From positions 1 through 48,506 of IMG/VR virus record IMGVR_UViG_3300029263_001080: a DNA stretch of 48,506 nucleotides; one strand, given 5' to 3'. The notes under the pieces were generated by a model, which was not told the DNA's origin, made no database searches, and saw only the letters and a program-made list of their open reading frames with translations. Made by a program: the position numbers and the translations under genes. Below are positions 1 to 48,506 of this stretch, piece by piece. The first letter of the stretch is position 1. The number at the start of each line of letters is the position of its first letter. The stretch is from a virus.

Positions 1-2
1 AA

Positions 3-3000
3 TTTGAATTCCCCGAATTCCGTGGCGCATTCGCAAACAGAAGTGACATCGGTAATTTCTTTAGAAACTTCGGCAACCTGCTCCCAGCAGAGTTCCGAGG
101 TCAATCAGAACAATTCTTGGATTCTTTGGATGAAGATGATGAACTGCCAGCAAACCCAAGCCTTTGTGCTTCACCGGAGCAAATAGAAGAGTTTTGCTCT
201 TTGAGGTCACAGATTCTTGATGGAAGAGCATCACCAGAACAGATTGCTCAACTATGTCGCCCCGGAGCAGAATTTGGAGACATTGCTGACATTATCCAGC
301 AAGGAATCCCCAACACACTCTTAGACGCATTACCGCCGATTGTTTCAGATCCTGGCTGTAGTAATGGGCTGTTCCCTTATGAGACGGAAGAACAGGTCGC
401 CGTTACAGCAAAAGCGCTAGGCGCTGGAATGGATCAATTGAAGGTTGCCTTCTCTTACGACATGCTTGGCAACGGACCCGGCGAGAGAAATTACGGCTTA
501 ATGAATATGGTTCTATCCGACACACTCGGCAGACCCTACACAGCCCACCAGCGAAAGGTCTTCAACGATCCAGGCAAGCAGCAGTATGTTGATTTTCATG
601 TTTTTGGCGCAGTAGACTTCGCAGTCGAGGGCGACGCGGAAGATAGCGTTACTGACAATTACGCCGCACCATTTAGGCAAAAAGGCGCCTATCCGGTCTA
701 CATCGCGGAGTGGATGACAGAGCCGGGTAATGGTCAACTTACAACATCCCCTGCTATTAATAACAACATCGAGAGAGATCAAAGAACAGTCAAGTCGTTT
801 GAAGATCTAAAGATAAAGAAGCGCTCAACCCCACTTGAACTGCCTGATTACGGCTACAGAGTGAATTATGAAGTAGACTATGAGAACGAGCAGGTTACCT
901 TTGTCGAGAAGCAAAGGAAGGCAGATCCAGACATTAAGGTCGCCTTCAAGAGTAATGTAGATGAGGACGATTTCTTTGGCTATGGTCTAGAAATAGGTCT
1001 CTATGTCGCAGACCTTAATAACCAAAGAAACGTTCCTGCTGACAACGCAAGATTAAAGATAACAGAAAAATTTACTGTCAAGGGAGAGGGCTTTGACGAC
1101 TCAGAATTTGATCAAGTTACATATGAATTCTTGGCGAAAGATAACACGCTTGATGTAGTTTCAGGTGACACCTTAAACGAATATCCAAGATTCTTGCAAT
1201 CGCTAGACACGATTGGGGCTACATCCCCACCTATAGTGTTGATGTCAGAGATGATGGGAGTTTCTAACGCAGCAGCGACATCTTACTGGAACAGCACAAC
1301 AAAAGCACTCTACGACCAGATGCTCTCAACTATTATGTCTAAAGATAACAAAGCGTTCAACTACGGCGCCGAGTTCGATGACCTAAAGGAATCTGACGCA
1401 GACTATCTCTATCCGGGCGAAGATGTGCTCTACTCAGAACGAGAGATAGAAGACGAAGACGGCAGAAGAAGAAAAATAAACAACAAAGATGCTATCCTTG
1501 GTCAAAGCAGGGATCAGCTACGAAATGGCGATAAAGCCAGAGTCATCTATCTTGACCCTGCGAACTACGGTGGAACTTACTTAAACCCCCCTGTCTATGT
1601 CCGCCCCACAAAGAACACTGGCTGGATCGGTCTCGTAGACACTGTGTTCCCAGAACTCAGTCCCTGTAAACCACAGAGAACAGAGGTTATAGACTTTAGC
1701 GAAATAGAATCAGAGATGATGAAGTCTTATTCTGGATTGTCTGAAGATGAGAGACTATCGGGTGATCCCGATTGTGTAACGGAAGTCCCCTACAACAGAA
1801 TCCTAAGTCGCACAGGTAAAACCGGCATCCAATCAGTTATTAGCGCCGCTTGTAGGATTCATTCGGTTCTACACTTCATTAAGTCAATCGCTACATTCTC
1901 TAAGTTTAAGCCAGATTTTGATAACAACTTCAGCGATCTTTATGCATCGTTCATAGTAGAAGAGATGGAGAACGGATTCAAAGACGCCCAACAAAACGAG
2001 TTCTTCGAGTTGTTTAATCCTTTCAAAGATGAGGAGTTCTGGTATGCATTCTTGGAGCAGTCGGTTCAGACCTATGGAAGACTACTAGATGAGGGTGAGA
2101 TTATTGCTCCTCCCGAAGATGTTATCCAGGCTTTGATTAGGCTCAATAACATTCAAGAGCGCTACAACTACCCAGATCGCAAAGACTTGAGAGAAGCAAA
2201 GAAGAACGACGAAGTAACAATCTTTAAGACACTCAAGAACTACCGTAACGAAGACGCTCTGGGAATTGTCAAGGAAACCGAAGACATCGCCAAGATGGTT
2301 CTCAAAGAGTTCGTCAAGAAAGAACTATCAGAGGTTGCGAATTCTTTTGAAATCTCAATGAAAAGAAATGATTTTATTGATGATTCTTACGCGACCAACA
2401 TTTACTACTACATTCTCCACGGCGCCAGCGGCTTAACCGCTGGCAGCCAACTAAATTTGCTTGGAGAACTAAAAGAGGGTGTCGCTGATTCAAGCGAAGT
2501 GCTACAGAGAAACTACACCAATGGCGATGAGATGGCGCTTGAAGACGGCACCCCTTACATTGGCTACTACCACACAATGAGTGAAGGAGGGACTCAATCG
2601 TTTATGACCGGGGAGAGACACTCTGAGGATTCTCAAGACTTGACTTTGTTTGCTAAAAACATAATTGTTAAGGCAGGAAGTGAGGGAATAGGTGAAGTAG
2701 AAACAATTAGACCTAGAGGCTCACAGCCATTTGGCATTCGTGCTTACCTAAAAACGCCCACGGGAGATGTGGATCCCTTTAACATCCCGTCAGCAATAAC
2801 CTCACAAGAGGGGAATGTTTCTGATGTTTATCCCGGCACCCTATCGCTTGTTTACGCTGGACAAATGACAAGAGACGACGACATCGTTGCTCTCTCTGAA
2901 GAGGCTGCCGGTCGTCCAGTCGTCGGGCTTCAGGGCGAACTTGGGCTTCGTTATGGTCTTGAGTTCTACGCAAATGTTGGCGGCGGAATGAGGACGGTTA

Positions 3001-3632
3001 CAAAGGTGGAAATAGATGTTCTTGATCTGCCGTTATCCAAGTTACAGCCGCTTGAGCCGAGCAGCAAAGAAATGCTTTGCCTAATCAACAACTTGCTGGA
3101 TGATGACAAGTTTAAATTGTTTATGCGTTACTGCCTGCCTTCATCTAAGCTCTTGTCAACAATCGCCATCTACAATGATTTAGCCTTCTTACCGTCTATT
3201 GGCGAGAATGTTGTTCCCGGCGCAAGAAAGAATAGCAGACCCGATGAGAAGCCGGGTAGAAAAGCAGTGCCAAATGATGAGGGCACGTCGCTTGTGTTTG
3301 AGCCTACTGACCCTGGAAACCCCGGCTGGTATCCCAAGAAAGAGCGACGCGCCTTCACACCATTTGTTTTGACTTGGGATGAGTGGGATCAGACAACAAT
3401 GAGAAGAACTAACTCACAACTCAAGAAGATGTTCAAGGAGTTTTACAACTCCCGCGAGTTCGGCTCTACCGAAGAGGAAGACAGCGGGATTGTGGCGACA
3501 AACTTAAAGACTTTAAGGGAAAGGTTCAGGCTAGCCCCAGGCAAGAGAATCCTTCCTTGGTGGAAACGACGCTATTTGAGAAGCAATCCGTTCAACGCGG
3601 ACGAACAACTATGTGAAAATAACGACGAATAA
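3..3632 (+). CDS. Large virion-module protein, 5' end missing
   Basis: The frame is open from the first bases of the window without a start codon, so the gene begins upstream; about 1,209 residues are visible. I recognise no family. The protein is acidic, soluble-looking and without membrane segments. Near the visible start a short motif occurs twice (ASPEQIEEFC and ASPEQIAQLC, about 20 residues apart). The C-terminus is basic (WWKRRYLRS) before an acidic end. It lies directly upstream of the baseplate wedge genes 25 and 6, so a baseplate or tail-associated structural role is a positional inference. A TTG at 117 could serve as an internal start, but in-frame coding before it argues for truncation. 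A baseplate hub or wedge component is possible but not shown. Confidence 0.8.
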   Translation, partial: FEFPEFRGAFANRSDIGNFFRNFGNLLPAEFRGQSEQFLDSLDEDDELPANPSLCASPEQIEEFCSLRSQILDGRASPEQIAQLCRPGAEFGDIADIIQQGIPNTLLDALPPIVSDPGCSNGLFPYETEEQVAVTAKALGAGMDQLKVAFSYDMLGNGPGERNYGLMNMVLSDTLGRPYTAHQRKVFNDPGKQQYVDFHVFGAVDFAVEGDAEDSVTDNYAAPFRQKGAYPVYIAEWMTEPGNGQLTTSPAINNNIERDQRTVKSFEDLKIKKRSTPLELPDYGYRVNYEVDYENEQVTFVEKQRKADPDIKVAFKSNVDEDDFFGYGLEIGLYVADLNNQRNVPADNARLKITEKFTVKGEGFDDSEFDQVTYEFLAKDNTLDVVSGDTLNEYPRFLQSLDTIGATSPPIVLMSEMMGVSNAAATSYWNSTTKALYDQMLSTIMSKDNKAFNYGAEFDDLKESDADYLYPGEDVLYSEREIEDEDGRRRKINNKDAILGQSRDQLRNGDKARVIYLDPANYGGTYLNPPVYVRPTKNTGWIGLVDTVFPELSPCKPQRTEVIDFSEIESEMMKSYSGLSEDERLSGDPDCVTEVPYNRILSRTGKTGIQSVISAACRIHSVLHFIKSIATFSKFKPDFDNNFSDLYASFIVEEMENGFKDAQQNEFFELFNPFKDEEFWYAFLEQSVQTYGRLLDEGEIIAPPEDVIQALIRLNNIQERYNYPDRKDLREAKKNDEVTIFKTLKNYRNEDALGIVKETEDIAKMVLKEFVKKELSEVANSFEISMKRNDFIDDSYATNIYYYILHGASGLTAGSQLNLLGELKEGVADSSEVLQRNYTNGDEMALEDGTPYIGYYHTMSEGGTQSFMTGERHSEDSQDLTLFAKNIIVKAGSEGIGEVETIRPRGSQPFGIRAYLKTPTGDVDPFNIPSAITSQEGNVSDVYPGTLSLVYAGQMTRDDDIVALSEEAAGRPVVGLQGELGLRYGLEFYANVGGGMRTVTKVEIDVLDLPLSKLQPLEPSSKEMLCLINNLLDDDKFKLFMRYCLPSSKLLSTIAIYNDLAFLPSIGENVVPGARKNSRPDEKPGRKAVPNDEGTSLVFEPTDPGNPGWYPKKERRAFTPFVLTWDEWDQTTMRRTNSQLKKMFKEFYNSREFGSTEEEDSGIVATNLKTLRERFRLAPGKRILPWWKRRYLRSNPFNADEQLCENNDE

Positions 3633-3663
3633 CTAAATAGTAATAGAAATTGGAGGGAAATAG

Positions 3664-4032
3664 GTGGCTTCATACGCAGTTAATTTACCGCTCACACAAG
3701 ATACAGCCGATGGTTACACAATGATCAAAAGGCTAAAGGCTCTTGTAAAGCAAAATATGAAAATGTTGATCTTGACCAACCCTGGCGAAAGAGTAATGGA
3801 ACCAGAATATGGTGTAGGAATAAAACAGTTCTTGTTCGAGAACTTTCAGTCTGATGTCTATGAGAGAATAGACAACAAAATAAGAGAGCAAGTAGCTCGT
3901 TATATGCCTGCTGTTCAAATTAGAAAGCTTCAGTTTGCCGGCTCCGATCCAGACACCAACACATTAGGGCTTTACTTGGAGTATTCTATCCCACAAATCG
4001 CAACAAGTGATTTGCTGGAAATCACTATTTAG
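3664..4032 (+). CDS. 25: Baseplate wedge protein, gp25-like
   Basis: This 122-residue protein has the size and pattern of the gp25/GPW family, which forms part of the wedge around the hub of contractile tails and initiates sheath assembly. It shows the family core: a 'LILTNPGERVMEPEYG' stretch at about residues 38-53 followed by 'GIKQFLFE', matching the conserved region (often misnamed lysozyme-like) of the family. It starts at GTG, with a GGAGG site about 8 bases upstream (near 3652). It is followed after 14 bp by gp6, as in T4-like baseplate clusters. Family assignment is strong; no enzymatic activity is implied. Confidence 0.92.
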   Translation: MASYAVNLPLTQDTADGYTMIKRLKALVKQNMKMLILTNPGERVMEPEYGVGIKQFLFENFQSDVYERIDNKIREQVARYMPAVQIRKLQFAGSDPDTNTLGLYLEYSIPQIATSDLLEITI

Positions 4033-4046
4033 TGTGAGGAACATTT

Positions 4047-5837
4047 ATGACTAATAAGAAGAAAGTAGCAATAAACTACACCAATCGTGATTATGAATCA
4101 ATTAGAGACGATCTAACGCAGATAGCAGAGCGTTTCTATCCAGACACCTTTCAAGATTTTAGTGAAGGTTCATTCGGCGCGATGATGCTTGATGCTGTCG
4201 CCTATGTTGGTGACCAACTTTCCTTTTATCTTGATTACAACATCAACGAAACATTCTTAGACACTGCCTACCAATACGGCAATGTGGTTCGTCAAGGGCG
4301 CATTCTTGGCTACAAGAACACTGGTAGGGCATCTACCTATGGAAAAGTTGCTATCTATGTGTTAGTCCCCGCCTCGTCTACAGGCTTGGGACCAGACACC
4401 TCCTACATTCCGACACTAAAGAGAGGCACGCGCTTTACTTCGCAGAACGGCTTGAGTTTTGTTCTGACCGAAAGCATTGACTTCACCGATCCAAAGAACC
4501 CGGTCGTGGCTGCGAGAACAGACACAACAACTGGCGCTCCAACCTATTATGCCATTAAGTCTTATGGTGATGTGGTGTCTGGCTTTTTTGGTGTAGAACA
4601 AGTTACTATAGGGGCGTTTCAAAGGTTCAACAGAATAAAGCTTTCAAATGCCAACATTTCAGAGATTGTCAGCGTTACAGATTCAGATGGAAACGAATAC
4701 TTTGAGGTTGATTACCTCGCACAAGACATCATCTACAAAGAACTCACAAACAAAAATTACAAGAGTGACAATGTTCCCTCTATCTTGAAGCCCTTGCTTG
4801 TAAGCAGGAAGTTCCAAACGGTTTACGAGCCTGAAGGTGTGTTTCTTCAATTTGGCTCTGGAGAAGACGGCGCTACGGATGTCGTGGCAGAGCCACAAAA
4901 TGTAGCGATGAACATCTTCGGCAAAACCTATGTCACAGACACTGCTTTTGATCCAAGCAGATTAACAAATAACAGAAGTTTCGGGATCGTCCCAGCCAAC
5001 ACTACCCTTACAATTGCTTTCCGCCAAACTAATCCGACCAACTCTAATGTTGGTGCCGGTGGGCTAAACCAAGTCTCTAGCGTGTTGATGGATTTTGAAG
5101 ATCTATCAACCCTTGCCTCAAGTGAAGTGTCTTTTGTTCGCAACTCTGTTGAGGTTTCCAACGAAGAACCTATTCTTGGAAATGTCTCAAACCCGACAAC
5201 TGCTGAAATTAAGCAGAGAATCTACGACACATTCCCGACACAGAACAGAGCAGTGACCCAAAAGGATTACGAAAGCCTGACTTACAGAATGCCGCGCAAG
5301 TTTGGTTCTATAAAGCGATGCTCAATCCAGAAGGATCCAGATTCACAGAAAAGAAACCTAAATGCCTATGTGATCTCAGAGAACACTCTTGGCAAACTTG
5401 TTGCGACAAACAGCACCATCAAGAAAAACCTCAAGGTCTGGCTAAACAACTACAGGATGATTAACGACACTATCGACATCCTCGATCCCTTCATCATTAA
5501 TTTTGGAATCAATTTCGTAGTCAAGCCGGATAGCTCTGCTAACAAGTTTGATGTTCTTGATAAATGTGTCGAGAGACTGGCAAACAAATACAGAGACCCG
5601 ATGTTCATTGGAGAAAGGCTTTCTATCTCCGAGATCTTCTCTGAGTTAAATAAAGTCAAGGGAGTCTTAGATGTGGTAAAAGTCAAAATTACCAACAAGA
5701 GCACCTCGAACTACTCCAGTGTAGTGTTCCCGGTTCAAGAAAACCTAGCACCAGACGGCGATTATCTCTTGACACCACAAAACGCAATTCTAGAACTTAA
5801 GTTTCCAGAAGTAGACATTAAAGGTAAGCTAAGATAA
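4047..5837 (+). CDS. 6: Baseplate wedge protein, gp6/J-like
   Basis: This 596-residue protein begins with 'INYTNRDYESIRDDL', then 'FPD..DFSEGSFGAMMLDAVAYVGDQLSFYLDYNINETFL', the hallmark N-terminal region of T4 gp6 and P2 J-type baseplate wedge proteins. The middle includes 'QRIYDTFPTQNRAVTQKDYESL' (about residues 390-411; written here in fragments of the motif TQKDYE), typical of the family. In the virion it would form the inner iris of the baseplate and transmit the contraction signal. It lies between gp25 and a DNRLRE-like protein, and its stop overlaps the next ATG (taATG). Length is close to that of T4 gp6. Confidence 0.92.
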   Translation: MTNKKKVAINYTNRDYESIRDDLTQIAERFYPDTFQDFSEGSFGAMMLDAVAYVGDQLSFYLDYNINETFLDTAYQYGNVVRQGRILGYKNTGRASTYGKVAIYVLVPASSTGLGPDTSYIPTLKRGTRFTSQNGLSFVLTESIDFTDPKNPVVAARTDTTTGAPTYYAIKSYGDVVSGFFGVEQVTIGAFQRFNRIKLSNANISEIVSVTDSDGNEYFEVDYLAQDIIYKELTNKNYKSDNVPSILKPLLVSRKFQTVYEPEGVFLQFGSGEDGATDVVAEPQNVAMNIFGKTYVTDTAFDPSRLTNNRSFGIVPANTTLTIAFRQTNPTNSNVGAGGLNQVSSVLMDFEDLSTLASSEVSFVRNSVEVSNEEPILGNVSNPTTAEIKQRIYDTFPTQNRAVTQKDYESLTYRMPRKFGSIKRCSIQKDPDSQKRNLNAYVISENTLGKLVATNSTIKKNLKVWLNNYRMINDTIDILDPFIINFGINFVVKPDSSANKFDVLDKCVERLANKYRDPMFIGERLSISEIFSELNKVKGVLDVVKVKITNKSTSNYSSVVFPVQENLAPDGDYLLTPQNAILELKFPEVDIKGKLR

Positions 5838-7255
5838 TGGCAATTAAAAGATACAAAGCAGATGCCGATAACACTATCGCCAATGCTTACAAATCAAATT
5901 TAAGAACTCGTGCTACTGGCTCAAATACAGGACAAGCGGACGTAAGCGAAGTTTATTCAATTTACGCCCGCCAATCAACATCTTCAGCAGAATTGTCAAG
6001 AATCTTAACACAATTTGACGTTTCATCTATTTCTCTTGACAGAGCCGCCGGTTTAATCCCAGCCAGCGGCAGTTTAAGTTTCTATTTACGCTTGTTCAAC
6101 GCAGAAACAAGCAAGACAGTCCCGAAAAACTTCATCATAGTTGCAGAAGCAATTTCTGCCCCTTGGACAGAGGGCGACGGTCTAGACTTGGAAAACTATA
6201 AAGATAGCGGAGTCTCTAATTGGATTTCTGCTTCCCAAGGTGTCGCTTGGTCAGCAGAGGGCGGCGATTACCATTCTACCCCCATCTACACTCAGCAATT
6301 TTCAACTGGCTTGGAGGATTTAGAATTAGAAATAACCAGCCTCGTAGAAGAGTGGCTCGCAGAGGTGAAACCAAATTATGGAATAGGTCTTAGACTTACC
6401 TCATCGCAAGAAACAGCCACGACCTCTTACTACACTAAAAGATTTTTCGCGAGAGGAACCCAATACTTTTTTAAAAAGCCGGTAATTGAGGCTCGCTGGA
6501 ATTCTTCTTTACAGGATGATAGAGGTGACTTCTATATGTCATCCTCTCTTGCCCCTGCCGCCGATAACCTTAACACATTATATCTTTACAACTATGTTCG
6601 CGGACAACTCACCAACATTCCAGCAATCGGAACTGGTGAAATCTATGTCGATCTTTACGAGACACTGGGCGCGACTGCTCTTACACAAGTTCCTGAGACC
6701 CCCGCGACTGGCGGCTATGTTTCCCCAGGTGTCTATTCTTGCTCTGTTGGGTTGACCGGCACTTATACTACTCTCCATGATGTCTGGCATTCAGCAAGCG
6801 TAGAATACTTTACAGGAACAATTTCTCCTAAGAGTTTTGGTGGCTCTGGCGCCTCAACCGGTAATAGTCGCCATGTGACAAGCATTAAAAATCTAAGAGA
6901 TAGGTATTTCTCCGAAGAAGAAGCTCGCTTCAATGTTTATGTGAGAGGCAAAAACTGGTCCCCAACTATTTACACAGTAGCGTCAAGCGAAATAGAAAAC
7001 ACTATTATTCCTAGCGCATCGTTTAGAGTTTATAGGGTTTTGGATGGACTTAATGTTATACCACACGGCACCGGATCAGACTTACAAACAATTCTCTCCT
7101 ACGATGTTTCAGGAAACTATTTCAATCTCGACATGTCGCTCCTCGAATCAGGATACGAATACGGCATCAAACTCGCATTCTATGATTCTCAGCGTCAGTC
7201 TTGGCTTGAACAAGATCAAAAGTTCCTATTCAGAGTAGAAGATTATGAGTATTAA
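5837..7255 (+). CDS. DNRLRE-like virion protein
   Basis: This 472-residue protein starts one base inside the stop of gp6. Residues 1-200 carry the pattern of DNRLRE-type beta-sandwich domains: an opening 'D.TIANAYKSNLRTRATGSN', then 'ILTQFDVSSIS', a SGSLSFYLRL strand and a 'PWTEGDG' loop. This fold occurs in surface and fibre proteins. The rest is beta-rich with many S, T and G. A tail-fibre, baseplate-periphery or head-to-tail structural role is inferred from position between gp6 and the giant LamG protein. It overlaps the next gene by 11 bp in another frame. The fold assignment is moderate and the exact role unknown. Confidence 0.7.
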   Translation: MAIKRYKADADNTIANAYKSNLRTRATGSNTGQADVSEVYSIYARQSTSSAELSRILTQFDVSSISLDRAAGLIPASGSLSFYLRLFNAETSKTVPKNFIIVAEAISAPWTEGDGLDLENYKDSGVSNWISASQGVAWSAEGGDYHSTPIYTQQFSTGLEDLELEITSLVEEWLAEVKPNYGIGLRLTSSQETATTSYYTKRFFARGTQYFFKKPVIEARWNSSLQDDRGDFYMSSSLAPAADNLNTLYLYNYVRGQLTNIPAIGTGEIYVDLYETLGATALTQVPETPATGGYVSPGVYSCSVGLTGTYTTLHDVWHSASVEYFTGTISPKSFGGSGASTGNSRHVTSIKNLRDRYFSEEEARFNVYVRGKNWSPTIYTVASSEIENTIIPSASFRVYRVLDGLNVIPHGTGSDLQTILSYDVSGNYFNLDMSLLESGYEYGIKLAFYDSQRQSWLEQDQKFLFRVEDYEY

Positions 7256-10200
7256 AGACCTATTCGGCAAATCAACCAGCTATGTTTCCCAGACGGATCA
7301 GAAAGACGCATTTTCTGACGCTGAGTCATCAAGAAATGTAAAACAGATTGTCGAGAAGCAAAACTCGTTTGAGCCACAGATAAATTATTCTGATCCTCAA
7401 ACATTCGCAAAATACGGATCAGCAGAAAGGTATTACGAATCTGCCATTGACCGTGTTTTAAACTTCTACCCCTACGACGGATCAGACGCAGAATACAACG
7501 AGTTCTATAATGGCTCTTTGGACATAGAGAAGTACATCTTCAACAACACTTACCCGCGCACCAACGGCTATGTGAACTTCGCCAGTTCCTCCATCTCTTT
7601 GAAGGGTGGCCCCCACACTATTTCTTCGACCACGACAAAGGGTCTGTTTAAAGACCCAGAATCTTCACAACGTGAGACAGCAAATATTTATGATGAAGAC
7701 ATTTACACAACTGCTGGTCTACCATCTGATTACGGAAAAGGAACGAGAGAATCAAACTTAAAATGCGACTTTTCCACAGGCGTCACTGTTGAGTTTTGGC
7801 TAAAAAGCGACGAATTGGCAGAGAACACTAAGCAGACCCTGTTTCACTTGACCAACTCAGTTGGTGCAAATGATTTAACTATTTATCTCTCGGGCACAGC
7901 AGGGTCGCCTTTTAGACTAAACTACAATTCAGGCGCACTGGGGAACACCGATGTTGTCTTAAACTCTTCTGCTACAACAACGTCAATTGCAGATTGGACA
8001 CACTTTGCTGTTTCACTTGTTGACTCCGGCACAGGGTTCTTGGCAAAAACATATATAAACGGCAGCCAAGATGATACAACTATAATCGCCGGCGCAGTTC
8101 CTGGGGCATACAGGCAGCCTGAAACCCTTGCTTACATTGCTTCCGGCTCTCACGACGAAGATCACTTATTTTTCTCTGGTTCTATGGACGAGTTCCGCTT
8201 TTGGAAAGTCGAGAGAACAGCACAAGACATTGGCAGAAACTGGTTTGGGCAGGTCAGAGGCGGCTCCAACAGTGACATTTCTAACACCACACTTGGTGTC
8301 TATTACAAATTTAACGAAGGTATAACAGGCGTCACAGCTACAGACAGCGTGGTTCTTGACTACTCTGGCCGGATCTCTAACGGAGTATTCAGTGGCTACA
8401 CCGCCACCTCAAGAAACACCGGATCTGCAATAGTCTCTGCTAGCGCGGCGACGAGTGAATATTTAGATCCAATTATCTATGCTGCTCATCCTGATGTTTC
8501 TTCTTTGAGGGCGAGTCTGATAAACACTGGCTCTATTTACGATTCAAACAACAATGCATCCATCGCAAGCATGATGCCTAGTTGGGTGATAGAAGAGCAC
8601 GAAGACACCGCTAACAAAAACTTCCCCTACTTAATGCACATTGTGGGAGCCTATTTTGATAAGATTCGCCTACAGATCGCAGCATTGCCAGACTTTAAAT
8701 CCCCGGTTTACACCAGTTCTTCTTTCAAGCCATTACCATTCGCAGAGCATTTGCCCGCGTCTCTTGGTTTAGAGACTCCGCAGATCTTTATTGATGCCAA
8801 TGTTTTAGAGAAATTCATAAACAGAAACGAGACACAAAACTATGAATTCGATCTAGATGAGACAAGAAACCTTATTTACCTAAATCTCTACAACAACCTA
8901 ACCTACCTCTTTAAGTCCAAGGGCACCCACAAAGCAATTAGAAATGTTCTTCGTGCCTTTAGCATTGATGACAAACTTGTAAGATTTAACACTTATGCCA
9001 ACAATTTTGTTTATGATCTTGAAAATAACTTAAGACAAACAACAGTTTATAATTCTTCGGTCAATTTCAATCACAAAAACAATATTGGCGCAGTAGTATA
9101 CTCAACCGCCTCTACCAATAACACACAATTAGGCTTTATATCATCCTCCAATGTTTCGAAGCACGAAGACCGATATGGCCTCACGATGGAAACTGATGTT
9201 ATATTTCCAAAGTTTATTCGCTCTAACGACTCTTTTGAAAGAAACTTCTTAACAGCGTCATTGTTCGGATTTCATTCTGCAAGTGACGCTGACCCCAATA
9301 CCATTGTGCACGATCCGAGCGTTTATGTTTTTGCCGAAAGAGAAGAAGCGTACAGCAAAAACATTAAATTTCGCCTGAGTTCTTCTCTACTCTCCAACAC
9401 TCTTACAAGTTCTAATTTCTTAGGAGTTTACACCGATCAACAATGGAACTTGTCTGTTCGTCTTCGTCCTGACACATTCGGGCTAACTGGCTCTGTCGAA
9501 GGAGCCACAACCTCTAATTACGTCATAGAATTCTCAGGGTTTAATCAACTTCTTGGAGAGATTAGAGAATCTTTTACAGTAACAGAAAGTGTGACCTCTG
9601 GAGATGCTCAGGAATTACTTCATTCGCCGAAAAGAATTTATGTAGGCGCTCAGAGAGAAGATGTAACTGGTTCCCTTGTTAATGAAACTGACGTTTTGAT
9701 TTCAGCAGTCCGATTCTGGAATAAAAATCTAGATGATGTGACCCTAAAACAGCACGCTTTTGACTTTGAGAATTACGGAATTAAAGATTCTGACAAACAC
9801 CTATCCCCACTTGATGCCGACAACGCCAAGACACTTAATTCAAACACCTTGGTTCTAAACTATGACTTCTCTGGAATAACCACATCTGATTCTTCTGGAG
9901 AGTTTGTGGTTACCGACATTAGCTCAGGCTCAGTCGAGAACAGGACAAAATTTGGAATACTTGGAGAGATCTCTAGCTATCTCTATCCAGCCAAGGGCGT
10001 CGGTTTCAGCGCATCATCAACAAAAGCCGTAATCAAGAAAGAGACCAATCTTCATCAGTTTATAAACCCAGAGCTTGTTATAGGTGACAACCTTGTTCAG
10101 GTCAGAGATGATGATGATAAACTATTCGACACGCTAGACACGATTCCAAACTATCACTATCTTCTTGAGAAGAGCATGTACAATGCGATCTCTGAAGAAA

Positions 10201-13200
10201 TGTTAAACTTCTTCGCAGGGGTGGCTGATTTCCACAACCTCATCGGCCAGCCCGTCAATCAATACAGAATGAACTATAAGGGTCTTGAGAAGTTAAGAGA
10301 AATATTCTTTAGAAGAGTCACGGATGTAACAGAGGTGGAGAGGTTCGTTGATTACTATAAGTGGTTTGACGATTCAGTCTCACAAATCATTGGTCAACTA
10401 GTCCCAGCGTCTGCTGACTACACCCCTGACATCTTAAACACCATTGAATCACATGTTCTAGAGCGCAACAAATACCAGCACCGCTTTCCGATGATGGAAT
10501 TTGATTCTTCAACCGAAGGTGTCGCTTTCGGTGCCGAAGAATTACAATATAACTGGAACAAAAATCACGCTCCAGTGAGCGGTTTAGAACGAGATAATTC
10601 TAATTGGTGGAAAGAACGCGCCGAACGCGAGGGCACAATCTCTTCTGGAGACAATACGGTAGATTCTCAAAGAGAACAAATAAAGAAAGTTGCTGTCTCA
10701 AGTAATGATAACACGGCAAACACTAATGCTAGCGGAAAAAACATAGATGTTCCGACTGGTTACTCAAAATCTAAAAATGCTGTAAGATTCACCTCCACAG
10801 GACAGAAATATTTTGCCTCCAATTTCAAATACCGCACCTTATCAAAAGGCCAAGTCTTTGAAGCCAAGAGAACTAGAGAGATCAAAGGCGGTGTAAATTT
10901 TGAACAAAACAAAAGTATACACTACACATATGCCGCTCTGCACCCTGCTGGACCTGTAAACAGAGATGATAATGTATTTGTTCCCAAGAACGTCCTTCTT
11001 GGTTTTGTGGAGGACTTAATAGCCCTACAAGACACCAGCGATCCCCCTAAGAGTCCAATAGAAAAAGTAAAAAGAACCATTCTTGTGCAACATGGCCGAG
11101 AATGGGAAGACGGAGTTGGATATAAAAACACTAAATCATCTTTTTCTTTCCCATTCAACATCATTTCATCTTCTGTGCATAGTGGGTATAATTCTCATGT
11201 TGTTGCAAGAGTGACTGCTAGCATTGAGATCACAAACCTCCACAATGATGTCTATGGCCCAGACATGGAACGACCAATGCAGGGGCCTTTTACAGACTAC
11301 GCAGTCGGAGGCCACCAGTCGCGCCATGTTAAACTAAATACGGGAGGAGACTCTTACCTAAACCGACCAGAGGCTTGGAAAATAGTTCTTGGGGTTTGCG
11401 CTACAACAACTGGCGCAGTTGGCATGATCGGTGCGGATTATCCTTACCCAGAAGCCAACGCCATTAACGAAAATCCCTATCCAATGACAGGCGCTCAAAA
11501 AGCAGTCTTTTTCCGTGATGAACTCGCAAAGCGCCCTGTCAATGTCCGAAACATCAAGCACACCACTGGCTCAACCATTCTTGGAAACTACGAGCGCAAT
11601 TATCAAGTCGTTCACACAGTTGGCGGCTATTCTAACCCAAGGGCATTTATTGACGAGCAGCCAGTGCTGCCTACAAAAGCATTGGGCGCAGATGTAGTCA
11701 AAACAATCCTAGATGTCCAGAGGGGCGAAGACGGACATTTCACCTTTATAGATGATTACAACGCCGGCTATCTCACAGGTTCAGGAAACTACAAAAATAA
11801 AACAGTTATCGTAAGCCGCTTCTCTTCTCCTGGCTCTCGCGAGTCAATGACGACTGCCTTCAAGGACTTCCGGTCAGGAGACTTGTCGGTCTACAACGGA
11901 TTAAACAACAGGAACCTATCAGTGCTTCGCCCATTTCAGGGCGTCACATCTTCAATCGTGTCCGAAACAACCGGGATTAGGAACTCTGATCACACAGGCA
12001 GAGACTTCGGTCTTGCCAACCTAGCCGCTCGCCACGCAGGGCAGTTCTTTAGAGACAGCGTCTTCCAAAGCAATCCAGCCGCATCCGATGACGCATCCAC
12101 CGAATTGGCATCTTTCCACAAGAACCACAGAAACAACAAGATCTTTGCTGTTGATAACGGAACCATTTCTTCAGAACAGAAATTTGACAACCTAAATGTC
12201 CAGCATCAGATCCCAAGATCAGATAGACAATACTCTTGGATAACATCTTCTATAGTCCAAACTGATTCAACCGATCCTAGATTTGCTGGTTTTATGCAAG
12301 TTAATTCGCCGCTTGCTCCTTACTATGAGATTACTGGCAATTACTATTCGTTCTTTGATTATGTCTCATCTTCTGTGACAACTGTCGATAACGTCCCGCA
12401 GAACACTACAAGATTGAATTTGCTGGTAGCAGATCCGACTGGCTCGGAACGCAACACACTGGGTGTAAGCACCTTGGTCCCCGGATTGAAAAACATAGCC
12501 TCACCACCCAAAGAACTCAACGCCCTTCTCATTCGTCGCGGCGACACTTACGGCTGGAACTGGCGGGCATTCCACCAGAAAGATCATCCAATCTTAGACC
12601 GAGAGCATAAAGAAAACTTAATAACTGCTCTCAAGAACGAAGAGATAAAAGAATTCCGCTTACCTCCGGTTTCCATGAAGGGTAGACCAGTCATAGTAAA
12701 CATGAATGTCGGCGGCGAAAACGTCACCCTCAAGGCTACTCACAACAACGAAAAGATCTACTTCAACGAAAGAGAACTTAACGATCTAGTCTTTCAGACC
12801 AAAGACCCAACAATCACACCATTCGACCAGTTGATTGGCGTAGCACAAGACTACAGCTTAAACTGGGTGCGTTACTCTGAAACTCTATTTCCTTCCACAA
12901 GAAATGAGTTCTCAAGCGGTTCACGCGAGAGAACTGGTTATGATAACAAGTTCTGGAGAGATAGTCGTAGCGAGAGGACCACCTTGGGCTCAAGCGACGC
13001 AGGCGCTGGGCTTGGCCGCAACTCATTTGGAACGCCTGTTAGTCAAAGTAGCTGGATCTTAGACGCACCTCAGAATTTCTTAACAAGAGATAGTTTGTTA
13101 ACTGGTGCTCTTGAGACCTCTCCTTCTGCGATACTGGATTTGCCCCACCTATCAGGAACAGCAGGAGAGTTACAAAATGAATACATATATTGTTTTGCCA

Positions 13201-16142
13201 GTAGTTCGACTAGTGCAGGCACTGGAACAACATTGAAGATAGCAGCCTATAAGGCTTCAGCAGTGATGTCTCGTAAACACTTCCTTACTTCTCCCAACTC
13301 TGTTGTTTCAAGAACCGGCTTTGCCCCCACAGCAAGTCTAACAGGCACTTTTGCCTCACAAATCAAGAACGGCGCTGGAGAAGCTTTATGGGAAACAGGA
13401 ACCCAAGCAACCATCATTATCAAGACTGGCAGTTCTTATATAGCTTCCCCCCAACCGTCAGAGCCTTGGTTTGACAAATACAACGATTTTCGCGAAGACG
13501 TTCAGCTTGTCGCAAGAGATTATGCTATTATCCCCGAGTTCAGAATTTCTGAGCACATTTCTGATTACATCAAGGGCGGGACATTTAATAAGTCCGACTT
13601 CGACACATTTGAGATCCCTGGAACAGCCATCAGTAGTTCGCGACAGAACTTCTACAAAGACTATTCCAACTCCGACTTCTTGCGAGAGTTTGCAAGCATA
13701 AAAGACAAGTCTGGGTTAAACGCAAAAGAAATAATGTTGACTTGTAAGGCGGCAGTGCGCTTTAATCCCTACAAGGGCTTTTATCCTGCTCAGAGAACGA
13801 TCGATTTAGTAAGTCAATTCTCAAGTTCTTTCTCTGATGGTTTTAACACGTCGCAGGGAGACGTTCCCAAAGGACGATTTAGGTCAGATGGCGCTGGTGC
13901 ATACCGTCCTATTATCCAGCCTTTATTTGCTCCCGGCATCCTCTACAACTCTATCAAGTCTGGAATTGCGGTTGACTATCCGATAGTTAATAGACAGTTT
14001 AAAATAAATTCTATAAATTATTCAGGCTCAGGAGGTTCTTCTACAGAGAATTATATGTTGACACCACTGTTGAATTCTGGAGCCTTCGACCCGCTTGTGA
14101 ACAACCCCATTGACTCAACTATTTGGGATCTTCGTGTTCCGTTTGAAACCATGATCGACCCCGGTAAATACATCAACAAGACTCTGTTCTTGGACTTTGA
14201 GCCTCACCCGTCCGCATCAGTAAGCACCACAGCCTCTTTAGACACTTCTGTGTCTGACGGGATTTATGAACTTATGGCCAACAACTTCTTTGGCCAGACA
14301 GGAGATTTCTTCTTGAAGGATTCGTCTTACACAAAAATTCAATCAGATCTAATTCAAGACGGCCTCGTATTCAAGACTAGTGATGTCTTTGCTGCTCGAC
14401 TAAAGATCCGAAAGTCCCACAATGGAAAAAGATTTTACAATCAAGAATCTGGCTCAACTGGAGGAATAGGTGATTTTACAATTAATGGAGCACAAGCGTT
14501 TTCTGGCTCCGGCGCCGACTTCCAAGCAATAAGTGGCTCTTTCCCGATTCCACAAGACCCAGCACACAACGGTTCTTTTCAAGAAACATTTACAATGTAT
14601 TCTCGCCCAACCGCATTCGGCCCAGCAATAAGCGGAAGAGATAGCATAAATGCCAGTTCAAGCTACAGCACTGCTTTTAGTTCAGGAACTCTCGATTCAC
14701 TTGAGGGCTACAACTGGGCTTACACGCCCCCATACTACCACGGCGAGTCCTGGGTTGACTTCATCTTCCGCCCAGATCCGGCAAAAACATACACTCTTGA
14801 GGACATCCTTACCGAAACAGAGACTGTTTATTGGCGCGTAGACCCCGGACAAATCAGTGGCTCTACCTCTCCGGCAAATAACAATCCTAAGTTGATTCAT
14901 TCACAAGTCAGGTTTTCAACTTCTGCTTCTACAGGCCAATCTGCACCAATCTACGGCGGACTTGCTATCAACAAAAACGCAATGCAACTCGACTCTTCTC
15001 TTAATCTCTTTGGTGTTGAAAGAGTCTCTAAGAAGCGTAAGGACAAATTTGGTAACACCATTCTGGATGAAAATCAACTCGCAGGTAAGCGTTGGGTTAT
15101 TCAGCCCAAGTGGGAAACCCCGATGCTCAACTTTGCGAATGTAACCAGCGTCTCAGGCAATATCACCTACCCCGCAAACTTCTCCGAATCTGTCCCTCGC
15201 GGAATGTGGCACCAGTTTGGCGAAATGCCGACAGATCCAAGCACAGGTGTGTTCTTGGAAATTGGAGATATTCCAAACGACTGGCTCAAATACCATTATG
15301 ATGTTATTAACGAAGCTTCGGTCTATAACAACAACGACCCAGCAGGTTCAGGCTCCACAGCCTACCTTAATTATCAGTCATTAAGTGACCTATTCGGCTT
15401 CCCACGCTCGCAGAAAAAAGACAGCGCAAAAGTGCGCCTTGGAGAAATTGCGGACAAGAGAGAGGTCTACGAAGCTGTTGTTGCCATCCCTTACATTGTA
15501 GAAGCAAACGAAGACTATTCTGGAACCCAGAACAAAGACGCGATCAACCGCAAGAAATTCGTCAGCATCCCACGCCAGCGCTTTGATGCCGCTCTCTTAA
15601 ACAGAGAAGGCAGCAAGGACGGCGACTCTCTTGAGACAGCAGGTGAAAGCATCCGAAAAATGGTTCAGAAGATGAAGCGCTATGTCCTCCCACCACAATT
15701 TGACTTCATCAACTTCGATGAAATCGATCCGGTTGTAATGTATCTCTTTGAGTTCAAGTATGAATTTGACAAAGACGATCTCTCTTACATCTGGCAGAAC
15801 CTTGCCCCGAGAGACTACAAAAAGATTACATTCCAAGAAGATAGTGTTGCTCACGATCTGATGAACACTGAGTTACTTGAAGAACAAAATATTATTGACA
15901 ACCCCAACTTACGCTGGATGGTGTTTAAAGTTAAGCAAAAGGCAGACAAAGACTACTATGACTTGGTCTTGCCCCAAGTTAAGGCTGCCAGGGCAACTAC
16001 CAATCTTGATAAGCCCGAGACCGACAAGGACGATGAATATCTACAGTTCAACTGGCCCTATGATTACCTTTCCTTTGTGGAACTAGTTAAGCTTGAGGCC
16101 GATGTTCTCTACAAAGATGATCCCGAAGAAGAGACAGAATGA
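7245..16142 (+). CDS. Giant 2,965-residue virion protein with LamG-like domains
   Basis: The gene is about 8.9 kb, with ATG 7245 inside the 3' end of the previous gene. Residues about 165-365 form a concanavalin A/LamG-like domain: 'VTVEFWLKSDEL', 'WTHFAVSLVD', 'TYINGSQDD', 'FSGSMDEFRFWKVERT'. A second, more diverged copy lies at about 650-850 ('TDVLISAVRFWNKNLDDVT'). LamG folds bind glycans or mediate protein contacts. Residues about 985-1100 form a helical-looking block (NFFAGVADFHNLIG...VDYYKWFDDSV). The remainder is S/G/T-rich and beta-like, and the C-terminus is acidic. No transmembrane segment or peptidase motif was seen. It sits in the baseplate cluster, so a long side fibre, tail-tip or baseplate-periphery protein is likely. 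This is an inference from size, domains and place. Confidence 0.8.
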   Translation: MSIKDLFGKSTSYVSQTDQKDAFSDAESSRNVKQIVEKQNSFEPQINYSDPQTFAKYGSAERYYESAIDRVLNFYPYDGSDAEYNEFYNGSLDIEKYIFNNTYPRTNGYVNFASSSISLKGGPHTISSTTTKGLFKDPESSQRETANIYDEDIYTTAGLPSDYGKGTRESNLKCDFSTGVTVEFWLKSDELAENTKQTLFHLTNSVGANDLTIYLSGTAGSPFRLNYNSGALGNTDVVLNSSATTTSIADWTHFAVSLVDSGTGFLAKTYINGSQDDTTIIAGAVPGAYRQPETLAYIASGSHDEDHLFFSGSMDEFRFWKVERTAQDIGRNWFGQVRGGSNSDISNTTLGVYYKFNEGITGVTATDSVVLDYSGRISNGVFSGYTATSRNTGSAIVSASAATSEYLDPIIYAAHPDVSSLRASLINTGSIYDSNNNASIASMMPSWVIEEHEDTANKNFPYLMHIVGAYFDKIRLQIAALPDFKSPVYTSSSFKPLPFAEHLPASLGLETPQIFIDANVLEKFINRNETQNYEFDLDETRNLIYLNLYNNLTYLFKSKGTHKAIRNVLRAFSIDDKLVRFNTYANNFVYDLENNLRQTTVYNSSVNFNHKNNIGAVVYSTASTNNTQLGFISSSNVSKHEDRYGLTMETDVIFPKFIRSNDSFERNFLTASLFGFHSASDADPNTIVHDPSVYVFAEREEAYSKNIKFRLSSSLLSNTLTSSNFLGVYTDQQWNLSVRLRPDTFGLTGSVEGATTSNYVIEFSGFNQLLGEIRESFTVTESVTSGDAQELLHSPKRIYVGAQREDVTGSLVNETDVLISAVRFWNKNLDDVTLKQHAFDFENYGIKDSDKHLSPLDADNAKTLNSNTLVLNYDFSGITTSDSSGEFVVTDISSGSVENRTKFGILGEISSYLYPAKGVGFSASSTKAVIKKETNLHQFINPELVIGDNLVQVRDDDDKLFDTLDTIPNYHYLLEKSMYNAISEEMLNFFAGVADFHNLIGQPVNQYRMNYKGLEKLREIFFRRVTDVTEVERFVDYYKWFDDSVSQIIGQLVPASADYTPDILNTIESHVLERNKYQHRFPMMEFDSSTEGVAFGAEELQYNWNKNHAPVSGLERDNSNWWKERAEREGTISSGDNTVDSQREQIKKVAVSSNDNTANTNASGKNIDVPTGYSKSKNAVRFTSTGQKYFASNFKYRTLSKGQVFEAKRTREIKGGVNFEQNKSIHYTYAALHPAGPVNRDDNVFVPKNVLLGFVEDLIALQDTSDPPKSPIEKVKRTILVQHGREWEDGVGYKNTKSSFSFPFNIISSSVHSGYNSHVVARVTASIEITNLHNDVYGPDMERPMQGPFTDYAVGGHQSRHVKLNTGGDSYLNRPEAWKIVLGVCATTTGAVGMIGADYPYPEANAINENPYPMTGAQKAVFFRDELAKRPVNVRNIKHTTGSTILGNYERNYQVVHTVGGYSNPRAFIDEQPVLPTKALGADVVKTILDVQRGEDGHFTFIDDYNAGYLTGSGNYKNKTVIVSRFSSPGSRESMTTAFKDFRSGDLSVYNGLNNRNLSVLRPFQGVTSSIVSETTGIRNSDHTGRDFGLANLAARHAGQFFRDSVFQSNPAASDDASTELASFHKNHRNNKIFAVDNGTISSEQKFDNLNVQHQIPRSDRQYSWITSSIVQTDSTDPRFAGFMQVNSPLAPYYEITGNYYSFFDYVSSSVTTVDNVPQNTTRLNLLVADPTGSERNTLGVSTLVPGLKNIASPPKELNALLIRRGDTYGWNWRAFHQKDHPILDREHKENLITALKNEEIKEFRLPPVSMKGRPVIVNMNVGGENVTLKATHNNEKIYFNERELNDLVFQTKDPTITPFDQLIGVAQDYSLNWVRYSETLFPSTRNEFSSGSRERTGYDNKFWRDSRSERTTLGSSDAGAGLGRNSFGTPVSQSSWILDAPQNFLTRDSLLTGALETSPSAILDLPHLSGTAGELQNEYIYCFASSSTSAGTGTTLKIAAYKASAVMSRKHFLTSPNSVVSRTGFAPTASLTGTFASQIKNGAGEALWETGTQATIIIKTGSSYIASPQPSEPWFDKYNDFREDVQLVARDYAIIPEFRISEHISDYIKGGTFNKSDFDTFEIPGTAISSSRQNFYKDYSNSDFLREFASIKDKSGLNAKEIMLTCKAAVRFNPYKGFYPAQRTIDLVSQFSSSFSDGFNTSQGDVPKGRFRSDGAGAYRPIIQPLFAPGILYNSIKSGIAVDYPIVNRQFKINSINYSGSGGSSTENYMLTPLLNSGAFDPLVNNPIDSTIWDLRVPFETMIDPGKYINKTLFLDFEPHPSASVSTTASLDTSVSDGIYELMANNFFGQTGDFFLKDSSYTKIQSDLIQDGLVFKTSDVFAARLKIRKSHNGKRFYNQESGSTGGIGDFTINGAQAFSGSGADFQAISGSFPIPQDPAHNGSFQETFTMYSRPTAFGPAISGRDSINASSSYSTAFSSGTLDSLEGYNWAYTPPYYHGESWVDFIFRPDPAKTYTLEDILTETETVYWRVDPGQISGSTSPANNNPKLIHSQVRFSTSASTGQSAPIYGGLAINKNAMQLDSSLNLFGVERVSKKRKDKFGNTILDENQLAGKRWVIQPKWETPMLNFANVTSVSGNITYPANFSESVPRGMWHQFGEMPTDPSTGVFLEIGDIPNDWLKYHYDVINEASVYNNNDPAGSGSTAYLNYQSLSDLFGFPRSQKKDSAKVRLGEIADKREVYEAVVAIPYIVEANEDYSGTQNKDAINRKKFVSIPRQRFDAALLNREGSKDGDSLETAGESIRKMVQKMKRYVLPPQFDFINFDEIDPVVMYLFEFKYEFDKDDLSYIWQNLAPRDYKKITFQEDSVAHDLMNTELLEEQNIIDNPNLRWMVFKVKQKADKDYYDLVLPQVKAARATTNLDKPETDKDDEYLQFNWPYDYLSFVELVKLEADVLYKDDPEEETE

Positions 16143-17134
16143 AGTTTCTAAATAAGAAAGAGCAGGTTTTTGACATCCAGCTTACCCCCTATGGTAAGCA
16201 GAAATTGTCTATGGGCAGATTTAACCCAACCTATTATGCGTTCTTTGATGACAATGTTCTCTACGATATTCAATACGCACACGCAGGCGCCTCAGAGGCA
16301 CAAAACGACACCCACAAAAGAATTAAGCAAGAGACTTCTTATCTTGAAGGGCAAGTCTTGTTTAATCAAATTCTCTCTGGCACGACCGTGGCTGGCGGGT
16401 TATTTGAAGATGTCACTCTAGTCCAGAAAGACAACATCTACACAACAGATGCTTTTATTGGAGATGCCTTCTTACAATCGCAAGAGCAGAATGTCGCTCC
16501 CGCTTGGAAAGTAATAGCAATGCAGGGCACAATCTCTTCTTCTGTCCCCACTTTTGTCGGAGTCCTAAACAACAGCACTACAAACAGAAGCAAGATGGAA
16601 GCCGGGATTACACAAATCAACATTGATGCTCATTATGCACTTGTGGCACAACAATCAGAAACACGCACATCGTTTGAGAACTTGAGAAACATTCAGGACA
16701 CATCCAGATTATTTGCTGATGACTCCGTGGTTCATCTGGAACAGAGAGACCCCCTTATCTATATGGAGGAGCTAAACACAGAGCTACTAGTTGATAACTT
16801 TGACATTGAGGTGTTCGAGGTTCCTACTGGCGACGCTGCGGAACTCCGCAGACTTTACTTCAAGAACAAAGTTCCACAGGTTGTGGAGGGGATGCTTGTC
16901 CACACGGCTCCCGTTGAGAACACCCAGGAACTAGATAGAGATAGCGTAGAATACTACTTCTCGATCGACAGAGACTATCAGATTGATCCAAAAATCGCCT
17001 GCAAGTATCTCAACCAGTTCAACGCAGAAGACTATTTAATAGACCTAGACTTTGATTGCGAAGACACAGGGGACGAAGATCTCTACTTCGACATCTACGG
17101 CAGAGTTACGGAGTCAGAAATATGTCCAGACTAA
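16139..17134 (+). CDS. Virion protein with LTxxGxxxLxxGxF N-terminal domain
   Basis: This 331-residue protein overlaps the giant gene by 4 bp (ATGA). Its N-terminus reads 'FDIQLTPYGKQKLSMGRF' followed by 'YYAFFDDNVLYD'. The same layout returns in the protein at 24646 ('LDAVLTDVGRKRMAEGEF', then 'KFALGDDEIDY'), so the two share an N-terminal module. The C-terminal 80 residues are strongly acidic. I do not know the function. The gene lies between two large structural proteins, so a virion or tail-assembly role is inferred. The last 13 bases overlap the start of the next gene. Confidence 0.78.
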   Translation: MKFLNKKEQVFDIQLTPYGKQKLSMGRFNPTYYAFFDDNVLYDIQYAHAGASEAQNDTHKRIKQETSYLEGQVLFNQILSGTTVAGGLFEDVTLVQKDNIYTTDAFIGDAFLQSQEQNVAPAWKVIAMQGTISSSVPTFVGVLNNSTTNRSKMEAGITQINIDAHYALVAQQSETRTSFENLRNIQDTSRLFADDSVVHLEQRDPLIYMEELNTELLVDNFDIEVFEVPTGDAAELRRLYFKNKVPQVVEGMLVHTAPVENTQELDRDSVEYYFSIDRDYQIDPKIACKYLNQFNAEDYLIDLDFDCEDTGDEDLYFDIYGRVTESEICPD

Positions 17135-20130
17135 TCTTTGAAGGTGACATCTTCAATTCCCTTGGGTCTAAGCACCCCACCGTCTATTTTTCGAATGTCT
17201 CTGTGTTTGATGACATGGTGACCGTAGAGTTAAATTGTTTTGCTGAAGACGTGGTCCTCAGTTACATGATGGCAAAATTAAAATTATATTTGGTTCCAAT
17301 CTATAAGGATTCCGATTACCAAAAGATTATTTCTGATCCTGATAACTTAGTGTCTAACATCTATGATCTAAGAGGTGCCAATTTTCCTAATTTTCGACCC
17401 CCAGTCTTTAGAGGCACGACCGCCGGAACAGGGATGTCTACCGGCGGCGGCATGACTGCCGGCACAATAACTCTTGGACCCTTTGGGACTATTACCCGAG
17501 GAACAAGCACCGCCCCACCTACTACTGACTATTTTCTAGAATTTTTGATTGACAAATTTGAGCCAGTTCCGACAAGAAACTACAACGCTAACGACAACCA
17601 ATATTTCAAACTTATTGCCAGGAAGGCACTTGTTGATTTTGATGACGAATTAAGCAAATTAAATTATCTTTCTTTTGTCGTCTTCGCCTCTTATCTGACA
17701 CCAGAGGAAATAGAAGATAAAGCCCAGCAGCAAAGATTCAATAGCTTCACTTTAGACGAAGTTTCTAACATTTCTTTTTGCAGAACAGTAGTGGACAGGC
17801 TCGTTGTAAATGAGCCTTTCCAAACTTACCTAAATGGAGAAAAAGAATACCATGGACCTGTGCTGGAGAATTTGAACGGCGCTTACAGGGCAAACAATTT
17901 AACAGAATTTGAAAAATTGCTGGCAAACATAAAACAAACCAACCAAACTTTTGCAAACTCAGAAGATCAGCAGCAAATAAGGAACTATCCACTTAAATCT
18001 TTTGTGGATAGTTCCTCATTTATTGTTGAAACCCAAAAAGCAAAAGTGGACTTCTTGACTCAAATAAAATCTTTAATTGATTCTTTCCCAAGAAGAACAA
18101 ATTTATCTTCACTTGGAGTTTTTCACACCCAGTTGAAAGAACTAATTTTTGCTTTTAATGATTTCCTTTCAAGACAGCTAAAGCTAGATAAAAAAATAGT
18201 CACTACCAATTTTAACTTTGATTTTAGGGAAGTCTCACAGGCTGTTTTATTAAGCACTAGAGTGCCATACACTAGCCTTTACAGTTTGAGAAATAGCACT
18301 TTTTCATCTTATAACGAAGAATTCATTTACATTCCTTTTATGGACAGAACAAGAAGATTCCCTGCCAGTAGCGGTTACACGGCGCCCGGCTCTCCGTCGG
18401 TGCCAGAAGACGTTTGTTACAATCATTCATTTTTCTTCTTTGACTATGAAAAAGCTCTTTATAAAACATCGAACATCTCACAAATTTTTAATGTAGATGA
18501 AATAAATCTTTACTTTGGAATTAATTGTCTAGCACCATATTTTCAATTTTCTAGTGTTGCCTATGGGCGACTTCATAAAGATAGAACAGACGGTTCTGAA
18601 GTTTTTGGTTGTTTTATCGAGGGAACATTCAATAACATAAACTACAACTCCAGCACTAGACCTGCTATCAATTTGGCCTTAAACGTGCAACAAAAAAGCA
18701 TTTTCAACGCCTACACAATTCCGCAGACTGCGCCTGATCAAGCGGCTTTAAGAACTATCTATGTAACTGATGAGGAAAACCCTGGTTTGGGAGCCCGAGA
18801 TGGAGAGCAAATAGATTCTCTTATCGCTCAAAGAAATTTTGACACAATCCGAAGCTTCGGTGACTACAAACTTGCTTGCTTTGAAGTAAGCGATATACAG
18901 ACAAAGCTGAACATAAAAACAGCATACAAATTAAAGATAGAAATAAAAGATTACACTATAAACTTTGTAATAGACCAGATTATTTTGCCTGCGCAGGCCG
19001 CCCTGCGCGCCCTAGAAGACTATTACGATCTAGCGTCAGATTTTTGTAGCTACAATGATTTAGATAACAAGTTTAATGATTTCTTCATTGAATCAATCGG
19101 TGACAGATACTCTACTTTTCCAAGACCACCTTGGGAGCGAGGCCCAATTTGGTATCACATCCTGGCCAACCTTGAGACAAAAAGTGATATTGAGGCCACT
19201 TCATCAACTCTATTGAATAAAATACAAAATGAAATTTTTAAAATCTCCCCAACAACTGGTAATTTGAATAATATCGAATTATTCATACAAAGATATAAAG
19301 ACCTGTTGTCTGTTTTTGAGGAGGGCGGAACGATTTACGAACAAATTTATGGCGGCACCCGTGCAGACGGGACTCCATTGGGTAATGGATTGATTGACAA
19401 CATAGACACAGCCTATGTTAGAAACTTTGAAGACTTGCCCGGCATACTTGATAGAAATGTCTTATCTTACGAACAGCAGTTAGAATCAGAAGTCGACTCG
19501 GAAAATGCTACAACAATGTCAGAAGATTTTAACATTCGACTATTCAACAACACTGCCACAAAAAATTCTACCGAGAGTTTGCAGTTTATTTACAACACCA
19601 TAGTATACTTCAGAGAACTATCCCAATCGGGAACGCGCACTCTTGATAACGAAACAAAAATAGATATTGCATTTCAGTATATGATAGAGAGGGCAAAAGG
19701 GTTACCCCAGAGCAACTTCATCGGAGAGATGAAAGCAATTTATCGAGATTACGTGGATAACCCAAACGAAAATCGAGGGGACACACTAAGCTTCTATAGA
19801 CAAAGACTTAGCAGTACAAGGAAAGACTTTTTGCGTGTCAATTCCGCCAGGATTATAAATCTTCTACAACACATAAGAATATTAAACGTAAAGAGCAAGC
19901 ACGATCCATTAAAAAATATGTCAATTCTAAAAAGCATCATAAAAGTTGGCGCAGCGCACGCTGACTCACAACGACTTGAGAGTCTGTTAGGAATCTCAGA
20001 AGAACTTGCTAACGAAATTATGCCTACAAGTACAGAGCGCAGTCTTGGTCGTCTTGTTGCCGCTGGCGACGACGGAGAAACTTGGCTCACTCTATTGGGC
20101 AAAAGTCTAAATTACTTAAGACCAGTATAG
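17122..20130 (+). CDS. Large unrecognised virion-module protein
   Basis: About 1,002 residues. I choose ATG 17122 ('MSRLIFEGDIFNSLG') because the frame upstream of it encodes an Arg-rich stretch that shadows the acidic end of the previous gene. No family recognised. It has beta-rich N-terminal sequence, a small Gly/Thr-rich insert at about residues 90-125 (GTTAGTGMSTGGGMTAG), then mixed helical sequence with predicted coiled stretches towards the C-terminus. No signal peptide or membrane segment was seen. By eye the DNA is more A/T-rich than the genes before it. Position between structural genes suggests a virion or tail-assembly protein. Confidence 0.75.
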   Translation: MSRLIFEGDIFNSLGSKHPTVYFSNVSVFDDMVTVELNCFAEDVVLSYMMAKLKLYLVPIYKDSDYQKIISDPDNLVSNIYDLRGANFPNFRPPVFRGTTAGTGMSTGGGMTAGTITLGPFGTITRGTSTAPPTTDYFLEFLIDKFEPVPTRNYNANDNQYFKLIARKALVDFDDELSKLNYLSFVVFASYLTPEEIEDKAQQQRFNSFTLDEVSNISFCRTVVDRLVVNEPFQTYLNGEKEYHGPVLENLNGAYRANNLTEFEKLLANIKQTNQTFANSEDQQQIRNYPLKSFVDSSSFIVETQKAKVDFLTQIKSLIDSFPRRTNLSSLGVFHTQLKELIFAFNDFLSRQLKLDKKIVTTNFNFDFREVSQAVLLSTRVPYTSLYSLRNSTFSSYNEEFIYIPFMDRTRRFPASSGYTAPGSPSVPEDVCYNHSFFFFDYEKALYKTSNISQIFNVDEINLYFGINCLAPYFQFSSVAYGRLHKDRTDGSEVFGCFIEGTFNNINYNSSTRPAINLALNVQQKSIFNAYTIPQTAPDQAALRTIYVTDEENPGLGARDGEQIDSLIAQRNFDTIRSFGDYKLACFEVSDIQTKLNIKTAYKLKIEIKDYTINFVIDQIILPAQAALRALEDYYDLASDFCSYNDLDNKFNDFFIESIGDRYSTFPRPPWERGPIWYHILANLETKSDIEATSSTLLNKIQNEIFKISPTTGNLNNIELFIQRYKDLLSVFEEGGTIYEQIYGGTRADGTPLGNGLIDNIDTAYVRNFEDLPGILDRNVLSYEQQLESEVDSENATTMSEDFNIRLFNNTATKNSTESLQFIYNTIVYFRELSQSGTRTLDNETKIDIAFQYMIERAKGLPQSNFIGEMKAIYRDYVDNPNENRGDTLSFYRQRLSSTRKDFLRVNSARIINLLQHIRILNVKSKHDPLKNMSILKSIIKVGAAHADSQRLESLLGISEELANEIMPTSTERSLGRLVAAGDDGETWLTLLGKSLNYLRPV

Positions 20131-20143
20131 GGAAGGACAAAAA

Positions 20144-20584
20144 ATGCCAAAAAAGATTTCTTTTAAAAAATTACAAAAAACAACACAAAACCCAACTGTG
20201 TCGCTCTCTGGTAATGATTTTAGTGGCCGAGCCGGCCCTTCCAACAGCCTTAAAGAAATAGAAGATTTATCGATTTCGTTTATAAAAGGAGAAAAAGATT
20301 TTTCTCTTAAAACTTTATCTAAAAGCAAAGAGTTTATACAAAACCCAAAAATTTTAGAGATAGATAGTTATAGTAAAATAGAAAACGCCAATGTTAATGC
20401 AAAAGACAAATTTTCAAATGAAGACGATCCGTTTTACGAACTTGATGAGGCACGAAGTAATACATCCCAAGACTCTGCCCTTTTTGCCGAAAAAAATGTG
20501 AAACCATCAATACAGGTTTCAAGCAGAATAACTGCTAAACTTATGAGCAATAAGAGCCTCAAACAACCAAAGAACACACGATAA
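20144..20584 (+). CDS. Small Lys/Ser-rich protein of unknown function
   Basis: This 146-residue protein has an 'aaggac' ribosome-binding site about 8 bases before ATG. It is rich in K, S and N, lacks hydrophobic segments and looks partly disordered ('MPKKISFKKLQKTTQNPTVS' at the start). Its stop overlaps the next ATG by one base, so the two are probably translated together. I recognise no family. Position between two large structural proteins suggests a virion accessory or assembly factor, but nothing in the sequence proves it. Confidence 0.65.
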   Translation: MPKKISFKKLQKTTQNPTVSLSGNDFSGRAGPSNSLKEIEDLSISFIKGEKDFSLKTLSKSKEFIQNPKILEIDSYSKIENANVNAKDKFSNEDDPFYELDEARSNTSQDSALFAEKNVKPSIQVSSRITAKLMSNKSLKQPKNTR

Positions 20585-21570
20585 TGGCAACAAGACCAAC
20601 AATAACACAAAGAGTCGTCGAGGCAGCCCGAGCGGCGACATCGCCAACTACATCCACCACCCGCCCCGGCGCCAGTTCTACTGCCGGCACCGCTGCTAGT
20701 GCTACAACAAGTCCCGCTGCCCGCCTCGGCTCTGCATCTGCTGCTGGCGCTACGAGTCCCACATCGACCCGAGCCCCCGGTTTTGGAACATCAGCAGATA
20801 GTGCTGCGTCGTATGATGACGTTGTCCGTGCTAGAAATATTCTAAGAAGGGATGATCTGGCGCCGGGTTTTGGAACAGAAGCAGAAACAGCCATGACTCC
20901 AGGGGGCACCCGTTCTGATGCTGTAATTTCTATTGAAGACCGACTTGGTTTTGAGACAGAAGACGAGATTGATTTTGAAGATGCTGAAGAATTGTTTTTA
21001 TCTTTGGGAGAACTTGACACACAACTGGCCTTGAGGATAAGAAATATAGATGCTTCTGGCTTTATTACTCACGCTCCCATCGCTTTTGGTAATGCAGACC
21101 CAGGCGCCATTTTGGCTTTTTCGGTCAACAATCGGAAAATGTCGATTGCCAGGACTAGATTTTCTGCCGATCTTTTTGACGATAATAATTTACTGAGAGA
21201 CGCAATTATGGTAGATTACGCTACGTTTTTTGATGGTGTAGACGTGTCTGTTTCGTTAACAGACGGTTCTCTTACCTATGATGAATCGGAAAGAGCAGGA
21301 ATAGAAATGAAATTTTGGAGAGTCAACACAACAAACGCAGTTTATCGCAATTTACTAGAAACTGATTTTAGCTTTGTAAATCCCATCGACACGCCTATAA
21401 TTCAGTTAGAGAACCCGGAAGAAATTACTACAGACTCCTTCACGTCTTTGCCAGAAACAGCAGCAGCCAGCGATCAAATTGATGTTTCTGGAATACCAGA
21501 AGGCTTCACAAGATTTGCTTCTTCTGGAGGCTTCACCGCGCCTGCTGCTTTCTCGCCAGGAGGCTACTGA
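20584..21570 (+). CDS. Structural-module protein with Ala/Thr/Ser/Pro-rich N-terminus
   Basis: This 328-residue protein has two regions. Residues 1 to about 100 are low-complexity A/T/S/P/G-rich sequence and contain the hexamer 'APGFGT' twice; this part is likely disordered. The rest is a mixed, acidic globular domain. It ends in 'GGFTAPAAFSPGGY', a Gly/Pro/aromatic tail. No enzymatic motif or membrane segment was seen. The start is a taATGg overlap with the previous gene. The disordered arm plus globular body is compatible with a linker or decoration protein of the virion, but I do not recognise it. Confidence 0.7.
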   Translation: MATRPTITQRVVEAARAATSPTTSTTRPGASSTAGTAASATTSPAARLGSASAAGATSPTSTRAPGFGTSADSAASYDDVVRARNILRRDDLAPGFGTEAETAMTPGGTRSDAVISIEDRLGFETEDEIDFEDAEELFLSLGELDTQLALRIRNIDASGFITHAPIAFGNADPGAILAFSVNNRKMSIARTRFSADLFDDNNLLRDAIMVDYATFFDGVDVSVSLTDGSLTYDESERAGIEMKFWRVNTTNAVYRNLLETDFSFVNPIDTPIIQLENPEEITTDSFTSLPETAAASDQIDVSGIPEGFTRFASSGGFTAPAAFSPGGY

Positions 21571-21572
21571 TA

Positions 21573-24500
21573 ATGCCTACGTCTATTATAGAAACAAAAA
21601 TTATTGACACAAATTTGTTTTTTGGCTCACCCGACCGAATTAGAGACTTAGTTGGAGGCTTCTATGTTTTAACAGCTAGTAAGTTAGGACCCACAACAGT
21701 CTCTACGGTGGCCACCAATACTAACAATGGGACACCGACATTCGAGATTGCTAATGATGGGGTAATAAGAGGGACTAATTCTGACATTCATCTATCCAAT
21801 TATTTTGTATTCTCAAGAGTGTCTACTATCGATCCTAAATTTCTTAATGATCAATATTGGAGAAATTACGCTGTTGAAAACTTTACTATAAACTCCACTT
21901 TCTTTGATCACACAACACAAATCACTCTGCCAGCCACAAGGGATGATGAGCTTATTAATAGCAGAAGGTTTGCTGCCTCAAGACTCACTTATGTAAAGCC
22001 TGAATATTATCAGTTCTATGAAAGATACCAGAATAATCTTTCAAACGTAGCCTCAGAGCACTTGTTGCCGAATTACTACTTTTTAAAATCTCAAGGAATT
22101 GCTGATCTTGACATCGCCAAGATGATCACGCTTGAGGGAACAATAGCTGAAGATTACTTTGACTATGTTAGCTTCGTAGATGAATTGATAGCAGAGCAAC
22201 CAATTTTGTTGGCATTATCAGCGGTAGCGGCTGGGAGACTGGGAGGAACCACAGAAGAAATAATTCAAAATTTAATTAATTTTCTATTTGGAACTGAAGT
22301 TTCTGACCCGGCATCCACTTCACAGATAAACACCTTATTTTCAAATGTCGCAAGCGACAAAGATGTGCCGAGATACAGCTATAATAACATAAAAAAATAC
22401 CTAAATGTAGACTACGTCAACCACACCTATTCAGCCACAACGGCTCAGAGGCTACAAATAAGATTGCAAAACATTATCTTTTTGGAACCTTCTATTCTTG
22501 CTGATTTAAACGATAACAAAATTGCAACTGATTTTTCTTTCTTAAGGAACGATAAAAAGCAGGCCGTTTATTCCTTGATGCCAATGTCTAATCATATTAG
22601 AATAGATGAAAGAATTACAGAAAAAACAAATGATAAATTTGCTGCCGTTATAAGAGATAGCAATTACCAAGGAAAACTTTTAAAAACCCTAAAAGAAGCG
22701 TTTTTGGATGAAATATCCTTAAAGCCTGTCTTGCGTCCTTTTGTTGTTGACAGGGTTATTGCCAGCCAGACCGAACTAAAGACTCTTGACATGATTGAGA
22801 TGCTGGTCTATAATTATAATAACTATCTATCGGAGACATCAAACTGTTTCTTTTTTGATTTAGCCACTGACGAGCAGAAAAAAGTTTTTGATTCAATCGG
22901 AGAATACAGGTTTGAAAACTCTGAAAGATCTGGCGATGTCTTAAATCATTCTGTAGAAGAAATAAATAAAATTTTTACAAGCTTAAACATGGATGTTTTG
23001 ATCACAAGAAGTGCGGTAGAAATGCTTAATCTGTCTAACACAGATAAGTACACTGAGACCATAGCTTTCCGAGTTGAAAAAATTGGAGGACCTCCGACAG
23101 GAGACTCTAGAACAGAAAATGTGTTACAAAACTTTTGGTTTTATAACACTGGTGAGCTAATTGAATACATAGACTCACAAGTAAAATATGGCACTGACTA
23201 CACTTACAAGACTTATGCTTATGTAATCGTGGTTGGTAACAAGTATCAATATACGGATTTGAGACTTACAAGGCAGATAGACATTCAGGAAACAGAAACT
23301 GACTATGGCACTGCAACAAATTATTGTCTTGAGTTTTATGATCCAACGACCGGCGAAACTGTTTCTCAATTATTTGAAGGGCAGACAAATTTAGCTAATG
23401 AATTGGATGTTGCTTTTGGTAGAAGCCAGCGAGCTTTCGATGCCCTCGCAGAATACATCAGAAATCGACTTGACGAAGAAATTATAATTCGCATCGATGC
23501 CATAGACTACAGTTCTATCACAACAAATGTAACCTACGCCGGATTGACTATTCTTGAAGCAATCCAGAAAGCAGTAACAATTGGCGATATGATAACGGCA
23601 ACTGCATTGGCTGCCTTCTTGGGACAAGAAGTCTCTAGAATCACTGGGGAAGCAAACCAAGACTTCCTGCCATTTGTGGAAAATCTAAAAGAAGCATTCG
23701 GTGCGTTTGAAAATATCCTAGCCACAAACGCGCAAATTACTTCTGCGTTTCCTTACTTGGCAGATTTTAAGCTAACTGTCGAGCCCTCTGCAAAAATTGT
23801 AGAAGTTCCAATTCAAGAAAAAACATTTAAGATTCTTGATAACCCGCCAAATGACCTAATAGCAACCCCACACCACCTTAAAGATCAAAGCAATCGACTA
23901 TCCTTTTTCTTGTCTTATGACACATTCTCACCAAACACTGTGCCCTATCCAGTCGCGTTAACCGTGCAAGATGATCAAAATAAAATTGACTATCTAACTG
24001 GGCTGGGAATCTCTGAAAATGATTTTATGCAAGATGAATCAGTCTCGATGGCAGAAACCTTTGAAGTCTATCGCTTATCAAAGATGCCCGCCTCTTACCA
24101 AGATTTTGAAGACAATCTTAGACAATCCATCGACTTGAGAATTCTAAAGAATGATAAAATCAAACTTGATGCGATATTTACTGAGCGAGTGAGACCAAAT
24201 CAAAAATACTACTACACCTTCCGCGCCATCAACGAAAACGGCATAGCAGGAGAGTTCACCCCAATCTTTGAGGCTGAACTAATCAATGACGGAGGCTATG
24301 TTTATGGAAACTTCAATCAATTGATGGCAGAAGACTTGGTCACAGATAACATTTCTGAGCCACTAATGTCTTTCAAGAAACTACTTAATGTCGTCCCCAA
24401 CATCCAGCACCTTCTACTACAATCGAATGACGCTGACTTTTCTGATTCCGCATTTAGCCAAGTTGAAAACTTCAGTCTCGGTGCCGAAGACAACGAAGAT

Positions 24501-24596
24501 AAAATCTGGGGCAAGACATTCAAGCTTCGTCTAACATCGAAGAAAACAGGAAAGAAAATCGACCTCAACATCAAGTTTAATGATAGTAAGGGTTGA
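21573..24596 (+). CDS. Large unrecognised virion-module protein with FN3-like end
   Basis: This 1,007-residue protein has a GGAGG site (near 21560) inside the end of the previous gene and starts 2 bases after its stop. No overall family recognised. Near the C-terminus, 'RPNQKYYYTFRAINENGIAG' followed by 'EFTPIF' has the spacing of a fibronectin type III or similar beta-sandwich strand pair; an earlier 'TDYTYKTYAYVIVVGN' looks similar. The middle holds an Ala/Leu-rich helical segment (about residues 640-720). The DNA is A/T-rich like that of 17122-20130. A virion role, for example in the tail or neck, is inferred from context. Confidence 0.75.
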   Translation: MPTSIIETKIIDTNLFFGSPDRIRDLVGGFYVLTASKLGPTTVSTVATNTNNGTPTFEIANDGVIRGTNSDIHLSNYFVFSRVSTIDPKFLNDQYWRNYAVENFTINSTFFDHTTQITLPATRDDELINSRRFAASRLTYVKPEYYQFYERYQNNLSNVASEHLLPNYYFLKSQGIADLDIAKMITLEGTIAEDYFDYVSFVDELIAEQPILLALSAVAAGRLGGTTEEIIQNLINFLFGTEVSDPASTSQINTLFSNVASDKDVPRYSYNNIKKYLNVDYVNHTYSATTAQRLQIRLQNIIFLEPSILADLNDNKIATDFSFLRNDKKQAVYSLMPMSNHIRIDERITEKTNDKFAAVIRDSNYQGKLLKTLKEAFLDEISLKPVLRPFVVDRVIASQTELKTLDMIEMLVYNYNNYLSETSNCFFFDLATDEQKKVFDSIGEYRFENSERSGDVLNHSVEEINKIFTSLNMDVLITRSAVEMLNLSNTDKYTETIAFRVEKIGGPPTGDSRTENVLQNFWFYNTGELIEYIDSQVKYGTDYTYKTYAYVIVVGNKYQYTDLRLTRQIDIQETETDYGTATNYCLEFYDPTTGETVSQLFEGQTNLANELDVAFGRSQRAFDALAEYIRNRLDEEIIIRIDAIDYSSITTNVTYAGLTILEAIQKAVTIGDMITATALAAFLGQEVSRITGEANQDFLPFVENLKEAFGAFENILATNAQITSAFPYLADFKLTVEPSAKIVEVPIQEKTFKILDNPPNDLIATPHHLKDQSNRLSFFLSYDTFSPNTVPYPVALTVQDDQNKIDYLTGLGISENDFMQDESVSMAETFEVYRLSKMPASYQDFEDNLRQSIDLRILKNDKIKLDAIFTERVRPNQKYYYTFRAINENGIAGEFTPIFEAELINDGGYVYGNFNQLMAEDLVTDNISEPLMSFKKLLNVVPNIQHLLLQSNDADFSDSAFSQVENFSLGAEDNEDKIWGKTFKLRLTSKKTGKKIDLNIKFNDSKG

Positions 24597-24618
24597 GAGC
24601 AATAAAAAAAATAAGCTA

Positions 24619-24625
24619 CTATTTA
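24619..24625 (+). promoter_or_regulatory. Possible late-promoter element CTATTTA
   Basis: The 49-bp gap between two structural genes is A/T-rich and contains CTATTTA 20 bases before the ATG at 24646, just ahead of a GAGGAG ribosome-binding site. Similar CTAwwTA strings lie in the gaps before 3664 and 47444. It may be a -10-like late element related to the T4 TATAAATA box. The motif is short and could be chance. Confidence 0.25.
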
Positions 24626-24645
24626 CGAGGAGAGGGGAATAATAA

Positions 24646-25671
24646 ATGGGATTTTTAGATAACTCAGGCGACATCATCCTAGACGCCGTGCTAACAGATG
24701 TAGGCAGAAAGAGGATGGCTGAAGGGGAGTTCAAGATTGCAAAATTCGCACTTGGCGATGACGAGATCGATTACTCGCTCTACAACGCCAACCATCCGTC
24801 AGGTTCCGCCTATTACGATCTTGAGATCTTACAGGCCCCGGTTATGGAGGCTGCTACAAAGCAGGCATCCTCTATCAAATACGGATTGTTAAGCATTACA
24901 AGAACTGACTTGGTCTACATGCCCGTTCTCGAACTAAACCAGAAGTCTGGCATTGACTCTGTCCTTAAGCACAATAACGTCATTTTGTTGGCTGCCAATA
25001 AGGCAACCTACACTACTTTGGCAAACGACACCAACATTGGATTCTCAAAGGTGCTGGAGCCGAACTCAAAGACTCCTAAAGCCAAAGTCATTATTGAGTC
25101 TGGGATAAATTCGTCCGATAGACAGCCAACCAGGGAGAACAGGGACAACATGATTATCAACACAAATCTCCTTGACCTTCAATTTGACGTAAAATTTGAT
25201 AGTAGATTCGTTGGTGGAATACTTTCCGTTCGGCCCGGACAAAATCAGTCTTTTAGCAATAACACAGATGGCTCTAGCAATGTTAACCTAACAGCCTTCG
25301 CTGGAAAGTCAGCAGTCTCTGCGGCTCGGTTTTTGGACAACTATGTAGCCGCTATTGCTGATGGTCTTGAGGACTTGGTCCTTCAATACACTACAGCGAC
25401 TACCGGCGATTCAGGCACAAACTTGTCTGAGCTTGCTGGCCCACGCGGCGGAATGACCGCTTTGTCTTTTGTCCCCAGCACGGAAATCAATGCGCAAGGT
25501 GTTTCGTCACCAAGCTATTACACTCTTTATGGTAGCACTGGTGTCGCTGCTGCCACTCTAGGATTCTCAAGTGGAACCTATGATTTTATTGACACCACCA
25601 TTTATGTCCAAGGTTTGACCACAGGCGCTTCACTACAGTTGCCGGTTAGAATCGTAAGACAACAGGCTTAA
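24646..25671 (+). CDS. Virion protein with LTxxGxxxxxxGxF N-terminal domain
   Basis: This 341-residue protein starts behind a strong GAGGAG site after a 49-bp gap. Its first 45 residues ('FLDNSGDIILDAVLTDVGRK', then 'RMAEGEFKIAKFALGDDEID') match the N-terminal module of the protein at 16139. The remainder is beta-rich and Ser/Gly/Thr-rich, without membrane segments. Such N-termini are, to my recollection, common in structural proteins of marine T4-like phages; that is memory rather than a search result. It opens a run of three well-translated structural genes (24646, 25685, 26739), each with a clear SD. Exact role unknown. Confidence 0.75.
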   Translation: MGFLDNSGDIILDAVLTDVGRKRMAEGEFKIAKFALGDDEIDYSLYNANHPSGSAYYDLEILQAPVMEAATKQASSIKYGLLSITRTDLVYMPVLELNQKSGIDSVLKHNNVILLAANKATYTTLANDTNIGFSKVLEPNSKTPKAKVIIESGINSSDRQPTRENRDNMIINTNLLDLQFDVKFDSRFVGGILSVRPGQNQSFSNNTDGSSNVNLTAFAGKSAVSAARFLDNYVAAIADGLEDLVLQYTTATTGDSGTNLSELAGPRGGMTALSFVPSTEINAQGVSSPSYYTLYGSTGVAAATLGFSSGTYDFIDTTIYVQGLTTGASLQLPVRIVRQQA

Positions 25672-25684
25672 TCGGAGAACTTAA

Positions 25685-26728
25685 ATGCCTATTAATTATG
25701 AAGTTTTGAATCTAAACACAGATGTAGCGAATACAAAAACGCTACTTCACGAAGTTATTCCGCTAACAGGCACGATTGTTAGTGGCACTTACGGTGTTTT
25801 CCCAAATGATGAAAATGTTAAGAATTATTCTCATGGCATGTTTCAGTCTGTTTATGATTATCCTTACTTAAGTTCTTCGGCAAATCATATCTTTGATTTG
25901 ACAGTTGGCTTTGATGAAAGCTCACCGCTTTCAGGATCTGCTAACGTAGTTCAAGAAAGAAAGAAGATAAACATGTATAACTTGTATTCTCAAGTTCTTC
26001 TTGGATACACTGGTTCATCTGCCGAAGTTCGTCGCTTTGAAGGCGATCTCGTTTTGGACGGCGTTGATCCTATGAAGGAAGCCGTGTTTGTTAATCTTTC
26101 TCGACTTCTTACAAAGGATCAAATAAAGAAGGGCACGGTTAGTGTCACCTTGGGGACTAGCTCTTGGGCTGCCCCATTTGCCTCTGCAACTAAAACCTTC
26201 ACTGATTCAAGGGCAACACAGATTGGTGGAACCTTAAACACAATTGGTGGAGATTACGGAATTCTTTCAAGTTCTACTGCTGGTGTTGGGGGCATTGTGT
26301 TTTACCAAGCTGGCGTAATGATCTTGACTAGCTCTGTCTGGGCCGGCACGACTGACTTTTTCAGTGCTTCTACTGGCACCAGTTCTTTTGACGATCAACT
26401 TGTCTCTGGGTCTATTTCTGGCTCTTGTGATGCATTCCGGCACAGGCTCCAAAACCTGCAATTTAGTAACACAACCGAAATTAATTCTGCCATCTACTTC
26501 TGTCGTGCATCGCACAACAAGTTCAATTACTCAAACAACCCGACCTATTTGAGTTCAAGCGCAATTCGTGTAAAAAACAACAACAGAGATAATCCCCCTG
26601 TTGCCTATGTAACCACGGTCGGTCTTTACAATTCGCAGAACGAACTCTTGGCTGTTGCCAAGTTGTCCGAGCCTTTGAAGAAAGACCCGACAAACGAACT
26701 AACCCTCCGCGTCAGGCTGGACTACTAA
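25685..26728 (+). CDS. Virion structural protein, paralogue of the next gene
   Basis: This 347-residue, Ser-rich, beta-type protein has a GGAG site 9 bases upstream. Its C-terminal 80 residues ('FNYSNNPTYL', 'VGLYNSQNELLAVAKLS', 'LTLRVRLDY') align with the end of the next protein ('VNYSNNPTFL', 'VAIYDDDKKLIGMATLS', 'LSFKLKLDI'), so the two are tandem paralogues. The N-terminal half has 'NYSHGMFQSVYDYPYLSSSA', a kind of sequence I associate with structural proteins of marine phages. Function is unknown; fibre, whisker or neck proteins are possibilities. Confidence 0.75.
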   Translation: MPINYEVLNLNTDVANTKTLLHEVIPLTGTIVSGTYGVFPNDENVKNYSHGMFQSVYDYPYLSSSANHIFDLTVGFDESSPLSGSANVVQERKKINMYNLYSQVLLGYTGSSAEVRRFEGDLVLDGVDPMKEAVFVNLSRLLTKDQIKKGTVSVTLGTSSWAAPFASATKTFTDSRATQIGGTLNTIGGDYGILSSSTAGVGGIVFYQAGVMILTSSVWAGTTDFFSASTGTSSFDDQLVSGSISGSCDAFRHRLQNLQFSNTTEINSAIYFCRASHNKFNYSNNPTYLSSSAIRVKNNNRDNPPVAYVTTVGLYNSQNELLAVAKLSEPLKKDPTNELTLRVRLDY

Positions 26729-26738
26729 GGAGGGCGAG

Positions 26739-28085
26739 ATGTCCCTCAAGAAGTTCGGGCGCAGTGATGTTATAAGAAATGCTATGAGGGCTTACCCTCA
26801 TAGTAGTTTCTTTGTTTACTCATCTTCGGTCTACTATGATCAAAGACCGATAGAGGCAGGTGGTTTTAACGGAACAGACATCCTATCTGCTGATGGTGGT
26901 TTAAGTTTATTTGAATACAATGTCGATAAAAGCGGAAGTACAAAATTTTTGACTGTGGGAGCAGAAAGAAAAGAAGTAAATGTTGTTCGTCTTGGCACAA
27001 ATCCTCCAATAATTCCCTATGTCATTAAAGGCGGAATGAAGCAGCTTTTAAGTCCGTCTCATAGATTGCAGACTTATGAGGATCCAATTGTTGGTGGGGT
27101 GAAGACAAGAATTGGCCCATTTCAAGAAGTCTACGATGATTACGCCAGGATGAATAATGGCTCTGTGCTTACAGGCTCTTCCTATGTGCTGTCCGCATCT
27201 ATCACAAGGGAGCTAATGGAGAGGGCGGGAGGCTTGACAAACTACACCCAAGGAACGTCAGCCATAATCGACTCTAATGGCAATGTACAAGCAAAGCCAA
27301 ACCACAAACATTATTATGGACTTCGCAACTCTCTTAACTTTTATAGCACCCGTTCTCCGCATTATGCCGTTTCTGGCTCAAGCTGGAATAAAGATGAGCA
27401 AGACATAAACCTGATCTCTGTTCCAAAGATCTTTTATGGTTCTCGCATCAAGCCGGGCAGCCTTTCGCTTAAGTTCTACATTACAGGCTCCTTAGTCGGA
27501 GAACTAAAAGACACAAAATATAATGGAGAGTTAATTCAAGTTGGCCCCGAAGGCTCAGTAGGATCCGGTTCAGTTGCCGGCGTGGCAATGTATGAGGAAG
27601 GGTTTGTCCTGCTAACAGGCAGTTGGGATTTAACGAGTGGCACATCATATGGCTTTGGCTCGTCTACCACTGGCTCTTGGACTAGATTTGCTTGCGGCGC
27701 AAATGATGGCATTAGTTGCTCAACATCAGCATCGTTTGATCTTTCCTTTAAAGGCCACACGGAGACTCAAGTTCTTACAATGTTTGCTCACGCCCGTAGA
27801 GGCGAGGTAAACTATTCTAACAATCCAACTTTCTTAGATTATGGACAAAGCAAATTACACGTTACTTCATCTAAATTTTACATAGAAAGCGATTCTGTTA
27901 CAATCAAGAACACCGTTTCTTCAAGCTACACGGGATTCGATGCGCCTTTTGAGAGACAAGTCTATGTTTCTAGAGTTGCTATTTACGATGACGACAAAAA
28001 ACTTATAGGAATGGCAACACTCTCCAATCCTGTTCTAAAAAAAGAAGCAGAAGATCTATCATTCAAGCTAAAGCTGGACATCTAA
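26739..28085 (+). CDS. Virion structural protein, paralogue of the previous gene
   Basis: This 448-residue protein has an AAGGAGG site 7 bases before ATG. It is about 100 residues longer than its upstream paralogue, with the extra sequence in the middle. Its N-terminus differs ('MSLKKFGRSDVIRNAMRAYP', then 'HSSFFVYSSSVYYD'), while the C-terminal domain is shared. Many S, G, T and Y residues suggest an all-beta fold. It overlaps the following gene by one base. The pair probably arose by duplication and may form a two-component structure in the virion; that last point is inference. Confidence 0.75.
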   Translation: MSLKKFGRSDVIRNAMRAYPHSSFFVYSSSVYYDQRPIEAGGFNGTDILSADGGLSLFEYNVDKSGSTKFLTVGAERKEVNVVRLGTNPPIIPYVIKGGMKQLLSPSHRLQTYEDPIVGGVKTRIGPFQEVYDDYARMNNGSVLTGSSYVLSASITRELMERAGGLTNYTQGTSAIIDSNGNVQAKPNHKHYYGLRNSLNFYSTRSPHYAVSGSSWNKDEQDINLISVPKIFYGSRIKPGSLSLKFYITGSLVGELKDTKYNGELIQVGPEGSVGSGSVAGVAMYEEGFVLLTGSWDLTSGTSYGFGSSTTGSWTRFACGANDGISCSTSASFDLSFKGHTETQVLTMFAHARRGEVNYSNNPTFLDYGQSKLHVTSSKFYIESDSVTIKNTVSSSYTGFDAPFERQVYVSRVAIYDDDKKLIGMATLSNPVLKKEAEDLSFKLKLDI

Positions 28086-28426
28086 TGAAGCCAATTATAA
28101 TAGTGTCGCCCCGATTCACAAAGCTGATGTCTGTTGTTATAGATGTTTACGCAATCACAATCTTTCCGTTTATAATCTCAAAAGAGAAAATGAACGAAGC
28201 TACGCTCAATCACGAAACAATCCACATCCAACAACAAAAAGAATTGCTTGTGCTTGGGTTCTATCCTCTTTACTTTTTCTACTATCTTTTGGGTTACATC
28301 AAATATAAAGATAAACAACAAGCTTACTATGGGATACCATTTGAACAAGAAGCTTACGAGAACGATCAAGATTTAAACTATCTAAAAGATCGTAAAGCGT
28401 ATAGCTGGAGGAAGTTCAAGGTTTGA
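28085..28426 (+). CDS. Small HExxH protein, putative zinc metallopeptidase
   Basis: This 113-residue protein has 'NHETIHIQQQKEL' with His43, Glu44 and His47 as a HExxH zinc site, and a downstream 'PFEQEAY' with Glu86/Glu88 as a candidate third ligand. Between them lies a hydrophobic, aromatic segment (residues about 55-70, 'LGFYPLYFFYYLLGY') that may contact a membrane. From memory, small proteins with 'NHExIHxxQQxEL' and 'FExEAYxNE' are common in Bacteroidetes and uncharacterised. It starts on the stop of the structural gene (taATG) and overlaps ruvC by 4 bp, so it belongs to the replication/repair operon. Peptidase activity is a prediction; it could be a zinc-binding protein only. Confidence 0.72.
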   Translation: MKPIIIVSPRFTKLMSVVIDVYAITIFPFIISKEKMNEATLNHETIHIQQQKELLVLGFYPLYFFYYLLGYIKYKDKQQAYYGIPFEQEAYENDQDLNYLKDRKAYSWRKFKV

Positions 28427-28980
28427 TTTTAGGAATAGATGTCTCAACAAGCATTACAGGCTTTGCCATTGTTGATGATAATGGCAAGATTGTCTTGTCG
28501 GAAGCCTGTGATATGCGGAAACACAAAGGTTTTTTCTCTAAGTGTCTCGTGATAAGAGAAGCGATTCTAGACATCTGTGATCGCTATTGTGCCCTCCTAA
28601 ACAAAGGCGAAGGCATTGACCACATCTTTATTGAGCAGCCGTTCACATTCTTTAACTCTGGGGGATCTTCGGCCAAGACTATGGCTGCCCTACAGCGGTT
28701 TAACGGCGTTGTTTCTTGGATGACCTTTGAGTGTTTTGAGATAGAGCCTCGTTATGTGGGCGCGACTCAAGCAAGAAAGCTTGTAGGCATTAAAGTGCCC
28801 CGTGGACAAAAAGCAAAGAAAGTTGTTATGGAGCATCTGCTCGCCACAGATCCAGACTTTACGATCGAAATAACTCATAAGGGCAATCCAAAGCCCCAAG
28901 AGTTTGATAGAGCAGACGCTCTCATTGTTGCGAGAGCAGGGTTAAAAACTATTCAGGACGAAAAGCTTGCCGAAGAGTAG
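28423..28980 (+). CDS. ruvC: RuvC-like Holliday-junction resolvase
   Basis: This 185-residue protein has the RuvC/RNase H fold signature: 'ILGIDVSTSITGFAIVD' with Asp6, then 'IFIEQP' with Glu71, and near the C-terminus 'FDRADALIVARAG' with Asp162 and Asp165. These are the four acidic metal ligands expected of an active enzyme. It would cut branched DNA in recombination-dependent replication or before packaging, taking the place of T4 endonuclease VII (gp49). TTG start at 28423 overlaps the previous stop by 4 bp and has a CTGGAGG site 12 bases upstream. It is followed by primase and the Mre11/Rad50-type fusion. Confidence 0.9.
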   Translation: MILGIDVSTSITGFAIVDDNGKIVLSEACDMRKHKGFFSKCLVIREAILDICDRYCALLNKGEGIDHIFIEQPFTFFNSGGSSAKTMAALQRFNGVVSWMTFECFEIEPRYVGATQARKLVGIKVPRGQKAKKVVMEHLLATDPDFTIEITHKGNPKPQEFDRADALIVARAGLKTIQDEKLAEE

Positions 28981-28995
28981 CCGCTGTGTTACTCT

Positions 28996-29940
28996 ATGGT
29001 TATGAATAAGACTGAAGCAAAAAAGATTCTCTATGCGACACTTGGGCAATCCTGGGACCGAGGCTCCGAGCTTCTATTTACGTGCCCTACATGCAATCAC
29101 CACAAACGCAAGTTCTCTGTTAATCTGGACAAGAATGTGTTTAAGTGTTGGATTTGTGATTATTATGGCCGCAACATTAGGCGTGTTGTTAGACGCTTTG
29201 GTTCGTTTACTCAATTACAGAGATGGGACCAGATTACAGACAGGACAGATATTTCACGCTTTGCTGAACTCTTTATGGATGAGGTCGAAGAGCAAGTCGA
29301 GACAAAACTCGAACTCCCAGAGGAATTCGTAAGCCTTGCCAACAAGAACCTGCCGCTATCGGCTAACAGAGCACTACGCTACCTTGGCGAGCGTGGTGTA
29401 ACAAGACGAGACATCGTCCGATGGAAGATGGGTTTTTGTTATGACGGAGAATACGGAGGCAGAATCATCATCCCGTCCTTTGGTGACTCTGGCTATCCAA
29501 ATTATTTTATTGCCCGCTCTTATGTGGGCCATTTCACGAAGTACAAAAACCCGCAGGCTTCCAAAAATGTGGTGTTTAACGATCTTTTTGTCAATTGGAA
29601 CCAAGACTTAACAATTGTTGAGGGAGCCTTTGACGCCGTCCGTGCTGGTAATGCTGTTCCTATTCTTGGTTCTACACTAAGAAAAGATTCAGAACTGCTG
29701 CGGAAGATTGTTCGCAACGACACTCCGTGCTACATAGCCCTCGATCCTGATGCTGCTTCAAAAGAGCGTCGCGTAATCCAGACGCTTCTAAGTTATGATG
29801 TAGAACTCTATAAAGTGGATGTAGGCGGCTATGAAGATATCGGATCAATGCCGCGAGAGATCTTTGATGAACGCAAGGCAAGTGCGGCATTTATCGATAG
29901 AGAGAACTACTTATTGCTAGATTTACTATCGGCGGTTTAA
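28996..29940 (+). CDS. DNA primase, zinc ribbon plus Toprim
   Basis: This 314-residue protein has an N-terminal zinc ribbon with Cys30, Cys33, Cys51 and Cys54 ('CPTCNHHKRKF', 'FKCWICDYYG'). A Toprim domain follows from about residue 205: 'IVEGAFDAV' carries the catalytic Glu and 'IALDPDAASK' the DxD (about 249-251). This matches DnaG-type phage primases, which make RNA primers for lagging-strand synthesis. It is shorter than bacterial DnaG and lacks its C-terminal helicase-binding domain. No helicase is visible nearby. Two in-frame ATGs (28996 and 29002) are possible; no strong SD separates them. It lies 15 bp after ruvC. Confidence 0.88.
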   Translation: MVMNKTEAKKILYATLGQSWDRGSELLFTCPTCNHHKRKFSVNLDKNVFKCWICDYYGRNIRRVVRRFGSFTQLQRWDQITDRTDISRFAELFMDEVEEQVETKLELPEEFVSLANKNLPLSANRALRYLGERGVTRRDIVRWKMGFCYDGEYGGRIIIPSFGDSGYPNYFIARSYVGHFTKYKNPQASKNVVFNDLFVNWNQDLTIVEGAFDAVRAGNAVPILGSTLRKDSELLRKIVRNDTPCYIALDPDAASKERRVIQTLLSYDVELYKVDVGGYEDIGSMPREIFDERKASAAFIDRENYLLLDLLSAV

Positions 29941-29942
29941 CA

Positions 29943-30872
29943 ATGAAGCACTCTTTTACCAGAGAACAAATAAAAAGAATTATTGTTGAAGAATTGGCAC
30001 GCTCAAATGACGAAGACGAAGCCAAAGAGTTACTTCAAAAAATCATAGGATTAAATGAAGACGAGGCAGACGAGTTTGAGGTAAAGCTAAAGAAAGCAAA
30101 TAGTTTTAGAAAAATGGCGGGAATTTCTCTCCTGGGTGCTGTGGCAATCTTGTTTGGCGGAATGAGTGCATTGGACAACTCCCAAGAACAAAAAGTCCAA
30201 CAAGACATAGAACAGGTCCAACAACTTGACAATGAGACACTGGAGCGTTTTGGAGTGGACACAGGCGCACTCGCAGGCTTTGAAGAGCGCCCACAATTCT
30301 CTAACTCAGAATACCCAACAGCAAAGCTTGGCCTTGCTGATTTGAGCGATTTGGGCAATAACGAAAAGATTGAAGTTCTGTGGGATCAGATAGACGATAT
30401 GGTCGGCAGGGGGCAGTTGAAATACGAAAGAGCGAGAGTTAGTTCGCCTCTCCCCGGCGGGATGGCAGCGCTCAACTATAACGACATCCCATCAAATCTA
30501 CAAATGCCCAATTCCCTTACAACCAAAGATCGCTATCGTGCGTGGCTTGTTCAGAACATCCTAAAGGGAGATCAGAGCAATATCGGCGACTTAAAGAAAT
30601 TTGTTTTTGGAAACACCGGCAAATGGCCATCTGGCTCCGGTAATCAAAAAAGTAGATATTCCGGCAAAGCACAAGTCCTGCCACCCGAGTGGAGTGTAGC
30701 TTACGAGCTTTATGGAGATCTTGCCGAAGAACAAGTGAACGACACCGCACAGGCCCTAAGAGATCCAGACACCAGAGACAGCGTCATTCAAGGATTGGGC
30801 GCCGAGAACGAAGAGCAAGCAATTAAATTCCTTAACGACATCCTCTATCAAGCGGGCCGCCAAGAGCGTTGA
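29943..30872 (+). CDS. Membrane-anchored protein with possible head-targeting N-terminus
   Basis: This 309-residue protein begins 2 bases after primase. The N-terminus 'FTREQIKRIIVEELARS' resembles the MKITKxxLKxIIKEE tag shared by several small proteins of this genome. A single hydrophobic segment follows at about residues 58-76 ('MAGISLLGAVAILFGGMSAL'). The rest is soluble, charged and Gln/Asp/Glu-rich ('VQQDIEQVQQLDNETLERFG'), partly coiled. I recognise no family. If the tag is real it would be an internal head protein, perhaps ejected with the DNA. A host-membrane protein is an equally simple reading of the hydrophobic segment. Confidence 0.7.
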   Translation: MKHSFTREQIKRIIVEELARSNDEDEAKELLQKIIGLNEDEADEFEVKLKKANSFRKMAGISLLGAVAILFGGMSALDNSQEQKVQQDIEQVQQLDNETLERFGVDTGALAGFEERPQFSNSEYPTAKLGLADLSDLGNNEKIEVLWDQIDDMVGRGQLKYERARVSSPLPGGMAALNYNDIPSNLQMPNSLTTKDRYRAWLVQNILKGDQSNIGDLKKFVFGNTGKWPSGSGNQKSRYSGKAQVLPPEWSVAYELYGDLAEEQVNDTAQALRDPDTRDSVIQGLGAENEEQAIKFLNDILYQAGRQER

Positions 30873-30896
30873 CAAATCCAGCAGACGTGTTATAAT
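30869..30896 (+). promoter_or_regulatory. Consensus sigma70 promoter
   Basis: TTGACA at 30869-30874 and TATAAT at 30891-30896 are exact matches to the bacterial -35 and -10 consensus, separated by 16 bp. The -35 box overlaps the stop codon of the upstream gene. Transcription would start near 30903, at the CTGGAGG ribosome-binding site of the gene at 30913, giving a very short leader. It would drive the small exported protein, the nuclease fusion and the FtsZ-like gene with unmodified host RNA polymerase. It is the only perfect pair I found in the window. Confidence 0.8.
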
Positions 30897-30912
30897 ATAG
30901 CTGGAGGTTAAT

Positions 30913-31122
30913 ATGAATAGAAACAAGAAGCACCTGCTGGCGCCCCTTGCGCTTATCGCCGCATTTGGATTCTCCTATGTCTCCGTTGCGGCACTTACGG
31001 CACTTACGGTAGCTGAAGCAGAAGCAGAAGCAGGCCCCACTATTGAGAGTCTATCGGCTTGGTACGCCTCACGGCATCCAGACGCAACCCCTTGGGAAAC
31101 TTGTGAACAGGAGACAAATTGA
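30913..31122 (+). CDS. Small exported protein of unknown function
   Basis: This 69-residue protein has a CTGGAGG site 6 bases upstream, directly behind the consensus promoter. The N-terminus is a signal peptide: basic 'MNRNKKH', then a hydrophobic run 'LLAPLALIAAFGFSYVSVAA'. An Ala/Glu stretch and 'GPTIESLSAWYASRHPDATP' follow, with one Cys near the end, so the mature part is only about 30-40 residues. The DNA here carries short tandem repeats: 9 bp twice (30992-31009) and GAAGCA three times (31015-31032). Its stop overlaps the TTG start of the nuclease gene. A membrane-bound or periplasmic early protein is likely; function unknown. Confidence 0.68.
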   Translation: MNRNKKHLLAPLALIAAFGFSYVSVAALTALTVAEAEAEAGPTIESLSAWYASRHPDATPWETCEQETN

Positions 31123-34100
31123 AACGTCCACCTATTAAGATAGCGCACATTGCTGACACACACATTAAAAATCTCAAGTATCACGAAGACTATCGTGAGT
31201 GTTTTGATGAAATGTATGAGATCTTGCGAGAGCAAGAGGTAGACTACATCGTTCATTGTGGTGACATCGCACACACAAAAACACAAATCTCACCAGAATT
31301 TGTAGAGATGGCGTCCGACTTTTTCAGCAATCTAAGCAAGATTGCAACCACTTTTATTATTTTAGGAAACCACGACGGCAATTTAAAGAACGCAAATCGC
31401 CAGGATGCTATCACGCCCATCATCCAGGCGCTTAATAGTCCCTATCTTCGTCTGCTAAAGAACTCTGGCGAGACCTCTCCCCCTTTCGGCAATGTCGTCC
31501 TGAATGTCCTATCGGTGTTTGACCGAGACAATTGGGTTCAGCCCACCGATCCAGACAAGATTAACATCGCCCTCTATCACGGCGCTATCTCCAACTGCCA
31601 GACAGACGCTGGTTGGACGATGGAGCACGGAGAAGACAATCTCTCTATCTTTGAGGAGTTCGATTTTGCTATGCTTGGTGACATTCATAAGCGTCAATTT
31701 TTGGATGATGAGAGGCGAGTCTATTACCCCGGCTCAACTATCCAGCAGAACCACGGCGAGAGCAACGACAAGGGTTTTTCCGTCTGGACTATCAACTCCA
31801 AGGACGATTGGGACATTGAGCACTTTACGCTCCAGAACCCTCGCCCATTCGTTACGATTGAGCTTACACCTACTGGCAAGATCTCCCGCAAGGCTTCTGT
31901 GCCTTCTGGTGCTCGCCTTCGTCTTGTTAGCAACAACAATCTAGCCCTCGACATTATGAAGAAGGCTGTTGATGTTGCCCGTCACAAGTTCAAGCCAGAA
32001 TCTATTTCTTTCCTTAATCGTGCTGCTGGTCAGCGTGGCGATGTGGACGAGTTGACAGATGGCCTTGGCTTCCAGAACCTACGAGATCCAGAAGTTCAGC
32101 AGGAGCTTATCTCAGAATATCTCAAGGACTATCAGGTTAAGGCAGAGACCATGGCAAAAGTTTATCAACTCAATTCAAAATACAATCAGGTCGTAGAATC
32201 AAAAGAAGACATCAGTCGAAATGTAAACTGGAAACTTGTAAACTTTGAGTGGTCCAATCTGTTTAACTATGGCAAAAACAATTCTATTGACTTTGCCAAG
32301 ACTGGCGGCATTATCGGCATCTTCGGGAAGAACTTCTCAGGCAAGTCTTCGGTGATTGACGCTATTCTTTTTACGATGTTCAACACAACATCTAAGAACG
32401 AGCGCAAGAATGTTAATGTTGTAAATCAGAACCTCAATTGGGGCGAGGGTAAGCTAAAAATCCAGATTGGAAACAAAATTTACTCTATTCATCGCAAGGT
32501 CACAAAATACATCAAGAAAGGCAAAGACGGCGAAAGCACTGAAGCCAAGACCGAATTGGAGTTTAGCGTCTATGACCCGGTTATGGATGAAGAAACTTCC
32601 CTAAACGGAATAACTCGCAACCAAACGGACGCTAACATTCGTAGGCACTTTGGTTCTATTGACGACTTCCTTATCTCGTCTATGTCGTCACAGCACGGTG
32701 CCCTTACCTTTATCAACGAAGGCTCAACCAAGCGCAAAGAAATCATTGCCAAGTTCCTAGACCTTCAGTTCTTTGACAAGAAGTTCAAGTTGGCCAAGGA
32801 CGATGCTGGTTCATCCAAGGCGCTCGTTAAAAAACTATCCGGGCGAGACTATGAAAAAGAAATCGTGGAAGCACAAGAAGCCCTTGAAGGCTTCAAAAAG
32901 ACCATTTCTTTGGCGGAAGCAGAAGAAAAGCTGATAGAAACGAAGCTGGCTACAAATCGCACCTTGTTAAATGAGACTTCTCACAAGATCACAGACATCC
33001 CAACAGAGGCGATAGACATCCACTCTGTTCAGTCTGAGATAAGAAAAACAAAAAATCAGATCATTTCTTTGTCTGATTCGGTGATTGAAGACAGCGAGCA
33101 ACTAAATAGTGAGAGGGAGCGTTTTAATAAGATCACTAATCTGATGGCGACATTAGATCACGAGACTCTTGTCAATTCTCTTTCAACTATTCAACAAACT
33201 GAATGGGAAATAACTAATTTCACAAATCAGTTGGAGATTGCGACCGAGAAGAAGAAACTATTAGACGACATTCCTTGCGGCTCCTCCTACCCTGTTTGCA
33301 AGTTTATCCGTGATGCTCACGTCGCCACAGCGACGATTCCAGAAGTGGAAACAAAAATGGATAAACTTCGTGATGTTCTAAAAGATCTCGACCCCGAGAT
33401 TGTTAGAGATCATCTAGACAAGTATCATAAGCTTGAGACAAAGCGAGTAAGAACCCAAAGCCTTGTAAAGGATTTGGAGCTTGCGGTTGAGAAGAGCCGG
33501 AATGCTTCCGAGCGGTTAAACGTAAAGATGCAGGAGCTTGGCACAAAGCAGTCTGAATATGACGACAACAAAGAAGCAATCGAGAATCTAGAAAAACTAT
33601 TAAAGGAGAAGAACACCTATGCCCAAGAAATCAAATCAATTGAGAAACAAGCTAAATCAAATAGCCAGAAGAAGATTGATCTTTACAAATCTCTCGGCTC
33701 AGAAGAGCAAAGAATTGAAAGCATCAAAGAAAGAAGACTAGAGTTTCAAAGCCTCCAGTCAGAATACGCTGCTTACGATCTGTTTCTGCGCTGTATGCAT
33801 CCTAACGGAATTGCTTATGACATCATTAAGCAGAAACTACCTGTAATCAATGAAGAAATCGGAAAGATCTTATCAAATGTTGTAGAATTTGAGATCTTTT
33901 TTGAGACCTCTGGGAATAAGTTTGATATCTTTATCAAGCATCCCAAGCACGAAGCCCGGCCCATTGAAATGGCGTCGGGAGCAGAAAAGTCGATGGCTGC
34001 TATGGCCATTCGGCTTGCCCTGCTGTCCGTGTCTTCTCTACCAAAGGGGGACATTTTTGTGCTTGATGAGCCCGGCACTTCCCTTGACGAAGAGAATATG

Positions 34101-34244
34101 GCAGGATTTATTCGGATCTTAGAACTAATTAAAGTATATTTCAAGAACGTCTTACTTATCTCTCATCTTGATTCACTCAAAGATAGTGTCGACATGCAGA
34201 TTGTAATTGAGAAAGACAAAGGATTCGCAAAGGTAAACCAATAA
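31119..34244 (+). CDS. Mre11-Rad50 (gp47-gp46) type nuclease/ATPase fusion
   Basis: One 1,041-residue chain carries both subunits of the recombination nuclease that T4 encodes as gp47 and gp46 (SbcD/SbcC in bacteria). Residues 1 to about 340 are the calcineurin-like phosphoesterase: 'IADTHIKN' (Asp13, His15), 'HCGDIAH' (Asp49), 'LGNHDGNL' (84-86), 'LYHGAIS' and 'LGDIHKRQ'. From about 385 follows the ABC-ATPase: Walker A 'GKNFSGKSS' (about 403-411), a long coiled coil with a Cys-x6-Cys element at about 719-726, signature 'ASGAEKSMAAMAIRLAL' (about 951) and Walker B 'IFVLDEPGTSLDEEN' (about 979). It would resect DNA ends for recombination-dependent replication. TTG start overlaps the previous stop. 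No frameshift or internal stop splits it. Confidence 0.92.
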   Translation: MKRPPIKIAHIADTHIKNLKYHEDYRECFDEMYEILREQEVDYIVHCGDIAHTKTQISPEFVEMASDFFSNLSKIATTFIILGNHDGNLKNANRQDAITPIIQALNSPYLRLLKNSGETSPPFGNVVLNVLSVFDRDNWVQPTDPDKINIALYHGAISNCQTDAGWTMEHGEDNLSIFEEFDFAMLGDIHKRQFLDDERRVYYPGSTIQQNHGESNDKGFSVWTINSKDDWDIEHFTLQNPRPFVTIELTPTGKISRKASVPSGARLRLVSNNNLALDIMKKAVDVARHKFKPESISFLNRAAGQRGDVDELTDGLGFQNLRDPEVQQELISEYLKDYQVKAETMAKVYQLNSKYNQVVESKEDISRNVNWKLVNFEWSNLFNYGKNNSIDFAKTGGIIGIFGKNFSGKSSVIDAILFTMFNTTSKNERKNVNVVNQNLNWGEGKLKIQIGNKIYSIHRKVTKYIKKGKDGESTEAKTELEFSVYDPVMDEETSLNGITRNQTDANIRRHFGSIDDFLISSMSSQHGALTFINEGSTKRKEIIAKFLDLQFFDKKFKLAKDDAGSSKALVKKLSGRDYEKEIVEAQEALEGFKKTISLAEAEEKLIETKLATNRTLLNETSHKITDIPTEAIDIHSVQSEIRKTKNQIISLSDSVIEDSEQLNSERERFNKITNLMATLDHETLVNSLSTIQQTEWEITNFTNQLEIATEKKKLLDDIPCGSSYPVCKFIRDAHVATATIPEVETKMDKLRDVLKDLDPEIVRDHLDKYHKLETKRVRTQSLVKDLELAVEKSRNASERLNVKMQELGTKQSEYDDNKEAIENLEKLLKEKNTYAQEIKSIEKQAKSNSQKKIDLYKSLGSEEQRIESIKERRLEFQSLQSEYAAYDLFLRCMHPNGIAYDIIKQKLPVINEEIGKILSNVVEFEIFFETSGNKFDIFIKHPKHEARPIEMASGAEKSMAAMAIRLALLSVSSLPKGDIFVLDEPGTSLDEENMAGFIRILELIKVYFKNVLLISHLDSLKDSVDMQIVIEKDKGFAKVNQ

Positions 34245-34459
34245 TGAAAATCACAAAGAACAGGCTAAAAGAGATTATTAAAGAAGAGGTAGAAAACTTT
34301 TACTCTGATTATGATGAGGACCCTGTTAAAGCGCTTGAAAAGAGGCGCGAAGAATTAAAAGCAAAAATCATCAAGTCTGGCGATATGGATGACGTTGAAC
34401 TTTACAAGAAATTAGGCAGAGAACTATACAAATTGAAAAATCAAAGGGATAGCCAATGA
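34244..34459 (+). CDS. Small tagged protein, putative internal head protein
   Basis: This 71-residue protein starts on the stop of the nuclease fusion (taATGa). Residues 1-16 are 'MKITKNRLKEIIKEEV', a copy of the shared N-terminal tag. The body is a charged helix ('EKRREELKAKIIKSGDMDDV', then 'LYKKLGRELYKLKNQRDSQ'), likely a coiled coil. Its stop overlaps the ATG of the FtsZ-like gene by 4 bp, so the two are translationally coupled. Head targeting is inferred from the tag; the helical body could bind DNA or the neighbouring GTPase. Confidence 0.72.
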   Translation: MKITKNRLKEIIKEEVENFYSDYDEDPVKALEKRREELKAKIIKSGDMDDVELYKKLGRELYKLKNQRDSQ

Positions 34460-35586
34460 GTGGCGAATTTGACTTTTTGCCACCAGCAGAAGCACCCCCA
34501 TCATTCAATCAAGAAAAAGACCACTTCCACGAAGAAGTAGAAGCGGAAGATTTTGGGATGGTTGAAGACTTCGGATTACAGATGGAATACTCTGACGAAG
34601 ATATGCTACCCGAGAACACAGCCCCATCATCTATAAACGTGGGCTTTGTTGGTGTTGGAGGTGGCGGAAACAAGATGGCAAATGCTATGATTGAGTTGGG
34701 TTTCAACAAGACCCTGCTTGTCAACAGCACAGGTAAAGACATTCCAAAGAATGTAGAAGAAGAGCATGTTGTTCTTATTCCCGATAGCGATGGCATCGGC
34801 AAGAACATAACCTACGGCAAAGAAGTTCTATCACAGAACGGCGCTATTATAGAAGATGCCCTTCGCATCAAGCTTGGCAAGGTTGACTGGCTGTTTGTTA
34901 TGGCAGGCGGTGGTGGCGGCACTGGTTCGTCCGTTGTCGCTCTCCAGCCCGTGTTTGAGCGATACCTTCAGTCCGTTCAGGCAAGTGGCAAGGTCGTTTA
35001 CATCGTCTCTTGGCCAACAGCACAAGAGAATTTAAACCCAACGATAGCTCGCAACGCCCTATCGCTTGCTAATGATGTCACCCCTTACCCACACATCATT
35101 CTAGATAATGAGAGAGCCACACGCCTACTTCGCGGTCGTATAGGAATGCTAGGGATGTATCCAGTCGCAAACACACAGTTTGCCAAGTCATTCGCTCAGA
35201 TCCTAAAGTTATCTACCGAAGACTCCCCGATTCAGTCGTTTGATTCTAAGGACTTAGAGACCTGCTTTGGTAAAGATGGACGCGCCTTCATCGGCTCCAC
35301 AATGATTAAAGATCCCAACACGGGCAAACTTGGCACAACCATAATGTATAACTGTATGAACCGCTCTGCTTGTCCTCCACCGAAGGGGAAGGCAGCCGCA
35401 GGCTCTCTTATTCTCGTGGTTAGCGAAGAGATGGTCGCCGACCCTCGTATCTCTAAACACCTTGAGTCTGCGATTGCCTATGTCGGCGGTCGCTGCGAAA
35501 CACTTTTCTCTGGCGTTTATGTCAGAAAGAACGTCCCCGGATTGATTGCGATACTAAGTATGAATGGAATTCAAAAAGGAAAATAA
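34456..35586 (+). CDS. FtsZ/tubulin-superfamily GTPase
   Basis: This 376-residue protein has, after an acidic, probably disordered extension (residues 1-58), the FtsZ-like opening 'INVGFVGVGGGGNKMANAMI' (60-79). The tubulin signature 'GGGGGTGSSV' (151-160) binds GTP phosphates. 'SFDSKDLETCF' (261-271) matches the synergy (T7) loop of FtsZ with both acidic residues (Asp263, Asp266), so GTP hydrolysis on polymerisation is plausible. The C-terminal domain continues to 'GLIAILSMNGIQKGK', without the acidic C-terminal peptide by which bacterial FtsZ binds FtsA/ZipA. Phage tubulins (PhuZ, TubZ) move or centre DNA and capsids; the role here is unknown. It is coupled to a tagged small protein upstream, and three more tagged genes follow. 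Confidence 0.9.
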   Translation: MSGEFDFLPPAEAPPSFNQEKDHFHEEVEAEDFGMVEDFGLQMEYSDEDMLPENTAPSSINVGFVGVGGGGNKMANAMIELGFNKTLLVNSTGKDIPKNVEEEHVVLIPDSDGIGKNITYGKEVLSQNGAIIEDALRIKLGKVDWLFVMAGGGGGTGSSVVALQPVFERYLQSVQASGKVVYIVSWPTAQENLNPTIARNALSLANDVTPYPHIILDNERATRLLRGRIGMLGMYPVANTQFAKSFAQILKLSTEDSPIQSFDSKDLETCFGKDGRAFIGSTMIKDPNTGKLGTTIMYNCMNRSACPPPKGKAAAGSLILVVSEEMVADPRISKHLESAIAYVGGRCETLFSGVYVRKNVPGLIAILSMNGIQKGK

Positions 35587-35589
35587 ACA

Positions 35590-35637
35590 ATGAAAAAAAT
35601 CACAAAAGCAAAACTAAAACAGATTATTAAAGAAGAG
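35590..35637 (+). repeat. Dispersed repeat encoding the shared N-terminal tag
   Basis: The first about 45 bases of this gene are closely similar in DNA to the starts of other genes at 34244, 35862, 36464, 39386 and 45080. All contain a core close to AAAGCAAAACTAAAACAGAT followed by TATTAAAGAAGAG. Because nucleotide as well as protein identity is retained, the copies could act as recombination points that swap bodies behind a constant tag. Confidence 0.7.
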
Positions 35638-35862
35638 AGAGATATAGTTCTTTCCGAATTAGGATACAATAAACGCGATCCCATCGAAGACTTCGGAAAT
35701 ACCGGGAGGGGCGATACTACCATAGACGGCTATGAAGATCAGATAAAAGAAATGCTCACCCACCTCATTCAGAACGGAGAGCAAATTGAAGACATAAAAG
35801 CCATGTTGGGAGACATCATGATGATGCTGAATCTTGGTAAATTAGGAAGAGGTCCAGAATAG
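35590..35862 (+). CDS. Small tagged protein, putative internal head protein
   Basis: This 90-residue protein starts 3 bases after the FtsZ-like gene. Residues 1-16 are 'MKKITKAKLKQIIKEERD' (one Lys more than the other copies). The rest is acidic, with 'QIKEMLTHLIQNGEQIEDIK' and a Met-rich helix 'AMLGDIMMMLNLGKLG'. No membrane segment long enough for certainty. Its stop shares a base with the GTG start of the next tagged gene. It probably arose, like its neighbours, by attaching one tag to different bodies. Confidence 0.72.
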   Translation: MKKITKAKLKQIIKEERDIVLSELGYNKRDPIEDFGNTGRGDTTIDGYEDQIKEMLTHLIQNGEQIEDIKAMLGDIMMMLNLGKLGRGPE

Positions 35863-36380
35863 TGAAGATCACAAAAGCAGAACTAAAGAAGATTATTAAA
35901 GAAGAGCTTGAAGTGGTTCTCACCAACGAAGAGGTCGAAGAGATGTTTGGTGAAGATGTACGCGAGGAATTAGAACAAACACAAGAAGGATTCTTTGCAG
36001 GCGAATTTGATAAAAAATCACCAAAGAAGCCAAAGACCAACAGGCCGATGGACAAAAGCCAAAAAGAAAAAGACAATCTTGACAGATTCTATCAGGCTGT
36101 TAATAAAAGAATGCAAAAGAAAAAATTAACAGAGCCCAAGAAAGAAGAAAAGTCCAAGCTTGTTTCCACCTCCGCGCTCAAGGAGGCAATGACACCAAAT
36201 GACCAGTATCAGATGCAGATGAAACTCAATAGCGCGTTGAGAGAGTTTGTCCAAGAGTATATAGAAAGAAGCGAACTGGGCCAAGGACCTGAAGGTCTAA
36301 GCGAGAAAGATATCGAAAGAATTCGCAGCCACATAAACTATTTAGTAGAACAAGTTTTAGGATTTGGTAAGAAACTATAA
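35862..36380 (+). CDS. Tagged Lys/Glu-rich protein, putative internal head protein
   Basis: This 172-residue protein starts at GTG within the previous stop (taGTG). Residues 1-16 are 'MKITKAELKKIIKEELEV'. The middle is highly basic and likely disordered ('DKKSPKKPKTNRPMDKSQKE', then 'VNKRMQKKKLTEPKKEEK'), suitable for DNA contact. The C-terminus is a helical domain ('ALREFVQEYIERSELGQG', 'IERIRSHINYLVEQVLG'). T4 internal proteins are also small, basic and tagged, so the comparison is reasonable, but there is no direct homology that I can see. Confidence 0.74.
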   Translation: MKITKAELKKIIKEELEVVLTNEEVEEMFGEDVREELEQTQEGFFAGEFDKKSPKKPKTNRPMDKSQKEKDNLDRFYQAVNKRMQKKKLTEPKKEEKSKLVSTSALKEAMTPNDQYQMQMKLNSALREFVQEYIERSELGQGPEGLSEKDIERIRSHINYLVEQVLGFGKKL

Positions 36381-36383
36381 ATA
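36376..36383 (+). promoter_or_regulatory. T4-type late promoter box TATAAATA
   Basis: An exact TATAAATA octamer, the T4 late -10 box, overlaps the stop codon of the preceding gene in one of the few larger gaps, 80 bases before the ATG at 36464. It is the only exact copy I found. A transcript starting about 36390 would carry the inverted repeat at 36413-36442 in its leader. No phage late sigma factor (gp55) lies in this window to confirm it. Confidence 0.45.
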
Positions 36384-36412
36384 AGGAAGATGCCGCCAAG
36401 TTGAGAAGTTAT

Positions 36413-36442
36413 TTCGAAGACCATCCGGTGGCTTTCTTCGAA
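36413..36442. other. Inverted repeat in 5' leader
   Basis: TTCGAAGA (36413-36420) and TCTTCGAA (36435-36442) form an 8-bp stem. Inside, CCA/TGG can add pairs around TCCGG, leaving a CTT bulge. It lies between the TATAAATA box and the ATG at 36464, 14 bases before the AAAGGAAA ribosome-binding region. No T-run follows, so a simple intrinsic terminator is unlikely; RNA processing, stability or translation control are possible. Confidence 0.5.
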
Positions 36443-36463
36443 TCTAAAAGGAAACAAGATACA

Positions 36464-37012
36464 ATGAAAATCAAAAAATCAGAGCTACTTGCTCTAATCA
36501 AAGAAGAGATTATGGGTGAGATGGATGGTCTCACAATGATGGATGATCCCTATGACGATGCTGCTGTTCCAGATACAATGCAACGCGGTGGCGCTATGGA
36601 TCAGGTTGCCCAAGAAATGGAACAAATGATTACAGTCGAAATGGACGATGTTATTTCGATTATTTCAAACTATCTTGTTACCCAAGATAGCGCAGGCGCC
36701 CCCCAAAAGGCTGCAATGCGAGGAATGGCTATGCTTCGCGATGCTGGCTTCCGCGCCCCTGATCCCAGCACAATAGAGCAGATGATTTCACCCGAGATGG
36801 GAGACGAAGAGCCTATGATGCAGGAAGGTTTTGAAAACATCACCCCCGAGAATCTTGCAATCGTGGGAGATGTCGTCAAGAAAATGGCGCCGCTCCTTGG
36901 GGCTATGACTCTCCCTACCTTGATGCTCGCTATCCACAATGCCTTTAAGGCACAAGCAGGAACCGCTGAACAAGATAGAGGTGCGATTGAACAAGATAGA
37001 GGTGCGATGTGA
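36464..37012 (+). CDS. Tagged Met-rich protein, putative internal head protein
   Basis: 182 residues from ATG 36464. I prefer this start to the upstream TTG (36401) because AAAAGGAAAC lies at a suitable distance and the translation then begins with the tag 'MKIKKSELLALIKEEIMGE'. The protein is rich in Met, Asp and Glu. A hydrophobic helix 'MAPLLGAMTLPTLMLAIHNAF' (split here: MAPLLGAMTL, PTLMLAIHNAF) lies near the end. The last 15 codons hold a perfect 21-bp tandem duplication, giving EQDRGA twice. Function unknown; tag and hydrophobic helix would suit an internal protein that interacts with membranes during ejection. Confidence 0.72.
   Translation: MKIKKSELLALIKEEIMGEMDGLTMMDDPYDDAAVPDTMQRGGAMDQVAQEMEQMITVEMDDVISIISNYLVTQDSAGAPQKAAMRGMAMLRDAGFRAPDPSTIEQMISPEMGDEEPMMQEGFENITPENLAIVGDVVKKMAPLLGAMTLPTLMLAIHNAFKAQAGTAEQDRGAIEQDRGAM
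36967..37008 (+). repeat. Perfect 21-bp tandem duplication
   Basis: The unit at 36967-36987 is repeated exactly at 36988-37008. It adds seven codons in frame to the end of the tagged Met-rich protein. Each unit contains AGAGGT, and the second lies about 9 bases before ATG 37012, so the duplication also provides a ribosome-binding site for the holin-like gene. Exact identity suggests a recent event or ongoing slippage. Confidence 0.9.
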
Positions 37013-37212
37013 TGAGCAAAGAGCAAAAACAAGCACTACTCGACAGAAGTATACAAAAACTAACTTCCCGTAAACTGCTTGTGTGGCTTACAGCCACAGG
37101 TCTTATGGCTTTTGGCGGACTAGAATCAGCAGACTGGGTTATTATCTCTGGTCTGTATCTCGGTGGTCAATCCGTAATTGACGCTATTGTAAAACTAAAA
37201 GGACTAGAATAA
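37012..37212 (+). CDS. Holin-like small membrane protein
   Basis: 66 residues from ATG 37012, which overlaps the previous stop (TGATG); a GTG three bases earlier is less likely. After a charged N-terminus with 'KLTSRKLLVWLTATGLMAFG', a second hydrophobic segment 'ADWVIISGLYLGGQSVID' follows, then a short basic tail. Two short membrane segments, a small size and the 'LTSRK' and 'YLGGQSxxDA' elements are typical of small phage holins, which open the inner membrane at lysis. Spanin-like genes follow within 450 bp. No endolysin is recognised nearby. Confidence 0.6.
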   Translation: MSKEQKQALLDRSIQKLTSRKLLVWLTATGLMAFGGLESADWVIISGLYLGGQSVIDAIVKLKGLE

Positions 37213-37213
37213 A

Positions 37214-37612
37214 ATGAAACTTATAATGGAAAGCTGGAATAACTTCGTTAATGAAGAGGAGGCCAAGAGTTCATTCACTACTCCCGACACAGGACAAAAA
37301 ACAACAATTGAATTTTTAGGAATGAAAACAAAACATGACCAAACGGATGTTAATCTTCGGCTCGATGGCAAAGAAGACATAGAAACATACACAGCTTACG
37401 ATATTGACTCGCTAGCAGATTCAGTAATTTCCGACCTTGAAGAAAATTATGATGGTTATTGGTTTTTAGAAGATCAGCCCTACAATGAAAATTATATAAA
37501 AACTTTTAAAGCAAACTTGCTAAAAGTTTTAGAAGCCATAGGGGCAGATCCAGAAAAGGATGAACAAGATCGCGGATCTTATAGAGACAGAGACACAGGG
37601 GGGCTCTACTAA
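37214..37612 (+). CDS. Small acidic protein of unknown function
   Basis: This 132-residue protein starts one base after the holin-like gene. The N-terminus 'MKLIMESWNNFVNEEEAKSS' differs from the MKITK tag but resembles the short amphipathic targeting peptide of T4 internal proteins (MKTYQEFIAE) in size and in its acidic end; this is a weak resemblance. The body is soluble, acidic and mixed alpha/beta ('TTIEFLGMKTKHDQTDVNLR'), ending in a charged disordered tail. No motif recognised. Confidence 0.6.
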   Translation: MKLIMESWNNFVNEEEAKSSFTTPDTGQKTTIEFLGMKTKHDQTDVNLRLDGKEDIETYTAYDIDSLADSVISDLEENYDGYWFLEDQPYNENYIKTFKANLLKVLEAIGADPEKDEQDRGSYRDRDTGGLY

Positions 37613-37645
37613 TGAAACAAAGCCTGTTTATGCTTATGTCGCGTA

Positions 37646-38035
37646 TTGATTAATTTGAAAGAAAAAATTCTATCATTCTGTTTAAAACACTGGAAGGAGA
37701 TCGGGCTTGTCCTGCTCCTTCTTGTTGTGTTTGGTAAAAGCCGTTATGACGTGCTCAACATTATCAAAGCACACGAAGTCTCGCAGCAATCATTAAAGAC
37801 ACAGATAGAAGAGTTACAGGGCATCCACGCTGAAGAACTACAACAGCGAGATGAAGCCCTCGAAGAATACAGAATAAGAAATGAGAAGCTTGAGATGCGC
37901 TATCAAGATGCCTTGATTGATTTGTCAAACGAGATTGACAAAAAGAAGGAGCGTGTTATAAGAAACTATAGGGAAGACAAAGAAGCCCTTATCTTTCAGA
38001 TAGAAGACATCTACGGATTCACCTATGTTCCTTAG
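37646..38035 (+). CDS. Rz-like membrane protein with coiled coil
   Basis: 129 residues from TTG 37646. One N-terminal membrane segment ('WKEIGLVLLLLVVFG', about residues 16-30) is followed by a long charged coiled coil ('TQIEELQGIHAEELQQRDEA', 'LEEYRIRNEKLEMRYQDALI'). This is the layout of the inner-membrane spanin Rz. It overlaps the next gene by 11 bp in another frame, as Rz/Rz1 pairs often do, and lies close to the holin-like gene. The start is uncertain; no strong SD is visible. Another inner-membrane coiled-coil protein cannot be excluded. Confidence 0.55.
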   Translation: MINLKEKILSFCLKHWKEIGLVLLLLVVFGKSRYDVLNIIKAHEVSQQSLKTQIEELQGIHAEELQQRDEALEEYRIRNEKLEMRYQDALIDLSNEIDKKKERVIRNYREDKEALIFQIEDIYGFTYVP

Positions 38036-38432
38036 CTTATTGTTTATGATCTCGACTGCTGGCGCAAGCCCAGAGTTTTCTATTGTTGACGAAGGGGCGC
38101 TGTCCCCCATAGAGGGCGTTGTCTTTAACCCCGAGGCTTTGTCCGAGATTCTTACAGCACCACAGCGCGTGAAAGAAGAATGCGAGATCGAATGGATGAG
38201 AACGCTTGAAATAAAACAAAATGATTTCACTCTTGAGTTGGAGCAACAAATGATAAGATACAACTCCCTCAATAGAAAACACAACTTGATGATAATAGAA
38301 AAAGACACCGAGATTGTTGAGCTACAGAAGATCGTGAAGAAACAAGCCCCAGCCTATAAATGGATGTGGTTTGTAGGTGGTGTGGCCATCGGTGGCGCAA
38401 CTTACTATGGAATCCAACAGGCGGTTAAATGA
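38025..38432 (+). CDS. Exported coiled-coil protein with C-terminal membrane segment
   Basis: This 135-residue protein opens with a signal-like 'MFLSLLFMISTAGASPEF', has a charged coiled coil in the middle ('QQMIRYNSLNRKHNLMIIEK', 'DTEIVELQKIVKKQ') and ends in a hydrophobic segment 'WMWFVGGVAIGGATYYGIQ'. There is no lipobox Cys, so it is not a classical Rz1 outer-membrane spanin. Overlapping the Rz-like gene, it may be its partner or a single-chain spanin-like protein. It overlaps the next gene by 4 bp. Function inferred from layout only. Confidence 0.55.
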   Translation: MFLSLLFMISTAGASPEFSIVDEGALSPIEGVVFNPEALSEILTAPQRVKEECEIEWMRTLEIKQNDFTLELEQQMIRYNSLNRKHNLMIIEKDTEIVELQKIVKKQAPAYKWMWFVGGVAIGGATYYGIQQAVK

Positions 38433-38809
38433 GCAAAGATCCAGACTACATTGTCAAAGTAGAGCAGGCTATCGCCAAGAAGTATGGCGAAGAAGCGATC
38501 AAAAATCCCAAGGCAGATTGGGACGAGGCCAAAGAGAAGATCTATCTTGAACAGATGCGAGAACTCTATAAGAAGCAAAAGAAAAACGATGAGTCAAATG
38601 ATAAAGTAGAAGTAAATGGGATAAAGGTCTCCAAAAAACTACTTAATAGAGAGTCTAAAACAGGATGTCCTGTTTGTGGTGTCTTCTCTCATAGCACCCG
38701 TGATGATGTTTCTCTTGTAAAGTTTGAATGCTGTTACGACTGTTACATCAAATGGGTTCAAGGAAGGGAAGAGCGCTGGAAAGAAGGGTGGAGACCCAAA
38801 CAGAATTAG
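38429..38809 (+). CDS. Zinc-finger protein of unknown function
   Basis: This 126-residue protein has a helical, charged N-terminal half and a C-terminal zinc ribbon: 'KTGCPVCGVFS' and, 20 residues on, 'FECCYDCYIKWVQGREERW' give CxxC and CxxC ligands. Tryptophans and Arg/Glu follow. From memory, similar small zinc-finger proteins are frequent near terminase in marine phages, without known role. Nucleic-acid binding is the usual expectation. It overlaps the previous gene by 4 bp. Confidence 0.68.
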   Translation: MSKDPDYIVKVEQAIAKKYGEEAIKNPKADWDEAKEKIYLEQMRELYKKQKKNDESNDKVEVNGIKVSKKLLNRESKTGCPVCGVFSHSTRDDVSLVKFECCYDCYIKWVQGREERWKEGWRPKQN

Positions 38810-38840
38810 CAACTACTTACTTGAAAAGGAACTTTACACA

Positions 38841-39389
38841 ATGGCTACAGTTTACGAAATCGTCCAGGGCTTATCACAAGCCGCAGCAAACGCCTACGAC
38901 GGCGCAATGACCGAAGATGGCGAACCCATTAAGGCAGGTCTAAAGAGAGAAGAGGGCAACCCCCTTATAGACAAGAGAGTGATGGATGGATTTAATGTCA
39001 AGTTCCACGGCAATATGATGCGTCTTTCTTACATGTCAGAAGTCACTCTTAAAGAGGTTTACGCTAACGGTTTTGAGTCTGATGTCGAATCACAGATGGC
39101 TGAGATTGTAAAATTCCTTAAGAAAGAAGCCCGCAAGATTACCGGTTCTACTGTTAAACTCACTAAAGAGGGGGAGATTGACATTCGTGTCGAGAACTCT
39201 TCAAGAGTCCGCTCTTGGGTTACAGCCGTTATAGAATACAAAGTCGGCGGAATGGAAGAAGTTGCCGTCGTTGGCGAAGCAACCGAAGACAAGCTTGCTG
39301 CCGGATGGGAAAAGTTTATGAAGCAAGGTGGACTCGGTAAGCGTCCCCCGAACGATAAGAGACCAAAAAACTCAGGAGAAAAAAAATGA
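38841..39389 (+). CDS. Conserved-looking protein of unknown function near terminase
   Basis: 182 residues from ATG 38841 ('MATVYEIVQGLSQAAANAYD'). A start at 38724 would lie inside the zinc-finger gene and add 39 residues of frame-shadow sequence; AAAAGGA about 10 bases before 38841 supports the later start. The protein has a folded N-terminal domain ('NVKFHGNMMRLSYMSEVTLK', 'RSWVTAVIEYKVGG') and a Lys/Pro/Gly-rich tail. It ends over the ATG of the next tagged gene (aaaATGa). Position before terminase is compatible with a packaging accessory or small terminase, but no helix-turn-helix is evident. Confidence 0.65.
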   Translation: MATVYEIVQGLSQAAANAYDGAMTEDGEPIKAGLKREEGNPLIDKRVMDGFNVKFHGNMMRLSYMSEVTLKEVYANGFESDVESQMAEIVKFLKKEARKITGSTVKLTKEGEIDIRVENSSRVRSWVTAVIEYKVGGMEEVAVVGEATEDKLAAGWEKFMKQGGLGKRPPNDKRPKNSGEKK

Positions 39390-39655
39390 AAATAACAAAA
39401 GCAAAATTAAAGCAGATTATCAAAGAAGAGATAGGTAACCTTTCCCATGAGGATGAACTGGGCGGAACAGAGCCGCGCTTTGACACTAGAACGCGCAGCC
39501 CAGAGCAGAAATTAATTCATGCCCTTGCCGCTCGTGCTAAATTAGATAAAATGTCCCAAGAAGAGCTAGAAGCCTTGGCTGGCGGTGATGAAGAGGTTAT
39601 GAAACTTATTGATTCTATTCAGCGCAATCAGATGTATGACGATCCAAGAATGTAA
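39386..39655 (+). CDS. Small tagged protein, putative internal head protein
   Basis: This 89-residue protein overlaps the previous gene by 4 bp behind a CAGGAGAAAA site. Residues 1-16 are 'MKITKAKLKQIIKEEIGN', nearly identical to the copy at 35590. The body is acidic and helical ('QKLIHALAARAKLDKMSQEE', 'LEALAGGDEEVMKLIDSIQR'). It sits just ahead of the terminase gene, apart from the main block of tagged genes. No other motif recognised. Confidence 0.72.
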   Translation: MKITKAKLKQIIKEEIGNLSHEDELGGTEPRFDTRTRSPEQKLIHALAARAKLDKMSQEELEALAGGDEEVMKLIDSIQRNQMYDDPRM

Positions 39656-39665
39656 AGTAAAATGA

Positions 39666-41246
39666 ATGCCAAGATTAACGAAAAAGCAGATACTCAAAGA
39701 AGTCGTTAAGTGTGGTAAAGACCCCTCTTACTTCCTCAAGAACTATGCCCGCATCTCTCACCCGATGCACGGGCTTATGTTGTTTAAGACTTACGATTAT
39801 CAAGATGTCTTACTAGACGACTTCAATGATTACCGATTTAATGTAATCAACAAAGGGCGCCAGCTAGGAATTTCAACGATTACTGCTGGCTACATTGTTT
39901 GGATGATGTTGTTTCATAGAGACAAAGCCATCCTTGTTATGGCCACCAAGTTTGAAACAGCAGGCAACTTAGTTCGCAAAGTCAAAAACATAATGAAGAA
40001 CCTTCCTGACTGGATCAGGATTGCTAGCATCACAACTGATAACCGCACATCATTTGAGTTGTCTAATGGCTCCTCAATCAAGGCCGCCTCAACATCGGGC
40101 GACGCTGGTCGCTCTGAGGCTCTGTCCCTGCTTGTTCTTGATGAGGCAGGACACATTGAGGGTCTAGAAGATCTCTGGACTGGTCTTTACCCAACGCTAT
40201 CTACTGGTGGTCGCTGCATTGCAATCTCGACACCAAACGGCGTTGGTAACTGGTTCCACAAAACTTGTGTTGGCGCTGAGAGCAATGAAAATAATTTTCA
40301 TCTTACAACGCTTATGTGGGATGTCCATCCAGAAAGAGACGAAGATTGGTTCAAGAAAGAGACCAAGAACATGACCAAGCGCCAAATTGCGCAGGAGTTA
40401 GAATGTAACTTCAACACATCTGGTGAAACTGTTGTTGATCCGAAAAGCATAGAGTGGATGATGTCGCTTGTTAGAGAACCAAAGCACAGAACAGGCTTCG
40501 ACAGAAACTTCTGGATTTGGGAAGAGCACGACCCAAGCTGTAACTACCTTATAGCAGCCGATGTGGCTCGTGGCGATGGTGCCGATAATTCTACATTTCA
40601 CGTCTTAAAGCTTGAAACAATGGAGATTATTGGAGAATACCAGGGCAAACTCACACCCGATCTTTATGCGAATATGCTAAATCAAGTTGGAAGACAATTT
40701 GGAAATGCTATGATGGTAGTGGAGAACAATTCAATTGGCTACACTGTTATAGACAAACTTATAGAGTATGCTTATCCAAACCTTTACTATTCCATTAAAT
40801 CCACACACGAATATATTGACCAGCATATGGGAGAACATCAAAGCAATGCTATCGCAGGCTTCTCCACTACGTCAAAAACCAGACCTCTCATCGTAGCTAA
40901 GTTGGAAGAGTTTATAAGAAACAAACTAATTAAAATATATTCTTCGCGCTTAACAAACGAATTTAGAACATTCATTTGGAATAACGGAAAACCACAAGCA
41001 ATGAGGGGATACAACGACGATTTAGTAATGGCTCTTGCCATCTGCTGCTGGGTTAGAGACACAGCGCTACAAACAAGCGCAAGAGATTTGAATTACCAAA
41101 AGGCATTTGTTGATGCTATCATAACCTCTAAGACAACCTTTAACACCCAAATAAAAGGGCAAATAGGCTACACAGGCGAAGACTGCAATAGTAAAATGAA
41201 TGAAGCCCAGAATCTATATTCCCAATATATGTGGATAATAAAGTGA
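39666..41246 (+). CDS. 17: Terminase large subunit, gp17-like
   Basis: This 526-residue protein has the packaging ATPase domain with Walker A-like 'NKGRQLGIST' (about 62-71), Walker B 'LLVLDEAGHI' (155-164) and a coupling region 'IAISTPNGVGNWF'. 'QELECNFNTSGETV' leads into the nuclease domain, with Asp299 in 'AADVARGDGAD', Glu353 in 'VVENNSIG' and Asp451/Asp452 in 'NDDLVMALA'. It packs DNA into the prohead through the portal and cuts the concatemer. Its length is a little below T4 gp17 (610). It lies 9 bp before the portal; the tail sheath and tube genes that separate them in T4 are absent here. Confidence 0.95.
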   Translation: MPRLTKKQILKEVVKCGKDPSYFLKNYARISHPMHGLMLFKTYDYQDVLLDDFNDYRFNVINKGRQLGISTITAGYIVWMMLFHRDKAILVMATKFETAGNLVRKVKNIMKNLPDWIRIASITTDNRTSFELSNGSSIKAASTSGDAGRSEALSLLVLDEAGHIEGLEDLWTGLYPTLSTGGRCIAISTPNGVGNWFHKTCVGAESNENNFHLTTLMWDVHPERDEDWFKKETKNMTKRQIAQELECNFNTSGETVVDPKSIEWMMSLVREPKHRTGFDRNFWIWEEHDPSCNYLIAADVARGDGADNSTFHVLKLETMEIIGEYQGKLTPDLYANMLNQVGRQFGNAMMVVENNSIGYTVIDKLIEYAYPNLYYSIKSTHEYIDQHMGEHQSNAIAGFSTTSKTRPLIVAKLEEFIRNKLIKIYSSRLTNEFRTFIWNNGKPQAMRGYNDDLVMALAICCWVRDTALQTSARDLNYQKAFVDAIITSKTTFNTQIKGQIGYTGEDCNSKMNEAQNLYSQYMWIIK

Positions 41247-41254
41247 GAAATTAA

Positions 41255-43252
41255 ATGGCACCAAGAAATCCGAAAGAAGGCAAGAACCCAGCTAACAGAG
41301 ATTCCCAACTATTCAGGGCTCTCACTCGTTTGTTTTCTGGACCTATTGTAAGTTATCGTTCTGAATCAGGGCGCAAAATCCGCAAGCAGCATCTAGATAA
41401 GTTTTCTACCAGATTCAAGTCAGCATCAGGGCAACAGTTTAAGAAGCAATCTTACAACCCGTTAGACACCATAGCGGCCAATGCTATCGCAAACCAACAG
41501 CGCTCCGAGCGCTATATGGATTTCGATCAAATGGAGTATATGCCCGAACTTGCTTCATCACTGGACATTTATGCAGACGAGATGACTACGTTCTCTGCAC
41601 TATCTCCAATGCTAAACATCAAGTGCCGTAACGATGAGATAAAAGCGGTCCTCAACATCTTGTATCACAACGTAATGAACTTGGAACACAACCTTTTTGG
41701 TTGGTGTCGCACAATGTGTAAGTATGGAGATCTTATCCTCTATTTAGATATTGATGATGAGATGGGCATTCAATCCACAATTTCAATACCACTACAAGAA
41801 ATGGAGAGATTAGAAGGTCTGGATGCGACAAATCCAAATTATGTCCAATATCAATGGAATTCTGCCGGGATGACATTTGAGAATTGGCAGGTTGCCCACT
41901 TCCGCATTCTTGGTAATGATAAATATGCTCCCTACGGAACATCTGTCTTGGAGCCTGTCCGCCGCATTTGGCGCCAGCTTACGCTAATGGAAGATGCTAT
42001 GATGGCTTATCGCATTGTTCGATCTTCTGAGCGCAAGGTTTTTAAGATTGATGTTGGCGCGATTCCTCCACAGGAAGTCGAGCAATATATGCAGAACATT
42101 GTAACAAAGCTAAAAAGACACACAATTGTCAATAAAGACACAGGCCGCATCGATCTTCGTTACAACCCAATGTCAATTGAAGAAGACTACTACATCCCAG
42201 TTCGCGCTGGATCTGTTACAGACATTCAGTCTATTGCTGGCGGCCAGAACACAACAGCGATTGACGATGTTAAATATCTCCGCGACAAGATGTTCTCCGG
42301 CCTAAAGATTCCTCAATCCTATCTCACAATGGGCGAAGGCGCAACAGAAGACAAGACGACTCTTGCCACAAAAGACATTCGCTTTGCCCGCACAATTCAA
42401 AGGTTACAACGTTCTGTTATTCACGAGTTGGAAAAGGTCGGCATAATCCATCTTTACACTCTCGGCTACAGAGGCGAAGACCTGCTTAACTTTAAGCTTG
42501 CCCTCAATAACCCAAGTAAGATCGCTGAACTACAAGAACTCGAACACTGGAAGACTAAGTTTGACATCGCAGCGTCAGCAACCGAAGGCTACTTCTCGCG
42601 CCGTTGGGTTACCGATAACATTTTTGGAATGTCACACGAGGAGTTCCTACGCAATCAGAGAGAGCAATACTACGATCGTAAGCACGACACAGCACTTGAG
42701 GCCGTTGCCGAAGCAGCTTCCGGTGGCGAAGATGGAGGTGGCCTTGATCTAGGTGGAGGCGAAGGTGGCGATCTTGATCTTGGCGGCGAAGAGGGGGGCG
42801 ACCTCGATCTTGGCGGCGATGAGGGCGGTGATGAAGGTGGAGGCGAAGACGACAGCCCGCTTCTCGCAGCACCTCCGGGTTCTCGCCGTTCACCGCGTTT
42901 GGCAAAAAAACAAAAATGGAACCTAAACAATAGATCAAGAAAAGGTAAAACTTATACAACCAAGGGTTCAAAGGGCAAGACCTATCGAAAGGTTGCCGTA
43001 GACAAAAGACCCCAGGGCGCAAGAACTCGCAACTATGCTAGCACTCCTACACCTGAAATGAACACCTACAGGACAAATAATCTTGGTGCTTCTGAGTTAA
43101 GATCACTCTCAAGGGGCATTTATGAAGAGCAAGACCCTAATTACTTGCGAGATCAAAAAGAAGAACAAGCCCTTCTTGAAGTAAATAGCTCGATTAAGAT
43201 GCTAATAGAAAGCTTGAAAACAAAAGAAATGGAGAACAGCAATGAAGAGTAG
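41255..43252 (+). CDS. 20: Portal protein, gp20-like, with Gly/Asp-rich C-terminal insert
   Basis: 665 residues. The T4-type portal core is recognisable: 'QMEYMPELASSLDIYADEM' near residue 90, 'RIVRSSERKVFKIDVG' (about 250), 'YLRDKMFSGLKIPQSYL' (about 345) and 'FARTIQRLQRSVIHEL' (about 380). The portal is the 12-subunit ring through which DNA enters and leaves and on which the prohead is started. After the core comes a repetitive Gly/Asp/Glu stretch (about residues 489-530), then a basic segment 'RRSPRLAKKQKWNLNNRSRK' and a helical C-terminus. It is longer than T4 gp20 (524). The ATG at 43242 of the next gene overlaps its end. Confidence 0.93.
   Translation: MAPRNPKEGKNPANRDSQLFRALTRLFSGPIVSYRSESGRKIRKQHLDKFSTRFKSASGQQFKKQSYNPLDTIAANAIANQQRSERYMDFDQMEYMPELASSLDIYADEMTTFSALSPMLNIKCRNDEIKAVLNILYHNVMNLEHNLFGWCRTMCKYGDLILYLDIDDEMGIQSTISIPLQEMERLEGLDATNPNYVQYQWNSAGMTFENWQVAHFRILGNDKYAPYGTSVLEPVRRIWRQLTLMEDAMMAYRIVRSSERKVFKIDVGAIPPQEVEQYMQNIVTKLKRHTIVNKDTGRIDLRYNPMSIEEDYYIPVRAGSVTDIQSIAGGQNTTAIDDVKYLRDKMFSGLKIPQSYLTMGEGATEDKTTLATKDIRFARTIQRLQRSVIHELEKVGIIHLYTLGYRGEDLLNFKLALNNPSKIAELQELEHWKTKFDIAASATEGYFSRRWVTDNIFGMSHEEFLRNQREQYYDRKHDTALEAVAEAASGGEDGGGLDLGGGEGGDLDLGGEEGGDLDLGGDEGGDEGGGEDDSPLLAAPPGSRRSPRLAKKQKWNLNNRSRKGKTYTTKGSKGKTYRKVAVDKRPQGARTRNYASTPTPEMNTYRTNNLGASELRSLSRGIYEEQDPNYLRDQKEEQALLEVNSSIKMLIESLKTKEMENSNEE
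42721..42852 (+). repeat. In-frame repeats coding GGxxGGDLDLGG in the portal gene
   Basis: Degenerate units of about 30-36 bp built around GG(G/D/E)EGGDLDLGG follow one another at the C-terminal side of the portal. The encoded stretch is very acidic and probably flexible, and is followed at once by a basic stretch. The minus strand reads as Pro/Ser-rich shadow sequence. Confidence 0.8.
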
Positions 43253-44072
43253 ACACAATAAAAAGAGAAACACAGCGTTTGTTTTTGAAGCTCTCGCTCG
43301 TGAGGCAACTGTTGCCATCATTAAGGGCGACACCGAACGAAAAGAAAAAGTTGTCTCTATTGTCCGCAAGCATTTCACAAACAACTCTTTATTAAAGAAA
43401 GACCTAGAGTGTTATCGTTCTCTTTACGAAAACCAAAATCTTAACGAGGGCACGAGCCAAAAGATTATAGAAGCAGCCAAGGTTTCTAAGCATTTGATTG
43501 ATCCCACTGGTTTGTTCAAACAACAGACCGAGATAATTAACGACATCAATAAAGACCTTTCTCCAGCAACATTTAATAACTTCGTCCCCAACTATAGGTC
43601 CCTTGCTACAATCGCCAAGATGTTTAACACTGACTCACCTAAAGAATCAGTAATTCTTGAAACAAGAATTGTCCAAGGAATGACCAGCAGAGTAGAAGAG
43701 AAAGAAATGGAACCGATTGACAGCATTACCTATGCGACTTTCGCAAAGAAATTTAACGAAACTTATGGTGACTCTTTGCTGCGAGAACAAAAGGAACTAC
43801 TCAACCACTACATCTCAAATTTCTCACACGACGACCTTGAGACCAAAATCTATCTAAACAGAGAACTAAGCAGATTAAAGCAATCTCTGTCAGAAGCAAC
43901 GAGTGTCGAGGAAGTCTCCCAAGATTCAGAAATGGTCCGCAAGACAAATGCTGTAAGAGAAAGAATTGAGGCTTTGTCAAAAGAGACAAACCTAAACGAA
44001 TCTACCCTGATGACCATCTTGAAAACACAGGAACTTGTAAAGGAAATCCACACCGATGCCAGTAACGATTAG
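43242..44072 (+). CDS. Putative prohead-core or head-assembly protein after portal
   Basis: This 276-residue protein has its ATG within the end of the portal gene. It begins 'MKSRHNKKRNTAFVFEALAR', an opening I recall from proteins next to portals in marine T4-like phages. It is almost entirely helical and charged, without membrane segments; 'ELSRLKQSLSEATSVEEVSQ' and the C-terminus are likely coiled. In T4 the genes between portal and protease (67, 68) encode prohead core proteins, so that role is inferred from position. No catalytic motif was found. Confidence 0.7.
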   Translation: MKSRHNKKRNTAFVFEALAREATVAIIKGDTERKEKVVSIVRKHFTNNSLLKKDLECYRSLYENQNLNEGTSQKIIEAAKVSKHLIDPTGLFKQQTEIINDINKDLSPATFNNFVPNYRSLATIAKMFNTDSPKESVILETRIVQGMTSRVEEKEMEPIDSITYATFAKKFNETYGDSLLREQKELLNHYISNFSHDDLETKIYLNRELSRLKQSLSEATSVEEVSQDSEMVRKTNAVRERIEALSKETNLNESTLMTILKTQELVKEIHTDASND

Positions 44073-44631
44073 AATCATTCCGGTTCCAGAGCCGATTAAG
44101 GTCACAATAAAGCCAAAAGGGCCACCACCTACGGTAACATTGGAATTAGATGTTCGTAAGTCATTAAGCGGAGATCTGATGATTTTCGACCACGGCGACA
44201 TTGACATCGTCCTTTCTGGTAAAGATAAGAAGGTCACTGCGTTTCCAAAGCAGACAATGACTGATTTTACCTACGGCGCACAAAACAGATTATTCGCCCA
44301 CCTTGCTCGCAAGGGCATCATTATGCCTGAGTCTATTCAAGGCGCCTCCTACTACGGCGCAATGGAGGCACAGCTACAAGAAGCAGCGGACGGCAAACTA
44401 AACGCCGCCAAGTTTGCGCTTGTAAGCATTGAGAGGTTTATAAAAGAAGAGAAGCCCTACTACGAAAATGTAGAGGCCGATGTAGCTGGCTTTGAAGAGG
44501 AATACACAGATCCCGATAAGACAGATTCCACAGAACTCGGCGAAGTGCCACAACGCGATGAGCAGGGCTCTATCCGCAAGGGTTACGGCGGACGAGACTC
44601 CTATTCTATGTCCTACATGTATACAATATAG
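44056..44631 (+). CDS. Head-module protein of unknown function
   Basis: This 191-residue protein overlaps the previous gene by 17 bp. The N-terminus is beta-type with many Pro, Ile and Val ('MPVTIRIIPVPEPIKVTIKP'). A helical middle ('NRLFAHLARKGIIMPESIQG', 'KFALVSIERFIKEEKPYYEN') and an acidic, Gly/Tyr-rich tail ('YGGRDSYSMSYMYTI') follow. No family recognised. It lies between portal and protease, so head assembly or DNA-packaging support is likely. The transcript continues into a membrane-protein gene 8 bp later. Confidence 0.68.
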   Translation: MPVTIRIIPVPEPIKVTIKPKGPPPTVTLELDVRKSLSGDLMIFDHGDIDIVLSGKDKKVTAFPKQTMTDFTYGAQNRLFAHLARKGIIMPESIQGASYYGAMEAQLQEAADGKLNAAKFALVSIERFIKEEKPYYENVEADVAGFEEEYTDPDKTDSTELGEVPQRDEQGSIRKGYGGRDSYSMSYMYTI

Positions 44632-44639
44632 AGGAAACA

Positions 44640-44981
44640 ATGGAACTTATACTATTCGTCCTCATAGCCTACGGACTAACACAAATTTTAGTCTATAGCG
44701 ACATGCCCGTAATAAAAAAACTAAGACCTCACAAGGAATCCTATAGGGGTTACGGCAAGGTTTTTCACTGCCCCATGTGTATGGGCTTTCACGTCGGCTG
44801 GTTTTTGCTCCTGCTTTCTCCTTGGACTGAACTATTTATGTTTGATGTAACGATCGTCAATGCTATTTTGCTTGGCTGCCTATCATCTGCAACATCTTAT
44901 GTTCTAAACATGGTGTTCGGAGACGAAGGAATCAAAGTCAACCATAGTTATAAACACAACAACTTCTTAGGAGAAGAGTGA
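44640..44981 (+). CDS. DUF1360-like small membrane protein
   Basis: This 113-residue protein starts after a GAGGAAAC site. It has three hydrophobic segments: about residues 2-18 ('ELILFVLIAYGLTQILV'), 50-62 ('HVGWFLLLLSPW') and 70-92 ('VTIVNAILLGCLSSATSYVL'). The motif 'FHCPMCMGFHVGW' resembles the 'CPxCxGFWVG' of DUF1360-type membrane proteins, whose function is unknown. A membrane protein between portal and protease genes is unusual. It could anchor prohead initiation at the membrane, as T4 gp40 helps there, or affect the host envelope; both are speculation. Confidence 0.68.
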   Translation: MELILFVLIAYGLTQILVYSDMPVIKKLRPHKESYRGYGKVFHCPMCMGFHVGWFLLLLSPWTELFMFDVTIVNAILLGCLSSATSYVLNMVFGDEGIKVNHSYKHNNFLGEE

Positions 44982-45046
44982 TGAACAACTATCTAATCGG
45001 AAAGTGGGGCTTACAGCCCGTTCGTCGTTGCTGTAAAGGCTCCTAA
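44981..45046 (+). CDS. Possible 21-residue peptide in the intergenic leader
   Basis: An ATG overlaps the stop of the membrane-protein gene (tgATGa) and opens 'MNNYLIGKWGLQPVRRCCKGS', where the last residue is followed by TAA; a GGAGAAGAG site lies 10 bases upstream. The spacing and coupling are those of a real start. However, the same DNA can fold (next entry), so the peptide may be a leader or chance. No similarity recognised. Confidence 0.3.
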   Translation: MNNYLIGKWGLQPVRRCCKGS

Positions 45047-45072
45047 CTCGCGCGGGTAACGCCCGCATAAGG
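45004..45072 (+). other. Structured intergenic segment with two hairpins
   Basis: GGGGCTTACAGC (45006-45017) can pair with GCTGTAAAGGCTCC (45030-45043) allowing one bulged A. GCGGG and CCCGC (45052-45066) form a second GC-rich hairpin around TAACG. The segment occupies most of the gap between 44981 and 45080 and is more G/C-rich than its surroundings. No T-run follows. An RNA element controlling the downstream tagged protein and protease genes is possible; a small non-coding RNA cannot be excluded. Confidence 0.4.
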
Positions 45073-45079
45073 AAAACAA

Positions 45080-45304
45080 ATGAAACTTACCAAAACCAGA
45101 CTTAAGCAGATTCTTAAAGAAGAGCTTAAAGAAGCAATGGAAAAAGACATCAAGGTTGAAAAATTAGATAATGGATTTTATCGCTTTTACGATTACGTTT
45201 CTCAACTATCAGGACTTTATAATCCTGATGGATCAATGCGCGGCGGCGATCTTCGCCTAAATAAGAGATTCGTTCAAAGAAAAATAGTAGAGTTAACAAA
45301 ATGA
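45080..45304 (+). CDS. Small tagged protein upstream of prohead protease
   Basis: This 74-residue protein has an AAGGAAAAC site. Residues 1-17 are 'MKLTKTRLKQILKEELKE', a clear copy of the tag. The body is a small mixed domain ('DNGFYRFYDYVSQLSGLYNP', then 'RLNKRFVQRKIVELTK'). It overlaps the protease gene by 4 bp (ATGA), so tag bearer and protease are translated together. That fits the idea that the tag is handled in the prohead. Confidence 0.74.
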   Translation: MKLTKTRLKQILKEELKEAMEKDIKVEKLDNGFYRFYDYVSQLSGLYNPDGSMRGGDLRLNKRFVQRKIVELTK

Positions 45305-45906
45305 AACTACTACGAGAATACTACGAACTATGTGAGGGCGGCGTATGCCAAGATCTACTCACTGAAGATGAAAAGCGCTTCGTCGCCTCTGGCGGTATGT
45401 ACCTTACAGGTAAACTACAACAAGCTGACACTCAAAATGGTAATGGAAGAGTTTATCCCCTTAAGGTTCTTATCCGCGAGGTTGAAAACTATAAGAAGCT
45501 TGTAAAAGAAAACAGAGCACTTGGAGAATTGGATCACCCAGATGATTCAGTTATTAACCTCAAGAACGCCTGCCATCTCGTCACTTCCATTTGGATGGAA
45601 GGGGACAATGTTATGGGCAAGATAAAGGTTCTTGACACACCTTCAGGTCAGGTTCTCAAGTCTCTTGTAGAGTCGGGCGTCAAGCTTGGTATCTCTTCTC
45701 GCGGTATGGGTTCCGTTGAAGACCAAAACGGACAAATCATCGTTCAAGATGATTTCCAACTTATTTGCTTTGACTTTGTTTCAGAGCCATCAACGCCTGA
45801 AGCATTTATGGTTAAAGAAGCAAAAGATTACAACAACGCAGTATTCACAAAAGCAGATCGCATTAACAGATTATTAAACGAGGTCTTGAAAGATGACTTG
45901 GAGTAG
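45301..45906 (+). CDS. 21: Prohead core protease, gp21-like
   Basis: 201 residues with the T4 gp21 (peptidase family S80, herpesvirus-assemblin fold) landmarks: 'GKLQQADTQNGNGRVYP' (37-53), 'LGELDHPDD' with His79, 'LGISSRGMGSV' with the Ser132/Ser133 nucleophile region, and 'FVSEPSTPEAF' near the C-terminus. In T4 this enzyme matures the prohead by cleaving core, capsid and internal proteins after (L/I)-x-E. Length is close to T4 gp21 (212). Start overlaps the tagged gene upstream; its end overlaps the probable core protein downstream. All expected catalytic landmarks are present. Confidence 0.95.
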   Translation: MKLLREYYELCEGGVCQDLLTEDEKRFVASGGMYLTGKLQQADTQNGNGRVYPLKVLIREVENYKKLVKENRALGELDHPDDSVINLKNACHLVTSIWMEGDNVMGKIKVLDTPSGQVLKSLVESGVKLGISSRGMGSVEDQNGQIIVQDDFQLICFDFVSEPSTPEAFMVKEAKDYNNAVFTKADRINRLLNEVLKDDLE

Positions 45907-46690
45907 TTACCCCCAACATCAATTAGTGGTAGAAGGCTTTAGAGACTTCTTTAAGAGAAAGAAGAAATCTTCTGCGACTTATCCGGCATCTGAATTGACA
46001 ACAATTGTTAATTTGATTTCTAATCTTGCTAAGAAGTTTAAAATAAACATAGACACAGGTGCTATCGTAGACGAGTTTGAGGCAATGCTCAAATCTCAAA
46101 ACATTGATCTGCAAGAGCAAGATGATAGATTAATGATAGGAGCAGACCTAAACCTTACTTTAGACAATGCTCCAAAGTTAGAAAAATTTATGACTGCTTT
46201 GAAAGAAAGGAACCCACAAGCCTTACAACTACTCGTCAAGGCTTTGAAGAAAGGTGCCTTTAAAGTTCCCGACGACCGGCGAGCTACACCAGCAACACCA
46301 GAAGTGGAGCCAGAGCCATCCCAACCATCAGCCGCGCCAGTAGCTCCAAAAGAAGAACCAAAAGAAGAACCAGAAGAAGAGCCAAGACAAGATGGACTAA
46401 AGAGCTTATCCAAAGCAGAAATAAATCAAGCTTTAGGTCCAATTAGAAACTTTGGTAAACTTGATATGAAAAAAGTTAGACAGGAAATAGAAAGCAATAT
46501 TTCTAAACAATTGAGTGGCAACCCATTTGCTAAGAAAATCAAAAGCGAACAAATGCCTAATGTTATGAAAATATTAGATCAGGTAGAGAAAATCCTAGCA
46601 GGTGATTTTGATAACCTTGTTAGCGAATCAGATTCTAAAAAACTTATAAACCTCATCAGCGAAGAGATAATTAAAGTGATAAATGAATAA
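45893..46690 (+). CDS. Probable prohead core/scaffold protein
   Basis: This 265-residue protein starts 14 bp inside the protease gene, the position of the T4 scaffold gene 22. It is highly charged and helical. A disordered Pro/Glu linker at about 130-165 ('PSAAPVAPKEEPKEEPEEEP') separates two helical halves. The end 'KKLINLISEEIIKVINE' contains L/I-x-E strings that could be protease sites. No direct similarity to gp22 can be shown by eye. An alternative is a minor head protein. The next ATG lies within its last codons. Confidence 0.65.
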   Translation: MTWSSYPQHQLVVEGFRDFFKRKKKSSATYPASELTTIVNLISNLAKKFKINIDTGAIVDEFEAMLKSQNIDLQEQDDRLMIGADLNLTLDNAPKLEKFMTALKERNPQALQLLVKALKKGAFKVPDDRRATPATPEVEPEPSQPSAAPVAPKEEPKEEPEEEPRQDGLKSLSKAEINQALGPIRNFGKLDMKKVRQEIESNISKQLSGNPFAKKIKSEQMPNVMKILDQVEKILAGDFDNLVSESDSKKLINLISEEIIKVINE

Positions 46691-47147
46691 AGCGCAACTA
46701 AAAAAACTAATCAAGCCAGTCGTAAAAGAGTGCATCCAAGAAGTCCTTATAGAAGAGGGGCTTCTTGCAGAGGTTGTATCTCAAGTCAGCGCCGGCTTAA
46801 CAAAACGGCCAATAGTCGAGGCAAGAGAACCAAACACCCATATGGGTTTAGGAAAAAGAACTAACATTCCCAACGACAAGCTATTTAATGAAGACTTACA
46901 AATGAAGCGTAAGTCCCAAGAGGCGAACAAGAAACTACAAGAACATCGTAGAAAACTCTTAGATTCCATTGGCACCGATGCCTATAATGGTGTAGATCTT
47001 TTTGAGGGCACCGAGCCCATGAAACAATCAGGCACCCCGGGTGTGGCACACAAGCCAAGTGTTTTGGGAGATGACCCTAACGATGCGGGCGTAGATATTA
47101 GTTCTCTGATGGGCAACTCAAGTAAAGTCTGGCAAGCACTCAAATAG
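46683..47147 (+). CDS. Probable head-assembly protein with KxLIKPxVKECIxEVLxEEG start
   Basis: This 154-residue protein opens 'MNKAQLKKLIKPVVKECIQE', then 'VLIEEGLL': an amphipathic helix built like a longer version of the tag (KxxLKKLIKxxxxE, ending I-E-E). The rest is charged and likely extended, with many Asn, Asp, Pro and Gly ('FEGTEPMKQSGTPGVAHKPS') and no membrane segment. It lies directly after the probable scaffold. A core or internal protein is likely by position. Overlap with the previous gene is 8 bp. Confidence 0.65.
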   Translation: MNKAQLKKLIKPVVKECIQEVLIEEGLLAEVVSQVSAGLTKRPIVEAREPNTHMGLGKRTNIPNDKLFNEDLQMKRKSQEANKKLQEHRRKLLDSIGTDAYNGVDLFEGTEPMKQSGTPGVAHKPSVLGDDPNDAGVDISSLMGNSSKVWQALK

Positions 47148-47155
47148 GATTTAAA

Positions 47156-47404
47156 ATGAGCAAACGCAAGGGCGCAAATGTTGTCGTAAAGGCAAGAGAA
47201 TGTCGCGGCAACCACGATAAGATGATTCGCAAGTTTATTAAAAAATGTAAAAAAGCTAGAATCATTGACGAGGTTAGAGACAGAAAGTATTTCAAGAAGC
47301 CTTCTGATGTGAAGCGCCACGCCAAACAGGCTGCTATCCGTAGGCAGCGGCGGGACATTATCAAACAAAAGGCCAAAGAAGCAACCCGCGAAAGAAATAG
47401 ATAA
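47156..47404 (+). CDS. rpsU: Ribosomal protein bS21 homologue
   Basis: This 82-residue, strongly basic protein matches bS21 along its length. 'VVVKARECRGNHDKMIRKFI' corresponds to the bacterial opening IKVRENEPFDVALRRFK, 'KKCKKARIIDEVRDRKYFKK' to the central SCEKAGVLAEVRRREFYEK, and 'PSDVKRHAKQAAIRRQRR' to the Lys/Arg-rich tail. bS21 sits on the 30S platform next to the anti-Shine-Dalgarno end of 16S rRNA and helps initiation. Phage copies of bS21 are known and thought to enter host ribosomes. Here it lies 8 bp after head genes and 39 bp before virion genes, so late expression is expected. Confidence 0.85.
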   Translation: MSKRKGANVVVKARECRGNHDKMIRKFIKKCKKARIIDEVRDRKYFKKPSDVKRHAKQAAIRRQRRDIIKQKAKEATRERNR

Positions 47405-47406
47405 GA

Positions 47407-47415
47407 CTATTTATT
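47407..47415 (+). promoter_or_regulatory. Possible late-promoter element CTATTTATT
   Basis: The 39-bp gap after the bS21 gene is A/T-rich with CTATTTATT 28 bases before ATG 47444 and a TGGAGG ribosome-binding site between. It resembles the element before 24646 and, loosely, the T4 late box. Short and unproven. Confidence 0.25.
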
Positions 47416-47443
47416 AAAAAGAAGACAAAAATGGAGGTTTCTT

Positions 47444-47863
47444 ATGGCTGAATTCAGAAAATCATATCGAGCAGATGTTGGATTAAACCACGTCCCAGCA
47501 TATCAAGTAAGCGGAAGGCCGTTTGCGACTGGCTCTGTAGATGTCACTACCGCAACCAAAGTTGATTTTCCTTACTTAACCAGATGGTTTCAGGTTGTTA
47601 ACAAAGCCGCCACTCCAGTTAATGTCGGATTTTCTAAAATTGGCGTGACTAATGATCCTGCTGGCGGCACAAACTTTATTGCAGTTGATGCTAGCGGCTC
47701 TCTTGGCTATGGCAAAAGTGAAGTTTATGATATAAAAATAGCAGAACTTTGGCTTTCGGGCTCAGATTCGGTTGACGTTTTAGCTGGATTGACCACAGTC
47801 CCCATAGAGAGAGCAACTACTGCAACCGGTGTAAGCTTCTCAGGCTCTGTTGGGGTGGGCTAA
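47444..47863 (+). CDS. Small beta-rich virion protein
   Basis: This 139-residue protein has a strong TGGAGG site 8 bases upstream. The N-terminus 'MAEFRKSYRADVGLNHVPAY', then 'QVSGRPFATGSVDV', leads into a beta-rich domain ('FPYLTRWFQVVNKAATPVNV', 'KSEVYDIKIAELWLSGSDSV'). No membrane segment or enzyme motif. I recall similar proteins from uncultured marine phages; role unknown. Strong translation signal and small size suit an abundant virion protein such as a decoration, head-vertex or fibre component. It is not a recognisable major capsid protein, tail tube or sheath. Confidence 0.7.
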   Translation: MAEFRKSYRADVGLNHVPAYQVSGRPFATGSVDVTTATKVDFPYLTRWFQVVNKAATPVNVGFSKIGVTNDPAGGTNFIAVDASGSLGYGKSEVYDIKIAELWLSGSDSVDVLAGLTTVPIERATTATGVSFSGSVGVG

Positions 47864-47866
47864 CAA

Positions 47867-48499
47867 ATGGCTCAGTTTGGTTGGGCATACGTTGACTGCA
47901 ATAATGCAAATCTTGGTGACAATAAAGGCGTCAGATATGTTTCCGGCTCTGTTGTAACCGCCTCTTCTACTTTTATTTATGATGTGGAGGTCGCCAAAGT
48001 TACTCTAGACGGAGATCTTGAAGTCAATGGTGCAATCACCGCCAGTTTCTTCGTAGTAGATCAGACAGAAGTTCTCTCTGGTTCTACAATTTTCGGCAAC
48101 ACCACAGATGACACTCATCAAATAACTGGCTCTCTGTTTGTAGGAGCTTCTGGAAGCACTCCCGTCTTTACTGTGGACCCTTTCACAAGCCAGTCGTTCA
48201 CCCAAGGCTTCAAAGTCAACTATTCTTCTGTAACCGCTTCTGGCTTGACTTCATCAAACAAAAGATATATTATAGGGATTGGCGGTTCATCTGCGTTGGA
48301 ATTTAGAATTCATTCCGCTTCCATCGCAGGCTCAGGTGCCCTACTGCTTATCAAGGATGAAGCAACATCGCGCTCTGGTCCCATTACCATCTCAGCTTCT
48401 GGGGGCGACACCATTGATGGGGTTGGCCATTACGAAATCTCAGGCTCCAGTCCGGCAATTTCTTTGTATTCAAACGGCGCGAATTGGTTCGTATTCTAA
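47867..48499 (+). CDS. Fibre-like beta-rich virion protein
   Basis: This 210-residue protein starts 3 bases after the previous gene. A head domain ('MAQFGWAYVDCNNANLGDNK') is followed by repeat-like short beta strands: 'LDGDLEVNGAITASFFVVDQ', 'GNTTDDTHQITGSLFVGASG', as found in fibrous shafts of phage tail fibres. A compact Gly/Ser-rich domain follows ('HYEISGSSPAISLYSNGANW'). Fibre or tail-spike tip is a likely role by sequence type, not by a recognised family. The gene ends 7 bases before the window edge. Confidence 0.72.
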   Translation: MAQFGWAYVDCNNANLGDNKGVRYVSGSVVTASSTFIYDVEVAKVTLDGDLEVNGAITASFFVVDQTEVLSGSTIFGNTTDDTHQITGSLFVGASGSTPVFTVDPFTSQSFTQGFKVNYSSVTASGLTSSNKRYIIGIGGSSALEFRIHSASIAGSGALLLIKDEATSRSGPITISASGGDTIDGVGHYEISGSSPAISLYSNGANWFVF

Positions 48500-48506
48500 A
48501 ATAGGA

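Follow-up and report, generated by a model that had tools for sequence, protein, structure and literature searches.

A tubulin-superfamily GTPase with a conserved acidic N-terminal tail in marine T4-type phages

Introduction

Do ordinary large phages actively position their DNA and assembly sites in the infected cell? This question is made testable by a tubulin-like gene found in a viral record of 48,506 bases (hereinafter the window, meaning the whole stretch of DNA that was analysed). The phage tubulins seen so far belong to nucleus-forming phages (PhuZ) and plasmid-like phages (TubZ), and both form filaments that position DNA or virions (PMC5322520; PMC3678025). A survey of jumbo phages mentions two distinct tubulin types (PMC7824862), and according to another, of marine jumbo phages, tubulin is confined to the phiKZ-like cluster (PMC9123017). 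Remote viral relatives of the gene are already named 'FtsZ Cell division GTPase' in database entries, and gp138 of phage G has been annotated as FtsZ-like. However, we found no paper on tubulin/FtsZ homologues in marine T4-type phages in the open-licence PMC literature, nor did we find a described cytoskeleton for these phages in the literature.

The gene and its phage

The gene (34456-35586, plus strand) begins with an ATG and codes for a tubulin/FtsZ-superfamily GTPase of 376 residues (P0001), as recognized by Pfam, alignment and predicted structure. The opposite strand of this ORF is interrupted by many stops. That the ORF is not a chance one is indicated by its matches to the Pfam domain PF00091 and to FtsZ in the PDB, by at least 160 close relatives, and by synonymous sites that in most comparisons are close to saturation while the protein retains 81-97% identity. 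The T4-type affinity of the phage, proposed in the initial annotation, is confirmed by matches to the T4-type terminase large subunit (TerL), portal, prohead protease, baseplate wedge proteins and primase; of these, TerL (T4 gp17 type; 39666-41246, plus strand) was used as the marker of the phage group. The window is probably a fragment, because close relatives span 191-196 kb. In one related record of 194,231 bp the tubulin gene is divided between both ends, which circular permutation of the genome would produce.

Fold and catalytic residues

The PF00091 (Tubulin) model matches P0001 with 34 bits against a cut-off of 33 (E 4.8e-8) and is detected at E<=0.01 in 55 of the 56 family members, while a single-sequence search of the PDB recovers FtsZ chains as the best matches (1.3e-8). 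An AlphaFold model from a 56-sequence alignment, which reaches relatives as low as 22% identity, has a mean pLDDT of 90.6 and a pTM of 0.84, superseding a run with close relatives only (pLDDT 50.7). In the predicted model residues ~51-372 are well ordered, the first ~50 are disordered, and residues 57-376 form the two-domain tubulin fold with Z 26-32 against CetZ, TubZ and FtsZ. Structure prediction, suggested in the initial annotation as a check, hence yields a confident tubulin fold, and the membership of P0001 in the tubulin superfamily is practically certain.

The glycine loop, the GGGTGS signature and the acidic synergy loop that had been noticed in the sequence are all present, and their key positions are invariant in all 56 relatives: G68 and G71 in the glycine loop GVGGGGN (residues 66-72; 34651-34671), G154, G155 and G157 in the tubulin signature GGGGGTGSS (residues 151-159; 34906-34932), and N218 in DNER (residues 217-220; 35104-35115), all on the plus strand. 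DNER is aligned with PNDK of FtsZ and occupies the site of the N-[DE]-[KR] nucleotide-side motif of FtsZ and tubulin. Equally invariant are N90, D95, P187 and E191, as well as D263 and D266 of the T7 synergy loop FDSKD (residues 262-266; 35239-35253, plus strand; the acidic loop FDSKDLE extends over 262-268). The latter two residues align with the aspartates of NVDFAD in E. coli FtsZ. The T7 aspartate pair completes the GTPase site of the adjoining subunit; hence, the conservation of both aspartates together with the GGGTG loop in the 56 relatives is expected only if the subunits stack, and it strongly argues for GTP hydrolysis within the polymer. The earlier view that the GTP-binding and catalytic residues are intact is thus upheld, and from these residues it appears very likely that P0001 forms a GTP-dependent polymer.

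Phyletic distribution

A scan of viral contigs recovered at least 160 relatives, the best 80 of the 160 being 86-97% identical to P0001. Later scans extended the family to more distant members, namely L259 and L260 (84%), L295 (80%), L300 (55%), L289 (26%) and a phage G-like pair, and both L289 and L300 lead to subfamilies of at least 80 loci each. The relatives comprise Bacillus phage G gp138 and three uncultured viral subfamilies, which we term T (the window type, ~190 kb), M (the 26%-identical L289 type) and J (the jumbo L300 type, with records up to 293 kb). The phage G protein is the only relative in the annotated phage collection and the only one in a cultured phage; Microcystis phage Mel-JY01 and Flavobacterium phage immuto, the cultured phages whose TerL is closest (~44% identity), lack the gene. 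In 19 long records from T, J and M the gene is always single-copy.

When loci were instead picked by TerL, the gene was present in 19 of the 21 with enough upstream sequence. The two lacking it, L128 and L129 (TerL 92%), have no copy at the site or elsewhere in their 17-45 kb contigs; there, between 6055 and 6235, the gene for the recombination nuclease SbcCD (see below) runs directly into tagged genes with the tubulin gene cleanly absent, reflecting either natural deletion or ancestral absence. Among records picked by the J-type capsid protein, many of them fragments, 2 of 15 have the gene, and a 257-kb record is without it. Nearly every member of the window's clade thus has the gene, whereas its distribution beyond that clade is patchy, and its absence from L128, L129 and the 257-kb record shows that it is not indispensable.

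Relationship to known tubulins

Structural and profile comparisons place CetZ and TubZ, rather than FtsZ, nearest to the phage protein. A Foldseek search with the predicted model finds CetZ 3zid first (1.4e-20), followed by many FtsZ chains, and VIA structural comparison gives Z 32.3 for CetZ2, 32.0 for TubZ and 28.7 for the best FtsZ. Likewise, the family profile matches 3zid over its full length (6.5e-26), with TubZ 4ei7 second (3.8e-21) and FtsZ behind (5.6e-18).

P0001 shares with FtsZ the GTPase fold (Z ~28), the G-loop, GGGTG, the N-[DE]-[KR] motif and both T7 aspartates; however, it lacks the FtsZ C-terminal peptide and scores only 50.1 bits with the FtsZ equivalog model TIGR00065, whose cut-off is 295.2. 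In the tree the three FtsZ references form a 100/100 clade of their own with P0001 outside it, and an identity as bacterial FtsZ proper was accordingly rejected. Of the label FtsZ/tubulin-like in the initial annotation, the assignment to the tubulin-superfamily GTPases holds while that to FtsZ as such does not. The tree, a phylogeny that the same annotation had suggested, unites the T and J subfamilies in a 99.7/100 clade and places M and phage G elsewhere, on the side of TubZ, the split of CetZ/FtsZ from TubZ and the phage sequences having support of only 84/85. With only ten references, some of them incomplete sequences taken from PDB alignments, it excludes a placement in FtsZ and settles little else, PhuZ for example having no firm position in it.

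The archaeal CetZ proteins (PDB 3zid, 4b45, 4b46) provide the best full-length profile match, the best Foldseek match and the top VIA Z, and resemble P0001 in the GTPase loops and the T7 region; yet they are cellular proteins with ~20% identity to it, and a grouping with them is unsupported in the tree. The TubZ proteins of plasmid and phage partition (PDB 4ei7, 2xka, 4xcq; Z 28.9-32.0), themselves polymerising, DNA-moving GTPases, share the FD-type catalytic loop with P0001. They differ in having a C-terminal tail, which serves in partner binding and filament shaping (PMC5322520), whereas P0001 has an N-terminal tail instead and no visible TubR or tubC; the TubZ-like C-terminal domain PF22453 is found in 4 of the 56 family members, P0001 not being one of these. 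PhuZ of the nucleus-forming Chimalliviridae is comparable as a tubulin encoded by large tailed phages, with structural matches in BFVD at ~1e-10, but the TM is only ~0.5, and P0001 is devoid of the C-terminal acidic knuckle that PhuZ requires for assembly (PMC3678025). The PhuZ family model phrog_4733 does not match P0001 and reaches only E 0.03-0.05 in L300 and L289; PhuZ chains are also absent among the VIA matches listed, a limited list that excludes nothing. Moreover, neither chimallin nor the multisubunit RNA polymerase (PF00562) was found in any of 16 long carriers, while the phiKZ positive control was recovered, indicating that these are not nucleus-forming phages. An identity as PhuZ was therefore rejected as well: the family is neither bacterial FtsZ nor PhuZ.

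Within viruses, gp138 of Bacillus phage G ('putative FtsZ-like cell division protein') has the DNE[KR] and FDxxDL motifs in common with P0001, but it is only 22-26% identical, has a C-terminal extension and no N-terminal tail, and groups with TubZ. The best structural matches in BFVD, A0A6J5RW92 ('FtsZ Cell division GTPase', uncultured Caudovirales phage; 1.3e-21) and A0A8S5UFG9 (Myoviridae sp. ctcyQ27; 2.1e-20), are 15-18% identical and known by annotation only, no study of either having been found in the open-licence PMC literature.

Terminal tails

The only conserved appendage of the protein is an acidic N-terminal tail (residues 1-55; 34456-34620, plus strand), delineated by the alignment, tail statistics and a predicted disorder with pLDDT 51-64. 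This agrees with the acidic extension originally reported, there given as 58 residues and here as ~55. The T tail has the motifs DFGMVEDFG and EDMLPEN, in this order, and the J tail DDFDFVExYD followed by LP[ED]N; the motifs are shared between T and J despite an identity of only ~55%, and an LP[ED]N-like motif occurs in 92 of 92 T and 53 of 60 J members. In the M subfamily the tail is shorter (DIPTLDIEDYDP) and lacks LPEN. All three are net acidic, with a median acidic excess of 17 (T), 10.5 (J) and 11 (M). The tripeptide L51-P52-E53 at the end of the tail fits the [LI]xE pattern of T4-type prohead protease sites, which raised the prospect that the tail is a propeptide; because L088, L260 and several of the jumbo members have D at position 53, cleavage was dropped as a conserved function.

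At the other end the last strand of the predicted model finishes at residue 372 of 376, and T and J members stop 11-16 residues past the start of the last conserved motif. The FtsZ tail is accordingly missing, as first surmised, and the family is a further type of phage tubulin with its tail at the opposite end. When the membrane anchor of FtsZ was moved from the C- to the N-terminus, membrane bending and the direction (chirality) of the vortices were reversed (PMC5979038). By analogy, the N-terminal tail probably presents its cargo on a different face of the filament than the C-terminal tails do. A conserved N-tail in place of a C-tail thus offers a natural experiment on how tail position sets filament behaviour.

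Selective constraint

In seven pairwise comparisons the synonymous sites were mostly at or near saturation, while the tubulin proteins were 81-97% identical. The pN/pS of the tubulin gene (0.04-0.17) was the lowest of the compared genes in every pair: TerL ranged over 0.07-0.18, portal over 0.07-0.23, primase over 0.17-0.33 and SbcCD over 0.22-0.39, with RuvC also above tubulin. These loci had been picked by the tubulin gene itself, which in general biases its identity upward; among loci picked by TerL, with TerL at 83%, the score of the tubulin gene matches that in the closest relatives of the window. Judged by these ratios, the gene is under extreme purifying selection and is the slowest-changing one among those compared, a pattern that fits a polymer with several interfaces. 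The family places a tubulin that looks catalytically intact, and is more constrained than terminase and portal, in widespread marine T4-type phages.

Gene neighborhoods

Upstream of the tubulin gene the window encodes a 1041-residue fusion (31119-34244, plus strand) of the Mre11-type nuclease SbcD with the Rad50-type ATPase SbcC, corresponding to the recombination nuclease that T4 encodes in two separate genes, gp47 and gp46. The single-ORF SbcCD was found in 72 related loci and is, in the window's clade, the conserved gene on the upstream side: in 71 of the 72 T loci with both genes (the exception being L064) the tubulin gene lies downstream of it, sometimes with small genes between, and ~5 kb ahead of TerL. 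The run from SbcCD to tubulin is preceded by a sigma-70-type promoter, TTGACA-16-TATAAT (30869-30896, plus strand), matching in 12 of 12 positions, and sites with 11-12 matches lie within 700 nt upstream of SbcCD in 29 of 49 related loci (background expectation 0.066 per 700 nt). This suggests that the run may be expressed by the host RNA polymerase, the tubulin together with the recombination nuclease. A second perfect 12/12 promoter of this type is located at 22786 in the window, while the T4 late promoter ATAAATA gave no signal (8 sites against 7 expected).

The ATG of the tubulin gene at 34456 overlaps the stop of a 71-residue tagged ORF (MKITKNRLKEIIKEE; 34244-34459, plus strand), and downstream follow tagged ORFs of 90 (35590-35862) and 172 residues (35862-36380), both on the plus strand. 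The coupling to the 71-residue protein that had been pointed out is therefore real in the window, but this partner occurs in 0 of 86 related loci; the 90-residue ORF varies among relatives, so that neither of the two immediate tagged neighbors is conserved. Six small ORFs in the window (34244, 35590, 35862, 36464, 39386, 45080) start with a tag of the MKITKxxLKxIIKEE type, the tag being constant and the bodies variable. We take this tag to be reminiscent of the capsid-targeting sequences of T4, and it may be a capsid-targeting signal. At the end of one tagged ORF an exact 21-nt tandem duplication (36967-37008) encodes EQDRGA(I/M). Next to it begins a cassette of three conserved putative membrane proteins (37009-38432, plus strand), namely g67 (37009-37212), g129 (37646-38035), which is weakly Rz-spanin-like (E 0.027), and g135 (38025-38432).

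The setting differs in the other subfamilies. In M the tubulin gene sits inside an equivalent membrane-protein cassette just before TerL, and in several J loci (L417, L420, L435, L468, L480, L483) amid protease, scaffold, capsid and neck genes, whereas in the jumbo J genomes of 254-293 kb tens of kb separate it from the capsid gene, and PhoH is often nearby. Thus, the placement in a block of internal head proteins, as initially described, finds a parallel in relatives with the gene between major capsid protein, scaffold and neck genes, but does not extend to the many jumbo relatives in which it is far from head genes. Taken together, these settings point to a role in replication and assembly in general rather than to a single partner.

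Proposed function and alternatives

We propose, with a probability of about 0.5, that the protein forms filaments driven by GTP and through them organises the DNA of the phage or its assembly sites. Under this proposal a tubulin-like GTPase of a distinct family would be transcribed by the host and made in the infected cell, where its subunits would assemble head-to-tail into GTP-dependent filaments. The filament would hold or move phage DNA, i.e. the mass of replicating and recombining DNA, or the sites where DNA meets proheads, and the disordered acidic N-tail would contact cargo or adjoining subunits, unlike the C-tails of FtsZ, TubZ and PhuZ. Polymerisation is the likely part of this scheme on the strength of the residues; the cargo is a conjecture from context. 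The scheme as a whole is favored by the predicted fold, the conserved residues, the constraint, the single copy, the N-tail, the gene run with SbcCD and the absence of nucleus-marker genes. Against it count the want of a TubR-like partner, centromere-like repeats or a conserved small neighbor near the gene, the differing gene settings and the loss from some relatives. Of the roles initially put forward, a cytomotive filament for DNA or proheads is the best supported.

The protein could instead act in head assembly, as a GTPase on or in proheads. It would then form a polymer scaffold, or a ring for sorting, that serves the capsid, the internal proteins or packaging, and it may itself be packaged. 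The J loci with the gene among prohead protease, scaffold, major capsid protein and neck genes are consistent with this, as are the surrounding tagged small proteins in the window's clade, the proximity to TerL and the LPE motif of the tail. We nevertheless consider it unlikely: the large J genomes keep the gene far from capsid genes, the LPE motif is LPD in several members, the tubulin gene itself is untagged, and the conserved neighbor SbcCD is a DNA-metabolism gene. Rather less likely still is a TubZRC-like partition motor that segregates phage genomes in a plasmid-like or pseudolysogenic carrier state. TubZ is indeed among the closest folds and the second-best PDB profile match, and the phage G protein groups with it; however, there are no iterons near the gene (between 33.8 and 37.3 kb the sole multi-copy repeat family stems from the coding sequence of the protein tag), no conserved DNA-binding neighbor was seen beside it, the partner-binding C-tail is wanting along with PF22453, the L300 homologue has no plasmid match, and the gene set is of T4 type.

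A poison or decoy that co-assembles with host FtsZ and blocks or redirects division, the other role raised in the initial annotation, is highly improbable. Known phage division inhibitors do target FtsZ, and the GTPase domain is FtsZ-like, but those inhibitors are small unrelated proteins, and an identity of ~20% to FtsZ makes co-assembly unlikely. A poison would also not need its own catalytic loop, which is intact here, and an anti-host factor is expected to change fast, whereas this gene is under the strongest constraint of the locus. Least probable of all is a membrane- or lysis-linked filament working with g67, g129 and g135: in the window's clade this cassette lies downstream of the gene, the M gene lies within its equivalent, and g129 is weakly spanin-like, yet J has no such cassette beside the gene, and a disordered tail rich in acidic residues would anchor poorly in a membrane.

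Returning to the organising filament, many T4-related uncultured ocean viruses carry a slow-changing tubulin-like protein with intact GTPase residues, which suggests that phages without a 'phage nucleus' also build a cytoskeleton inside infected cells. A broader generalization is more tentative, and we hold it at somewhat less than even odds: T4-type phages without a nucleus would build their own tubulin cytoskeleton, in which a separate, N-tailed family of phage tubulins, with the tail probably on another filament face than that of FtsZ, would organise replication or packaging in a considerable fraction of oceanic phages and, within the window's clade, has come to rank among the proteins under the strongest constraint.

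Hosts and other features of the related genomes

The nearest cultured relatives by TerL, which might have indicated the host, infect Microcystis and Flavobacterium. A host among the Bacteroidota is argued against by Shine-Dalgarno-like sites, which precede 28-86% of the long ORFs (9-20% in shuffled sequences) as opposed to 0 of 20 in the Flavobacterium phage. The sole match of the gene in a genome is on a contig of a Flavobacteriaceae MAG; this contig probably derives from a phage and was binned with the MAG. The 16 records searched for psbA did not contain it. A related 195-kb genome encodes a phage tmRNA with the tag peptide ANNNNYFEQRLAA (L109:5525-5864), along with several tRNAs, and this tag peptide could help identify the host. 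Two jumbo relatives have further distinctive genes. That of 284 kb has an apparently complete ATP-type phosphoenolpyruvate carboxykinase (PF01293, 566 bits; L429:2913-4364) close to the tubulin gene, and that of 293 kb (L450) carries the gene for a T4 gp23-type major capsid protein twice in tandem, at 176341-180096 of its record.
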